Notes under the pieces: generated by a model
Told to the model about the DNA's origin: nothing
Database searches by the model: none
Seen by the model: the letters and a program-made list of their open reading frames with translations, nothing else
Shown: positions 1 to 35,789 of the stretch, piece after piece
How the letters are laid out: the number at the start of each line of letters is the position of its first letter
How positions within the stretch are numbered: position 1 is the stretch's first letter
Source: Acidobacteriota bacterium
Lineage (GTDB): Bacteria; Acidobacteriota; Terriglobia; Bryobacterales; Bryobacteraceae
Length of the DNA stretch: 35,789 bases
Assembly: GCA_016213755.1 (NCBI GenBank)
Contig: JACQZT010000244.1
Location: forward strand, 1 to 35,789
Direction: 5' to 3'
Made by a program: the position numbers and the translations under genes

Positions 1-38
1 GAACGTTCCGTCTGTCCAGGAACTTCCGTACAATTGGC

Positions 39-88
39 CGCGAATGAACGCGAATGGAATTGGATGTTTTGATTCGCGTTCATTCGCG
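39..88. repeat. 17-bp perfect inverted repeat, REP-like
   Basis: Positions 39-55 (cgcgaatgaacgcgaat) are the exact reverse complement of 72-88, with a 16-nt loop. Further copies of the ttcgcg unit follow to about position 98. The two arms are themselves built from the repeated unit cgaatgaacg/cgaatg, so the whole looks like an intergenic palindromic (REP-type) element. No gene covers it. Copy number in the genome cannot be judged from this window. Confidence 0.7.
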
Positions 89-145
89 TTCCTTCGCGGC
101 TCAATCGTTCTTGCTTGGCGGGGCCGGTCTCCGGCCGGTCGCGGA

Positions 146-181
146 GGCGGTCCGGAGGACCGCCGACGGGCGTGGACGCCC
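146..181 (-). terminator. Paired GC-rich hairpins downstream of the glycosyltransferase-like gene
   Basis: Positions 146-153 and 157-164 form a perfect 8-bp stem with a 3-nt loop. Positions 168-173 and 176-181 form a second stem. They lie 34-70 nt beyond the stop codon of the leftward gene that ends at 215. There is no U-tract on either strand, so intrinsic termination is only a possibility; they may instead be part of a repeat or a 3' end stabilising structure. Confidence 0.35.
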
Positions 182-214
182 GCCCCACGGGCAGTATACG
201 GTTTCCCCGGGTTT

Positions 215-1519
215 CTAGGGCGAGGAATCGCCGGGGGGACGGGTTGATCCCAGGATTTTCAGATCGCGCTCTACCGAGAGGCAGGCGCGAGTGAAAACGG
301 GGTGCTTGGCGTTCCAGAGGATGGGCGCGGCGGATTGGCCCACGCGCATTTCGACGGCCAGGCGGGCGATGCCCTCTCCGTAGGGGAAGCATTCGACGCG
401 GATCGGATCGCTGCCGCGCGCCAGTTCCACCAGGGCCTCGGTCGGCTCGGCCCGCTCCCGGTACTGCGCCTGTTTGCGGATCCAGATCCAGCCGCAGTTG
501 TGCAGGACAATCAGCGCCCCGGCTACGTACACCGGCCAGCGGACGGTTTTGAGGCGGCTCCAGAGCGCCATCATGGCGCAGGCCACAATCCAGGCCAGGC
601 CCGCGCTGGCCAGGTAGGTGTGACGGCTGGGGATGCGGGGCATGTAGGTCAGGAAGCTGTAGGGCAGCAGGAACACCACCATCCACACGGCCGCGATCCG
701 GAGCGTGCGGCCAGCCCCCTCCGAGCGCCAGAAGCACAGCGCGGCCAAGGCCAGCACGCCCCAGATCCAAAGCAAGCGGCCGATCCCGTTTCGAAGCGTG
801 ATCCAGAAGGGCGCCAGCAGCGAAAACGTGCCGTCGTTGAAGTGCTGGTGCGAACCGCGCCCGGCCCAGGCCAGGCCGAAGTAGACCACCGCCGCCGCCG
901 CGAAGGGGAGGGCGGCGCGCCAGGCGCGGCGCGGTTGCGGCGCCAGCAGGACCAGCACCGGCGCCACCGCCACGGCGGATTCCTTGGACAGCAGGGCCAG
1001 CACATAGCAGCCGAACGCCAGCGCGTAATCGCGCCGCCGCAAGGTGGTGCAGTATCGCAGCCAGGCCAGCAGGGTCGCGGCGACAAACAGGAACACCAGC
1101 AGATCGTGCACCGCTGCGTACCAGAGGACGGCCTCCTGGTGCCCCTCATGCACAGCGAAAAAGCCGGCCGCGAAGAAGGAAGCCGGCGGCGCCAGGCCGA
1201 GCTTGCGGCTCAGCAAGTAGAAGAGCCAGGTATTGAGCAGGTGCAGAAACAGGGAACTCAGGTTAAACGGGAAGGGCGAAAAGCCGAAGGCGCGCTCGGT
1301 CCAGTAGGTGAACACCAGCGACGTTGCACGGGCGCGATAGAGGGCATCGCCGGCCAGGGCGGACCATCCCGAAACCGGGCCGTACTCGCGAGCCAAGTGG
1401 ACTTGCAGGTAATCGTCGGAGATGAACGGCAGGGCCAGCCCCGGCAGGTAGGGCAGAATCGCCAATGCGCCCAGTCCCGCCAGAATCAGGAGGCACTTCT
1501 TCCCTCGGTTTCCCGTCAC
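215..1519 (-). CDS. Multi-pass membrane protein, GT-C glycosyltransferase-like
   Basis: A 434-residue integral membrane protein with about ten hydrophobic segments, beginning with a signal-anchor-like helix at residues 10-33. The first periplasmic loop carries an SDDY acidic motif (about residues 34-37). In GT-C enzymes (PMT/ArnT-like, dolichyl- or polyprenyl-phosphate sugar transferases) an acidic pair in this loop is catalytic. A His-rich loop (HEGHQE, about residues 124-129) follows. The overall pattern fits bacterial mannosyltransferase-like proteins that move sugars from a lipid carrier outside the membrane. The GTG start at 1519 is preceded by a GAGG/AGG ribosome site. Substrate and acceptor cannot be inferred. 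The 132 nt between it and the upstream response regulator suggest its own promoter, but no convincing -35/-10 pair was found. Confidence 0.6.
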   Translation of the reverse strand: MTGNRGKKCLLILAGLGALAILPYLPGLALPFISDDYLQVHLAREYGPVSGWSALAGDALYRARATSLVFTYWTERAFGFSPFPFNLSSLFLHLLNTWLFYLLSRKLGLAPPASFFAAGFFAVHEGHQEAVLWYAAVHDLLVFLFVAATLLAWLRYCTTLRRRDYALAFGCYVLALLSKESAVAVAPVLVLLAPQPRRAWRAALPFAAAAVVYFGLAWAGRGSHQHFNDGTFSLLAPFWITLRNGIGRLLWIWGVLALAALCFWRSEGAGRTLRIAAVWMVVFLLPYSFLTYMPRIPSRHTYLASAGLAWIVACAMMALWSRLKTVRWPVYVAGALIVLHNCGWIWIRKQAQYRERAEPTEALVELARGSDPIRVECFPYGEGIARLAVEMRVGQSAAPILWNAKHPVFTRACLSVERDLKILGSTRPPGDSSP

Positions 1520-1651
1520 GCCTATCCTCAGGCTCTCCCCGGGCCATCACGCGGTCCGAGTCGAGGCGCACTCACCACTATCACCCGTTCTCACAGTTTA
1601 CAGGCCGCGGCCGGGTTTGGCCATACTGGCGATGCTGTATGAGGAAGCCCC

Positions 1652-2296
1652 TCAATGCACCAGGCCGCGCCGGACCGCGCTCAGAACCAGCTCGGCCGAG
1701 CTGTGGACGTCGAGCTTTTCCATGATCCGGGTGCGGTGAGTTTCGACGGTATGCAGGCTGAGGTTGAGCAGGCCGGCGATTTCCTTGTTGCTTTGCCCTT
1801 CGGCCAGAAGCTGGTAGATCTGGCGCTCACGCTCGGTCAGGAGCTCGTAGCGGTCCTCGACCGGACGCGCCGCGGAAAGTTCCTCTTGCCGGGCCAGCAG
1901 CGCGGCCACGGCCGGGGAGAAGAAGGACTGGCCCTGGCAAGCGAGCTGGATGGCGCCCACCAGGTCCTCCTCGACGGAGTCTTTGAGCAGGTAACCCCGA
2001 GCTCCGGCGTTCAAAGCCCGGGTGACGTACCGGGCGTCGTTGTACATGCTCAGGATCAGGACCGCGGTCTTCGGGACCCGCTTCCGAATCTGCGCCGTGG
2101 CCTCCAGGCCGTTGAGTTCGGGCATGGCAACGTCGATGATGGCCACGTCGGGTTGCAATTCACGGGTCAGTTCGACGGCCTGCACTCCCGTGGCGGCCTC
2201 GCCGACCACCTGGAAGTCGGGATAGCTCTCCAGGATTCTCTTCAGCCCCTGGCGCAGAATGGCATGGTCGTCGGCCAGGAGGATTCTCACCGGCAT
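1652..2296 (-). CDS. NarL/FixJ-family response regulator
   Basis: A 214-residue two-component response regulator. The receiver domain occupies residues 1-120, with the acidic pair D9/D10, the phosphoacceptor D55 (IIDVAMP) and the conserved Lys in LLKDS. A LuxR-type helix-turn-helix lies at about 148-210 (LTERERQIYQLLAEG, then NKEIAGLLNLSLHTVETHR). It should bind DNA as a phosphorylated dimer and control transcription of unknown targets. Its ATG shares one base with the stop of the upstream histidine kinase (TAATG), so the two are translationally coupled and form a cognate pair. No target promoter can be named from this window. Confidence 0.93.
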   Translation of the reverse strand: MPVRILLADDHAILRQGLKRILESYPDFQVVGEAATGVQAVELTRELQPDVAIIDVAMPELNGLEATAQIRKRVPKTAVLILSMYNDARYVTRALNAGARGYLLKDSVEEDLVGAIQLACQGQSFFSPAVAALLARQEELSAARPVEDRYELLTERERQIYQLLAEGQSNKEIAGLLNLSLHTVETHRTRIMEKLDVHSSAELVLSAVRRGLVH

Positions 2297-3726
2297 TAAG
2301 CGTCTCCTTCCTTTTCCGAGCGCTCAGGCATCGGGAGCCGGACCGAAATGCGCGTTCCCTCTCTGGGGGCCGACTCCAGACTGAGCTGCCCGCCCAGCGC
2401 CGCCGCCCGCTCCCTCATCCCCAGGATCCCCAGCCCGGTTTTGCCTTCCGGCGCGCCGTGAAAGCCGGTCGCAAACCCTTTTCCGTTGTCGGCCACGGTC
2501 AACTGGAGCTCACCATCCATCTGTTGGACCCGGATTTCGACGTGCGTGGCTCCGGAGTGCCGCGCGCAGTTGGTGAGCGCCTCCTGAACCACCCGGTAGA
2601 TGCAGGTGCGGAGGGCATCGGGCAAGTCTTCGACTATCCCCTCACTCGAATAAGTGCAGCGGATGCCGGAACGCCGGCCGAAATCCTCGATGAGGGATTG
2701 CAGCGCCGGCTCCAGGCCCAGATCGTCGAGCAAGGAAGGCCGCAGCAGGACCGAGATGTTGCGCACGGTCCGGACCGTCTTTTCCGCCAGCAGGCGGGCC
2801 TCTTCCAGGCTCGAATCCGCGGCTTGAGGGCGGGTTCCGAGGTCGGCGCGGGCGCGCGAGATTTCGATGCGCAGCGCGGTCAGGGTCTGCCCGATTTCGT
2901 CGTGCAGCTCGCGGGACAGCCGGGTCCGTTCCTCCTCCTGAATCTCGAGCAGGCGGGCGGACAACTGCTGCAAGTCGCGGCGGGCTTGCGCGACTTCGGC
3001 GTACCGGAGCGCGCTCTCCAGTTCCGAACGCGAGGCATAGCGAAGACTAAGCCGGGCCACCAGCAGAGACAAGATCACGCACAGCCCGACCACGCTGAAC
3101 AGTCGGAAAAGCGCGGTGCGCCGGCTGGCATCGGATTCGGCTTCGCCCATTCGCATGGCCTGTTCGCTGGCATCGTTCAGCTCCCGCAACAGGGCGCCGG
3201 CGGCGGTTCGGCGCGGGACGATCTCGGACTGGACGAACTCGTAGGCGTCGGCGGAGCTGGGCGGTCCCGGCTGGTCGATGGCGGCCTCGATCGCGGACCA
3301 GAATTCCTGCACCCGCGCCCGAAGCTCCGACAGTTGCGTGTCCGTGACTCTGGCGCCTTCGATCTCCCTCAGCAAGGCCTGGGATTCGCCTCGCATCTGC
3401 CCATATTGGGTGCGGAAAGTCGCGCGCCGGTCGGCCGCACGACTGAGGAAGTAGTCGCGCGCGGAGATCGATCCCAGGTAGATCAATCGCCGGATGCGCC
3501 AGGTGATATCGCCGCTCCGGATGTATTTGCGGTAAATGTCGTTGGCCTGGCGGGAAGCGCGCTCCTGAATTCGCCAGGCCTCGAAGGCGGAGAACAGCAG
3601 CAGGAGCATCATGGCCCCGAATCCAAGGCGCAGCACGGCCAGCCGCCCGGGCCGAAAGCGACTCGCGCGGGGATCGGTGGTTTCGGGATGCTGGCCCGCG
3701 CCGTTCATTGCCAGATAGCCTAACAA
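2296..3726 (-). CDS. Membrane sensor histidine kinase (HisKA_3 type)
   Basis: A 476-residue NarX/DesK-type sensor kinase. A transmembrane helix at about 29-50 is followed by a largely helical extracytoplasmic domain (about 52-205, resembling CHASE3/four-helix-bundle sensors) and a second helix at about 207-226. The HisKA_3 dimerisation domain carries the phospho-accepting H275 in SRELHDEIGQ. The HATPase_c domain has an N-box (QEALTN, 381-386), G1 (DNGKGF, 413-418) and G2 (GLGILGMRER, 431-440). It phosphorylates the response regulator encoded directly downstream. The TTG start at 3726 has an AAGGGAG ribosome site 4-5 nt upstream, whereas the ATG at 3708 has none. The signal is unknown. Confidence 0.92.
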   Translation of the reverse strand: MLGYLAMNGAGQHPETTDPRASRFRPGRLAVLRLGFGAMMLLLLFSAFEAWRIQERASRQANDIYRKYIRSGDITWRIRRLIYLGSISARDYFLSRAADRRATFRTQYGQMRGESQALLREIEGARVTDTQLSELRARVQEFWSAIEAAIDQPGPPSSADAYEFVQSEIVPRRTAAGALLRELNDASEQAMRMGEAESDASRRTALFRLFSVVGLCVILSLLVARLSLRYASRSELESALRYAEVAQARRDLQQLSARLLEIQEEERTRLSRELHDEIGQTLTALRIEISRARADLGTRPQAADSSLEEARLLAEKTVRTVRNISVLLRPSLLDDLGLEPALQSLIEDFGRRSGIRCTYSSEGIVEDLPDALRTCIYRVVQEALTNCARHSGATHVEIRVQQMDGELQLTVADNGKGFATGFHGAPEGKTGLGILGMRERAAALGGQLSLESAPREGTRISVRLPMPERSEKEGDA

Positions 3727-3900
3727 ACCGCTCCCTTCCCTGCTGGAGGGAATCGAACGAACTGGAAATGGGGCCCGCGGGAAAAAGGAAAAGCGGGCGC
3801 CTTCGGGTGAATAGGGGCGAGTGCGCCCGCTGTCGTAACGGGGATTTAATTACAAAACGCCGATACTGGGTGCGAGGTTACTCCAGTGACAAAAAAATCC

Positions 3901-3929
3901 TTGACCTTGCCTCGGAGCCGGGTTACACT
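3901..3929 (+). promoter_or_regulatory. Sigma70-type promoter for the DUF72 gene
   Basis: TTGACC at 3901-3906 and TACACT at 3924-3929 are separated by exactly 17 bp. The predicted transcript would start near 3936, only about 15 nt before the ATG at 3951, with a GAAAGG ribosome site in between. This rules out the longer upstream-extended reading frame and fixes the gene start. Confidence 0.75.
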
Positions 3930-3950
3930 AGAGGCGAAGAAAGGGCGAAT

Positions 3951-4862
3951 ATGATCAGCAGCCGCGATTGCACTCCCTGTTGCGGACCGGCGGGATGGGC
4001 TTATCCGGATTGGAACGCCGCGGTCTACCCGCGCCCGAAGCCGCGGGGCTTCCACGCGCTGGAATACCTGGCCGAACATCTGGATACGGTGGAGATCAAT
4101 ACCTCGTTCCACCAACCGCTGAAGCCCGAAATCAGCCGCTTGTGGGTGGATCGGGTGGGGGCGAACCGGTCCTTCCGGTTCACCGCCAAGCTGGGGCGGC
4201 GATTCACGCACGATCGGAATCCGGATGCGGAGAGTGTGGCAGCGTTCAAAGAAGGGTTGTGGCCCATCCACAAGGCCGGCCGATTGGGCTGTGTGCTGAT
4301 GCAGTTTCCCTGGGCGTTCCGCTTCACCAGCGAGAACCGGGAATTCTTCATCCAATTGCGGCGGGCCTTTCACGAATTTCCGCTGGCGGCGGAAATGCGG
4401 CACAGCAGTTGGCTGCTCGACGAGGCGGTGGGCACGTTTATCGACTATCGGGTCGGATTCTGCAATATCGATCAACCGGAGCACACGCGGGCGATGCCGC
4501 CGTCGGCGATTCTCACGTCGCCGGTGGCGTACTTCCGTCTGCACGGGCACGGCGGCGCGGGCTGGATGCGGGAATTCGACGGCGAGCCTCCTCGGGGGCA
4601 CGGCAACCGCTATGTCTACTCGCGCGCGGAACTGGAGGCCTGGAGGACGCGCATCGCCGGCCTCGCCGAGCACGCCGAGCGGACTTTCGTGACCTTCACC
4701 AACGACGCCGGCGGCGCCGCGGTGGCGAACGCACTGCAACTCCAGTCTCTGTTCGACGAGGGGCGCAAACGGGCGCCGGCCAGCCTGGTAGCGCGCTACC
4801 CGGGACAACTGGCCGGCTTCGGCACCGGCCGGGCGGTGCAGGGAATGTTGTTTGCCGCGTAG
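3951..4862 (+). CDS. DUF72 family protein (TIM-barrel, YecE-like)
   Basis: A 303-residue DUF72 protein. Recognisable features are the N-terminal CGPAGWAYPDWN segment, the VEINTSFHQP motif, SFRFTAKLGRRFTHD, the central FPLAAEMRHSSW stretch, YFRLHGHGG and the C-terminal VTFTNDAGGAAVANA. These map onto the conserved patches of this TIM-barrel family (E. coli YecE; archaeal and Thermotoga homologues). The family's biochemical role is not firmly established. The start at 3951 is chosen because the promoter lies at 3901-3929 and residues upstream do not look like the family. It ends 7 nt before the convergent cydB stop, with no obvious terminator between. Confidence 0.88.
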   Translation: MISSRDCTPCCGPAGWAYPDWNAAVYPRPKPRGFHALEYLAEHLDTVEINTSFHQPLKPEISRLWVDRVGANRSFRFTAKLGRRFTHDRNPDAESVAAFKEGLWPIHKAGRLGCVLMQFPWAFRFTSENREFFIQLRRAFHEFPLAAEMRHSSWLLDEAVGTFIDYRVGFCNIDQPEHTRAMPPSAILTSPVAYFRLHGHGGAGWMREFDGEPPRGHGNRYVYSRAELEAWRTRIAGLAEHAERTFVTFTNDAGGAAVANALQLQSLFDEGRKRAPASLVARYPGQLAGFGTGRAVQGMLFAA

Positions 4863-4869
4863 GGGCGGG

Positions 4870-5892
4870 TTACCTCACCTTTCCGGCGAAATGGCGGTAG
4901 ACCACGAAGTGATACACCCCCACCAGCAGCATGCCGGGAATCCACCAGGCTAAACCGACCGCCAGACCGTATGGAGCGGTGGAAGCGTTGTAGACGGTCA
5001 GGCCAAACTGGGGGTCGGAGACAGACGGCAGGACGTACGGAAAGACGCCGAAAACAGCGCTGGTCAGCATGCCCACGATATACAGGCAGGAAGAAAGGAA
5101 AGCCTGCATCTCGAGGCCGCGCCGGGCGAACAGGCGCATGTCGGCCAGCCCGGCCAGGGCCAGGAGCGGGAAGAGGTAGCCGGCCGGGTAGCGGGTGAAG
5201 TTGGCCGGAATGTGGGGTTGGATGCGGAAGGTCACCAGAGTGGTCAGAATGGTGAGCGCCAGCACGGCCCGCCACGCCTGGCCGGCCACGGCCTCGGCCC
5301 GGGTGCGGATGCCGCCTTCGGTTTTGAGCACCAGCCAGCGCGCGCCGTGCAGCGTCAAGGTGGCGAAGGCGAAGAGGCCCACCAGCACGGTGTACCAATC
5401 CAGGATGCCTGGCTCGGGGCCGATCTGGAAATCGGTCCACAGGGGCAGGAAAAACTCTCCTCGCGGGTTGAGGGGCACGCCGCGGACGACGTTGCCCAGA
5501 GCGGCGCCGAAGAAGATCGCCAGCAGGGCGCTGGCCAGGAAGAAGACGGCGTCCCAGATGGGCGTCCAGGCGGGACTGTCGATGTGGTTGCGGAACTCGA
5601 TCGAGATGGCGCGCAGGATGAGCAGCCAGAGCACCATCATCAGGGGCAGGTAGAAGCCGCTGAAGCTGGACGCGTAAAGGCTGGGGAAGGCGAAGTACAG
5701 CGTGCCCCCGCCGGCCAGGAGCCAGACTTCGTTGCCATCCCACACCGGACCGATGGAACGGAGCACGATGCGGCGCTCGGCGTCCGAGCGCGCGACGCAC
5801 AGGTGCAGGATCCCGGCGCCCAGATCGAAGCCGTCCAGGACCACGTAACCGGCGATCATGATCGCCACCAGCCAAAACCAGAGGATCTCCAT
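4870..5892 (-). CDS. cydB: Cytochrome bd ubiquinol oxidase subunit II
   Basis: A 340-residue membrane protein with eight to nine predicted helices. It carries the CydB signatures VLDGFDLGAGIL (about residues 18-29) and GPVWDGNEVWLL (about 48-59), plus the conserved FRNHIDSPAW region. It pairs with CydA to form the heme-bd quinol oxidase, which reduces oxygen at high affinity without pumping protons. Its ATG is 12 nt after the cydA stop, with a strong AAGGAG ribosome site. No cydX-like small subunit and no cydCD assembly genes are visible next to it. Confidence 0.95.
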   Translation of the reverse strand: MEILWFWLVAIMIAGYVVLDGFDLGAGILHLCVARSDAERRIVLRSIGPVWDGNEVWLLAGGGTLYFAFPSLYASSFSGFYLPLMMVLWLLILRAISIEFRNHIDSPAWTPIWDAVFFLASALLAIFFGAALGNVVRGVPLNPRGEFFLPLWTDFQIGPEPGILDWYTVLVGLFAFATLTLHGARWLVLKTEGGIRTRAEAVAGQAWRAVLALTILTTLVTFRIQPHIPANFTRYPAGYLFPLLALAGLADMRLFARRGLEMQAFLSSCLYIVGMLTSAVFGVFPYVLPSVSDPQFGLTVYNASTAPYGLAVGLAWWIPGMLLVGVYHFVVYRHFAGKVR

Positions 5893-5904
5893 CGCGCTTT
5901 CTCC

Positions 5905-7245
5905 TTAATGCGGCCGCGCCGCTTGCCCGGCTTCGGGCCCGTGTTCGATTTCGCGCCGGACCAGGAACAGGAACAGGATGCTAAGAACCGTGTACAGGCC
6001 CATGAAACCGAGCAGGGTGAAGATGGTGTTGCCGGCTGAAATTTGAGCGGACGAGCCTTCGCCGGTGCGCATGAGGCCGTACACCAGCCAGGGCTGACGG
6101 CCCAGTTCGGCGGTCATCCAGCCGGCGGTGTTGGCGATATAAGGAAACGGCGCGGCCAGCATCAGGGCCCACAATAGCGGCCGGGTCTCGAACAGCTTTC
6201 CGCGCCAGAGTTGCAGACCCGCCAGGAGCATCAGGGCGATGAAGATCGTGCCCAGTCCGACCATGATGTGGAAACTGTAGAACAGCAGCGGGATGTTGTC
6301 GGGCCACCGATCGCGGGGGAACTGGTCCAGGCCCTTCACTTCGGCGGACCAGCGCTGGTAAGTGATGAAGCTTAGCGCGCGCGGGATCAGCAGCGGGTTG
6401 TCCAGCCGCCGCCGGGCCACGTCGGGCTGGCCCACGAGGGCGATGGGAGCGCCCTGCTGGGTCTCGAACAGTCCCTCCATGCCGGCCAGCGTCAAGGGTT
6501 GATGGCGCGCGATCAGCTTGCCCTGCCCGTCTCCGGTGGGAAACAGCAGCAGCAGGCTGGCGGCCAGGCCGGCGAGAATCCCAACCCGAACGAAGGTCCG
6601 GCCGCAAGCGGTGTGCTTTCCGGCTATGAGATAAAACGCTCCGAGCGCGGCCATGACGAAGGCGCCGGTGACCACCGACCCGAGCATGGTATGCGCGTAC
6701 TGCCACAGGGCCCAGGGGTTAAGGAGCAGGGCCCAGTAGCCGGACAGAACCAGGTCGCCGCTGGCGGCGCGGGCGTAGCCGGTGGGATGCTGCATCCAGG
6801 CGTTAGTGGCCACGATGAGATAGCCGCTCATCCAGGAGCCCAGGAAGACCAGGAACGCCGCCACCCAGTGCCCGATCTTGCCCAGCCGTTTCTCGCCGTA
6901 CAGGAACAGGCCCAGGAAGGAAGATTCGAGGAAGAAGGAGAAGACGCCTTCCATGGCCAGGGTCTGTCCGATGACGCCGCCGGCGGCCTTGGAGAAGCGC
7001 GACCAGTTGGTGCCGAACTGAAACTCCATGGGGATGCCGGTCACCACGCCCATGGCGAAGTTTATGGCGAAGATCCTGGCCCAAAAGCGCGCGGCGTGGT
7101 TGTAGTGCTCGTCGCCGGAGCCGAGCGCCATGGTCTTCAAGACCACGATCAACAGGGCCAGGCCCATGGTCAGTTGCGGAAAAAGGTAGTGGAACGTGAT
7201 GGTGAATGCGAAGTGGAGCCGGTGCCACTCCAGAGCCGAGTCCAT
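5905..7245 (-). CDS. cydA: Cytochrome bd ubiquinol oxidase subunit I
   Basis: A 446-residue quinol-oxidising subunit, shorter than E. coli CydA (about 520), so it belongs to the short Q-loop class. H19 (heme b595 ligand in E. coli numbering) is present in HFAFTITFHYLFP. HTMLGSVVTGAF supplies the b558 His, and GWMTAELGRQPW supplies the b558 Met region. The acidic proton-path motif GVFSFFLESSFLGLF is intact. In the Q-loop, the segment aligned with E. coli QPTKLAAIE reads QPLTLAGME: the Glu is kept but the Lys appears to be Thr (from memory of the E. coli sequence). An AGGGGG ribosome site lies 9 nt upstream of the ATG. It is transcribed with cydB from a promoter at 7269-7298. Confidence 0.95.
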   Translation of the reverse strand: MDSALEWHRLHFAFTITFHYLFPQLTMGLALLIVVLKTMALGSGDEHYNHAARFWARIFAINFAMGVVTGIPMEFQFGTNWSRFSKAAGGVIGQTLAMEGVFSFFLESSFLGLFLYGEKRLGKIGHWVAAFLVFLGSWMSGYLIVATNAWMQHPTGYARAASGDLVLSGYWALLLNPWALWQYAHTMLGSVVTGAFVMAALGAFYLIAGKHTACGRTFVRVGILAGLAASLLLLFPTGDGQGKLIARHQPLTLAGMEGLFETQQGAPIALVGQPDVARRRLDNPLLIPRALSFITYQRWSAEVKGLDQFPRDRWPDNIPLLFYSFHIMVGLGTIFIALMLLAGLQLWRGKLFETRPLLWALMLAAPFPYIANTAGWMTAELGRQPWLVYGLMRTGEGSSAQISAGNTIFTLLGFMGLYTVLSILFLFLVRREIEHGPEAGQAARPH

Positions 7246-7268
7246 GCCGAGCTACCCCCTAACTCTCC

Positions 7269-7298
7269 ATTCTAAGCAACCGGGGGCAGTACACTCAA
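7269..7298 (-). promoter_or_regulatory. Probable cydAB promoter, -35 inside a palindromic repeat half
   Basis: Reading leftward, TTGAGT (7298-7293) and TAGAAT (7274-7269) are 18 bp apart. The predicted start near 7262 leaves a leader of about 17 nt that contains the cydA ribosome site. The -35 hexamer belongs to the repeat half at 7278-7301. Confidence 0.55.
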
Positions 7299-7301
7299 TA
7301 C
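7278..7301. repeat. Left half of an interrupted palindromic repeat
   Basis: These 24 nt differ by one base from the outer part of the arm of the intact palindrome at 28581-28668 (aaccgggg, then cagtacactcaatac). The match stops abruptly at 7301. The partner arm, in opposite orientation, lies 2.1 kb away at 9379-9411. The intervening DNA carries recombinase and transposase remnants. Confidence 0.8.
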
Positions 7302-7305
7302 GGAG

Positions 7306-7384
7306 CATTTTCAGCTCGGCGGCGCGGCGCGAGGGACTCCGGGGGCAGGAGAACGGTGGCCGCCGCGACGGCGAGCTAAAAATG
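7306..7384. repeat. Long hairpin at the left end of the insertion
   Basis: Arms 7306-7329 and 7361-7384 pair at 21 of 24 positions. The outer parts read cattttcagctcg and cgagctaaaaatg. It sits 4 nt inside the left palindrome half and 2 nt from the subterminal inverted repeat, where an end-recognition or origin structure of a HUH element would be expected. That role is an inference. Confidence 0.5.
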
Positions 7385-7650
7385 GTTTGGACTAGACCGC
7401 TGGCGGGGACCCGGGCTATGGGCATTGGATGGTTGGCGGGGGCAGGAGGGAACCGGAAGGGCTGCCCGGAAGGGAGTGCGCGAGCGAGCTTGGGCGAGAG
7501 CGAGGAGCGGTTTTGGCGGAGTTGAGGCGGTGCCGGCATGGGGAATTGGCCGACGCCAGGGTAAGCGGCTGTCGGGCAGACAGAGGTTTCCCGGCGGCTG
7601 GCCAAGTCCAGTGGTGGGAGACGGCGATGGGAGGGTCGGGCCGGGGCTGC
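7385..7650. other. Non-coding 3' region of the insertion
   Basis: Together with the hairpin and repeat half, this makes a 405-nt stretch (7246-7650) with no credible gene between cydA and the transposase stop. The open frames crossing it are rich in Pro, Arg and Ser and resemble no family. Apart from the inverted repeat at 7387-7401 nothing is recognised here. Confidence 0.5.
7387..7401. repeat. Subterminal inverted repeat, left copy
   Basis: ttggactagaccgct matches the reverse complement of 9354-9368 at 14 of 15 positions. The pair brackets both pseudogenes. Confidence 0.55.
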
Positions 7651-8383
7651 TCATGAGGTGTTGTAGACGGCCGGGGATTTGCGGGGCGGCAAGGTTTCCA
7701 CAGTGAGCATGCGGCCGCGATGGCAAACCGGGCACTCCCGCAAAGAGGAGCCGGTGAGTTGCTCGTGCCGGTCGCGATAGTCGGCGGGTGGATTGTATTC
7801 GGCGGGAGCCGTCGGCGGAGGCGCCATGTCCAGCAGTTGCCGGCCGCGGGCGAGTTTCTGTTGCCGGCAGCGATGGGCGAGGAAGCCGTAGTAGCGAATG
7901 CGCCGGAAGCCATCGGGGAGCGTGTGGACATAGTCGAGCACCTGTTCCGGCCCGGCGAAAGGGGGCTTGGCAAAGACCACCCACTCGGCCTGGCGGAGCG
8001 GCGCCAGGTAACGCGCGAATTCCGGCGGCTGCCGAAGCGTCTCCAGCGAGTTGAAGAACTGCAGTTTGCCGGAGTCGAAGGCCATTTGCAGATCGTGCAG
8101 AAACAGGCGGCGGAACAGGCGCGACAGCACGCGCACCGGCAGGAAGAAGCCGGGCCGGCAGGAGATCCATCGGCGGCCGTCGGGGGAGAGTCCGCCGCCG
8201 GCCACGACGCAGTGGAGATGGGGATGATGAAGCAGGTTCTGTCCCCAGGTGTGGAGCACAGCGAAGAAGCCGGTGTCAGCCCCCAGATGCTTGGGATCGG
8301 CGGCGATGGTGCGCAAGGTCTCGGCCGCGGCACGGAAGAGAATGCCGCAAACCACTTCCTTGTTCTAGCTTCGGGCGGTCCAT
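7651..8383 (-). pseudogene. IS91-family HUH transposase, doubly deleted
   Basis: The start MDRPKLE at 8383 is typical of IS91-type transposases. After it the frame breaks: a join at about 8365-8360 drops the expected zinc-finger region (roughly 110 residues) and shifts frame. From about 8361 the conserved body resumes (NKEVVCGILFRAAAETLR, then VLHTWGQNLLHHPHLHCVV with the HxH metal ligands, then ISCRPGFFLPVRVLSRLFR). A second, in-frame loss occurs near 7930: PEQVLDY runs straight into VHTLPDGFRRIRYYGF. This omits the roughly 55-60 residues that normally hold the YTHRVAIS catalytic tyrosine segment. The C-terminal zinc ribbon (CPVCHRG) remains. A 234-residue frame from a GTG at 8355 is open, but its product would lack the nucleophile. 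Deletion sizes come from memory of the family. Confidence 0.85.
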
Positions 8384-8394
8384 GGTTTGGCCGC

Positions 8395-9228
8395 TCAGAA
8401 ATGCGCGGGCGCGGCGGGGACGGGATGCGGAAGCAGGTCCAGGGGACTGGCTGTGGAGCACACTTTGCGGGTGGCGATCCGCAGGTAGCGGGCCGTGGTG
8501 GCCAGGCTGCGGTGGCCGAGCAGCAGTTGAATGGTGCGGATGTCGGTTCCCGACTCCAGTAAGTGCACCGCGAAGGCGTGGCGCAGGCCGTGCGGGCGGA
8601 CGGTCTTGGAAAGGCCGGCCCGCCGTTGGGCTTGGCGGCAGGCCTGCTCGACCGCTTCCGGGCGCATAGGCTTGGCCTGCTTCTGGCCCGGGAACAGCCA
8701 GCCCCATTGCGGACGTGCGGCGCGCCAGTAGGCGCGCAAGATCTCCAGTAACTTGGGCGACAGCATGACGTAGCGGTCCTTGCGTCCCTTGCCCTGTTCG
8801 ACGCGCAGGACCATGCGCTGGCTGTCAATGGCGGCGGGCTTCAGATGGAGGGCCTCGGACAGGCGCAGGCCGGCGGCGTAACAACTGGCTGGCAGGGCGC
8901 GGTGCTTGAGATTGCTGACACAGTCAAGAAAGCGGGCCACTTCGGCGGGGCTGAGAACCACGGGCAGGGTTTGCGGTTACTTGGGGGTGGGGATGACCAA
9001 GTCCGGCGGCCAGGGCCGGCGCAGCGTGTTTCGGTAAAGAAAACGCAAGGCGGAGGCGGCGACGGCCAGCGAACTCGGCGACAATTCCTTCTCGTCGAGC
9101 AGAAACACCTGGTAGGCGCGAAAGTGCCTGGCGAACAGCGAAATCCGCAACTCATAGCTGGCCTGGGTCACCGGCGACAAGCCGCGAATCCGCATGTCGT
9201 CCCGCACGCGTTGGCGTAGGGCGGTCAT
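8395..9228 (-). pseudogene. Tyrosine recombinase split by an in-frame stop
   Basis: Starting at the ATG at 9228, preceded by AAGGAG, an N-terminal SAM-like core-binding domain runs to IPTPK and meets TAA at 8979-8977. The same frame then continues without interruption (PQTLPVVLSPAEVARFL) through a complete catalytic domain to 8395. That domain has Arg in AAGLRLSEAL, Lys in GKGRKDR, HGLRH, the LLGH His and Tyr in TARYLRI. All catalytic residues are therefore present and a single nonsense codon separates the two domains. A GTG at 8961 could in principle start the catalytic half alone. The gene ends 11 nt before the transposase start, a layout expected for two genes of one element. Confidence 0.85.
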
Positions 9229-9353
9229 GGAAAGCTCCTTTGCGAAATGGAATGCGCTGCAAGCAGTTCTTCCATGTTTTCGCAATCGGCCGACGGGTGC
9301 AGGAGCAATCCGCAAACGGCGCCAGGCCAGCGTCGAGCTATCGGATACTGCGG

Positions 9354-9368
9354 AGCGGTTTAGTCCAA
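9354..9368. repeat. Subterminal inverted repeat, right copy
   Basis: agcggtttagtccaa is the near-exact reverse complement of 7387-7401 (one mismatch). It lies 10 nt inside the right palindrome half. Confidence 0.55.
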
Positions 9369-9378
9369 TCACCAATTT

Positions 9379-9411
9379 CGAAATAAGTGTTTGAGTGTAC
9401 TGTCCCCAGTT
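9379..9411. repeat. Right half of an interrupted palindromic repeat
   Basis: Aligned with the right arm of the palindrome at 28631-28668, these 33 nt differ by two substitutions and one missing base. The arm abuts the argJ stop codon, so the original palindrome sat directly at the 3' end of argJ and just upstream of cydA. Confidence 0.8.
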
Positions 9412-10588
9412 AGGTGCGGTAGCTGGCGTTGATGTCGATGTAGCCCTTGGTGAGGTCGCAGGTCCAGAACCGGGCTTCGCCGCGGCCGGGGCCTTGGATG
9501 AGGAAGCGGATGCGGCAGGCGGACGCCTTGAGTTTCTGCGCCAGCGCGGCCTCGTCGAATCTGGCGGCCAGGCCGTTGCGGCAGACGGGGATGCCCTGCA
9601 AGGAGATGTCCACCTTGGCGGGGTCGAAGGGCACGCCGGCGTTGCCGGCGGCGGAGAGGATGCGGCCCCAGTTGGGGTCCGAGCCGGCGATGGCGGTCTT
9701 CACCAGCGGCGAGTTGGCGATGACGCGGGCGACGCGCGCCGCGTCGTCCTCGGTCCTGGCGCCGGAGACGTGGATCGTGATCTGGTGGCTGGCGCCTTCG
9801 CCGTCGCGGGCGATCTGCTCGACGAGGTCCTGCATGACCCAGGTGAGGGCCTCCTGGAACATGGCCCGGTCGTCGGCGTTGGGTTTGAGACCGGAGGCGC
9901 CGTTGGCCAGCAGCACGACCGTGTCGTTGGTGGAGGTGTCGCCGTCCACCGAGAGGCGGTTGTAGGTGCGGTTGGTGGCGGCGGCCAGCAGGGGCTGAAG
10001 ATCGCGCGGCGAGATGGCGGCGTCGGTCATCAGGTAGCCGAGGGTGGTGGCCATGTTGGGGTGGATCATGCCGGAGCCCTTGGTCAGGCCGGCCAGGTGC
10101 ACGGTTCCGCCGCCGATGGAGAGATCGGCGAAGGCGATCTTGGGTTTGAGGTCGGTGGTGAGGATGGCGTTGGCGACGCCGGTGAACGCCTCCGGGGAGA
10201 GCTTCGCCACCAGGGCGGGCAACGCCGCCGTAATGAGCTTGGGGTTTAACTCCACGCCTATGACTCCGGTGGAGGAGGGCAGAACCTGCTCGACGGGAAC
10301 CTTGAGCAGGCGCGCCGCGGCGCGGCTGGTGGCCAGCGCCACGCGGTCGCCGGTGCGGGTGGCGCAATTGGCGTTGCCGGCGTTGACCAGGATGGCGCGA
10401 GCGCGGCCGCGCGAGGCGCGCAGGTGGGCCCGCGACAGACGGACCGGGGCGGCCTGCACCAGGTTCCTGGTGAAGACGGCGGCCGCCGAGGCGGTGGTGT
10501 CGGAGACGATCAGGGCCAGATCGTCCTTTTCGGCTTTTCGAATTCCAGCGTACGTCGAAGCGTAACGATATCCGAGCGGCAGGTTCAC
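9410..10588 (-). CDS. argJ: Bifunctional ornithine acetyltransferase / N-acetylglutamate synthase
   Basis: A 392-residue ArgJ. It transfers acetyl from N-acetylornithine to glutamate (and may use acetyl-CoA), recycling acetyl in cytoplasmic arginine synthesis. The precursor self-cleaves before a Thr nucleophile, seen here as HPNMA-TTLGYLMTDA with T181. Other family segments are TGVIGVELNPK, DLSIGGGTVHLAGLTKGSGMIHPN and SDPNWGRILSAAGNAGV. Its GTG start overlaps the fmt stop by 4 nt (GTGA), so it is coupled to fmt. It is the last gene of the aroC-def-fmt-argJ run. Its stop codon touches the right half of the interrupted palindrome. Confidence 0.96.
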   Translation of the reverse strand: MNLPLGYRYASTYAGIRKAEKDDLALIVSDTTASAAAVFTRNLVQAAPVRLSRAHLRASRGRARAILVNAGNANCATRTGDRVALATSRAAARLLKVPVEQVLPSSTGVIGVELNPKLITAALPALVAKLSPEAFTGVANAILTTDLKPKIAFADLSIGGGTVHLAGLTKGSGMIHPNMATTLGYLMTDAAISPRDLQPLLAAATNRTYNRLSVDGDTSTNDTVVLLANGASGLKPNADDRAMFQEALTWVMQDLVEQIARDGEGASHQITIHVSGARTEDDAARVARVIANSPLVKTAIAGSDPNWGRILSAAGNAGVPFDPAKVDISLQGIPVCRNGLAARFDEAALAQKLKASACRIRFLIQGPGRGEARFWTCDLTKGYIDINASYRT

Positions 10589-11523
10589 GCCAGTTCTCCT
10601 AAAACCTCATTGTCCTTCACATGCTGGCCGTTGAGGAATGCCCCGGCGGGAATTCTTTTGCGGCCTTCCATCTGCACTTCGAGCAATTCAAGACAAGTTT
10701 CCCCGCCGCAGGCGACGACCAGGCGCTTGCGGGCGCGGACAATCGTGCCCGGCGCGGCGGCGGCGGTCTCGGCGGCGGGGCAGGTCTTCCAAAGAGTCAG
10801 CGCCTGGCCCCGGAAAACGGTTTGAGCGCCGGGCCATGGCTGAAAACCGCGCGCGCGGTTGTGGATCTCGCGGGCGGAGCGCGACCAGTCGGTGTGGCCG
10901 TCCTCCTTCTTGAGGATGGGCGCGAGAGTGGCGAGCGCGGGATCCTGCGGGCGCGCGACGATGCGGCCGGCGGCCAGCCCGGCCAGGGTCTCGACGAGCA
11001 GCTCGGCGCCCATTCCGGCCAGCCGTTTGGAGAGCTCCGGGGCGGTCTCCTCGGGCCCGATGGCGGTCTCGCGGGCCAGCAGGATGCCGCCCGTATCGAG
11101 TCCGGCGTCGATTTGCATAGTGGTCACGCCGGTGACGGTTTCGCCGCTGGCGATGGCCCACTGGATGGGCGCCGCGCCGCGGTAGCGGGGCAGCAGGGAG
11201 GCGTGCACGTTGACGATGCCCAGCGGCGGCAGGCCGATGACGGATTGCGGGATGATCTGCCCGTACCCGACCACCACCATGCACCGGGCGCTCAGGGAGG
11301 CCAGCAACTCGACGGCTTCGGGGCGGCGCACGCGCTCGGGCTGGTGCACCGCCAGCCCCAGCCGCAGGGCCGCATCTTTGACCGGGGAAAAGGCAGTTTG
11401 TTGGCCGCGCCCGCGCGGCCGGTCGGGTTGGGTGACGACGGCGGCGATTTCGTGTCCGGCGCGGACGCAGGCTTCCAGGGCCGGAACGGCGAATTCAGGG
11501 GTGCCTAGGAAGACCAGTCGCAT
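10585..11523 (-). CDS. fmt: Methionyl-tRNA formyltransferase
   Basis: A 312-residue enzyme that formylates Met on initiator tRNA using 10-formyl-tetrahydrofolate. The N-terminal Rossmann-like domain begins MRLVFLGTPEFAVPAL. The catalytic HASLLPRYRGAAPIQWAI region and the downstream DTGGILL segment are intact. The C-terminal OB-like domain (from about residue 205) matches the usual length. It lies 14 nt after def, the classical partner that later removes the formyl group, and overlaps argJ by 4 nt. Confidence 0.96.
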   Translation of the reverse strand: MRLVFLGTPEFAVPALEACVRAGHEIAAVVTQPDRPRGRGQQTAFSPVKDAALRLGLAVHQPERVRRPEAVELLASLSARCMVVVGYGQIIPQSVIGLPPLGIVNVHASLLPRYRGAAPIQWAIASGETVTGVTTMQIDAGLDTGGILLARETAIGPEETAPELSKRLAGMGAELLVETLAGLAAGRIVARPQDPALATLAPILKKEDGHTDWSRSAREIHNRARGFQPWPGAQTVFRGQALTLWKTCPAAETAAAAPGTIVRARKRLVVACGGETCLELLEVQMEGRKRIPAGAFLNGQHVKDNEVLGELA

Positions 11524-11537
11524 GGCGCCTTACGCGG

Positions 11538-12053
11538 CTAGCTCCACTCGCCGGCCTTCTGCATCTTGCGCACCTTGCGGCGGATCAGGTCGCGCTTGAG
11601 CATGCTGATGTGAGTGATATAGAGCCGGCCGTTGAGGTGATCGGTTTCGTGCAGAAAGGCGCGCGCCAGCAGCTCCTCGCCGGTCTTCTCGAACCACTCG
11701 CCCTTGGCGTTTTGCGCGCGAATGGTGACGCGCCTGGGCCGCGAAACCAGCTCGCGGAAGCCGGGCACGCTGAGGCAGCCCTCTTCGCTGGTCTGTTTGC
11801 CCTCGACATGCACGATTTCGGGGTTGATGAGGACCAGTTTCTCGGCCGGGCTTTCGCCGTTGGAGGCGTCGATGACCGAGATGCGTTTGGAGATGCCGAT
11901 CTGGGGCGCGGCCAGGCCGACGCCGTGCGCCGCGTACATGGACTCGAACATGTCCTCGATCAGCTTGTGCAACTCGGGGGTGTCGAATTCAGTGATGGTT
12001 GCGGCCGGAGTTTCCAGCACCGGATTGCCGTATTTCACGATCGGGTAGACCAT
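11538..12053 (-). CDS. def: Peptide deformylase
   Basis: A 171-residue metal-dependent deformylase that removes N-formyl from nascent proteins. All three motifs are present: GVGLAAPQIG (about 44-53), EGCLSVP (91-97, metal Cys) and HETDHLNG (135-142, two metal His and catalytic Glu). The ATG at 12053 shares one base with the aroC stop (TGATG). The open frame runs further upstream, but that extension is antisense-like sequence inside aroC and carries no family signal, so it was not used as the start. Confidence 0.96.
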   Translation of the reverse strand: MVYPIVKYGNPVLETPAATITEFDTPELHKLIEDMFESMYAAHGVGLAAPQIGISKRISVIDASNGESPAEKLVLINPEIVHVEGKQTSEEGCLSVPGFRELVSRPRRVTIRAQNAKGEWFEKTGEELLARAFLHETDHLNGRLYITHISMLKRDLIRRKVRKMQKAGEWS

Positions 12054-13225
12054 CAGAAGTTTTTCACCTGCTCCAGATATCCCTCGAAATTGCGCCGGGT
12101 TTCCCCGAGCGAATCGCCGCCGAATTTTTCCAGCATGGCCTGCGCCACCACCAGCGCGACCATGGCTTCGCCCGCCACGCCGGCGGCCGGAACCACGCAC
12201 ACGTCGCTGCGCTCGTAGGCGGCGGAGGCCGCCTCGCGCGTGGCCAGGTCCACCGACTCGAGCGGGCGGCGCAAGGTGGAGATGGGTTTCAGCAGGCCGC
12301 GCACGACCACGTCCTGGCCGTTGGTCATGCCGCCCTCGATGCCGCCGGCGCGGTTGGCGCCGCGCCAGAAGCGCCGCCCGGCGGGGTCGTAGTGAATGGT
12401 GTCTTGCACCGCGGAGCCAAAGGCGGCGGCGCCTTCGGCGGCCAAGCCGATTTCGACCCCTTTGACGGCCTGGATCGAAACCAGAGCCTGCGCCAGCCGG
12501 CCATCCAGCCGGGTATCCCACGCGATGTGCGAGCCCAGCCCGGGCGGCACGCCGCGCGCGACGACTTCGAAGACGCCCCCGATGGTGTCGCCGGTGCGAT
12601 AGGCGTGGTCGACGGCTTCCTTCATGCGCGCTTCGGCCGCCGGGTCGGCGCAGCCGAGCAGGATTTCGTCGCGCAGGCTGAGGGCGGCCAGTTCGTCCCA
12701 GCAGACGGCGCGAGCAAGCCGCACTTCGCCGACGGCGATGACGTGGCTCAGCACCTGGATGCCGAACTCGGCGAGAAAGGCCTTGGCCAGCGCGCCCAGG
12801 GCGACCCGGGCGGCTGTCTCGCGGGCGCTGGCGCGTTCGAGAATGTAGCGCGCGTCGTGGTAGTCGTACTTGAGGGCTCCGGCCAGGTCGGCGTGGCCGG
12901 GCCGGGGGCGCGTGACCGGCTTTTTCCGCTCGCCGGCTCCGGGGAAGTCCTCGACGGGCAAAACCTCAGTCCAGTTCTCCCAGTCCTTGTTGCGCACCAG
13001 GAGGGCGATGGGCGAGCCGATGGTTTTGGAATGGCGGACGCCGGAGACGATCTCCGCGCGATCCGTTTCGATCTTCATGCGGCCGCCGCGGCCGTAGCCC
13101 TGCTGGCGGCGCCACAACTCGCGATTAACCGCGCCGAGCGACACGGGGACGCCCGCCGGCAGGCCAGTCAGGGTTGCGACGAGACACTCGCCGTGCGATT
13201 CTCCCGCCGTTTCAAAGCGCAGCAT
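12053..13225 (-). CDS. aroC: Chorismate synthase
   Basis: A 390-residue enzyme that converts EPSP to chorismate using reduced FMN, the last shikimate-pathway step. Signatures include AGESHGECL near the N-terminus, RPGHADLAGALKYDYHDAR with the following ERASARETAARVA, and the late GGIEGGMTNGQDVVVRG segment. Length matches monofunctional bacterial AroC. It begins 2 nt after the TPR-protein stop and overlaps def by one base, so it is in the same transcript as both. Confidence 0.96.
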   Translation of the reverse strand: MLRFETAGESHGECLVATLTGLPAGVPVSLGAVNRELWRRQQGYGRGGRMKIETDRAEIVSGVRHSKTIGSPIALLVRNKDWENWTEVLPVEDFPGAGERKKPVTRPRPGHADLAGALKYDYHDARYILERASARETAARVALGALAKAFLAEFGIQVLSHVIAVGEVRLARAVCWDELAALSLRDEILLGCADPAAEARMKEAVDHAYRTGDTIGGVFEVVARGVPPGLGSHIAWDTRLDGRLAQALVSIQAVKGVEIGLAAEGAAAFGSAVQDTIHYDPAGRRFWRGANRAGGIEGGMTNGQDVVVRGLLKPISTLRRPLESVDLATREAASAAYERSDVCVVPAAGVAGEAMVALVVAQAMLEKFGGDSLGETRRNFEGYLEQVKNF

Positions 13226-13227
13226 GA

Positions 13228-14508
13228 TCAGGGCTGTTGCGGCGCTCCGGCCGCGAACTTGCGGATTTCATCCAACTGTTTTCGGACCTGCTCGGCGTCC
13301 TTGGCTTCGGGGGCGAACTTGAGGTAATTCTCGATGTGCTCGACGGCGCCGGTGTAATCGTTCTTCTGTGCCAGGATCACGCCCAGCAAGTGGCTGGTCT
13401 TGGCGATGCGGTGATCGGTGTCAATCTTCAATGCCTCGCGCGCGCTCTTTTCGGCGTCGTCCAGCTTGCGCAGATTGAAGTTGGCGACCGCATTATAGAA
13501 AAACGCCTGCGGATAGTCGAACGGGTCGAGCCTCACCAGCCGGCTGGTGATGTCGGCGACATCCTGCCAGTTGGTGTCGCGCACGGCCAGCATGGCCAGT
13601 TGCAGGTAGGGTCCGAGGAACTTGGCGTCGGCCGAAAGCGATTCGGCATAGGCCTTGCGAGCCGCGCCGGTGTTCTTCTGTTGTTCGTGGAGCAGCCCCA
13701 GTTGATGCCACGCGGCGGCGTACTTGGGGTATGCGGCGACAGCCTTCTCCAGTTCTTTTTGCGCGTCGGCCCATTTCTGTTTCTTGATGTTGTCGCGGGC
13801 CTTGTCGTAGGCCTTGCGGGCGTCCTTGGGGGCCAGGGCGGTGGTGGCGCTGATGGTGCGTCCCTCGACGTTGCCCAGGCGCTTGAGGATGATGGTGCCG
13901 ACATCCGGGTTGTCCATCACCCGGCGTCCGGCCAGGTTCACCATCTCGGAGCGGAACCCGGGCAGGCTGGCGCGCAGTTCGCAGCCCATCAGGTCGCGTT
14001 CGGACAGGCCGCCCGACATGCCGCCCCGGGTTTGCGGATTGGATCCGAAGATGCCGGCGTCGGCCGCGCCGCTGGTGCTGGCATCGGGCATCACGTTCAT
14101 GCTTTGCCCGAGCTGGAAGCTGAAGCGCCCCTTGGAATCGGTGTAGGCCTCCGGGCGCACCACGCCGTTACAGACCCGCTCGATGGTCACCGTGTCGGGC
14201 GGCGGGGTGCCGTCGTCCAGCACCACCTTGCCGGAAAGGAAGATCGGCCGGCGCATTTCGGGAAACTGCGAACGGTCCTGCTGCTCGCCCCAGGCGGGCT
14301 GCTGCTGCTGGCGGGTGCCGGGAACCTGGGTAGGCTGCTGCTGCCCGGGCGACGGCGCAGGGCTCGGCGACGACTGCTGGGGCGCCGGCTGCTGCGGCGC
14401 GGGTTGCTGCGGGGCCGGCGTCTGCTGGGAGGGACCCTCTTGGGCCAAAGACATGGCCAACGCCACCGCGAAAACGGCGACGAAAAGGACGGCTGCGCGC
14501 TGTTTCAT
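13228..14508 (-). CDS. Secreted TPR protein with Pro/Gln-rich linker
   Basis: About 426 residues. A signal peptide (MKQRAAVLFVAVFAVALAMS) is followed by a low-complexity PQQPA-repeat linker to about residue 75. Next is a carboxypeptidase-regulatory-like beta domain (about 88-200, containing SGKVVLDDGTPPPDTVTI and TDSKGRFSFQLG), then about four to five TPR-like helical repeats (about 240-415). It is likely a periplasmic or surface scaffold; no enzyme motif is present. An upstream ATG at 14529 is disfavoured: GAGGGTG sits properly before 14508, and the predicted transcription start near 14525 lies downstream of 14529. It leads the aroC-def-fmt-argJ operon with a 2-nt gap to aroC. Confidence 0.8.
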   Translation of the reverse strand: MKQRAAVLFVAVFAVALAMSLAQEGPSQQTPAPQQPAPQQPAPQQSSPSPAPSPGQQQPTQVPGTRQQQQPAWGEQQDRSQFPEMRRPIFLSGKVVLDDGTPPPDTVTIERVCNGVVRPEAYTDSKGRFSFQLGQSMNVMPDASTSGAADAGIFGSNPQTRGGMSGGLSERDLMGCELRASLPGFRSEMVNLAGRRVMDNPDVGTIILKRLGNVEGRTISATTALAPKDARKAYDKARDNIKKQKWADAQKELEKAVAAYPKYAAAWHQLGLLHEQQKNTGAARKAYAESLSADAKFLGPYLQLAMLAVRDTNWQDVADITSRLVRLDPFDYPQAFFYNAVANFNLRKLDDAEKSAREALKIDTDHRIAKTSHLLGVILAQKNDYTGAVEHIENYLKFAPEAKDAEQVRKQLDEIRKFAAGAPQQP

Positions 14509-14531
14509 GGGAACACCCTCGGACTGCATCC

Positions 14532-14540
14532 ATTATGCCA
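14532..14540 (-). promoter_or_regulatory. Extended -10 for the TPR-aroC-def-fmt-argJ operon
   Basis: Reading leftward, TGGCATAAT forms an extended -10 (TGn plus CATAAT) with only a weak -35 (TGGTGA, 17 bp upstream). Transcription would begin near 14525, just before the GAGGG ribosome site of the gene starting at 14508. Confidence 0.45.
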
Positions 14541-14574
14541 CACAGGTTTGGATTCACCACTTGGCGAGGTGGGG

Positions 14575-14580
14575 TAGAAT
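14575..14580 (+). promoter_or_regulatory. Possible -10 box for the divergent lipoprotein gene
   Basis: TAGAAT lies 10 nt before the ATG at 14590. No clear -35 was found at the standard distance, and the leader would be only a few nt long, so this is tentative. Confidence 0.3.
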
Positions 14581-14589
14581 GGGGCTACC

Positions 14590-15198
14590 ATGAAACGGCT
14601 CTTAGCACCCGTCACGATTCTGCTCGCGCTGGCCGCCTGCTCGGAAGCTCCCAAACCGGCCGCCAAGAAGGAGCCGCCCAAACCGCTTGAACCGATCACC
14701 GGCCGGCATGCCTTTCACTCCATGTACGCCGCCGCGCGGGGCTGGGCGGCGGACATTCAGGGCTTGCAGTTGAAGAGCATCCAGTTGCCCGAGGTGAAAG
14801 CCGGGCCGGGCACGGCGGGCGCATGGCAGGCGATTTTCGTTTCGCCCAGCCGGGGGCGCGCGCGCACCTACACCTGGTCGGCGGTGGAATCTCCCGGAAA
14901 TCTGCACAAGGGCGTGTTCGCGGGGCCGGAGGAGACCTACACGCAGCGCGGCCAGGTCAAGCCCTTCCTGATCGCGGCGCTGAAGACCGACTCCGACGAA
15001 GTGTACAAGACCGCGCTGGCCAAGTCGGCCGAGTACGTCAAGAAGAATCCGGACCTGCCGATCAACCTCCAGCTTGAGCTGACCGCGCAGTTTCCGAACC
15101 CGAGCTGGCGGGTGATCTGGGGCGAGTCGATCAGCCGCAGCAACTACTCGATTCTGGTGGACGCTTCGACCGGCGACTACAAACAAACCCTCCGCTGA
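14590..15198 (+). CDS. Putative lipoprotein of unknown function
   Basis: A 202-residue protein with a lipoprotein signal peptide: a basic start (MKR), a hydrophobic core and a lipobox LAAC with C17 as the lipidated residue. A Pro/Lys-rich linker follows (AAKKEPPKP). The mature domain has no motif I recognise; it contains a run of beta-strand-like segments (WQAIFVSPSRGRARTYTW, WRVIWGESISRSNYSILVDA) of the kind seen in PepSY-like folds. It is transcribed divergently from the TPR operon. Its stop is immediately adjacent to the stop of the convergent zinc-ribbon gene (15198/15199). Confidence 0.7.
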   Translation: MKRLLAPVTILLALAACSEAPKPAAKKEPPKPLEPITGRHAFHSMYAAARGWAADIQGLQLKSIQLPEVKAGPGTAGAWQAIFVSPSRGRARTYTWSAVESPGNLHKGVFAGPEETYTQRGQVKPFLIAALKTDSDEVYKTALAKSAEYVKKNPDLPINLQLELTAQFPNPSWRVIWGESISRSNYSILVDASTGDYKQTLR

Positions 15199-15660
15199 TC
15201 AGTGCTGTTCGGAGACGGAGCGGTCGGCGAGCTCGCCGATGATGGGCAGGCGGATGGCGCGTCCCTGGCTGACGGTGATCATCATGTAGATCCAGACGCC
15301 GATCACGGCCGCCTTCAACAGCCCCGCGACGGGCGGAAACGGGTGGAAGTGGAATCCAGGGAAACGGAAAACCGGCCCCAGCACCCACTCCACGATCAGC
15401 CAGGCGACGAACAGGTAGAGGCCCTGAAACGCGTGGAAGCGGATCTCGCGGTCGCTGCGAAACCGGGTGGAGGCCAGCACCACGATGCCCATAATCCAGC
15501 CGATCATGGGGATGTAGCAGAGAATGGCGGCCGTGCGGGGGTTGATGCTGCCCAGGTAATCGGTCTGCGGCGCCGTCGCGGCCGCCTGGCGCGCGCCGCA
15601 AACGGCGCAGAACGTGTCGGTCGCCTGGACCGGTTTCCCACACTGGCAACAAAAAGGCAT
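15199..15660 (-). CDS. Zinc-ribbon membrane protein (DUF4870/Tic20-like)
   Basis: A 153-residue protein with an N-terminal zinc ribbon (C4-x2-C7 and C18-x2-C21). About three hydrophobic helices follow (about 43-63, 79-97 and 112-130). The membrane part carries the RFHAFQGLYLFVAWLIVEW segment typical of DUF4870/Tic20-like proteins. Function is unknown; the cytoplasmic ribbon may bind a partner. It is divergent from the metallo-hydrolase gene across an 86-nt gap. Confidence 0.75.
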   Translation of the reverse strand: MPFCCQCGKPVQATDTFCAVCGARQAAATAPQTDYLGSINPRTAAILCYIPMIGWIMGIVVLASTRFRSDREIRFHAFQGLYLFVAWLIVEWVLGPVFRFPGFHFHPFPPVAGLLKAAVIGVWIYMMITVSQGRAIRLPIIGELADRSVSEQH

Positions 15661-15746
15661 AATTGCGTACCCGATTAAGAATACGTTACCTGTGCAAGGG
15701 TTGTTCCGGCAACCTGCCGCCGGCTGCCTATGGTAGGATGCGAGGA

Positions 15747-16751
15747 ATGCGGACTTCTCTGGCGATCCTTTTCGCGTTGTGCCTGGCGCTGCCGGCCACG
15801 GCCGCCAACACGCTGAACTTCTACTTCATCGACGTCGAAGGCGGACAGGCGACGCTGATGGTGACCCCGGCCGGGCAGTCCGTTCTGGTGGACGCCGGCT
15901 GGCCCGGATTCAACGGCCGGGACGCCGGCCGGATCGCCGCGGCGGTCAAGCACGCCGGGTTGAAGAAGATCGACTTCCTGCTGGTGACGCACTACCACAC
16001 CGACCATGTGGGCGGCGTTCCGCAACTGCTGGCCAAAGTGCCGGTTACCACTGTGATCGACCACGGCACGAACACCGAGACCGGCAAAGGCGCCGACGCG
16101 CTGTGGAAGGCTTACGAAGAAGCCATCGCCAAGCATAAGCGCATGGTGATCAAGCGGGGCGACGCGCTGCCGTTCAAGGGACTGGAGGCCAAAGTGGTGG
16201 CCGCGCGCGGCGACCTGATCGAGGAGGCGCTTCCCGGGGCGGGCCAGGAAAACCCGCTGTGCGCGGCCGAGCGGCGCCGCGACGAGGACAAGAGCGAGAA
16301 CGCCCGCTCCATCGGCTTCGTGCTCCAGTGGGGCAAGTTCCGCTTCATCGACCTGGCCGACCTGACCTGGAACAAGGAACTCGATCTTTCCTGCCCGAAC
16401 CACAAGATCGGCAAGATCGACGTGTACCTGGTGACGCACCACGGGATGAACATGTCGGGTCCGTCGGCCATGGTGCATGCCCTCAAGCCGCGCGTGGCGA
16501 TCATGAACAACGGCGCCAAGAAGGGCGGATCGGCCGAAACGTTCGAGATCGTCAAGCGCTCGCCGGGACTCGAAGACCTGTGGCAGCTTCACTTCGCGCT
16601 GGCCGCGGGGCAGGAACGCAACTCCCCCGATTCGCTGATTGCCAACGTGGACCCCGTCTGCGAGGGCAAGTGGCTGAAGATGACCGTGGCCTCCAACGGC
16701 TCCTTCACGGTCGAAAACAGCCGGAACGGATTCAAGAAGACCTATAAGTAG
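15747..16751 (+). CDS. Secreted metallo-beta-lactamase-fold hydrolase (ComEC C-terminal-like)
   Basis: A 334-residue protein with a signal peptide (MRTSLAILFALCLALPATA). The metallo-beta-lactamase fold is shown by FIDVEGGQATLM, LVDAGWPG, the metal motif THYHTDHVGG and a late THHGMNMSG. The sequence resembles the hydrolase domain of ComEC-like proteins, many of which are nucleases or phosphodiesterases, but the substrate is unknown here. Start 15747 is chosen over an in-frame ATG at 15738 and over the far-upstream 15663, because the signal peptide begins there and AGGA lies 8 nt before it. It ends 41 nt before the MBOAT gene and may be co-transcribed with it. Confidence 0.85.
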   Translation: MRTSLAILFALCLALPATAANTLNFYFIDVEGGQATLMVTPAGQSVLVDAGWPGFNGRDAGRIAAAVKHAGLKKIDFLLVTHYHTDHVGGVPQLLAKVPVTTVIDHGTNTETGKGADALWKAYEEAIAKHKRMVIKRGDALPFKGLEAKVVAARGDLIEEALPGAGQENPLCAAERRRDEDKSENARSIGFVLQWGKFRFIDLADLTWNKELDLSCPNHKIGKIDVYLVTHHGMNMSGPSAMVHALKPRVAIMNNGAKKGGSAETFEIVKRSPGLEDLWQLHFALAAGQERNSPDSLIANVDPVCEGKWLKMTVASNGSFTVENSRNGFKKTYK

Positions 16752-16792
16752 ACGGACGCGCGCGGCGCTTCGGCGTGTCCGCCAGTTTCGCA

Positions 16793-18202
16793 ATGCTGCT
16801 TTCCTCTTCGGTTTACTTTGTGTTTCTCGGGGCGGTCTTTTTCCTTTACTGGCCATTGGCGCGGGTGCGCGCCGCCTCGCTGGCGGTGCTGCTGTTCGCC
16901 AACTACTTCTTCTACGCCAAGTGGGACCTGTTCTACCTGTTCCTGATCCCCGCCGCCTCGACGGCGGACTACTTCATCGCCCTGGGGCTGGGGCGCGCCC
17001 AGGAGCAGCGCCGGCGCAGGCTGCTGGTCGCGCTCAGCGTGGTTCTCAACCTGGGCATCCTGGCGTCGTTCAAATACATGCCGTTCTTGCTGGAGAACTA
17101 CACCCGGCTCACCGGGCTGGCGGCGCCGGCCTGGCACTGGACCTTCCCGCTGGGCATCTCGTTCTACACTTTCCAGTCGCTGACCTACACCATCGACGTG
17201 TACCGGCGCGACGCCAAGGTGGTGCCGAGTTACCTGACGCACCTGACGGCGGTGTCGTTCTTCTGCACCACGCTGGCCGGCCCCATCACGCGAGTGGCGC
17301 AGCTTGCGCCGCAACTGGAGCGCAAGGAAAAAACGCTGGACGCGGCCGCCAGCGGCCGGGCGCTGTTCCTGATCGGGCTGGGCCTGATCAAAAAGCTCAT
17401 GATCGCCGACTACCTGGCGGAGAACCTGGTGAACCGGGTGTTCGACCTGCCTCGCCTGTACACCGCCACCGAGACGCTGATCGGCGTCTATGGGTACGCC
17501 TTGCAGTTGTACTACGACTTTTCGGGCTACACCGACATCGCGCTCGGCTCGGCGCTGTTGCTGGGGTTGAAGCTGCCGGCCAACTTCAACCGCCCCTACG
17601 CGGCCGAGAGCGTGCCGGACTTCTGGCGGCGCTGGCACATCTCGCTTTCCAACTGGCTGCGCGACTACCTGTACTTTTCGCTGCCCGGGCTGCGCTCGAA
17701 GTGGAAGGTCTTCCCGTACGCGAACCTGGTGATCACCATGCTCCTGGGCGGTTTGTGGCACGGCGCAAGCTGGAACTTTGCCGTGTGGGGCCTGCTGCAC
17801 GGCGTGGCGCTGGCGCTGACGCGGCTGTGGCAGACGATGCGCGGCAACCCGAAACCGCGCGCCGCGTGGCGGGCCAGGGCCGCGCGCGTTTTCTTCACCG
17901 TGCAATTTGTCTGCTTCGCGTGGATCTTCTTCCGCGCGCCGGAGTTCTCGGGAGCGATGGAAATTCTGTCGCGCATCGGCTCGCTGAGCGTGTCGTTCGA
18001 CAACGTCTCGGCGCCGTTCGCGCTGGTGATGGCGATCGGGATTCTGGCGCACTACGTGCCGCCGAGGGTTTACGATTTCAGCTTGCGGCTTTACCTGCGG
18101 GCGCCCTTCTATGCGCAGGCGGCGGCGCTGGCGCTGCTGGTGATCGGGCTGCAATATATCGCGGCGACGGGCGCGGCGCCTTTCATCTACACCAGGTTCT
18201 GA
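16793..18202 (+). CDS. MBOAT O-acyltransferase (AlgI/DltB family)
   Basis: A 469-residue polytopic membrane protein with about ten helices. Family signatures are FPLGISFYTFQSLTYTIDVYRR, YYDFSGYTDIALG, FNRPYAAESVPDFWRRWHISL and GGLWHGASWNFAVWGLLHG. The last contains the invariant His (about H323) and WRRWH contains the second conserved His. MBOAT proteins of this group pass acyl groups across or within the membrane to polysaccharides, peptidoglycan or teichoic acids. An in-frame GTG at 16775 would add six residues; the ATG at 16793 gives the usual family N-terminus (MLLSSSVYFVFLG). Its stop is 1 nt before the first SGNH gene, and a DltC-like carrier lies in the same operon. The acceptor is not evident. 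Confidence 0.92.
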   Translation: MLLSSSVYFVFLGAVFFLYWPLARVRAASLAVLLFANYFFYAKWDLFYLFLIPAASTADYFIALGLGRAQEQRRRRLLVALSVVLNLGILASFKYMPFLLENYTRLTGLAAPAWHWTFPLGISFYTFQSLTYTIDVYRRDAKVVPSYLTHLTAVSFFCTTLAGPITRVAQLAPQLERKEKTLDAAASGRALFLIGLGLIKKLMIADYLAENLVNRVFDLPRLYTATETLIGVYGYALQLYYDFSGYTDIALGSALLLGLKLPANFNRPYAAESVPDFWRRWHISLSNWLRDYLYFSLPGLRSKWKVFPYANLVITMLLGGLWHGASWNFAVWGLLHGVALALTRLWQTMRGNPKPRAAWRARAARVFFTVQFVCFAWIFFRAPEFSGAMEILSRIGSLSVSFDNVSAPFALVMAIGILAHYVPPRVYDFSLRLYLRAPFYAQAAALALLVIGLQYIAATGAAPFIYTRF

Positions 18203-18203
18203 C

Positions 18204-19583
18204 ATGGGACGCCGCGAATGGAATCCCAGCCTGCCGCGCCAAGCCACGCTGGCGATTCTCTCTTTCGCGCTCATGGTCGCGGTCCCGGAGTTCGTGCCGG
18301 CGCTCAAGGACTACAAGATTTTCGACTGGCACAGCGCGCCGGCGGTGCTGGACTTCGCTCCGCGGCGCGTTTCGGTGTCGCCCATCGAGGAAGAGCAGCG
18401 GCGCCTGCGGCCAGACGCGGATCCAAACGCCTACGGGTTGCGCCCCCTGGACGAAGCGGGCGGCGCGATGGACCGCTTCTACGCCGCGCTGGTCCGCTCC
18501 GAGGCGCGCGAGGCCGGCGCGGAAGTGAACATCCTGCACTACGGCGACTCGCCGACCACGGCGGACCTGATCACCGCCGACGCGCGCGTGGCCCTGCAAA
18601 AGCAGTTCGGCGACGGGGGGCACGGCTTTTGCCTGATCGCCAAGCCCTGGGCCTGGTACGAACACCGCGGCGTGAGCCTCAGCGGAGGACATTGGATCAC
18701 CGAGCCGGCCAACCAGTCGCAGAACCGCGACGGGTTGTTCGGGCTGGGGGGCGTCTCGTTTCGCGGCGAGGAGGATGCCTGGTCGCGCGTGGTGCTGCGC
18801 GAGACCGGGCACACTTCGGTGGAAGTGGCGTTTCTGAAGATGCCCGGCGGCGGGGCGTTCGAGTTGAAGATCGGGGAGCGCCGCGTCCGGGTGGACACCG
18901 CGGCGCCGGAAGCGGGCCCCGGCTACGCGCGCTTCGAAGCGCCGCCCCAGGAACGCCGCTTCGAGATCCACGTTTTGAGGGGGCCGGTGCGGCTATTCGG
19001 CTATCGTTTCGAGAAGCCCGCCCCGGGGCTGGTGTATCACAGCCTGGGCGTCAACGGCGCTTACGTCGCGGTCCCCTCGCGCATGTTCCGGGAAGAGCAC
19101 TGGGCCGGGCAATTGCGGCATTATGCTCCCAGCCTGGTGGTGATCAACTACGGCACCAACGAAAGCGTCTATCCGAACTTCGTCGACTCCGGTTTCGCTT
19201 TGGAGTTGAAGGAGGTGGTGCGGCGGGTGCGCGCGGCGGTGCCGGAGTCCTCGATTCTGGTCATGAGTCCGATGGACCGGGGCAAGCGCGAATCGACGGG
19301 CGAGATCGGCACGGTGCCGGCTCTGCCGCGGGTGGTGGCCATCGAGCAGCGCGTGGCGCGCGAAAGCGGCTGCGCGTTTTTCAACACGTTCCAGGCCATG
19401 GGCGGCTCGGGAACCATGGGAAGATGGTACCAGGCGGAGCCCCGCCTGGTGAGCGCCGACTTCATCCATCCCATGCCGGCGGGCGCCAGAATCGTGGGCA
19501 ACCTGCTCGCCAAAGCGCTGGTGGATGGATACAACAAGTACAAGCTCGAGCGGATGCGCCCGCGTCTGGCTCAGTGGGATTAA
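18204..19583 (+). CDS. Membrane-anchored SGNH hydrolase-like protein
   Basis: A 459-residue protein with a single N-terminal hydrophobic anchor (about residues 14-34), placing the rest in the periplasm. SGNH blocks are present: HYGDSPTTAD (nucleophile S116), the glycine of FGDGGHG, NYGTNES with the block III Asn, and DFIHPMPAG with the catalytic Asp/His. A beta-rich insertion (about 150-285) separates blocks. It is paralogous to the next gene, sharing FGDGG.GF and GLGG(V/I)S segments. By analogy with DltD and AlgJ/PatB it should act with the MBOAT protein as acyl acceptor or transferase on an envelope polymer; hydrolysis is the alternative. It is spaced 1 nt and 3 nt from its neighbours. Confidence 0.85.
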   Translation: MGRREWNPSLPRQATLAILSFALMVAVPEFVPALKDYKIFDWHSAPAVLDFAPRRVSVSPIEEEQRRLRPDADPNAYGLRPLDEAGGAMDRFYAALVRSEAREAGAEVNILHYGDSPTTADLITADARVALQKQFGDGGHGFCLIAKPWAWYEHRGVSLSGGHWITEPANQSQNRDGLFGLGGVSFRGEEDAWSRVVLRETGHTSVEVAFLKMPGGGAFELKIGERRVRVDTAAPEAGPGYARFEAPPQERRFEIHVLRGPVRLFGYRFEKPAPGLVYHSLGVNGAYVAVPSRMFREEHWAGQLRHYAPSLVVINYGTNESVYPNFVDSGFALELKEVVRRVRAAVPESSILVMSPMDRGKRESTGEIGTVPALPRVVAIEQRVARESGCAFFNTFQAMGGSGTMGRWYQAEPRLVSADFIHPMPAGARIVGNLLAKALVDGYNKYKLERMRPRLAQWD

Positions 19584-19586
19584 CGC

Positions 19587-20900
19587 ATGCGCGCGCTGAT
19601 CCCTCTGGCGGCGCTGGCTGTTTGTGTCGCGGCGTTTCCAGCCCCGGTCGCCTCCGCCAAGAAGAAGAAGACCGTGCGGCGGCGCCCGGCAGTGAGCGCC
19701 AAGGTCCGCGCCGAGGCCCGCCGTGAAATCCTGGACCGGCTCTCGCGGGAGCTCGAATGCCCGCCCGAAAACCCCGCCGCGCTGATCCCCTTTTTCGAGC
19801 GGCTTCGCCGCCAGGAGCGCGGCGAACTCGAGGAACCGGTGCGCATCGTGCAGTTCGGGGATTCGCACACGGCGGCCGACGAATGGACCGGCGCGCTGCG
19901 CGCGCAGTTGCAGCAGAGGTTCGGCGACGGCGGCGCGGGCTTCTCCTTCGCCGGACGGCCGTTCCTGGGCTACCGGCGGCTGGATCTGCGCGGCGGCGCG
20001 ACGCGCGCCTGGACCACCGACGGCCTGGCCGGCAAGCAGAGTTCGGGGCAGAACGGCTTGGGCGGCATCAGCATCTCGACGCGCCTGCCGCGCCAGGAAG
20101 TGTACGTGGTGGCCGGGTGCCGCAACGTGGAGGTCTATTTTCTGCACCAGCCCGGAGGCGGCTCGCTGCTGCTGCACGACAATGGCGCGCCGGTGGAGAG
20201 ATTCACCACGGCGGGCGATTCCGGCCCGGGCTACCATCGCTACACCACCGCGCCGGGATTGCACAAGCTGGAACTGGAGACGCTCGACCGCCTGCCGGTG
20301 CGCCTGTACGGCTGGGTGACCGAGAACGAGCGGGGCGTGACCTACGAGGCGCTGGGCATCAACGGCGCGCAGGCTTCCATCGTTCTTAAGTGGGACGAGG
20401 CGCTGCTGGCGGATCAGTTGGCGCGGCGCAACCCGGCGCTGATCGTGCTGGCCTACGGCACCAACGAAGCCGGCAACCGGGACTGGACCCAGGAAAGCTA
20501 CCGCCTGATGTTCACTGCCTTGATCCAGAGGCTGCGCAAGGCGGCGCCGGCGGCATCCATTCTGGTGGTCGGGCCACCGGACCGGTACCTGCGGTTGCGC
20601 GGCAAGTGGACCCCATACCAGCGCATCGAGATGATTGTGAAGGCGCAGCGGGAGGCCGCGCAGGCGGCGGGTTGCGCGTTCTGGGATCTGCGCGAGAAGA
20701 TGGGCGGGATGGGGTCGATGCGCAAGTGGGTGCTGGCCGGGCTGGCGCAGGCCGATTACGTCCACTTCACCGGCCCCGGTTACCGGCTGCTGGGCGAGAC
20801 CTGCTTTCGCGATCTCATGAGCCAGTACGCGGACTTCGGCAAGCTTCGAGAGGAATTGGCAGGCCAACCGACAAATGGACAAACGAGCCCGAATCATTGA
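19587..20900 (+). CDS. Secreted SGNH hydrolase-like protein
   Basis: A 437-residue protein with a cleavable signal peptide (about residues 1-24, ending VASA) followed by a very basic stretch (KKKKTVRRR). Catalytic blocks: VQFGDSHTAADEW (S93), RFGDGGAGF, LAYGTNEAGN and ADYVHFTGPGY with the Asp/His pair. It is a diverged tandem duplicate of the preceding gene but is soluble rather than anchored. Its 3' end overlaps the carrier-protein gene by 26 nt, so translation is coupled. Likely role: periplasmic acyl transfer or esterase step of the MBOAT system. The last roughly 15 residues lie in the overlap and look unconserved. Confidence 0.85.
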   Translation: MRALIPLAALAVCVAAFPAPVASAKKKKTVRRRPAVSAKVRAEARREILDRLSRELECPPENPAALIPFFERLRRQERGELEEPVRIVQFGDSHTAADEWTGALRAQLQQRFGDGGAGFSFAGRPFLGYRRLDLRGGATRAWTTDGLAGKQSSGQNGLGGISISTRLPRQEVYVVAGCRNVEVYFLHQPGGGSLLLHDNGAPVERFTTAGDSGPGYHRYTTAPGLHKLELETLDRLPVRLYGWVTENERGVTYEALGINGAQASIVLKWDEALLADQLARRNPALIVLAYGTNEAGNRDWTQESYRLMFTALIQRLRKAAPAASILVVGPPDRYLRLRGKWTPYQRIEMIVKAQREAAQAAGCAFWDLREKMGGMGSMRKWVLAGLAQADYVHFTGPGYRLLGETCFRDLMSQYADFGKLREELAGQPTNGQTSPNH

Positions 20901-21111
20901 AATCCTTCGCACGGTATCGAAGAAGGACATTACTCCCGCCGCGGACGAATCGCTGTTCGAGAGCGGACTTCTCGACTCCTTCGCGCTGCCCGACATGGTC
21001 ACCGCGCTGGAGAAGGCGTTCGCGGTGCAGATCCCGGATTCGGACTTGAACCCGCGCAAGTTCGATTCTCTGGAGCGCATCGAGGAATATCTGACCGGGC
21101 GCGGAGTCTGA
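20875..21111 (+). CDS. Dedicated acyl carrier protein, DltC-like
   Basis: A 78-residue carrier protein. S35 in LFESGLLDSFALPDMV is the phosphopantetheine attachment site. This segment is much closer to DltC (recalled as IFEEGLLDSFGTVELL in Bacillus) than to fatty-acid AcpP (GADSLDTVELV). The downstream FAVQIPDSDLNPRKFDSLERIEEYL also follows the DltC pattern. It must be pantetheinylated by a transferase encoded elsewhere. It begins inside the second SGNH gene and ends 2 nt before the KAS III gene. The expected role is to hold an acyl thioester for the MBOAT protein. Confidence 0.88.
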   Translation: MDKRARIIEILRTVSKKDITPAADESLFESGLLDSFALPDMVTALEKAFAVQIPDSDLNPRKFDSLERIEEYLTGRGV

Positions 21112-21113
21112 GC

Positions 21114-22088
21114 ATGGCGTTTCTCGCGGAGTTCGGCGCGTACCTGCCCGAGCGCGTGGTCCCCAACAGCGAGATGGCGGCCCTGGCGGGCTGCGAGGCG
21201 GAGTGGATTCTCAGCGTCTCCGGGATCGAGGAGCGGCGCTTCGCGGCCGAAGGCGAAACCGTGGCCGAACTGGCCGTGAAGGCGGCCGAGGACTGCCTGA
21301 GCCGGGCCGGGGTGGCTGCGAGCGAGCTGGGTTTGGTGCTGCTGGCCAGCGGATCGGCCGAGCGGCGCTTTCCGGGGCCGGCCGGCGAGGTTGCGGCGCG
21401 TCTGGGTCTGGAGGGCGTGCCGGCCATCGACCTTCCCATGGCCAGCGCGGGGGCTTTGTTCGGCCTCCACCTGGCGGCGCGGATGGCCGCCGTGCACGGC
21501 CGCGTGCTGGTGATCGGGGCCGAGAAGATGTCCGGCGTGGTTTTGCGCGAGCCGCGCGAGGCGGGCATCGCGGTGCTGTTCGGAGATGGCGCGGGGGCGT
21601 GCCTGGTCAGTCCGGACGCGGGCCGGGCGCGCATCGTCGATTCGCTGATTTCGAGCGACGGCGCCTTTGCCGGCGACCTGCGGCTGGAGTTTGGCCGGCC
21701 GCTGGAGATGAACGGCCGGGTAGTGATTTTGCAGGCTTCCCGCAAAATTCCGCGCGCCATCGGCGACCTGCTAGCGCGCAACAGTCGCGCGGCGTCCGAG
21801 GTGGGCGTTTTCCTGATGCACCAGGCCAACCTGAACCTGATCGTGCGCGTGGCGAAGGCGCTGGAGGTCCCGCCCGAGCGGTTCTACTCCAACATCCGGC
21901 GCTACGGGAACACCTCCTCGGCTTCGATGCTCATCGCCGCGGCCGAATGGAGCCGGAGCGAGGGCTTCCGCCCCGGGATTCCGGTGGTGCTGGCCGCTTT
22001 CGGCGCCGGTTTCCACTGGGGGGCGATGCTGGTGGAGGGAAGCGACGTGCGGCGCTGTCAAACGCTGCGCCCGGCGATGCCGAACTGA
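21114..22088 (+). CDS. KAS III (FabH) homologue with Cys-to-Ser active site
   Basis: A 324-residue thiolase-fold protein aligned end to end with FabH (FGAYLPERVVPNSEMA; EWILSVSGIEERR; FGDGAGACLV; AFGAGFHWGAMLV). Two catalytic residues are intact: H236 in MHQANLN and N266 in RYGNTSSAS. The position of the nucleophilic Cys (E. coli DVAAACAG) reads DLPMASAG, that is S111 (AGC codon, 21444-21446). Cys-free KAS III homologues such as DpsC act as starter-unit acyltransferases rather than normal condensing enzymes. In this operon it most likely moves an acyl group from CoA to the DltC-like carrier, but carbon-carbon bond formation cannot be excluded. Its 3' end overlaps the convergent vapC by 31 nt. 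Confidence 0.88.
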   Translation: MAFLAEFGAYLPERVVPNSEMAALAGCEAEWILSVSGIEERRFAAEGETVAELAVKAAEDCLSRAGVAASELGLVLLASGSAERRFPGPAGEVAARLGLEGVPAIDLPMASAGALFGLHLAARMAAVHGRVLVIGAEKMSGVVLREPREAGIAVLFGDGAGACLVSPDAGRARIVDSLISSDGAFAGDLRLEFGRPLEMNGRVVILQASRKIPRAIGDLLARNSRAASEVGVFLMHQANLNLIVRVAKALEVPPERFYSNIRRYGNTSSASMLIAAAEWSRSEGFRPGIPVVLAAFGAGFHWGAMLVEGSDVRRCQTLRPAMPN

Positions 22089-22483
22089 GCGGCGGCCGCA
22101 AGCAGGTGGCGATCATTGGTCCAGATCTCAGGCTCGCCCGCATCCAGAGCAGTCGCCAGGTGAATTGCATCGCCTGCGCGCAACGGAACGCTCTTGGGGA
22201 GGCCCCGGATCAAGGTTACCGCCCTCCGCAGCAACGCATCGCTCACGGGTACGAGGTTCCAGAGGTCGCTCTCGGCATGACCTCTGAACACATCCATCAA
22301 TTCGCGGCCCTGCGCCACGGTAAGCGATCCCTCCCGCACATGACGGTGAAAAACAGACGTCACTTCGAGCAGCGCCCAGGAGGAGGAACAAACGTTCGCT
22401 GCCCCGCGAATCAATTTGCGAACCGCGCCCGCATCCGGTTCGTTGACGTAGAACTTGGCGATGTACGCCGAATCGAGATACAT
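22058..22483 (-). CDS. VapC-family PIN-domain toxin
   Basis: A 141-residue PIN-domain ribonuclease. The four acidic metal ligands are recognisable: D4 (MYLDSAY), E40 (ALLEVTS), D105 (AGDAIHL) and D124 (TNDRHLL). It would cleave RNA (tRNA or mRNA) when freed from its antitoxin. The ATG at 22483 follows the antitoxin stop by 2 nt, and the upstream extension of the frame lies over the antitoxin and promoter, so it is not coding. The last 31 nt overlap the end of the convergent KAS III gene. Confidence 0.92.
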   Translation of the reverse strand: MYLDSAYIAKFYVNEPDAGAVRKLIRGAANVCSSSWALLEVTSVFHRHVREGSLTVAQGRELMDVFRGHAESDLWNLVPVSDALLRRAVTLIRGLPKSVPLRAGDAIHLATALDAGEPEIWTNDRHLLAAAAQFGIAGRSV

Positions 22484-22485
22484 CG

Positions 22486-22713
22486 TCAGCGATCTTCTTC
22501 GAGAAAGCGCCCGCTGTCGGCGGTCACGGAAGGAAAGCGCCGCCAGAAATCGGTCATGTCCGGCAGCTTCGGCTTTGCGGTTTTCTTTGAGATGGGGCGC
22601 AACTCCGCCACTGGTTCGCCGCGGCGCGCAATCAAAATCACAGCGCCGTCCGCGGCTTCGCGAACCAACTCGGACGTGCGGATGTGGAGGTCGCGGATGG
22701 AGGCGGTCCTCAT
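22486..22713 (-). CDS. Phd/YefM-family antitoxin
   Basis: A 75-residue antitoxin. The N-terminal part (ASIRDLHIRTSELVREA, then ILIARRGEPVAELRP) is the Phd/YefM DNA-binding fold, and the acidic C-terminal tail (FWRRFPSVTADSGRFLEED) should wrap the PIN toxin encoded next. The ATG at 22713 directly follows the operator palindrome and has no ribosome site, so the transcript is probably leaderless or nearly so. Autorepression by the antitoxin-toxin complex is expected for the family. Confidence 0.9.
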   Translation of the reverse strand: MRTASIRDLHIRTSELVREAADGAVILIARRGEPVAELRPISKKTAKPKLPDMTDFWRRFPSVTADSGRFLEEDR

Positions 22714-22730
22714 GTGCTACATCGTAGCAC
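22714..22730 (-). promoter_or_regulatory. Operator palindrome and extended -10 of the toxin-antitoxin operon
   Basis: gtgctac-atc-gtagcac is a perfect 7-bp inverted repeat with a 3-nt centre, ending at the antitoxin ATG. Reading leftward it contains TGCTACGAT, an extended -10 (TGn plus TACGAT at 22726-22721), which puts the transcription start at about the ATG. No good -35 was seen. Binding of the antitoxin here would block RNA polymerase. Confidence 0.65.
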
Positions 22731-22886
22731 AAACCGTGAGGAGACGCGGCTCTCCTCGGCACAATCTCGACCGGGGGACGGACGGAATCTCCTCCCGTCG
22801 GAGTGGCGGCCGGCGGAAGGCAAATGCCCCCGGCTGCCGGCTGCACCGGGATTGAAATTGGGGATTGAGTAGCCCGTCACCGGAAT

Positions 22887-22895
22887 TGCTACAAT
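22887..22895 (+). promoter_or_regulatory. Extended -10 promoter of lutABC
   Basis: TGCTACAAT (TGn plus TACAAT at 22890-22895) lies 13 nt before the lutA ATG. TTGAGT at 22865-22870 is a possible -35, but the 19-bp spacing is long. AAGG precedes the ATG at a suitable distance. Confidence 0.55.
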
Positions 22896-22908
22896 CTAAG
22901 GTCTCTCG

Positions 22909-23634
22909 ATGGGCAAGCCTGTCACGCTATTCGTCACCTGCCTGGTCGACCAGCTATTTCCCAAAATCGGCTTGGGCATGGCCGATGTGCTGGAAGGCCT
23001 GGGCTATGACCTCGATTTTCCCGAGGCCCAGACCTGCTGCGGGCAGCCGGCCTTCAACAGCGGGCACTGGGACGAGGCGCGCGACGTGGCGCGCCATTTC
23101 CTGGACGTGTTCCGCGACTCGGAGTACATCGTCTGCCCCTCGGGATCGTGCGCCTCGATGGTGGCGCACCACTACGAGGAACTCTTCGCGGCCGAATCCG
23201 GGCGGCTCGACCAGGTGCGCGCGATCAAACCCCGTGTGTGGGAGTTTTCGCGGTTCCTGCTCGAGGTGGCCCAGGCGGAAGACCTGGGCGCGCGGCTGGA
23301 CCGGGTGGTCACCTTCCACGACAGTTGCCACGGGCTGCGCGAGCTGCGCATTAAGGAAGGCCCGCGCCGCCTGTTGAGCCATGTGCGGGGACTCCAGTTG
23401 CGCGAAATGGACGCGGCCGAAGAGTGCTGCGGCTTCGGCGGTACCTTCTCGGTGAAGTTCCCGGAGCTCTCCGGCGGCATGGCGCGCACCAAGATCGAAT
23501 CCATCCTCCGCACCGGCGCGGACACGGTGGTGGGGCTCGACTCGAGTTGTCTGATGCAGATCGAGGGCGCGCTGCGCCGCGCCGGCTCGCCGGTGCGCAC
23601 CATGCACCTGGCCGAGGTGCTCGCATCCCGTTGA
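22909..23634 (+). CDS. lutA: Lactate utilisation protein A, (Fe-S)-binding
   Basis: A 241-residue protein with two CCG domains: TCCGQPAFNSG (about 43-53) and ECCGFGGTFSVKFPE (about 172-186). These Cys-rich motifs bind a non-cubane iron-sulfur cluster, as in heterodisulfide reductase subunit B and LutA/LldE. With LutB and LutC it forms the L-lactate dehydrogenase complex that oxidises lactate to pyruvate without LldD. It is first in a lutA-lutB-lutC run, with 7 nt to lutB. No lactate permease or GntR-type LutR regulator is visible beside it. Confidence 0.93.
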   Translation: MGKPVTLFVTCLVDQLFPKIGLGMADVLEGLGYDLDFPEAQTCCGQPAFNSGHWDEARDVARHFLDVFRDSEYIVCPSGSCASMVAHHYEELFAAESGRLDQVRAIKPRVWEFSRFLLEVAQAEDLGARLDRVVTFHDSCHGLRELRIKEGPRRLLSHVRGLQLREMDAAEECCGFGGTFSVKFPELSGGMARTKIESILRTGADTVVGLDSSCLMQIEGALRRAGSPVRTMHLAEVLASR

Positions 23635-23641
23635 GGCGCCC

Positions 23642-25063
23642 ATGAACGCACCCGAGAAGATCCGGACAACTCTGGCCAACGCGGACCTGCAAGCGGCCAT
23701 CTACGCCGCCACCGGCCGGCTCATGAAAAAGCGCGCGGCGGTGGTGGGTCCGGAAATCCTGCCAGACTACCAGGAGTTGCGCACCCAGGCCGCCGCGGTC
23801 AAGCGCCACACGCTCGAGAACCTGGACCACTACCTGGAACAACTGGAAGCCAACGTCACGCGGCGCGGCGGCAAGGTGGTTTGGTGCAAAGACGGCGCCG
23901 AAGTGGCCGGGTTTCTGACCCGGCTGGCGCGGGAGAAAAGCGCGCGCCTCATCGTGAAGTCCAAGTCGATGACCACCGAGGAAATCGACCTGAACGAAGA
24001 ACTCGAGCACGCCGGCATCGAGACGGTCGAAACCGACCTGGGCGAGTACATCATCCAACTGGCGCGCCAGAAACCCTACCACATCGTGGCCCCGGCGCTG
24101 CACATGACGCGCTACGAGGTGGCCGACATCTTCACCGAAAAGCTCGGCGTCGAGCGCGAGACGGTGATCGAGAAGCAGACCATGCTTGCGCGACGGGTGC
24201 TGCGCGAGAAGTTCCTGGCCGCCGACATCGGCGTCAGCGGGGCGAATTTCCTGGTGGCCGACGACGGCGCCGTGGTGTTGTGCACCAACGAAGGCAACGC
24301 GCGGCTGACCACCACCGCGCCGCGCATACACGTGGCCGTGGCGGGAATCGAGAAGCTAGTTCCGCGCGCCGCCGACCTGGCGGTGTTTCTGAAACTGCTG
24401 GGCCGCAGCGCCACCGGCCAGCCGCTGACCGTGTACACCTCGTTTCTGAGCGGGCCGCGGCGCGAGGGCGAAATCGACGGCCCGGAAGAGTTCTACCTGG
24501 TGCTGCTCGACAAGGGCCGCACCGAGGTGCTGGCCGATCCCGAGCGGCGGCAGTCGCTCTGCTGCATCCGCTGCGGGGCGTGCCTGAACCATTGCCCGGT
24601 GTACCGCAAGATCGGCGGGCACAATTATCCGTGGGTCTATTCGGGGCCGCTGGGCGCGGTCATCGCGCCGATGTATCAGGGCATGATGCGCGACCCCTGG
24701 CTGCCTTTCGCCTCCAGCCTGTGCGGCGCCTGCGCCGACGTCTGCCCAGTGAAGATCGAACTGCCCAAGCTGCTGCTGGAGCATCGCGAACAGATCGTGC
24801 GCATCCAGACCCAGGAAGGCCGGAACCGGCTGGAGAAACTGGGGTTCCGGCTGTGGGCCTGGCTGATGCGCCATCCCAAGCTGTTTGAGTTGGCGGGCTC
24901 CGCCGGGTCCGTTCTCGCGCCCGAAAGCGGCGGCTGGCTCGAACGCCTGCCCGGCCTGCTCAACGCCGGGCCGGCCCGGGCCTGGACCAGCCAGCGCGAC
25001 CTGCCCGCCCCGGCCGCGCGCAGTTTCCGCCAGCTCTGGCGCGAGCGCCAGGCAAGGAGTTAA
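23642..25063 (+). CDS. lutB: Lactate utilisation protein B, iron-sulfur subunit
   Basis: A 473-residue protein. The N-terminal LUD domain (about 60-290) contains SKSMTTEEIDLNEELE and ITGVSGANFLVADDGAVVL-like segments. Two [4Fe-4S] clusters follow: C308-x2-C311-x2-C314-x3-C318 and C361-x2-C364-x3-C368. A C-terminal LutB-type tail ends the protein. It should pass electrons from lactate oxidation onward to quinone or another acceptor. Its TAA stop is 1 nt before the GTG start of lutC, with AAGGAG inside its last codons serving lutC. Confidence 0.94.
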   Translation: MNAPEKIRTTLANADLQAAIYAATGRLMKKRAAVVGPEILPDYQELRTQAAAVKRHTLENLDHYLEQLEANVTRRGGKVVWCKDGAEVAGFLTRLAREKSARLIVKSKSMTTEEIDLNEELEHAGIETVETDLGEYIIQLARQKPYHIVAPALHMTRYEVADIFTEKLGVERETVIEKQTMLARRVLREKFLAADIGVSGANFLVADDGAVVLCTNEGNARLTTTAPRIHVAVAGIEKLVPRAADLAVFLKLLGRSATGQPLTVYTSFLSGPRREGEIDGPEEFYLVLLDKGRTEVLADPERRQSLCCIRCGACLNHCPVYRKIGGHNYPWVYSGPLGAVIAPMYQGMMRDPWLPFASSLCGACADVCPVKIELPKLLLEHREQIVRIQTQEGRNRLEKLGFRLWAWLMRHPKLFELAGSAGSVLAPESGGWLERLPGLLNAGPARAWTSQRDLPAPAARSFRQLWRERQARS

Positions 25064-25064
25064 T

Positions 25065-25697
25065 GTGTCGCGCGAAATCATCCTCGAAAAGGTGCGCTCC
25101 GCGCTGGGCCGCAGCCCCGGCCAGCCGCCGGCCGAGGCGCCCGCGACGCGCCTGCGCATTCCCGAGGTCGCCGTCGAAGAGCGCCTCGATAGTTTCCGCC
25201 GCTCCCTGGAAGCGCTGGCGGGCAAGTTCTACCTGGCTTCCTCGCGGGAGGACGCCCGCCGCTACGTTGCCGCGCTGATCGAAGGCCGCACGGCGGTGGC
25301 CTCCAATAGCCCTTACCTGGCCGAATGCGGCATCGCCGGGTTGCCGGGAGTGCGGACCGGGTTCGCGCGCGAAGCGGAGTTGCGCGAGGCGTGCGCCTCG
25401 GCCGGCGCCGGCGTCACCAGCGCCGATTATGCGCTGGCCGATACCGGAACCCTGGTGCTGCTTTCCTCGGCGCGCGAGGCGCGCATGGTGTCGCTGCTGC
25501 CGCCCCTGCACGTGGCGGTGATCCCGCGCGAAATCGTCCTGACGACGCTGGACGAACTGTTAACCTTGCTGCCCTGTCCGGCCGATGCCACGAGTTCCAT
25601 GCTGCTGATCACCGGCCCCAGCCGCACCGCCGACATCGAGCAGATATTGGTGCGAGGCGTGCACGGCCCGGGCGAGGTCCACGTCGTCGTGATATAA
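25065..25697 (+). CDS. lutC: Lactate utilisation protein C
   Basis: A 210-residue LUD-domain protein. The segments GAGVTSADYALADTGTLVLLSS, LPPLHVAVIP and ITGPSRTADIEQILVRGVHGPGEVHVVV-type ending are typical of LutC/YkgG. The start is a GTG at 25065 with AAGGAG 5 nt upstream. The same frame is open further 5', but that part lies in another frame of lutB and does not resemble the family. It completes the lutABC operon. Confidence 0.93.
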   Translation: MSREIILEKVRSALGRSPGQPPAEAPATRLRIPEVAVEERLDSFRRSLEALAGKFYLASSREDARRYVAALIEGRTAVASNSPYLAECGIAGLPGVRTGFAREAELREACASAGAGVTSADYALADTGTLVLLSSAREARMVSLLPPLHVAVIPREIVLTTLDELLTLLPCPADATSSMLLITGPSRTADIEQILVRGVHGPGEVHVVVI

Positions 25698-25732
25698 CGA
25701 AACCAGAACCGGCATCGGCCGCATCTAATTTG

Positions 25733-26341
25733 ATGAAAACCATGAAAGCATCCACACTTTGTGTCTTCGCGCTGGCCCTGGCTTCGACGGCCCTCGCCCA
25801 GGTGGCCGAGTTTTCCCTCAGCGGGGGGCAGTCGCGCCTCACGAACAACGGCATTGGAAGCCTGACGGCCGACGCCAGCGCCAGGAGCGACGACGTCCAG
25901 CTGACCGACGGTTTCCGCTTCGGTTTCCGCATGACGCTCAACAACTGGCGCTTTTTTGGACACGAGGTGGGCTACGCGTATAACCGCACGCAGTTCCGCA
26001 TGAACACGCAGCCGGCGCAGGATTACGGCACCGCCATCCACCAGGGTTTCTACGATTTTCTGGTGTACGGGACCCCGGAAGGCTCCCGGGTGCGGCCCTT
26101 CGCCGCCGGCGGAGGGCATTTCAGCAACTACGTCTTCCCCGGCCAGTCGGTGACGCAGGGCGGCGGGTCGACGAAGTTCGGATTCAACTACGGCGGCGGC
26201 GTGAAGGTCAAGGCCGGCTCGAAGTTCATCCTCCGGCTCGATTTCCGGCAATACCAGAATGGAAAGCCCTTCGATCTGCCGGCGCAGAGCGGGTTGATCC
26301 GCATGAACGAAATCTCGGCGGGCTTTGGAATCGGGCTGTAG
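25733..26341 (+). CDS. Small outer-membrane beta-barrel protein
   Basis: A 202-residue protein with a signal peptide (second Met at 25742: MKASTLCVFALALASTALAQ). The mature part consists of alternating amphipathic strands (FRFGFRMTLNNWRFFGHEVGYAYN; TKFGFNYGGGVKVKAGSKFILRLDFRQYQ) and ends ISAGFGIGL. This is typical of eight-stranded OmpA/OmpX-like porin-fold proteins found in Acidobacteria. No ligand can be named. Either ATG (25733 or 25742) is possible; neither has a good ribosome site. The stop lies 12 nt from the convergent CpaE-like gene. Confidence 0.72.
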   Translation: MKTMKASTLCVFALALASTALAQVAEFSLSGGQSRLTNNGIGSLTADASARSDDVQLTDGFRFGFRMTLNNWRFFGHEVGYAYNRTQFRMNTQPAQDYGTAIHQGFYDFLVYGTPEGSRVRPFAAGGGHFSNYVFPGQSVTQGGGSTKFGFNYGGGVKVKAGSKFILRLDFRQYQNGKPFDLPAQSGLIRMNEISAGFGIGL

Positions 26342-26353
26342 AAGCCTGGAACC

Positions 26354-27496
26354 TCAGCCGCGGCGAAGCAGACCCTTGAATTTTCCGAGCGCGGATTGCG
26401 GCCGCGGGGGCGCGCCGATCATCTCGGCCGCCAGTTCGGCAAAGGCCTTTCCGAGCTTGCACTCCGCCGGGACGCCGGAGCCCGCGACGATCGACTGGCG
26501 CACCGTGCGGTAGTCGTTGGGAAGCACTTTCATCACCGGATGCCGGAGGAATTCCTCCACGTGCGCCGGCGCCATCTCCGAACTGACCCAGCGATTCAAG
26601 ACGATCTTCACCCGGCTGTCGGCCACTCCCCACTTGCGCAGCTCGACCGCGCGCTGCTGAGCCAGCTTGAGGGGCAGCACCTCCGGCGTGCAGACCAGCA
26701 AGACCATCTCGGCGCGCCGGACGATTTCGACCGTGGCCGGATTCACCAGTTCCGGCAGGTCCACCAGAAGAGCGTCATAGCGCAGCCGGACGAAGTTCAG
26801 CAGCAGGAAGTACTCGGTCCAGGAAGGGACGATGGCGACCGGATTGCGGCTGGATGCGAGCAGATCGAAGCCGTGCACCCGGACGACGCTGTTATTCCAG
26901 CGGAAGGAATCCAGTTCCACGATGCTCTGCAGCACCTCCTGAAGGGAGTGCTCGGGAGCCAGGTTCAGCATGAGCGACAAGGCTCCGGAGCGCAGGTCGC
27001 CATCCAGCAGGAGGGGGTTCTTTCCGAGCTCGCCGGCCATGGCCGCGGCCGTATTGAGGGCCACCGTGCTCGCTCCGCTGCCGCCCTTGGCCGGCAGGAA
27101 GACGAACATCCGCTCGATGATTCCGCCCTTGGCGCGGTGCAGCGCATCGTCGGCCGCCCGCAGCAGGTCTTCCACGGGAGGCGGGTAGCGCACCACGGCG
27201 GCGATACGCGTTTCGTCGGGAGTGAGGCGCAAGTCCGACTCGCCCCGAATCCCAACGATCGCGGAATCCGGATGGCTCTCCCGAATCCGGGCGACGCAGT
27301 CCAGCGACCGCCCGGCGTCGCTGAGGTCCACCAGCCAGAGATCGGGGTCGTAGCCGCCGGCCAGCCGTGCGAGGCTGTAAGTGTCCGGGTAAGATTCCAC
27401 TTCCCGGAGCAGGTCCAGTTGGCCGGTGGCGATCACCGCCTCGCGGATGGAGCGAGCTCGCTCGGTCGTCGCGCCCACAATCAGTACGGTAAACAT
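26354..27496 (-). CDS. CpaE/TadZ-like ParA-superfamily ATPase
   Basis: A 380-residue protein. The N-terminal 110 residues form a receiver-like domain (MFTVLIVGATTERARSIRE; DLWLVDLSDAG), as in CpaE/TadZ. The C-terminal MinD/ParA-type ATPase has a deviant Walker A, AKGGSGASTVALN (about 135-147): the signature Lys is kept, but the usual GKT Lys is Ala, as is common in this family. Walker B-like segments are LLLDGDLRSG and ALLVDLPEL. Such proteins localise type IVc (Tad/Flp) pilus machinery. No other tad/cpa gene is in the window, so its role is uncertain. It starts 2 nt after the stop of the upstream secreted protein. Confidence 0.82.
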   Translation of the reverse strand: MFTVLIVGATTERARSIREAVIATGQLDLLREVESYPDTYSLARLAGGYDPDLWLVDLSDAGRSLDCVARIRESHPDSAIVGIRGESDLRLTPDETRIAAVVRYPPPVEDLLRAADDALHRAKGGIIERMFVFLPAKGGSGASTVALNTAAAMAGELGKNPLLLDGDLRSGALSLMLNLAPEHSLQEVLQSIVELDSFRWNNSVVRVHGFDLLASSRNPVAIVPSWTEYFLLLNFVRLRYDALLVDLPELVNPATVEIVRRAEMVLLVCTPEVLPLKLAQQRAVELRKWGVADSRVKIVLNRWVSSEMAPAHVEEFLRHPVMKVLPNDYRTVRQSIVAGSGVPAECKLGKAFAELAAEMIGAPPRPQSALGKFKGLLRRG

Positions 27497-27498
27497 AG

Positions 27499-28566
27499 TT
27501 AGGGTTTGGGGGGCTGCTCGTTGATCTTCTCGTCGGGCAGCGGCTCGGGGGTTTCGAACTTGATGGTGGCCTCGGCGCCGAACTTGCGGTACATGCGGAA
27601 CTCGACCTCGTTCTTACTCAAGAACTTGCTGGCTCGCATGCGCACCACGGCGCGCAGGGGCAGAATAAACTGCTGGCCGCCGATCTCGGTGAAATCGTAG
27701 TCCAGCGTGGTGGCCGCCTGCTGCACCGGGAAGGTCGCCGGGATGTTCTCGGCCTCCAGCGTGATACGCATGACCGCCAGCGTATCCCGGTCCACGTAGA
27801 CCAGGCCCCGGTAGCCGGGAACGATGTCCAGGCGGCGCTCGTAGCTGACGTGCCACTTGGAGCGCGACTGCGATACCCGATACTCGAACACGTGCATGCG
27901 CCGGCCCCGCAGCGTGGCCCAGCGTTCCCAGCGAAAGTCGGCCTGCGTTTCGGGCTCGAATATTTCCTTCAGCATGCTGCCGAATTCGCCGCTGGAGGTC
28001 GATCCGCCCAGCCGATCGAAGGAGATGTCGGTGGGCCGGTTGTTCACCAGGACGACCTTGTAGTCTTCCTTCTGCTCGAAGTAGGTCAGGCGCACGGTGA
28101 GGACGTCGTCGCGCTGCCAGAACTCGAGTCCCGAAGGATCGTAGAAGCGCCGCGTCACCTGCGTGCAGACGAAGTCCGGCAGGCGCTTCACATAGCTCAG
28201 GGAGTATTGCCGGACCTCCTCGATAATCCGTTTCTGCTCCGCGGAACTCGGACCGGGAATCGGCGGCGGGGGTGGTTTGGGGGCCACGACGGGAGGCGGC
28301 GCCAGGTCTTTCGAGGCATCGCGCAGCGCCCGCAGGGCCTCCAGAGTGCGCGGGCCCGCGCCCAAGCCTTGCAGGTCCTCGATGGTGCGGTCGTCCAGCC
28401 GGTCTGTCAGCACGACCTTCCTCAGGTAGTCGCCCACCTGCTTGTCCGGATGGCGCAGTTCGATGGACGACTTCACAAAGGTGAGCAGTTGCGCCACGGT
28501 CATCCTCATCTGCGCCGGCAAAGCCAGGGCAGCCAGCAAGCCGGCAATGACCATTCGTCGTCCCAT
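27499..28566 (-). CDS. Secreted protein of unknown function
   Basis: A 355-residue protein with a short signal peptide (MVIAGLLAALALPAQM at residues 5-20; the Met at residue 5 is an alternative start). A small helical domain (about 22-90) contains a helix-hairpin-like segment (LTDRLDDRTIEDLQGLGAG). Next comes a Pro-rich linker (PPPVVAPKPPPPPIPGP), then a mostly beta domain (about 120-345; FVCTQVTRRFYD, YRGLVYVDRDTLAVMRI). The C-terminal domain looks like an outer-membrane-lipoprotein-sorting/LolA-like fold seen in many acidobacterial proteins, but I cannot assign a function. It is coupled to the CpaE-like gene downstream, and its 5' end is 15 nt from the palindromic repeat. Confidence 0.7.
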   Translation of the reverse strand: MGRRMVIAGLLAALALPAQMRMTVAQLLTFVKSSIELRHPDKQVGDYLRKVVLTDRLDDRTIEDLQGLGAGPRTLEALRALRDASKDLAPPPVVAPKPPPPPIPGPSSAEQKRIIEEVRQYSLSYVKRLPDFVCTQVTRRFYDPSGLEFWQRDDVLTVRLTYFEQKEDYKVVLVNNRPTDISFDRLGGSTSSGEFGSMLKEIFEPETQADFRWERWATLRGRRMHVFEYRVSQSRSKWHVSYERRLDIVPGYRGLVYVDRDTLAVMRITLEAENIPATFPVQQAATTLDYDFTEIGGQQFILPLRAVVRMRASKFLSKNEVEFRMYRKFGAEATIKFETPEPLPDEKINEQPPKP

Positions 28567-28580
28567 ACCTCAATTCTCTC

Positions 28581-28668
28581 AAAACCGGGGATAGTACACT
28601 CAATACACCTGTTTCGCCGAAAACACACCGGGCGAAATAGGTGTATTGAGTGTACTGTCCCCGGTTTT
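28581..28668. repeat. Intact palindromic repeat, 38-nt arms
   Basis: Arms 28581-28618 and 28631-28668 are complementary throughout, with a 12-nt loop. The only two non-Watson-Crick positions (28592/28657 and 28611/28638) are G-T pairs, so the plus-strand RNA would pair fully. The core is accggggatagtacactcaa / ttgagtgtactgtccccggt. A second copy of the same palindrome is split between 7278-7301 and 9379-9411. Confidence 0.9.
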
Positions 28669-29625
28669 CCCGGTTTTGAGGGCGGGGAGGCCGCCTAGGG
28701 GGCGGGCCAGGCGGACGGCGCGGAGGATGGCTTGGGCGAGGGCTTCGGCCGCCGCGACGCCCAGGGCGTTCAGGTCGGCCCAGACATCTCCGGCCGAGAG
28801 CGCGAATACCACGTCGCCGTCCAGCATGGTGAAGACCGGCGAGATGGCGCGCGCCATGCCGGCCGAGGCCATCTGTGCCAGCCGGGTCGCCTGCGGCTTG
28901 CTCAGCCGCGCATTGGTGGCGATCACCGCCAGCGTGGTGTTCTCCCCCGGATTCGGAATGCCGCCCGGCGCACCGCGCTTCAACTCGCGCGCGGTATCGG
29001 CGAACTCCAACCCGGTCTCCGAGCGGCGCGCACCGGCCACGATCCGACCGGTTTCGGGATCGACGACATCGCCGAAGGCGTTCACCGCCGCCAGCGCCGA
29101 AACCAGCGCGGAGCCTTCCAGCGCCACAGTGAACGAGCCGAGGCCGGACTTCATGGCGCGCCGCATGCCGAACAGCTTGCCCACCGAGGCGCCCGTCCCG
29201 GCGCCAACGCAACCCTCGGCGACGGCGCCGGAAGTGGCTGCCGCCGCCGCGGCTTCGCCCATCTCGCGGGTGGGGCGCACGTTCGGCTTGCCGAGCGCGA
29301 GGTCGTACAGGATGGCGCCCGCCACCAGCGGCACCCTCGCCGCCGGGGTTTCGAACCCCACGCCCTTGTGCTCGAGATAGCGGCGCACGCCGGACGCCGC
29401 CTCGAGGCCAAAGGCGCTGCCGCCGGCCAGCACCACGGCATGCAGGCGTTCGGTCAGGTGCAGCGGGCTCAGCAAGCCGGGTTCTTCGAGGCCCGTCGCG
29501 GCGCCGCGAACGTCGATGCCGGCCGCGGCGCCGGCCTCGCACCGGATCGCCGTGCAGCCGGTGAGCGCCTCGTAGTCCGAAGCGTGGCCCACGCGGATGC
29601 CGGGAATGTCGGTCAGTCCTTTCAT
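28600..29625 (-). CDS. P1-family peptidase (DmpA/BapA-like)
   Basis: About 341 residues, starting MKGLTDIPGIRVGHASD, the classic N-terminus of DmpA-type L-aminopeptidase/D-esterases. Other family segments: VVLAGGSAFGLEAASGVRRY; CVGAGTGASVGKLFGM; ENTTLAVIATNARLSKPQ, where the autocleavage site and Thr/Ser nucleophile are expected; and GDVVFALSAGD. These enzymes self-cleave and hydrolyse N-terminal residues of small peptides. The ORF continues upstream to 29694, but the family start is 29625. The natural end appears to be near LGGLPAL; the last roughly 25 residues (GDSTLNTP... to AKQVY) and the stop codon are encoded by the palindromic repeat at 28581-28668. Confidence 0.87.
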   Translation of the reverse strand: MKGLTDIPGIRVGHASDYEALTGCTAIRCEAGAAAGIDVRGAATGLEEPGLLSPLHLTERLHAVVLAGGSAFGLEAASGVRRYLEHKGVGFETPAARVPLVAGAILYDLALGKPNVRPTREMGEAAAAAATSGAVAEGCVGAGTGASVGKLFGMRRAMKSGLGSFTVALEGSALVSALAAVNAFGDVVDPETGRIVAGARRSETGLEFADTARELKRGAPGGIPNPGENTTLAVIATNARLSKPQATRLAQMASAGMARAISPVFTMLDGDVVFALSAGDVWADLNALGVAAAEALAQAILRAVRLARPLGGLPALKTGKTGDSTLNTPISPGVFSAKQVY

Positions 29626-29668
29626 GCCGCCGCTTGTATGGTAGCATCGTCGGAGAGGAATCCACGGT

Positions 29669-30427
29669 TTGCTCGACTTCCTGAAAGGGCCCATCCTTGC
29701 ATTCCAGGACTTTCTCGCTCTGGCGGGCCGGGCGTTCCTGAATATCTTCCGGCGGCCGCACTACTTCGACGACATCTCCATCCAGATGGACACCATCGGA
29801 GTGGGCAGCTTGCCGATCGTGATCCTGACCGGTTTCTTCAGCGGAGCGGTGATGGCGCTGCAGATGTCGCGCGCGCTGTCGACCTACGGCGCCACGGGCC
29901 AGATCGGCACCATCACGGCCATTACGCTGGTGCGCGAACTGGGGCCCGTGCTGACGGCCCTGCTGGTGGCGGGACGCAACGCCTCCGGCATCGCCAGCGA
30001 ACTCGGATCGATGAAAGTGACCGAGCAGATCGACGCCATGCGTGCGCTGGGCACCGACCCGGTGCAGAAGCTGGTCACCCCGCGCCTGATCGCCACCGCC
30101 GTGGTGCTGCCGCTGCTGACCATCATCGCCGACTTCGTCGGCATCTTCGGCGGTTATTGCGTGGCCTGCCCGCTGCTCAATCTGCTCACGCCCAACCAGT
30201 ACTGGACCACTTCCTATCGCGCCATCGAGTACAACGATCTCTCGCAGGGCCTGCTGAAGCCGTTCCTGTTCGCCATCGTCATCGCCCTGGTGGGATGCTA
30301 TTACGGCATGCGCACCACGGGCGGCACGCAGGGCGTGGGCCGCGCCACCACGCAGGCCGTGGTGGTGGCGTCGATCTGGGTGTTCGTTCTGAACTTCGTG
30401 ACCACCAGGGTGTTTGTGAACCTGTAA
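29669..30427 (+). CDS. mlaE: MlaE-type ABC transporter permease
   Basis: A 252-residue permease with five to six helices. MlaE/YrbE signatures: LPIVILTGFFSGAVMALQ, VRELGPVLTALLVAGR, GSMKVTEQIDAMRALGTDP and the late TTGGTQGVGRATTQAVV. It forms the membrane core of an MCE phospholipid transporter that moves lipids between inner and outer membranes. The start is TTG at 29669, with GAGAGGA upstream. It is divergent from the P1 peptidase across 43 nt. Its stop shares one base with the mlaF start (TAATG). Confidence 0.93.
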   Translation: MLDFLKGPILAFQDFLALAGRAFLNIFRRPHYFDDISIQMDTIGVGSLPIVILTGFFSGAVMALQMSRALSTYGATGQIGTITAITLVRELGPVLTALLVAGRNASGIASELGSMKVTEQIDAMRALGTDPVQKLVTPRLIATAVVLPLLTIIADFVGIFGGYCVACPLLNLLTPNQYWTTSYRAIEYNDLSQGLLKPFLFAIVIALVGCYYGMRTTGGTQGVGRATTQAVVVASIWVFVLNFVTTRVFVNL

Positions 30428-31260
30428 TGACCGGCGAAGCTCACGACTGCGTTCTCCGATTCGAAAACGTGAGCGTCCGCTTCGAGGACGTCACGGCTCT
30501 GGATCGCGTGTCGTTCGCCATGCGCGCGGGCGAGACGCGCGTTATCCTGGGCGCGGCGGGCAGCGGCAAGACCATCCTGCTGAAGGCGGCGCTGGGCCTG
30601 GTGCGGGCCGGCGAAGGCCGGGTTCTGGTCTTCGGCGAGGACATCACGCGCCGCCGGGAACGGGAGTTGTACGAACTGCGCAGCCGCATTGGCATGTTGT
30701 TCCAGGAGGGCGGGCTGTTCGACTCGCTGACCGTCGAGGAGAACGTCGCCTATCCGCTGGTCAATCAGAAGACGGAGCGCAAGCTGAGTCCGGCGCAGGT
30801 GCGCGAGAAGGTCGAGGAGTCGCTGCGCTTCGTGGAGCTCGGGCACACGCTCGAGAAATTCCCCAGCCAGCTTTCCGGCGGCATAAGGCGCCGCGTCGGC
30901 ATCGCGCGGGCGGCGGTCACCGAGCCGCCGCTGGTGCTGTACGATTCCCCCACCGCGGGCCTGGATCCGATCACCGCCAACAACATCATCGCCCTGATCG
31001 TCAAAGAGCGCGACGTGAAGAACACCACCACCGCACTGGTGACGCACCGCTATCAGGACGGCGCCTTGCTGGCCGACTTCCGCTACAATTCAGACAGCGG
31101 CCAGTTGGAGCCGCTCGCCCGCAACGGCCGCGCCGCCGGGCGCGAGACGACGTTTATGGTCATGCGCGAGGGCCGCCTGGTATTTGAAGGTGCACAGGAC
31201 GAGCTGGAATCCTCCCGCGATCCCTACATCGCCAAGTTTGCGAGGCAGTCGAGCGAATAA
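30427..31260 (+). CDS. mlaF: MlaF-type ABC transporter ATPase
   Basis: A 277-residue ATPase driving the MCE lipid transporter. Walker A GAAGSGKT (42-49), Q-loop Q93, signature LSGGIRRRVGIARA (149-162) and H-loop H207 (VTHR) are intact. In Walker B (LVLYDSPTAGLDP) the residue after D173 is S174, where most ABC ATPases have the catalytic Glu. A roughly 30-residue segment after the H-loop (ADFRYNSDSGQLEPLARNG) precedes a terminal strand-helix (FMVMREGRLVFEG). The long open frame extending far upstream over the peptidase and mlaE is not coding; the ATG at 30427 is coupled to mlaE. Confidence 0.93.
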   Translation: MTGEAHDCVLRFENVSVRFEDVTALDRVSFAMRAGETRVILGAAGSGKTILLKAALGLVRAGEGRVLVFGEDITRRRERELYELRSRIGMLFQEGGLFDSLTVEENVAYPLVNQKTERKLSPAQVREKVEESLRFVELGHTLEKFPSQLSGGIRRRVGIARAAVTEPPLVLYDSPTAGLDPITANNIIALIVKERDVKNTTTALVTHRYQDGALLADFRYNSDSGQLEPLARNGRAAGRETTFMVMREGRLVFEGAQDELESSRDPYIAKFARQSSE

Positions 31261-31263
31261 ACC

Positions 31264-32337
31264 ATGCCTTCTCCGAAAAAAGTCGCCTGGTCGCAACTCC
31301 GCGTCGGAGTGATGGCCATCATCGCCATGGCGGTGCTGGTGGTGATGATCTTTCTGCTGACCGGATCGAAGGGCCTGTTCGCGCCCAAGGTCGTCCTTTA
31401 CACTTACCTGGACGACTCGGCGGCGCTGACCGAAGGTTCGGCCGTCCGGTTGAACGGGCACCCCATCGGCGCGGTGAAGCGCATTGAATTGTCCGGGTCC
31501 AAGGAGCCCAAGCGCATCATTCGCATGGAGCTCTCCGTGCGGGAAGAGTTCCTGTCCCAGATTCCGGTGGATTCGCTGGCCGCCATCGGCGCCGAAAACG
31601 TGCTCGGCACCAAGTACGTCAACATCAAGAAGGGATCCTCCGCCCAGACCATCAAGGCGGGCGGGGAAGTGCCCAGCCTGGACACGCGCGAGTTCGATGA
31701 AGTGGTGCAGAGCGGTTACGCGCTGCTGACTTCGTTGCAGGGCATTCTCAAGCGCGTGGACACCATTGTCGGGCTGGTGGAGACGGGCAAGGGCAGCATC
31801 GGGAAGCTCCTGGTGGACGACGAATTGTACAACCGGCTGCTGTCGATCGAAAGGGACGTGCAAAAAGTCAGCGGCGCGCTGGCCAGCGGGCAGGGCACGG
31901 TCGGCAAGCTGCTTTACGACGACACGCTGTACCAGGAGATCCGCACCCCCGTGGCCCGGATTGACAGCCTGCTCCAGGATTTGCAGCAGGGACAGGGCAC
32001 CGCGGGCAAACTGCTCAAGGACGAGGCGCTGTACACCGAGATCCGCGCCACGGTGAAAGAACTGCGCCGCGTGGTGGACGACATCAACGCGGGCAAGGGC
32101 AGCGCCGGGAAGCTGCTTAAGAGCGACGAGCTGCACAACCGCATCTCTTCGACCGTGGCGCACCTGGATACCATGCTGGAGCGGCTCAACGCGGGCCAGG
32201 GAACCATGGGGCAACTGCTCGTGAATCCGCAGCTTTACCAGACGCTGAACGGGATGACCGCCGAAACGCACGACCTGATCAAGGACTTCCGCGCCAATCC
32301 CAAGAAGTTCCTGCGCATCAAACTGGCACTGTTTTGA
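31264..32337 (+). CDS. mlaD: MlaD-family MCE-domain protein with C-terminal repeats
   Basis: A 357-residue substrate-binding subunit of the lipid transporter. One N-terminal transmembrane helix (about 12-34) is followed by an MCE domain (about 42-118; GSAVRLNGHPIGAVKRIEL; AENVLGTKYVNI). The C-terminal half holds about five helical repeats of roughly 35-45 residues, each marked by G(K/Q)G-x2-GKLL-x-D-x2-LY (GKGSIGKLLVDDELYN, GQGTVGKLLYDDTLYQ, GQGTAGKLLKDEALYT, GKGSAGKLLKSDELHN, GQGTMGQLLVNPQLYQ). It probably forms a periplasm-spanning hexameric channel. It is 3 nt from mlaF and overlaps the next gene. Confidence 0.92.
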   Translation: MPSPKKVAWSQLRVGVMAIIAMAVLVVMIFLLTGSKGLFAPKVVLYTYLDDSAALTEGSAVRLNGHPIGAVKRIELSGSKEPKRIIRMELSVREEFLSQIPVDSLAAIGAENVLGTKYVNIKKGSSAQTIKAGGEVPSLDTREFDEVVQSGYALLTSLQGILKRVDTIVGLVETGKGSIGKLLVDDELYNRLLSIERDVQKVSGALASGQGTVGKLLYDDTLYQEIRTPVARIDSLLQDLQQGQGTAGKLLKDEALYTEIRATVKELRRVVDDINAGKGSAGKLLKSDELHNRISSTVAHLDTMLERLNAGQGTMGQLLVNPQLYQTLNGMTAETHDLIKDFRANPKKFLRIKLALF

Positions 32338-33173
32338 ACTCCTCCGAGCCGAGCCGCCTGCTGGTGGTCAACGCCGACGATTTCGGGTTCACGCGCGGCG
32401 TGAACGCGGGCATCGTCGAAGCCCACCGCGGCGGAATCCTGACCGCCACCACACTGATGGCCAACGGAGCGGCGTTCGACGACGCCGTGCGCCTGGCGCG
32501 CGAAACGCCCACTCTCGATGTCGGCGTCCACCTGGTGCTGGTGAGCGGGCGTTCGCTCGTCCGGCCGGAGTGCGAGCTGCCAGCCACCGTCGCCGGATTG
32601 CTGAAAGCCATCTTGGGGCGGCGCATCCGCATCTACGACGAGTTGCGTGCGCAGGTGGAGAAGATCGCCGCCGCGGGCATCGTGCCCACCCACCTGGACA
32701 CTCACAAGCACACCCACCTGCTGCCTCCGGTGCTGGAGGCCGTGGCGCGCCTGGGCCAGGAGTTCGGCATTCCCTGGGTGCGCCGGCCGTTCGATTTCCC
32801 GCTCAGCGCGCCGGGCGCCGTTCCCTGGGGCAAGCGCGCGGTGAACCGCGGCCTGCGCCTGGTTCGCCGGCGGTTCCACCGTGTGCTGGCCGCTGGCGGC
32901 CTGCGCACGACGGACCACTTCGCCGGATTCCGGATCACGGGCCGCTTTCGCACCCGCGAGTTGGTGGCGCTGATCGGCCATCTTCCCTCCGGCGTCACCG
33001 AACTGATGACCCATCCCGGTCGCTGCGACGAAGAGTTGCGCCGGGCGCGCACGCGCCTCAAGGAGAGCCGGGAAGAGGAACTGCGCGCGCTCACGGCGCC
33101 CGAAACCTGGCGCGCGATCGAGATGCACGGCGTGCGCCTGGTGCGTTACCGCGACCTGGCGCCGGCTTACTGA
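32334..33173 (+). CDS. ChbG/HpnK family carbohydrate deacetylase
   Basis: A 279-residue YdjC-fold deacetylase. The metal and catalytic motifs are NADDFGFTRGVN (D15/D16), GVHLVLV (H66) and THLDTHKHTHLLPP (D122, H124-H128). Family members remove acetyl from N-acetylated sugars (ChbG on chitooligosaccharides) or act in hopanoid side-chain synthesis (HpnK). The TTG start overlaps the mlaD stop by 4 nt, so it is co-translated with the lipid-transport operon, which makes an envelope or lipid substrate plausible. Its stop overlaps the convergent NlpC/P60 gene by 7 nt. Confidence 0.87.
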   Translation: MNSSEPSRLLVVNADDFGFTRGVNAGIVEAHRGGILTATTLMANGAAFDDAVRLARETPTLDVGVHLVLVSGRSLVRPECELPATVAGLLKAILGRRIRIYDELRAQVEKIAAAGIVPTHLDTHKHTHLLPPVLEAVARLGQEFGIPWVRRPFDFPLSAPGAVPWGKRAVNRGLRLVRRRFHRVLAAGGLRTTDHFAGFRITGRFRTRELVALIGHLPSGVTELMTHPGRCDEELRRARTRLKESREEELRALTAPETWRAIEMHGVRLVRYRDLAPAY

Positions 33174-33595
33174 AGCACCGCCACGCGCCGGATGCCGTAC
33201 ACCTTGGGCCGCCAGTAGGGGTCGAAGCGCGACAGCGTGGTGCCCTTGCTCGATTCGGCGTGGAAGAAGTCCCCGCGGCTGTTGACGATGCCGCAGTGCT
33301 TCAGGTCGTCGAAAAAGACGACGTTGCCGAAATCCCACTCTTTGCCCTTGGTCGCGGAGTTCAAGCTGAAATAGAGCTTGCGAGCGGTGGTGCGCTTGAA
33401 CGGCGCTCCGGCGTCGGTGAAGGCGCGCCACACGAAGCCCGAGCAGTCGAAGCTCTTCAAGCCCGTGGCGCCCCACACATACGGCCGTCCCAGGTGCTTC
33501 TCGACGGTCGCGCGCAGGCGCTCCCACCAGTTGTCCGGGGTCTGGGCCATCGCGGCGGCCGAGCCCAGCAGAGCGAGTATCGCCAGGCGTTTCAT
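33167..33595 (-). CDS. Secreted NlpC/P60 peptidoglycan endopeptidase
   Basis: A 142-residue C40 cysteine peptidase with a signal peptide (MKRLAILALLGSAAAMAQ). Catalytic residues: C51 in SFDCSGFVWRAF, H100 in DDLKHCGIV and a third polar residue, probably H112 in FFHAESS. It contains only the catalytic domain, with no binding repeats. It would cut stem-peptide bonds in the periplasm. Its ATG overlaps the DUF350 stop by 4 nt (ATGA). The longer open frame upstream is not coding. Confidence 0.88.
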   Translation of the reverse strand: MKRLAILALLGSAAAMAQTPDNWWERLRATVEKHLGRPYVWGATGLKSFDCSGFVWRAFTDAGAPFKRTTARKLYFSLNSATKGKEWDFGNVVFFDDLKHCGIVNSRGDFFHAESSKGTTLSRFDPYWRPKVYGIRRVAVLQ

Positions 33596-33798
33596 TTCAC
33601 CGCGCTGCCCAGCAGCAGGCCCAGCCCGATGAACAACCCGGCCAGGAAGATGGCCACCGAGCGGTTGTCGGAGTTGAGCTGATCCGAGAAGTTCACGCCC
33701 GGCGTGAGCCAATCGAAGATCTTGAAGGCCGCCACGAAGCCGAGCATGCCGACGACGAGCGAAACCAGAATCGTTCCCAGGTAGTTGACGACGTTCAT
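33592..33798 (-). CDS. DUF350 family small membrane protein
   Basis: A 68-residue protein with two hydrophobic helices (about 8-27 and 47-65) flanking a polar loop (FDWLTPGVNFSDQLNSDN). It matches half of the DUF350 duplicated two-helix unit, a family without known function. Start ATG at 33798, 5 nt after the upstream gene; it overlaps the NlpC/P60 gene by 4 nt. The run of three leftward genes is almost certainly one transcript. Confidence 0.75.
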   Translation of the reverse strand: MNVVNYLGTILVSLVVGMLGFVAAFKIFDWLTPGVNFSDQLNSDNRSVAIFLAGLFIGLGLLLGSAVK

Positions 33799-33803
33799 TT
33801 CGG

Positions 33804-35789
33804 TCAGGGCTCCCATTCGAAGTATGAAGCATAGCCGCCGCCCATGTTGCGGGCCAGCCAGAGGCGGTATTCTCGGTTCTCGGTGTGACTGGTTTCGCGG
33901 CGCGTGGCGGGCTCGATATTGGAATAGACGAAGATGGCCGGGTTGCCGTCCTTGTTCTGGCCCATGCAGACGACTTCGTCGCGGTAGTCGCCCGCCAGGT
34001 CGGCCACCATGCTGCAACTGCCGCGGCCTTCATTGGGGCCGGGGAGATTGAGCGCGGTCACATCCTGGCCGTTGAAGCGGCCCAGGCGTTTGCCATCGCC
34101 CGAAAGCAGTTCGCGCGTTGCGGCGCCGGTCCAGTTCACCGGCCGCCAGCCGGCGGGGAACGACTCGGTCAGGATCTTGCCGGAGGCCGAGAAGAGCACG
34201 ATCTCCTTGGCGGTGTGGCCGTCCCGGTTGGTGAGCATCTCCATGCCCGGCGAGCCTTCCCAGATGTCCGAAGCCCAGCCGATGTGCGCGTGCACCCAGC
34301 GCGGGTCGTCCTCGCGGTTCACCTTCCAAAGGATCTTGCCGGTCTTGGCATCCACCAGGAAGGCCCCGGCGTGGGTCGAGCTTTCCACGGCGTAGTACAC
34401 TTGCCGGTCCTTCGAGTTCGGCAGGATGTGCTTGACGGCCACGATGTCCGGGTGCAGCCGGTAGATGGACCAGCGCAGGGTGCCGTCCGGATTCAGGCAG
34501 GTGGTGCCGTCGAAGACTTCGTCGCGGCCGTCGCCGTCCACGTCGGCGACATCGACGTGATGCGAGCCGGAGCCGTTGGTTTCGCCGAAGCTCTCGTAGG
34601 TCCACAGCTTTTTCAGGCTGGCATCGAAGGCCTCGAAGACCTCGTTCTCGTACAGGCCGGTCTGGGTGATGATGGACGGGCGCTTGCCGTCCAGATAGGC
34701 GATGGCCATGTGGATGCGGGTCGAGGTGCCGGATTTGTCGGTGACGATGTCGCGCCAGGGCGTCTTGCGGCGCAGGCGGCCGGTCATGCCGTCGAGCACG
34801 GCGAGGTAGACCTTGTCGCCCTCCTGAAATCGCGTGATCACCTCGGCGCGGCCGTCGCCGTCCAGGTCGTAGACCACGGTGGGAACGTTGTTGGCGTTGC
34901 CGAAGCAGTGGTCGTGCCAGACCAGCGGGCGCCGCCACAGCGCGCGGCCGAAGCTGGTGTAGGCTTCCAGTTCCACCGGCACGCCGGGATCGCGCGACAT
35001 CTCCGTGATCCCGTTGTTCATTTTGACCACCAACTCCAGCACGCCGTCGCCGTCCAGGTCGCCAAACATGGGCACGAAGCCGCCCTGCTTGACGGTGGGT
35101 TCGAAGGTGGCGATGAGCCCGCTACGCCCTTCGCTGAGGGTGAGGGCGGCCCATTCGGACGGCGGTCCCTCCTTGCCCGCGGCAGTCACGGCGCGCACGC
35201 GGTAGAAGACGCGGCCGGCCTTGGGCGCGGCGCGGTCGACGTAGTTGGTCGAGTCGCGAACGGGGCTTTCCGTGAGCCGTTCGCCGGCGGCGTCGCGCCG
35301 CGAGGAACGATACACGTGGAAGCCGGTGCCGGTCGCATCGCCGCGCAACAGTTGCCAGCCCACATAGACCGCGCCCGCGCCCGCGTTGGCGGCGACCACG
35401 CGCCGCGGACGGCGCTGGAACGAAGTCGACCCGGCGGGCTCCCGCACCAGGCGGAAACCGAGGTCGGGATGGCGGATGCCGGCGCTGGCGCCGCCGCGCG
35501 CGGTCACGCGCATGTAGTTCACGGTGCGCGCCCACGAACCGCCGGCGATGGAGCCCTGCTTCTGAATCGGGTCCTCGATGCGGTAGATGTAGCGCTGTTC
35601 GGCGTAGTCGGGGTCGGTGCCCACCATCTGCCACACGTTGCCGGCCATGTCGTAGAGCTTGAGGCCGTTGGGCGGGTAGCTCTTCACCGGCTTGAGGAAC
35701 TGCCGCCACTGGGCGAAGGTCCGGTCGCCCTTGGCGTCGTAGTTGGCCATGCTCTCGTCGGCTTGCCGGCCCCAGGGGAACACGGCGTC
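33804..35789 (-). CDS. SUMF1-like domain fused to FN3 and PL11-like propeller (5' end outside window)
   Basis: At least 662 codons, open to the window edge; the GTG at 35783 is internal (DAVFPWGRQ). Residues to about 120 form a C-terminal part of a formylglycine-generating-enzyme/SUMF1-like fold: PWG, NGLKLYDMAGNVWQMV, GGSWARTVNYMRV and DLGFRLVRE. The active-site Cys pair of true FGE is absent from the visible part. A fibronectin type III domain follows (about 128-215). The remaining roughly 440 residues resemble the rhamnogalacturonan lyase family 11 propeller, with calcium-binding DxDGDG motifs (FGDLDGDGVLELVVKMNN, VYDLDGDGRAEVITR, VADVDGDGRDEV). It is probably a secreted polysaccharide-binding or degrading protein. 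Confidence 0.75.
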   Translation of the reverse strand, partial: DAVFPWGRQADESMANYDAKGDRTFAQWRQFLKPVKSYPPNGLKLYDMAGNVWQMVGTDPDYAEQRYIYRIEDPIQKQGSIAGGSWARTVNYMRVTARGGASAGIRHPDLGFRLVREPAGSTSFQRRPRRVVAANAGAGAVYVGWQLLRGDATGTGFHVYRSSRRDAAGERLTESPVRDSTNYVDRAAPKAGRVFYRVRAVTAAGKEGPPSEWAALTLSEGRSGLIATFEPTVKQGGFVPMFGDLDGDGVLELVVKMNNGITEMSRDPGVPVELEAYTSFGRALWRRPLVWHDHCFGNANNVPTVVYDLDGDGRAEVITRFQEGDKVYLAVLDGMTGRLRRKTPWRDIVTDKSGTSTRIHMAIAYLDGKRPSIITQTGLYENEVFEAFDASLKKLWTYESFGETNGSGSHHVDVADVDGDGRDEVFDGTTCLNPDGTLRWSIYRLHPDIVAVKHILPNSKDRQVYYAVESSTHAGAFLVDAKTGKILWKVNREDDPRWVHAHIGWASDIWEGSPGMEMLTNRDGHTAKEIVLFSASGKILTESFPAGWRPVNWTGAATRELLSGDGKRLGRFNGQDVTALNLPGPNEGRGSCSMVADLAGDYRDEVVCMGQNKDGNPAIFVYSNIEPATRRETSHTENREYRLWLARNMGGGYASYFEWEP

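Follow-up and report, generated by a model that had tools for sequence, protein, structure and literature searches.

The last gene of an operon in the window, i.e., the whole 35,789-nucleotide stretch of DNA analysed here, from the Acidobacteriota, bacteria of soil and water, encodes a KAS III (FabH-fold) homologue in which Ser stands in place of the active-site Cys, and this Ser is fixed throughout the clade to which the protein belongs (hereafter the Ser clade). Its companions in the operon are an MBOAT membrane O-acyltransferase, two SGNH proteins and a DltC-like acyl carrier protein (ACP). We put at just over one half the probability that the KAS III homologue loads this ACP by acyl-Ser transfer, the acyl group probably being acetyl, on behalf of an ACP-fed MBOAT-SGNH system of envelope acylation.

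A FabH fold with a Ser-His-Asn active site

The protein carries the Pfam domains ACP_syn_III and ACP_syn_III_C, and a phmmer search with it as query matched 66 PDB sequences, with FabHs at the top. Its AlphaFold model (pLDDT 92, pTM 0.91) presents the thiolase fold, and the best Foldseek match of this model is E. coli FabH (TM 0.90). Ser111 lies in AIDLPMASAGALFG (translation of 21114-22088), within DLPMASAG in the KAS III reading frame, and aligns with the FabH active-site Cys in both sequence and structure alignments. His236 and Asn266 align with FabH His244 and Asn274 and are invariant across the Ser clade, giving a catalytic set of Ser111-His236-Asn266. The gene runs without frameshift or stop. 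The first-pass annotation had described this same picture, i.e., an AGC codon placing Ser at the catalytic Cys position, an intact His236 and Asn266, a complete fold and a gene that is not decayed, and each part is borne out by the above, the last also by the selection and conservation data given below. The query further carries a C-terminal extension (DVRRCQTLRPAMPN, 22046-22088) that is missing in its relatives, has low model confidence and overlaps the adjacent PIN gene, possibly reflecting a shifted stop codon.

The protein differs from FabH in several respects. The curated FabH models were not reached (TIGR00747, 215 bits vs a cut-off of 292; PRK09352, 245.5 vs 249), and the nucleophilic Cys of the FabH class is absent, with Ser111 in 44/44 clade members; the KSQ-type Gln is likewise absent from this position. 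In FabH, Lys214 and Arg249 dock the ACP, and the His and Asn serve malonyl decarboxylation and condensation. Both docking residues are replaced clade-wide, by Leu206 and Asn241, respectively. Moreover, Arg36 and Thr28, which hold CoA in FabH (PMC4606726), have both been lost across the Ser clade, and the query has Ala for Arg151, suggesting that CoA may not be the donor. Thus, where the first-pass annotation proposed an acyl-CoA:carrier acyltransferase, carrier loading stands as the most economical role, yet the acyl-CoA donor is put in doubt by the CoA contacts that were not kept. The FabH Trp32 and Phe87 positions are mostly kept; however, part of family f2 (L032, L088, L107 and L111) has also lost Trp32, which stacks on the CoA adenine, and some sequences (L089, L108, L109 and L111) have Cys or Ser in place of Phe87, changes suggesting either a further drift from CoA binding or an altered acyl pocket.

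A parallel had also been drawn with DpsC, which self-acylates in its Ser-type form and then transfers the acyl group to its own ACP, using a Ser118-His297-Asp302 triad (PMC12664062). The likeness to DpsC and AknE2, the Ser-type priming ketosynthases, holds for the Ser at the nucleophile position and, presumably, for the passing of the acyl group to a cognate ACP. It does not extend to the triad, which is Ser-His-Asn here: the DpsC-type His at the FabH Asn position is absent, Asn266 being invariant, and the counterpart of Asp302 is an invariant Ser271 (a position placed by offset, not aligned to DpsC). Kinship is likewise remote, with phmmer values of about 6e-7 for the DpsC chain vs 3e-48 for FabH, indicating that the Ser most likely arose independently. 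A DpsC relative was therefore excluded by sequence kinship and triad.

Fixation of the serine and the Cys sister clade

A scan for homologues across 84,980 species genomes gave at least 80 loci. Of the matches listed, 31 lie at 50-68% identity (L003-L033); these relatives all bear titles of Acidobacteriota or groups within (31/31) and all have Ser (31/31). A further 49, distant KAS IIIs at 30-40% identity, all have Cys (49/49); no Ser homologue titled outside Acidobacteriota was among the matches listed in this cross-phylum scan. In a sample of 396 Acidobacteriota genomes, a profile search recovered the Ser type from 13, belonging to five families, with Ser in every case (13/13) and with scores (at least 345 bits) well separated from all others (at most 266 bits). 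The 31 public-genome loci, 12 from this sample and the window make up the 44 clade members, and the alignment of homologues that the first-pass annotation had proposed as a check on fixation found Ser in all of them. A tblastn search of plasmids returned only FabH-like matches below 38% identity, and a PHROGs search returned no match.

The Ser codon is AGC in 37 of the 44 sequences, AGT in six and TCC in one. Given that the Cys relatives L112 and L098 encode Cys as TGC and that the other conserved serines of the protein mostly use TCN codons, this pattern fits a single TGC-to-AGC step. Pairwise dN/dS values (nine pairs, 0.023-0.20) indicate purifying selection. The retention of Ser, and not Ala, Gln or Gly, over a long divergence, with one switch to TCC, makes a nucleophile likelier than a mere loss of Cys. 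A decayed gene or sequencing artefact was excluded by the 44/44 Ser and the low dN/dS. We likewise give very little credence to a Ser-tolerant but ordinary FabH, or to a paralogue in decay that serves no specific role: annotation would probably say FabH, as the near-miss with PRK09352 illustrates, yet the Ser is fixed, dN/dS is low, the operon is conserved, and a second KAS III in the same genome is a separate gene of the Cys type.

A sister clade retains Cys. In L112 (G063), L167 (G339) and L168 (G075), the order SGNH-MBOAT-SGNH-ACP-KAS III is found with Cys in the motifs DVRMACCN, DLRAACAT and DIRAACCN, respectively; L173 (G383) and L098 (G291) are related to this group, with ACP, KAS or MBOAT arranged differently. 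At the FabH Arg249 and Lys214 positions, both clades have Asn and Leu, respectively. In a rooted tree, they are united with FabH outside (100/99) and each is monophyletic (Cys 100/98, Ser 100/99), with two changes in all. A single Cys-to-Ser change occurred within the MBOAT-associated KAS family and was then fixed. As the Cys sister sits in the same operon type, the operon role is older than the Ser; most likely, KAS III was already part of the MBOAT-ACP system when one lineage switched Cys to Ser and kept it. The first-pass annotation had named Cys homologues in the same gene context as evidence that would speak against it. None occurs inside the Ser clade, but L112, L167 and L168 (36-40% identity) do have Cys, implying that the role does not require Ser.

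The operon and its co-occurrence with the Ser-type KAS III

The genes are ordered MBOAT-SGNH-SGNH-ACP-KAS III (Table 1). Against the TIGR04091 DltB model the MBOAT scores 180 bits, under the cut-off of 375, and it matches DltB structures at 8e-29. It ends in the FxYxxF acyl-shuttle motif that PatA-type MBOATs carry (defined in PMC12148441). The residues of the DltB-DltC contact are partly kept in it, namely Lys312 and one hydrophobic position only. The first SGNH protein is by its sequence a probable acyltransferase partner of the MBOAT, and the second a putative esterase or second transferase; both match 4k3u, a meningococcal Ape1 esterase, and the second also matches 8gld/8gkd at about 1e-14. 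The SGNH catalytic motifs (Ser, Asp-His) are kept in nearly all loci. The ACP matches two DltC models (7e-12 and 4e-6), in both cases under the equivalog cut-off.

Table 1. Features of the operon and of its KAS III active site (positions in the window)
Feature	Position	Strand	Basis
MBOAT (DltB/PatA-like) membrane O-acyltransferase, 475 aa	16775..18202	+	Pfam MBOAT 3.6e-25
MBOAT catalytic His329 codon (WHGASW)	17759..17761	+	aligned to DltB WHG His; conserved in relatives
MBOAT C-terminal FIYTRF (FxYxxF acyl-shuttle motif)	18182..18199	+	in 27/27 relatives
SGNH/GDSL protein 1, N-terminal hydrophobic segment, GDSP/GTNE/DFIH	18204..19583	+	Pfam Lipase_GDSL_2 4.4e-14; 4k3u 7e-22
SGNH/GDSL protein 2, signal-peptide-like N-terminus, GDSH/GTNE/DYVH	19587..20900	+	Pfam 1.3e-16; 4k3u 1.6e-33
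DltC-like acyl carrier protein, 78 aa	20875..21111	+	Pfam PP-binding 1e-7; PDB DltC 8e-9
ACP Ser35 codon (LDSF), predicted phosphopantetheine attachment site	20977..20979	+	invariant in 13/13 aligned ACPs
KAS III (FabH-fold) homologue with Ser at the nucleophile position, 324 aa	21114..22088	+	translation, Pfam, AlphaFold/Foldseek
Ser111 codon (AGC), aligned with FabH Cys112	21444..21446	+	translation and alignments
His236 codon (FabH His244)	21819..21821	+	alignment
Asn241 codon (FabH Arg249), Asn throughout the MBOAT-associated family	21834..21836	+	
Asn266 codon (FabH Asn274)	21909..21911	+	alignment

No reductase gene was found in the operon. This bears on the possibility that the enzyme condenses with Ser, making a beta-ketoacyl-ACP (e.g., acetoacetyl-ACP) that would then be reduced or transferred as such. 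The kept fold and His/Asn pair would suit such a reaction, and the Cys sister clade may itself condense; however, with the reductase missing, the KAS III relatives found outside the clade all of the Cys type, and FabH Lys214 and Arg249 replaced, we regard Ser-based condensation as distinctly unlikely.

The genome that holds the operon is 94% complete (contamination 6.5%). In it we found no other MBOAT and no DltA above cut-off (best 86 vs 560 bits), and hence no other known loader; fabD is present. An ACP gene lies directly upstream of KAS III in 29/31 public loci among the matches listed and in 12/12 sampled genomes, the two exceptions being L003, where the operon is present with no adjacent ACP, and L008, at a contig edge. 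Across the 396 genomes, the dedicated ACP (at least 77 bits) and the Ser-type KAS III occur in an identical set of 13, and an MBOAT orthologue (E 1e-85 or better) is found in 12 of these 13 vs 29 of 396 overall (hypergeometric 2.5e-14, uncorrected for kinship). The 13th, G100, has a more distant MBOAT nearby, within a sugar-gene cluster. In two genomes, G289 and G187, one contig holds the ACP-KAS pair and another the MBOAT-SGNH-SGNH operon, showing that the association is not only one of linkage.

These data also bear on a thioesterase or editing role, in which the enzyme would strip wrong acyl groups from the ACP while AcpS charges the apo-ACP directly from acyl-CoA. There are precedents for both halves: ChlB3, a KAS III-like acyltransferase, hydrolyses acyl-SNAC in vitro (PMC9573744), and AcpS has been used in vitro to make acetyl-ACP from acetyl-CoA (PMC8666670). 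Yet one-to-one co-occurrence with the ACP is not needed for editing alone, and the genome yielded no other loader, making this role highly improbable.

Several further genes flank the operon. Upstream of the MBOAT, 15663-16751 encodes an exported metallo-beta-lactamase-fold protein (ComEC-like); such a protein is also found near the MBOAT operon in G187 (L172 12079-12975), and may therefore belong to the locus. Convergent with the KAS III gene, and overlapping its 3' end by ~30 bp, are a PIN-domain protein (22058-22846, minus strand; Pfam PIN 7e-12) and, upstream of it, a small Phd/VapB-like ORF (22486-22713, minus strand), together a probable VapBC-type toxin-antitoxin pair. Downstream, 22909-25697 holds LutABC-like lactate-utilisation genes (Cys-rich CCG, iron-sulfur LUD and LUD-domain proteins).

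Probable loading of the ACP and relation to known systems

ACP loading is the simplest role consistent with the operon, the co-occurrence, the lack of DltA and the occurrence of the enzyme in a Cys as well as a Ser form. From these we infer the following course, including its donor, acyl group and acceptor. With acetyl-CoA or an acyl-ACP as donor, Ser111 would accept the acyl group, which is probably acetyl, and hand it on to the adjacent ACP, at the phosphopantetheine arm borne by Ser35. The MBOAT would then receive it from the ACP and carry it across the membrane via the C-terminal Tyr of FIYTRF, and an SGNH protein would place it on a polymer of the envelope, which the system would thereby esterify. 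Several observations sit uneasily with this scheme: a DpsC-type Asp/His pair for activating the Ser is missing, the strict retention of His236 and Asn266 would be needless for pure acyl transfer, the CoA contacts are lost (Arg36, Thr28; Arg151 being Ala in the query), the Cys sister clade, in an operon of the same type, manages without Ser, the residues of the DltB-DltC contact are only partly kept, and in L003 the operon lacks an adjacent ACP.

A live, though unlikely, rival would reach the same product at the same place in the pathway by other chemistry. Here, FabD would malonylate the dedicated ACP, and the Ser-His-Asn enzyme, a poor acyl-enzyme former, would decarboxylate the malonyl-ACP to acetyl-ACP for the MBOAT. 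Ketosynthases that lack the nucleophilic Cys (KSQ, FabH C112S) still decarboxylate, and the invariance of His236 and Asn266, the presence of fabD and the loss of the CoA-holding residues, expected with an ACP-bound substrate, all agree with such a reaction. There is also a precedent in the malonyl-ACP decarboxylases of a different fold (Mad), whose acetyl-ACP feeds envelope synthesis in Proteobacteria (PMC8666670). However, any non-Cys residue would serve for decarboxylation, yet Ser is found in 44/44, and an operon of the same type is found in the Cys sister clade. Both chemistries are compatible with the sequence; acyl-Ser transfer is favoured since only Ser was seen, and never Ala or Gln.

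Three parts of this scheme are already known in themselves: MBOAT-SGNH acylation, DltC-like carriers and KAS III acyltransferases. The Dlt system (DltABCDX) shares with the operon a DltB-like MBOAT, a DltC-like carrier and an SGNH partner, but charges its carrier with DltA and has its shuttle Tyr on a separate DltX, whereas here DltA is missing and the Tyr is on the MBOAT. Conversely, PatA-PatB-Ape1 peptidoglycan O-acetylation (with AlgI/WssH) resembles it in an FxYxxF-tailed MBOAT followed by two Ape1/PatB-type SGNH proteins, but these systems have no carrier and are taken to use acyl-CoA (PMC12148441), unlike the ACP and KAS III found here. ChlB3 and CerJ likewise use a KAS III fold for acyl transfer and not condensation, but with a Cys-His-Asp triad and in natural-product pathways. 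The enzyme further differs from FabH in its setting next to an MBOAT and an ACP.

Apart from Dlt, MBOAT-SGNH pathways are stated to have no carrier protein (PMC12148441), a rule that the operon, present in several Acidobacteriota families, appears to break by joining a Dlt carrier to a Pat-type fused shuttle. A literature search, whose scope was papers outside subscription, found no relevant paper on KAS III with MBOAT or O-acetylation, nor the combination of MBOAT-SGNH, DltC-like carrier and KAS III without DltA, and KAS III loading of a carrier would be a supply route not described for envelope acylation systems. We see an even chance that it represents a third MBOAT-SGNH feed, next to direct acyl-CoA (Pat/Alg) and the DltA-charged carrier (Dlt), in which the ACP is loaded by a repurposed KAS III that in one Acidobacteriota lineage exchanged Cys for Ser and, with a Ser-His-Asn site, no longer condenses. 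Annotation pipelines would probably call such genes FabH, making the pathway easily overlooked. The natural Cys and Ser sister clades in the same operon type make the role of Ser in a KAS III site directly testable.

A strictly MBOAT-linked role is tempered by a subclade, L023, L027, L028, L031, L110 and L114, in which the ACP-KAS pair lies beside flagellar, PheST or sugar genes. In L114 (255-7730), L023 (4266-7924) and L027 (4310-7927), the Ser-type pair is found beside flagellin, FliD-like, FliW, CsrA and nucleotide-sugar genes; such pairs may have moved away from the MBOAT operon while still loading for it, or may have been put to a second use, the acylation of flagellin or of a glycan. In L104 (2120-10885), the Ser-type ACP-KAS III and an MBOAT lie in a sugar cluster with aminotransferase, CBS-nucleotidyltransferase, SAT-like acyltransferase and WbpG/HisH-like genes, hinting at a glycan acceptor.

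Follow-up and report, generated by a model that had tools for sequence, protein, structure and literature searches.

Introduction

Several repeat systems resemble the element reported here; what follows on them is taken from the available parts of the papers cited. RAYTs were defined in PMC2817692 and REPINs in PMC3116915. The GGGGWSAS repeats of TIRtrons, a group of TIRYTs from acidobacteria and dimers of the TIR were described in PMC3733652. The same paper placed REPs no more than 20 bp from 3' ends, with GTAG termini that provide TAG stops, and approximately 10% of intragenic REPs at ORF ends. Most TIRYTs belong to TnpA-Y1 subclass 2.1, with a C-terminal HTH (PMC6006769). The addition of protein sequence by a miniature element is known from Coxiella burnetii Dugway, in which QMITE2 adds a 33-residue tail to EnhC (PMC5896051).

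Here we describe a palindrome that is fused to the end of a peptidase gene in a stretch of 35,789 nucleotides (the window) from what is most likely a Bryobacterales acidobacterium. It is a REPIN-like dimer of the GGGGWSAS "TIR" class; the family is new, although the kind is already known, and its motif was not described in the available text, figures excepted, of the literature on TIRYTs or on RAYTs and palindromes in Acidobacteria. With a probability of roughly 0.87, the palindrome is a non-autonomous mobile element, a REPIN or TIR dimer, that was moved in trans by a REP-associated tyrosine (HUH, Y1) transposase and became fused to the peptidase end.

Results

The palindrome encodes the C-terminal tail of a peptidase

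The relevant features of the window are as follows.

28581-28668, no strand assigned: REPIN-like palindrome in which two inverted terminal repeats form a dimer, with arms at 28581-28618 and 28631-28668 and the loop at 28619-28630.
28669-28677, no strand assigned: second copy of the 9-nt A-rich foot, adjoining the palindrome on its outside (CCCGGTTTT on the plus strand, AAAACCGGG on the minus strand); the tail starts here.
28600-29694, minus strand: S58 (P1-type) peptidase ORF, the 3' end of which runs into the palindrome (Pfam PF03576, 9.5e-42).
28603-28677, minus strand: 25 codons from the foot, first arm and loop, with the TGA stop at 28600-28602 inside the second arm.
27499-28566, minus strand: the following gene, without a Pfam match; 15 nt separate its start codon from the palindrome.
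7279-7301, plus strand: single arm of the same family, from the sequence search.
9376-9410, minus strand: single arm of the same family, lying against the argJ TAA stop, from the sequence search.
9410-10588, minus strand: argJ, with a complete C-terminus (profile to 377/377); the stop is TAA in this genome and TGA, at the identical codon, in the sister species.

The palindrome that an earlier note on this DNA had pointed out is real: 38-bp arms pair around a 12-nt loop, and the fold is stable on both strands. RNA folding gave -70.7 kcal/mol for the plus strand (z -13.9) and -62.1 kcal/mol for the minus strand (z -10.1), and in neither case was any of 200 shuffles equally stable. The arm sequence of the family is (G)GGACAGTACACTCAA, and doubled feet resembling the 9-nt foot of the window were found in other copies. 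The same note had counted two copies in the window, each at the 3' end of a leftward gene and 15-35 nt before the next gene. Three places in fact carry an arm: the full palindrome and two single arms. The arm at 9376-9410 does lie at the 3' end of the leftward argJ gene, but 144 nt separate it from the next called gene, and the arm at 7279-7301 does not share the claimed placement, as it is located approximately 30 nt from the start of a cytochrome bd gene and 334 nt from the nearest called 3' gene end. A further inverted repeat at 37-100 (GCCGCGAATGAACGCGAATG ... ATTCGCGTTCATTCGCG) is unrelated to the palindrome family.

The peptidase reads ...LGGLPAL, then KTGKTGDSTLNTPISPGVFSAKQVY, and stops at the TGA in the second arm, 25 residues beyond PAL, in agreement with the proposal that it is translated through the first arm and loop with about 25 extra residues. 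The onset of the tail is exactly the duplicated foot, outside the palindrome. When 30 peptidase loci, including our own, were examined, all 29 homologues stopped 0-10 residues after a common PGL/PAL; 27 of these were scored by script, L158 among them in the wrong frame, and L158, L160 and L161 were read directly. A tail-bearing homologue that lacked the palindrome was sought, and there was none among the 29. The closest relative, G001, a sister species of the same genus, has a peptidase that ends GVPGLAG-stop; compared to it, the tail replaces the final two codons and the stop. The break in gene order between the two genomes falls at the same point as the tail start, and an empty site could not be read in G001 at this junction, where its gene order differs; of the loci fetched near other copies, none matched G001 neighbours. 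That a palindrome has recoded a protein end, as had been suggested, is borne out by the absence of the tail from the homologues, by the size of the repeat family (about 50 places) and by the arms that flank RAYT genes in relatives, described below.

The palindrome belongs to a family of inverted doublets

A search for the repeat gave 81 matches in the draft genome to which the window belongs (G000, 503 contigs), at approximately 50 places. Several copies lie at contig ends (for example C7:5-40, C218:1-70, C317:9272-9312 and C345:22443-22510); the assembly thus breaks at the repeat, which makes the copy number a minimum. Arms within one mismatch of GGGGACAGTACACTCAA numbered 78, of which 37 were forward and 41 reverse, compared to 0 and 0 for a control pattern. 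Arms at this threshold were found in only 4 of 61 genomes searched, own genome included, with a single one in G001; in the family-wide search, the exact 16-base arm was present in 16 of 237 genomes.

The copies take three forms: near-perfect palindromes of 62-66 bp, a longer version that contains AATACACC and whose loop varies, to which the window copy belongs, and single arms. The 27 paired elements and the single arms thus present the inverted, hairpin-forming doublet with many copies per genome by which REPINs are recognised. Arms differed by 4.4 mismatches within an element versus 5.4 between elements, which is only slightly better within, and hence no covariation is claimed. Rfam returned no family above the gathering threshold, the only matches being sub-threshold microRNA hairpins. 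The GTAG tetranucleotide was not present at the element ends, the feet of which read (G)AAAACC. On contigs C221 and C50 (L074, L103) the flank outside the left arm, left of position 139, is near-identical; this is perhaps a larger repeated unit. Outer feet were also seen in tandem, for example as GGAAACCC units or AAACCC runs (L391-L398 and L367 in G117; L369 and L402 in G245; L383-L390 in G247), as if the foot had been copied repeatedly.

Copies are located at stop codons

Gene calls around the copies come from a codon-usage program written for this analysis, which is not a standard one and is especially rough for gene starts. After two duplicated ends were dropped, 75 arm ends were kept, and gene ends were accepted from 150 nt before to 70 nt inside an element. 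A gene 3' end was faced by 38 of the 75 arm ends: 32 are found no more than 15 nt past the stop, six are read through and none is farther away. When gene ends were counted on either side of a copy, 3' ends at distances of 109-334 nt occurred only beside single arms. Among the gaps between tandem genes, 18 of 25 were usable once those with read-through or overlap had been left out; in these, eight elements were 3 nt or less from the stop versus 2.0 expected, and uniform placement was rejected (p about 1e-5). The preferred niche at gene 3' ends that had been suspected from the window alone is therefore sharper than first described.

The stop itself was also biased. TAA was used at 28 of the 32 stops adjoining the family, compared to 39 of 150 other genes. 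Another family of repeats in the genome, GGGGACAGACGGAACG, flanks an intact RAYT gene (L032, G000:C312 about 30300-31180) and is also often located at stop codons; taken alone, five of its ten ends lie within 15 nt of a stop and five are read through. With both families pooled, TAA was found at 30 of 38 stops (Fisher 5e-9) and CTAA at 20 of 38 versus 10 of 150 (8e-10). The argJ gene ends with TGA in G001 and, at the same codon, with TAA and the foot in our genome. An oxidoreductase gene (L094) has TAA in both genomes, followed in G001 by a different palindrome. Profile comparison of ten proteins, five of which end at a foot, suggested that the latter are complete: LepA C-terminus 107/107, FtsX 120/120, HATPase 108/111 and GFO/IDH/MocA 252/254, with no match for the fifth (L096).

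Placement next to stops was also observed in G080 (four of five called ends at 6 or 7 nt) and in G172 (four of four at 4 to 12 nt). It was looser in G247 (9-67 nt) and was not seen in G117, G245 and G003, in which gene ends are 21-110 nt away where called, and often none was called; the stop-codon habit is thus not universal in the clade.

Two observations were made beside these copies. In G001 (L443, about 3331-3396) a different perfect palindrome (AAAATGCGTCAGCCTGGTATGGCCCC...) lies directly after the stop of a gene that in G000 is trailed by the element of the window; its arm recurs at L444, about 1490. In G000 the final 24 coding nucleotides before repeat-adjacent stops are enriched in C and depleted in G (C 0.425, G 0.198, compared to 0.308 and 0.312 in other genes), with nearly normal composition in the 276 nt upstream of them; this might bear on Rho or on single-strand targets.

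Position behind the stop invites the possibility that the copies are kept as a two-way transcription terminator or as an mRNA-protecting 3' end, with mobility only their origin. The very stable hairpin on both strands would suit such a role, as would the location of 11 of 40 elements between convergent genes, the different G001 palindrome behind the same stop and the C-rich coding ends. Set against these points, four of the 40 elements lie between divergent genes, and a consensus scan found no site resembling an intrinsic terminator, the T run being only 4 long and paired with the A run. Strand bias is also absent. A transition in a Watson-Crick pair leaves G-T on one of the two strands and A-C on the opposite one. 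The two imperfections of the window palindrome are G-T on the plus strand, which the earlier note took as consistent with selection for RNA folding of that strand; the genes on either side are both encoded on the minus strand, however, where the imperfections are A-C, and across the family the sense strand carried five G-U versus seven A-C mismatches. A further 15 mismatches were unassignable, and elements that had over four other mismatches were left out. Selection on a plus-strand RNA was rejected on this basis, with no indication that either folded strand is favoured. A terminator or 3'-end function, which is compatible with a mobile origin, is possible but we consider it doubtful.

Alternatively, the transposase might pick stop codons, or a short motif within them, as its target. 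The sharp peak at the stop and the excess of TAA and CTAA are what this would produce, and the TnpAREP of E. coli cleaves at CT (available part of PMC8266576). CT preceded the foot, however, at none of the 33 readable ends that do not face a gene (four more were unreadable), and CT was rejected as a general target dinucleotide; furthermore, the argJ stop is TGA in the sister species, so that TAA may come from the foot. We regard targeting of this kind as unlikely.

Other genes read into a copy

Seven genes read into an element: the window peptidase, a GH31 enzyme (L066), a sulfatase (L071), an RNase II/R-like protein (L072), a TPR protein (L073), L426 and L097, the last of which is the seventh case and ends more than 70 nt inside its element. 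In five of the seven (the peptidase, the GH31 enzyme, the sulfatase, the TPR protein and one unknown) the tail starts with a sequence like (T)GDSTLNTP, because these genes enter the copy in the frame AAA ACC GGG GAC AGT. This common tail might be taken for a functional peptide tag spread by the element, but the likeness follows from shared DNA read in one frame, the two remaining genes use another frame that gives NRGQYTQ, and after the first arm the tails diverge along with the loops; a tag is very improbable.

In relatives the arms flank a clade of RAYT genes

The same arm, inverted, is present on both sides of a RAYT (Y1) gene in G106, G117, G113 (L218), G245 and G247. A RAYT gene is flanked by the arm variant TATACTCAA in G080, and in G160 by the arm on the sole readable side. 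In a maximum-likelihood tree of 41 RAYT rows, all seven of these transposases fell within one clade of nine (support 96/95); the other two members have related but different repeats (GAGGTGACAGTCACCTC at L214, and GGGGACAGTAACCACAATTCCC at L378, a short gene). One further RAYT, L200, owes its arm label to a weak, two-mismatch match and lies outside the clade; even with L200 counted, the arm label required four changes on the tree, and none of 500 shuffles was as low. In G117, an arm of one dimer holds sequence that adjoins the transposase gene (TTTCTGAGAGCG), as would be expected if the dimer had arisen from the transposase unit by deletion. In G001, five RAYT genes (L460-L464) each have an inverted repeat of their own (GGGGACGGAGTACTC, AGGGACAGAGGCACCCT, GGGGACAGTAACAAATAACCCC, GGGGACAGGCTACGAAATCCC and GGGGACAGACGGGACGTTCCC).

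The arms contain the GGGGWSAS motif that marks TIRtrons and TIRYTs, here as GGGGACAG. PF01797 was above its cut-off in all six arm-flanked transposases compared, and the NCBIfam model REP_Tyr_transpos scored 62-75 bits in four of four, below its cut-off of 80. The C-terminal HTH of subclass 2.1 gave no Pfam match in six of six transposases at E up to 5, a search that a divergent domain could escape, and membership in subclass 2.1 is therefore not claimed.

Y1 matches in our own genome comprise three and one further fragment, and none qualified as the mover of the family. L032 has its own different repeat, GGGGACAGACGGAACG, with 34 matches at up to two mismatches compared to 2 for a control; C29, a truncated gene, clusters with the GCTAC clade; C160 has other flanks; and C324 is a fragment, also with other flanks. 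A RAYT of the TACACTC clade was not found in this assembly, but in a draft of 503 contigs with several copies at contig ends this is not proof of loss.

Inverted repeats in many copies, with some similar hairpin MITEs known, could also point to a miniature element of a DDE-type transposon whose transposase is unknown; since the arms flank RAYT genes in relatives, motif and transposase clade go together, and inspection of the flanks by eye revealed no target duplication, this is the least probable of the explanations considered.

Discussion

The reading that we prefer, a dimer mobilised in trans by a RAYT, ties a palindrome family of a probable Bryobacterales acidobacterium to a defined transposase clade. 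Several results speak against it: the assembly yielded no RAYT of the matching clade, an empty site could not be read at the peptidase junction, neither a target duplication nor another direct mark of transposition was seen, and G117, G245 and G003 do not show the placement at stops. Judging from the chemistry of the class (available part of PMC8266576), a RAYT acting in trans would insert or copy the dimer through single-stranded DNA. At the window, a copy would have joined the peptidase 3' end about two codons before the stop position of the sister species, after which the ORF would have run via the A-rich foot, the first arm and the loop to the TGA inside TATTGAGTG of the second arm. The resulting tail is probably neutral. 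At other copies, the T of the host gene and the AA of the foot would together form TAA and leave the protein unchanged, and a copy that joined one or two codons earlier in another frame would give rise to a protein tail. The element usually abuts the stop without a change in the protein because the host T followed by the foot AA reads TAA.

This sharp fit to the stop codon, with TAA rebuilt by the foot, is unusually sharp here and is the part worth following. It may reflect target choice, survivorship or selection for a hairpin behind the stop. Tentatively, the A-rich foot may be a stop-codon-safe end, selected for its coding sense, that rebuilds TAA behind the T of any stop; settling, even where a compact genome is most crowded, would then be nearly free of cost, and misses by one or two codons would account for the recurrent tails. 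The family shows how a mobile repeat can occupy the very position of the stop codon and leave protein ends intact or alter them, and annotators of such genomes should anticipate C-terminal tails of the TGDSTLNTP kind that are encoded by the element.

Neither stop-codon contact nor recurrent tails were described for TIR dimers in the available parts of PMC3733652 and PMC6006769. Compared on the same basis with the systems introduced above, the family is most like TIRtrons and the TIR repeats linked to TIRYTs, in that inverted GGGGWSAS repeats flank a Y1 transposase gene and dimers occur too; it differs from TIRYT subclass 2.1 (PMC6006769) in that Pfam detected no C-terminal HTH in the transposases. 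With REPINs (PMC3116915) it shares the inverted doublet, the long hairpin, the variable spacer, single-arm remnants and a RAYT class of its own. Unlike REPINs, its arms are not GTAG REPs that each form a small hairpin, its longer palindrome is almost perfectly paired, and the RAYT is missing from its own assembly. As with the GTAG REPs that give a TAG stop (PMC3733652), the element ends provide stop codons near gene 3' ends, but here the foot is AAAACC, the stop is TAA and there is no GTAG. Finally, like QMITE2 (PMC5896051), this palindromic miniature element adds a C-terminal tail; the element family is another one, and compared to the one tail described there, seven genes are read through here.
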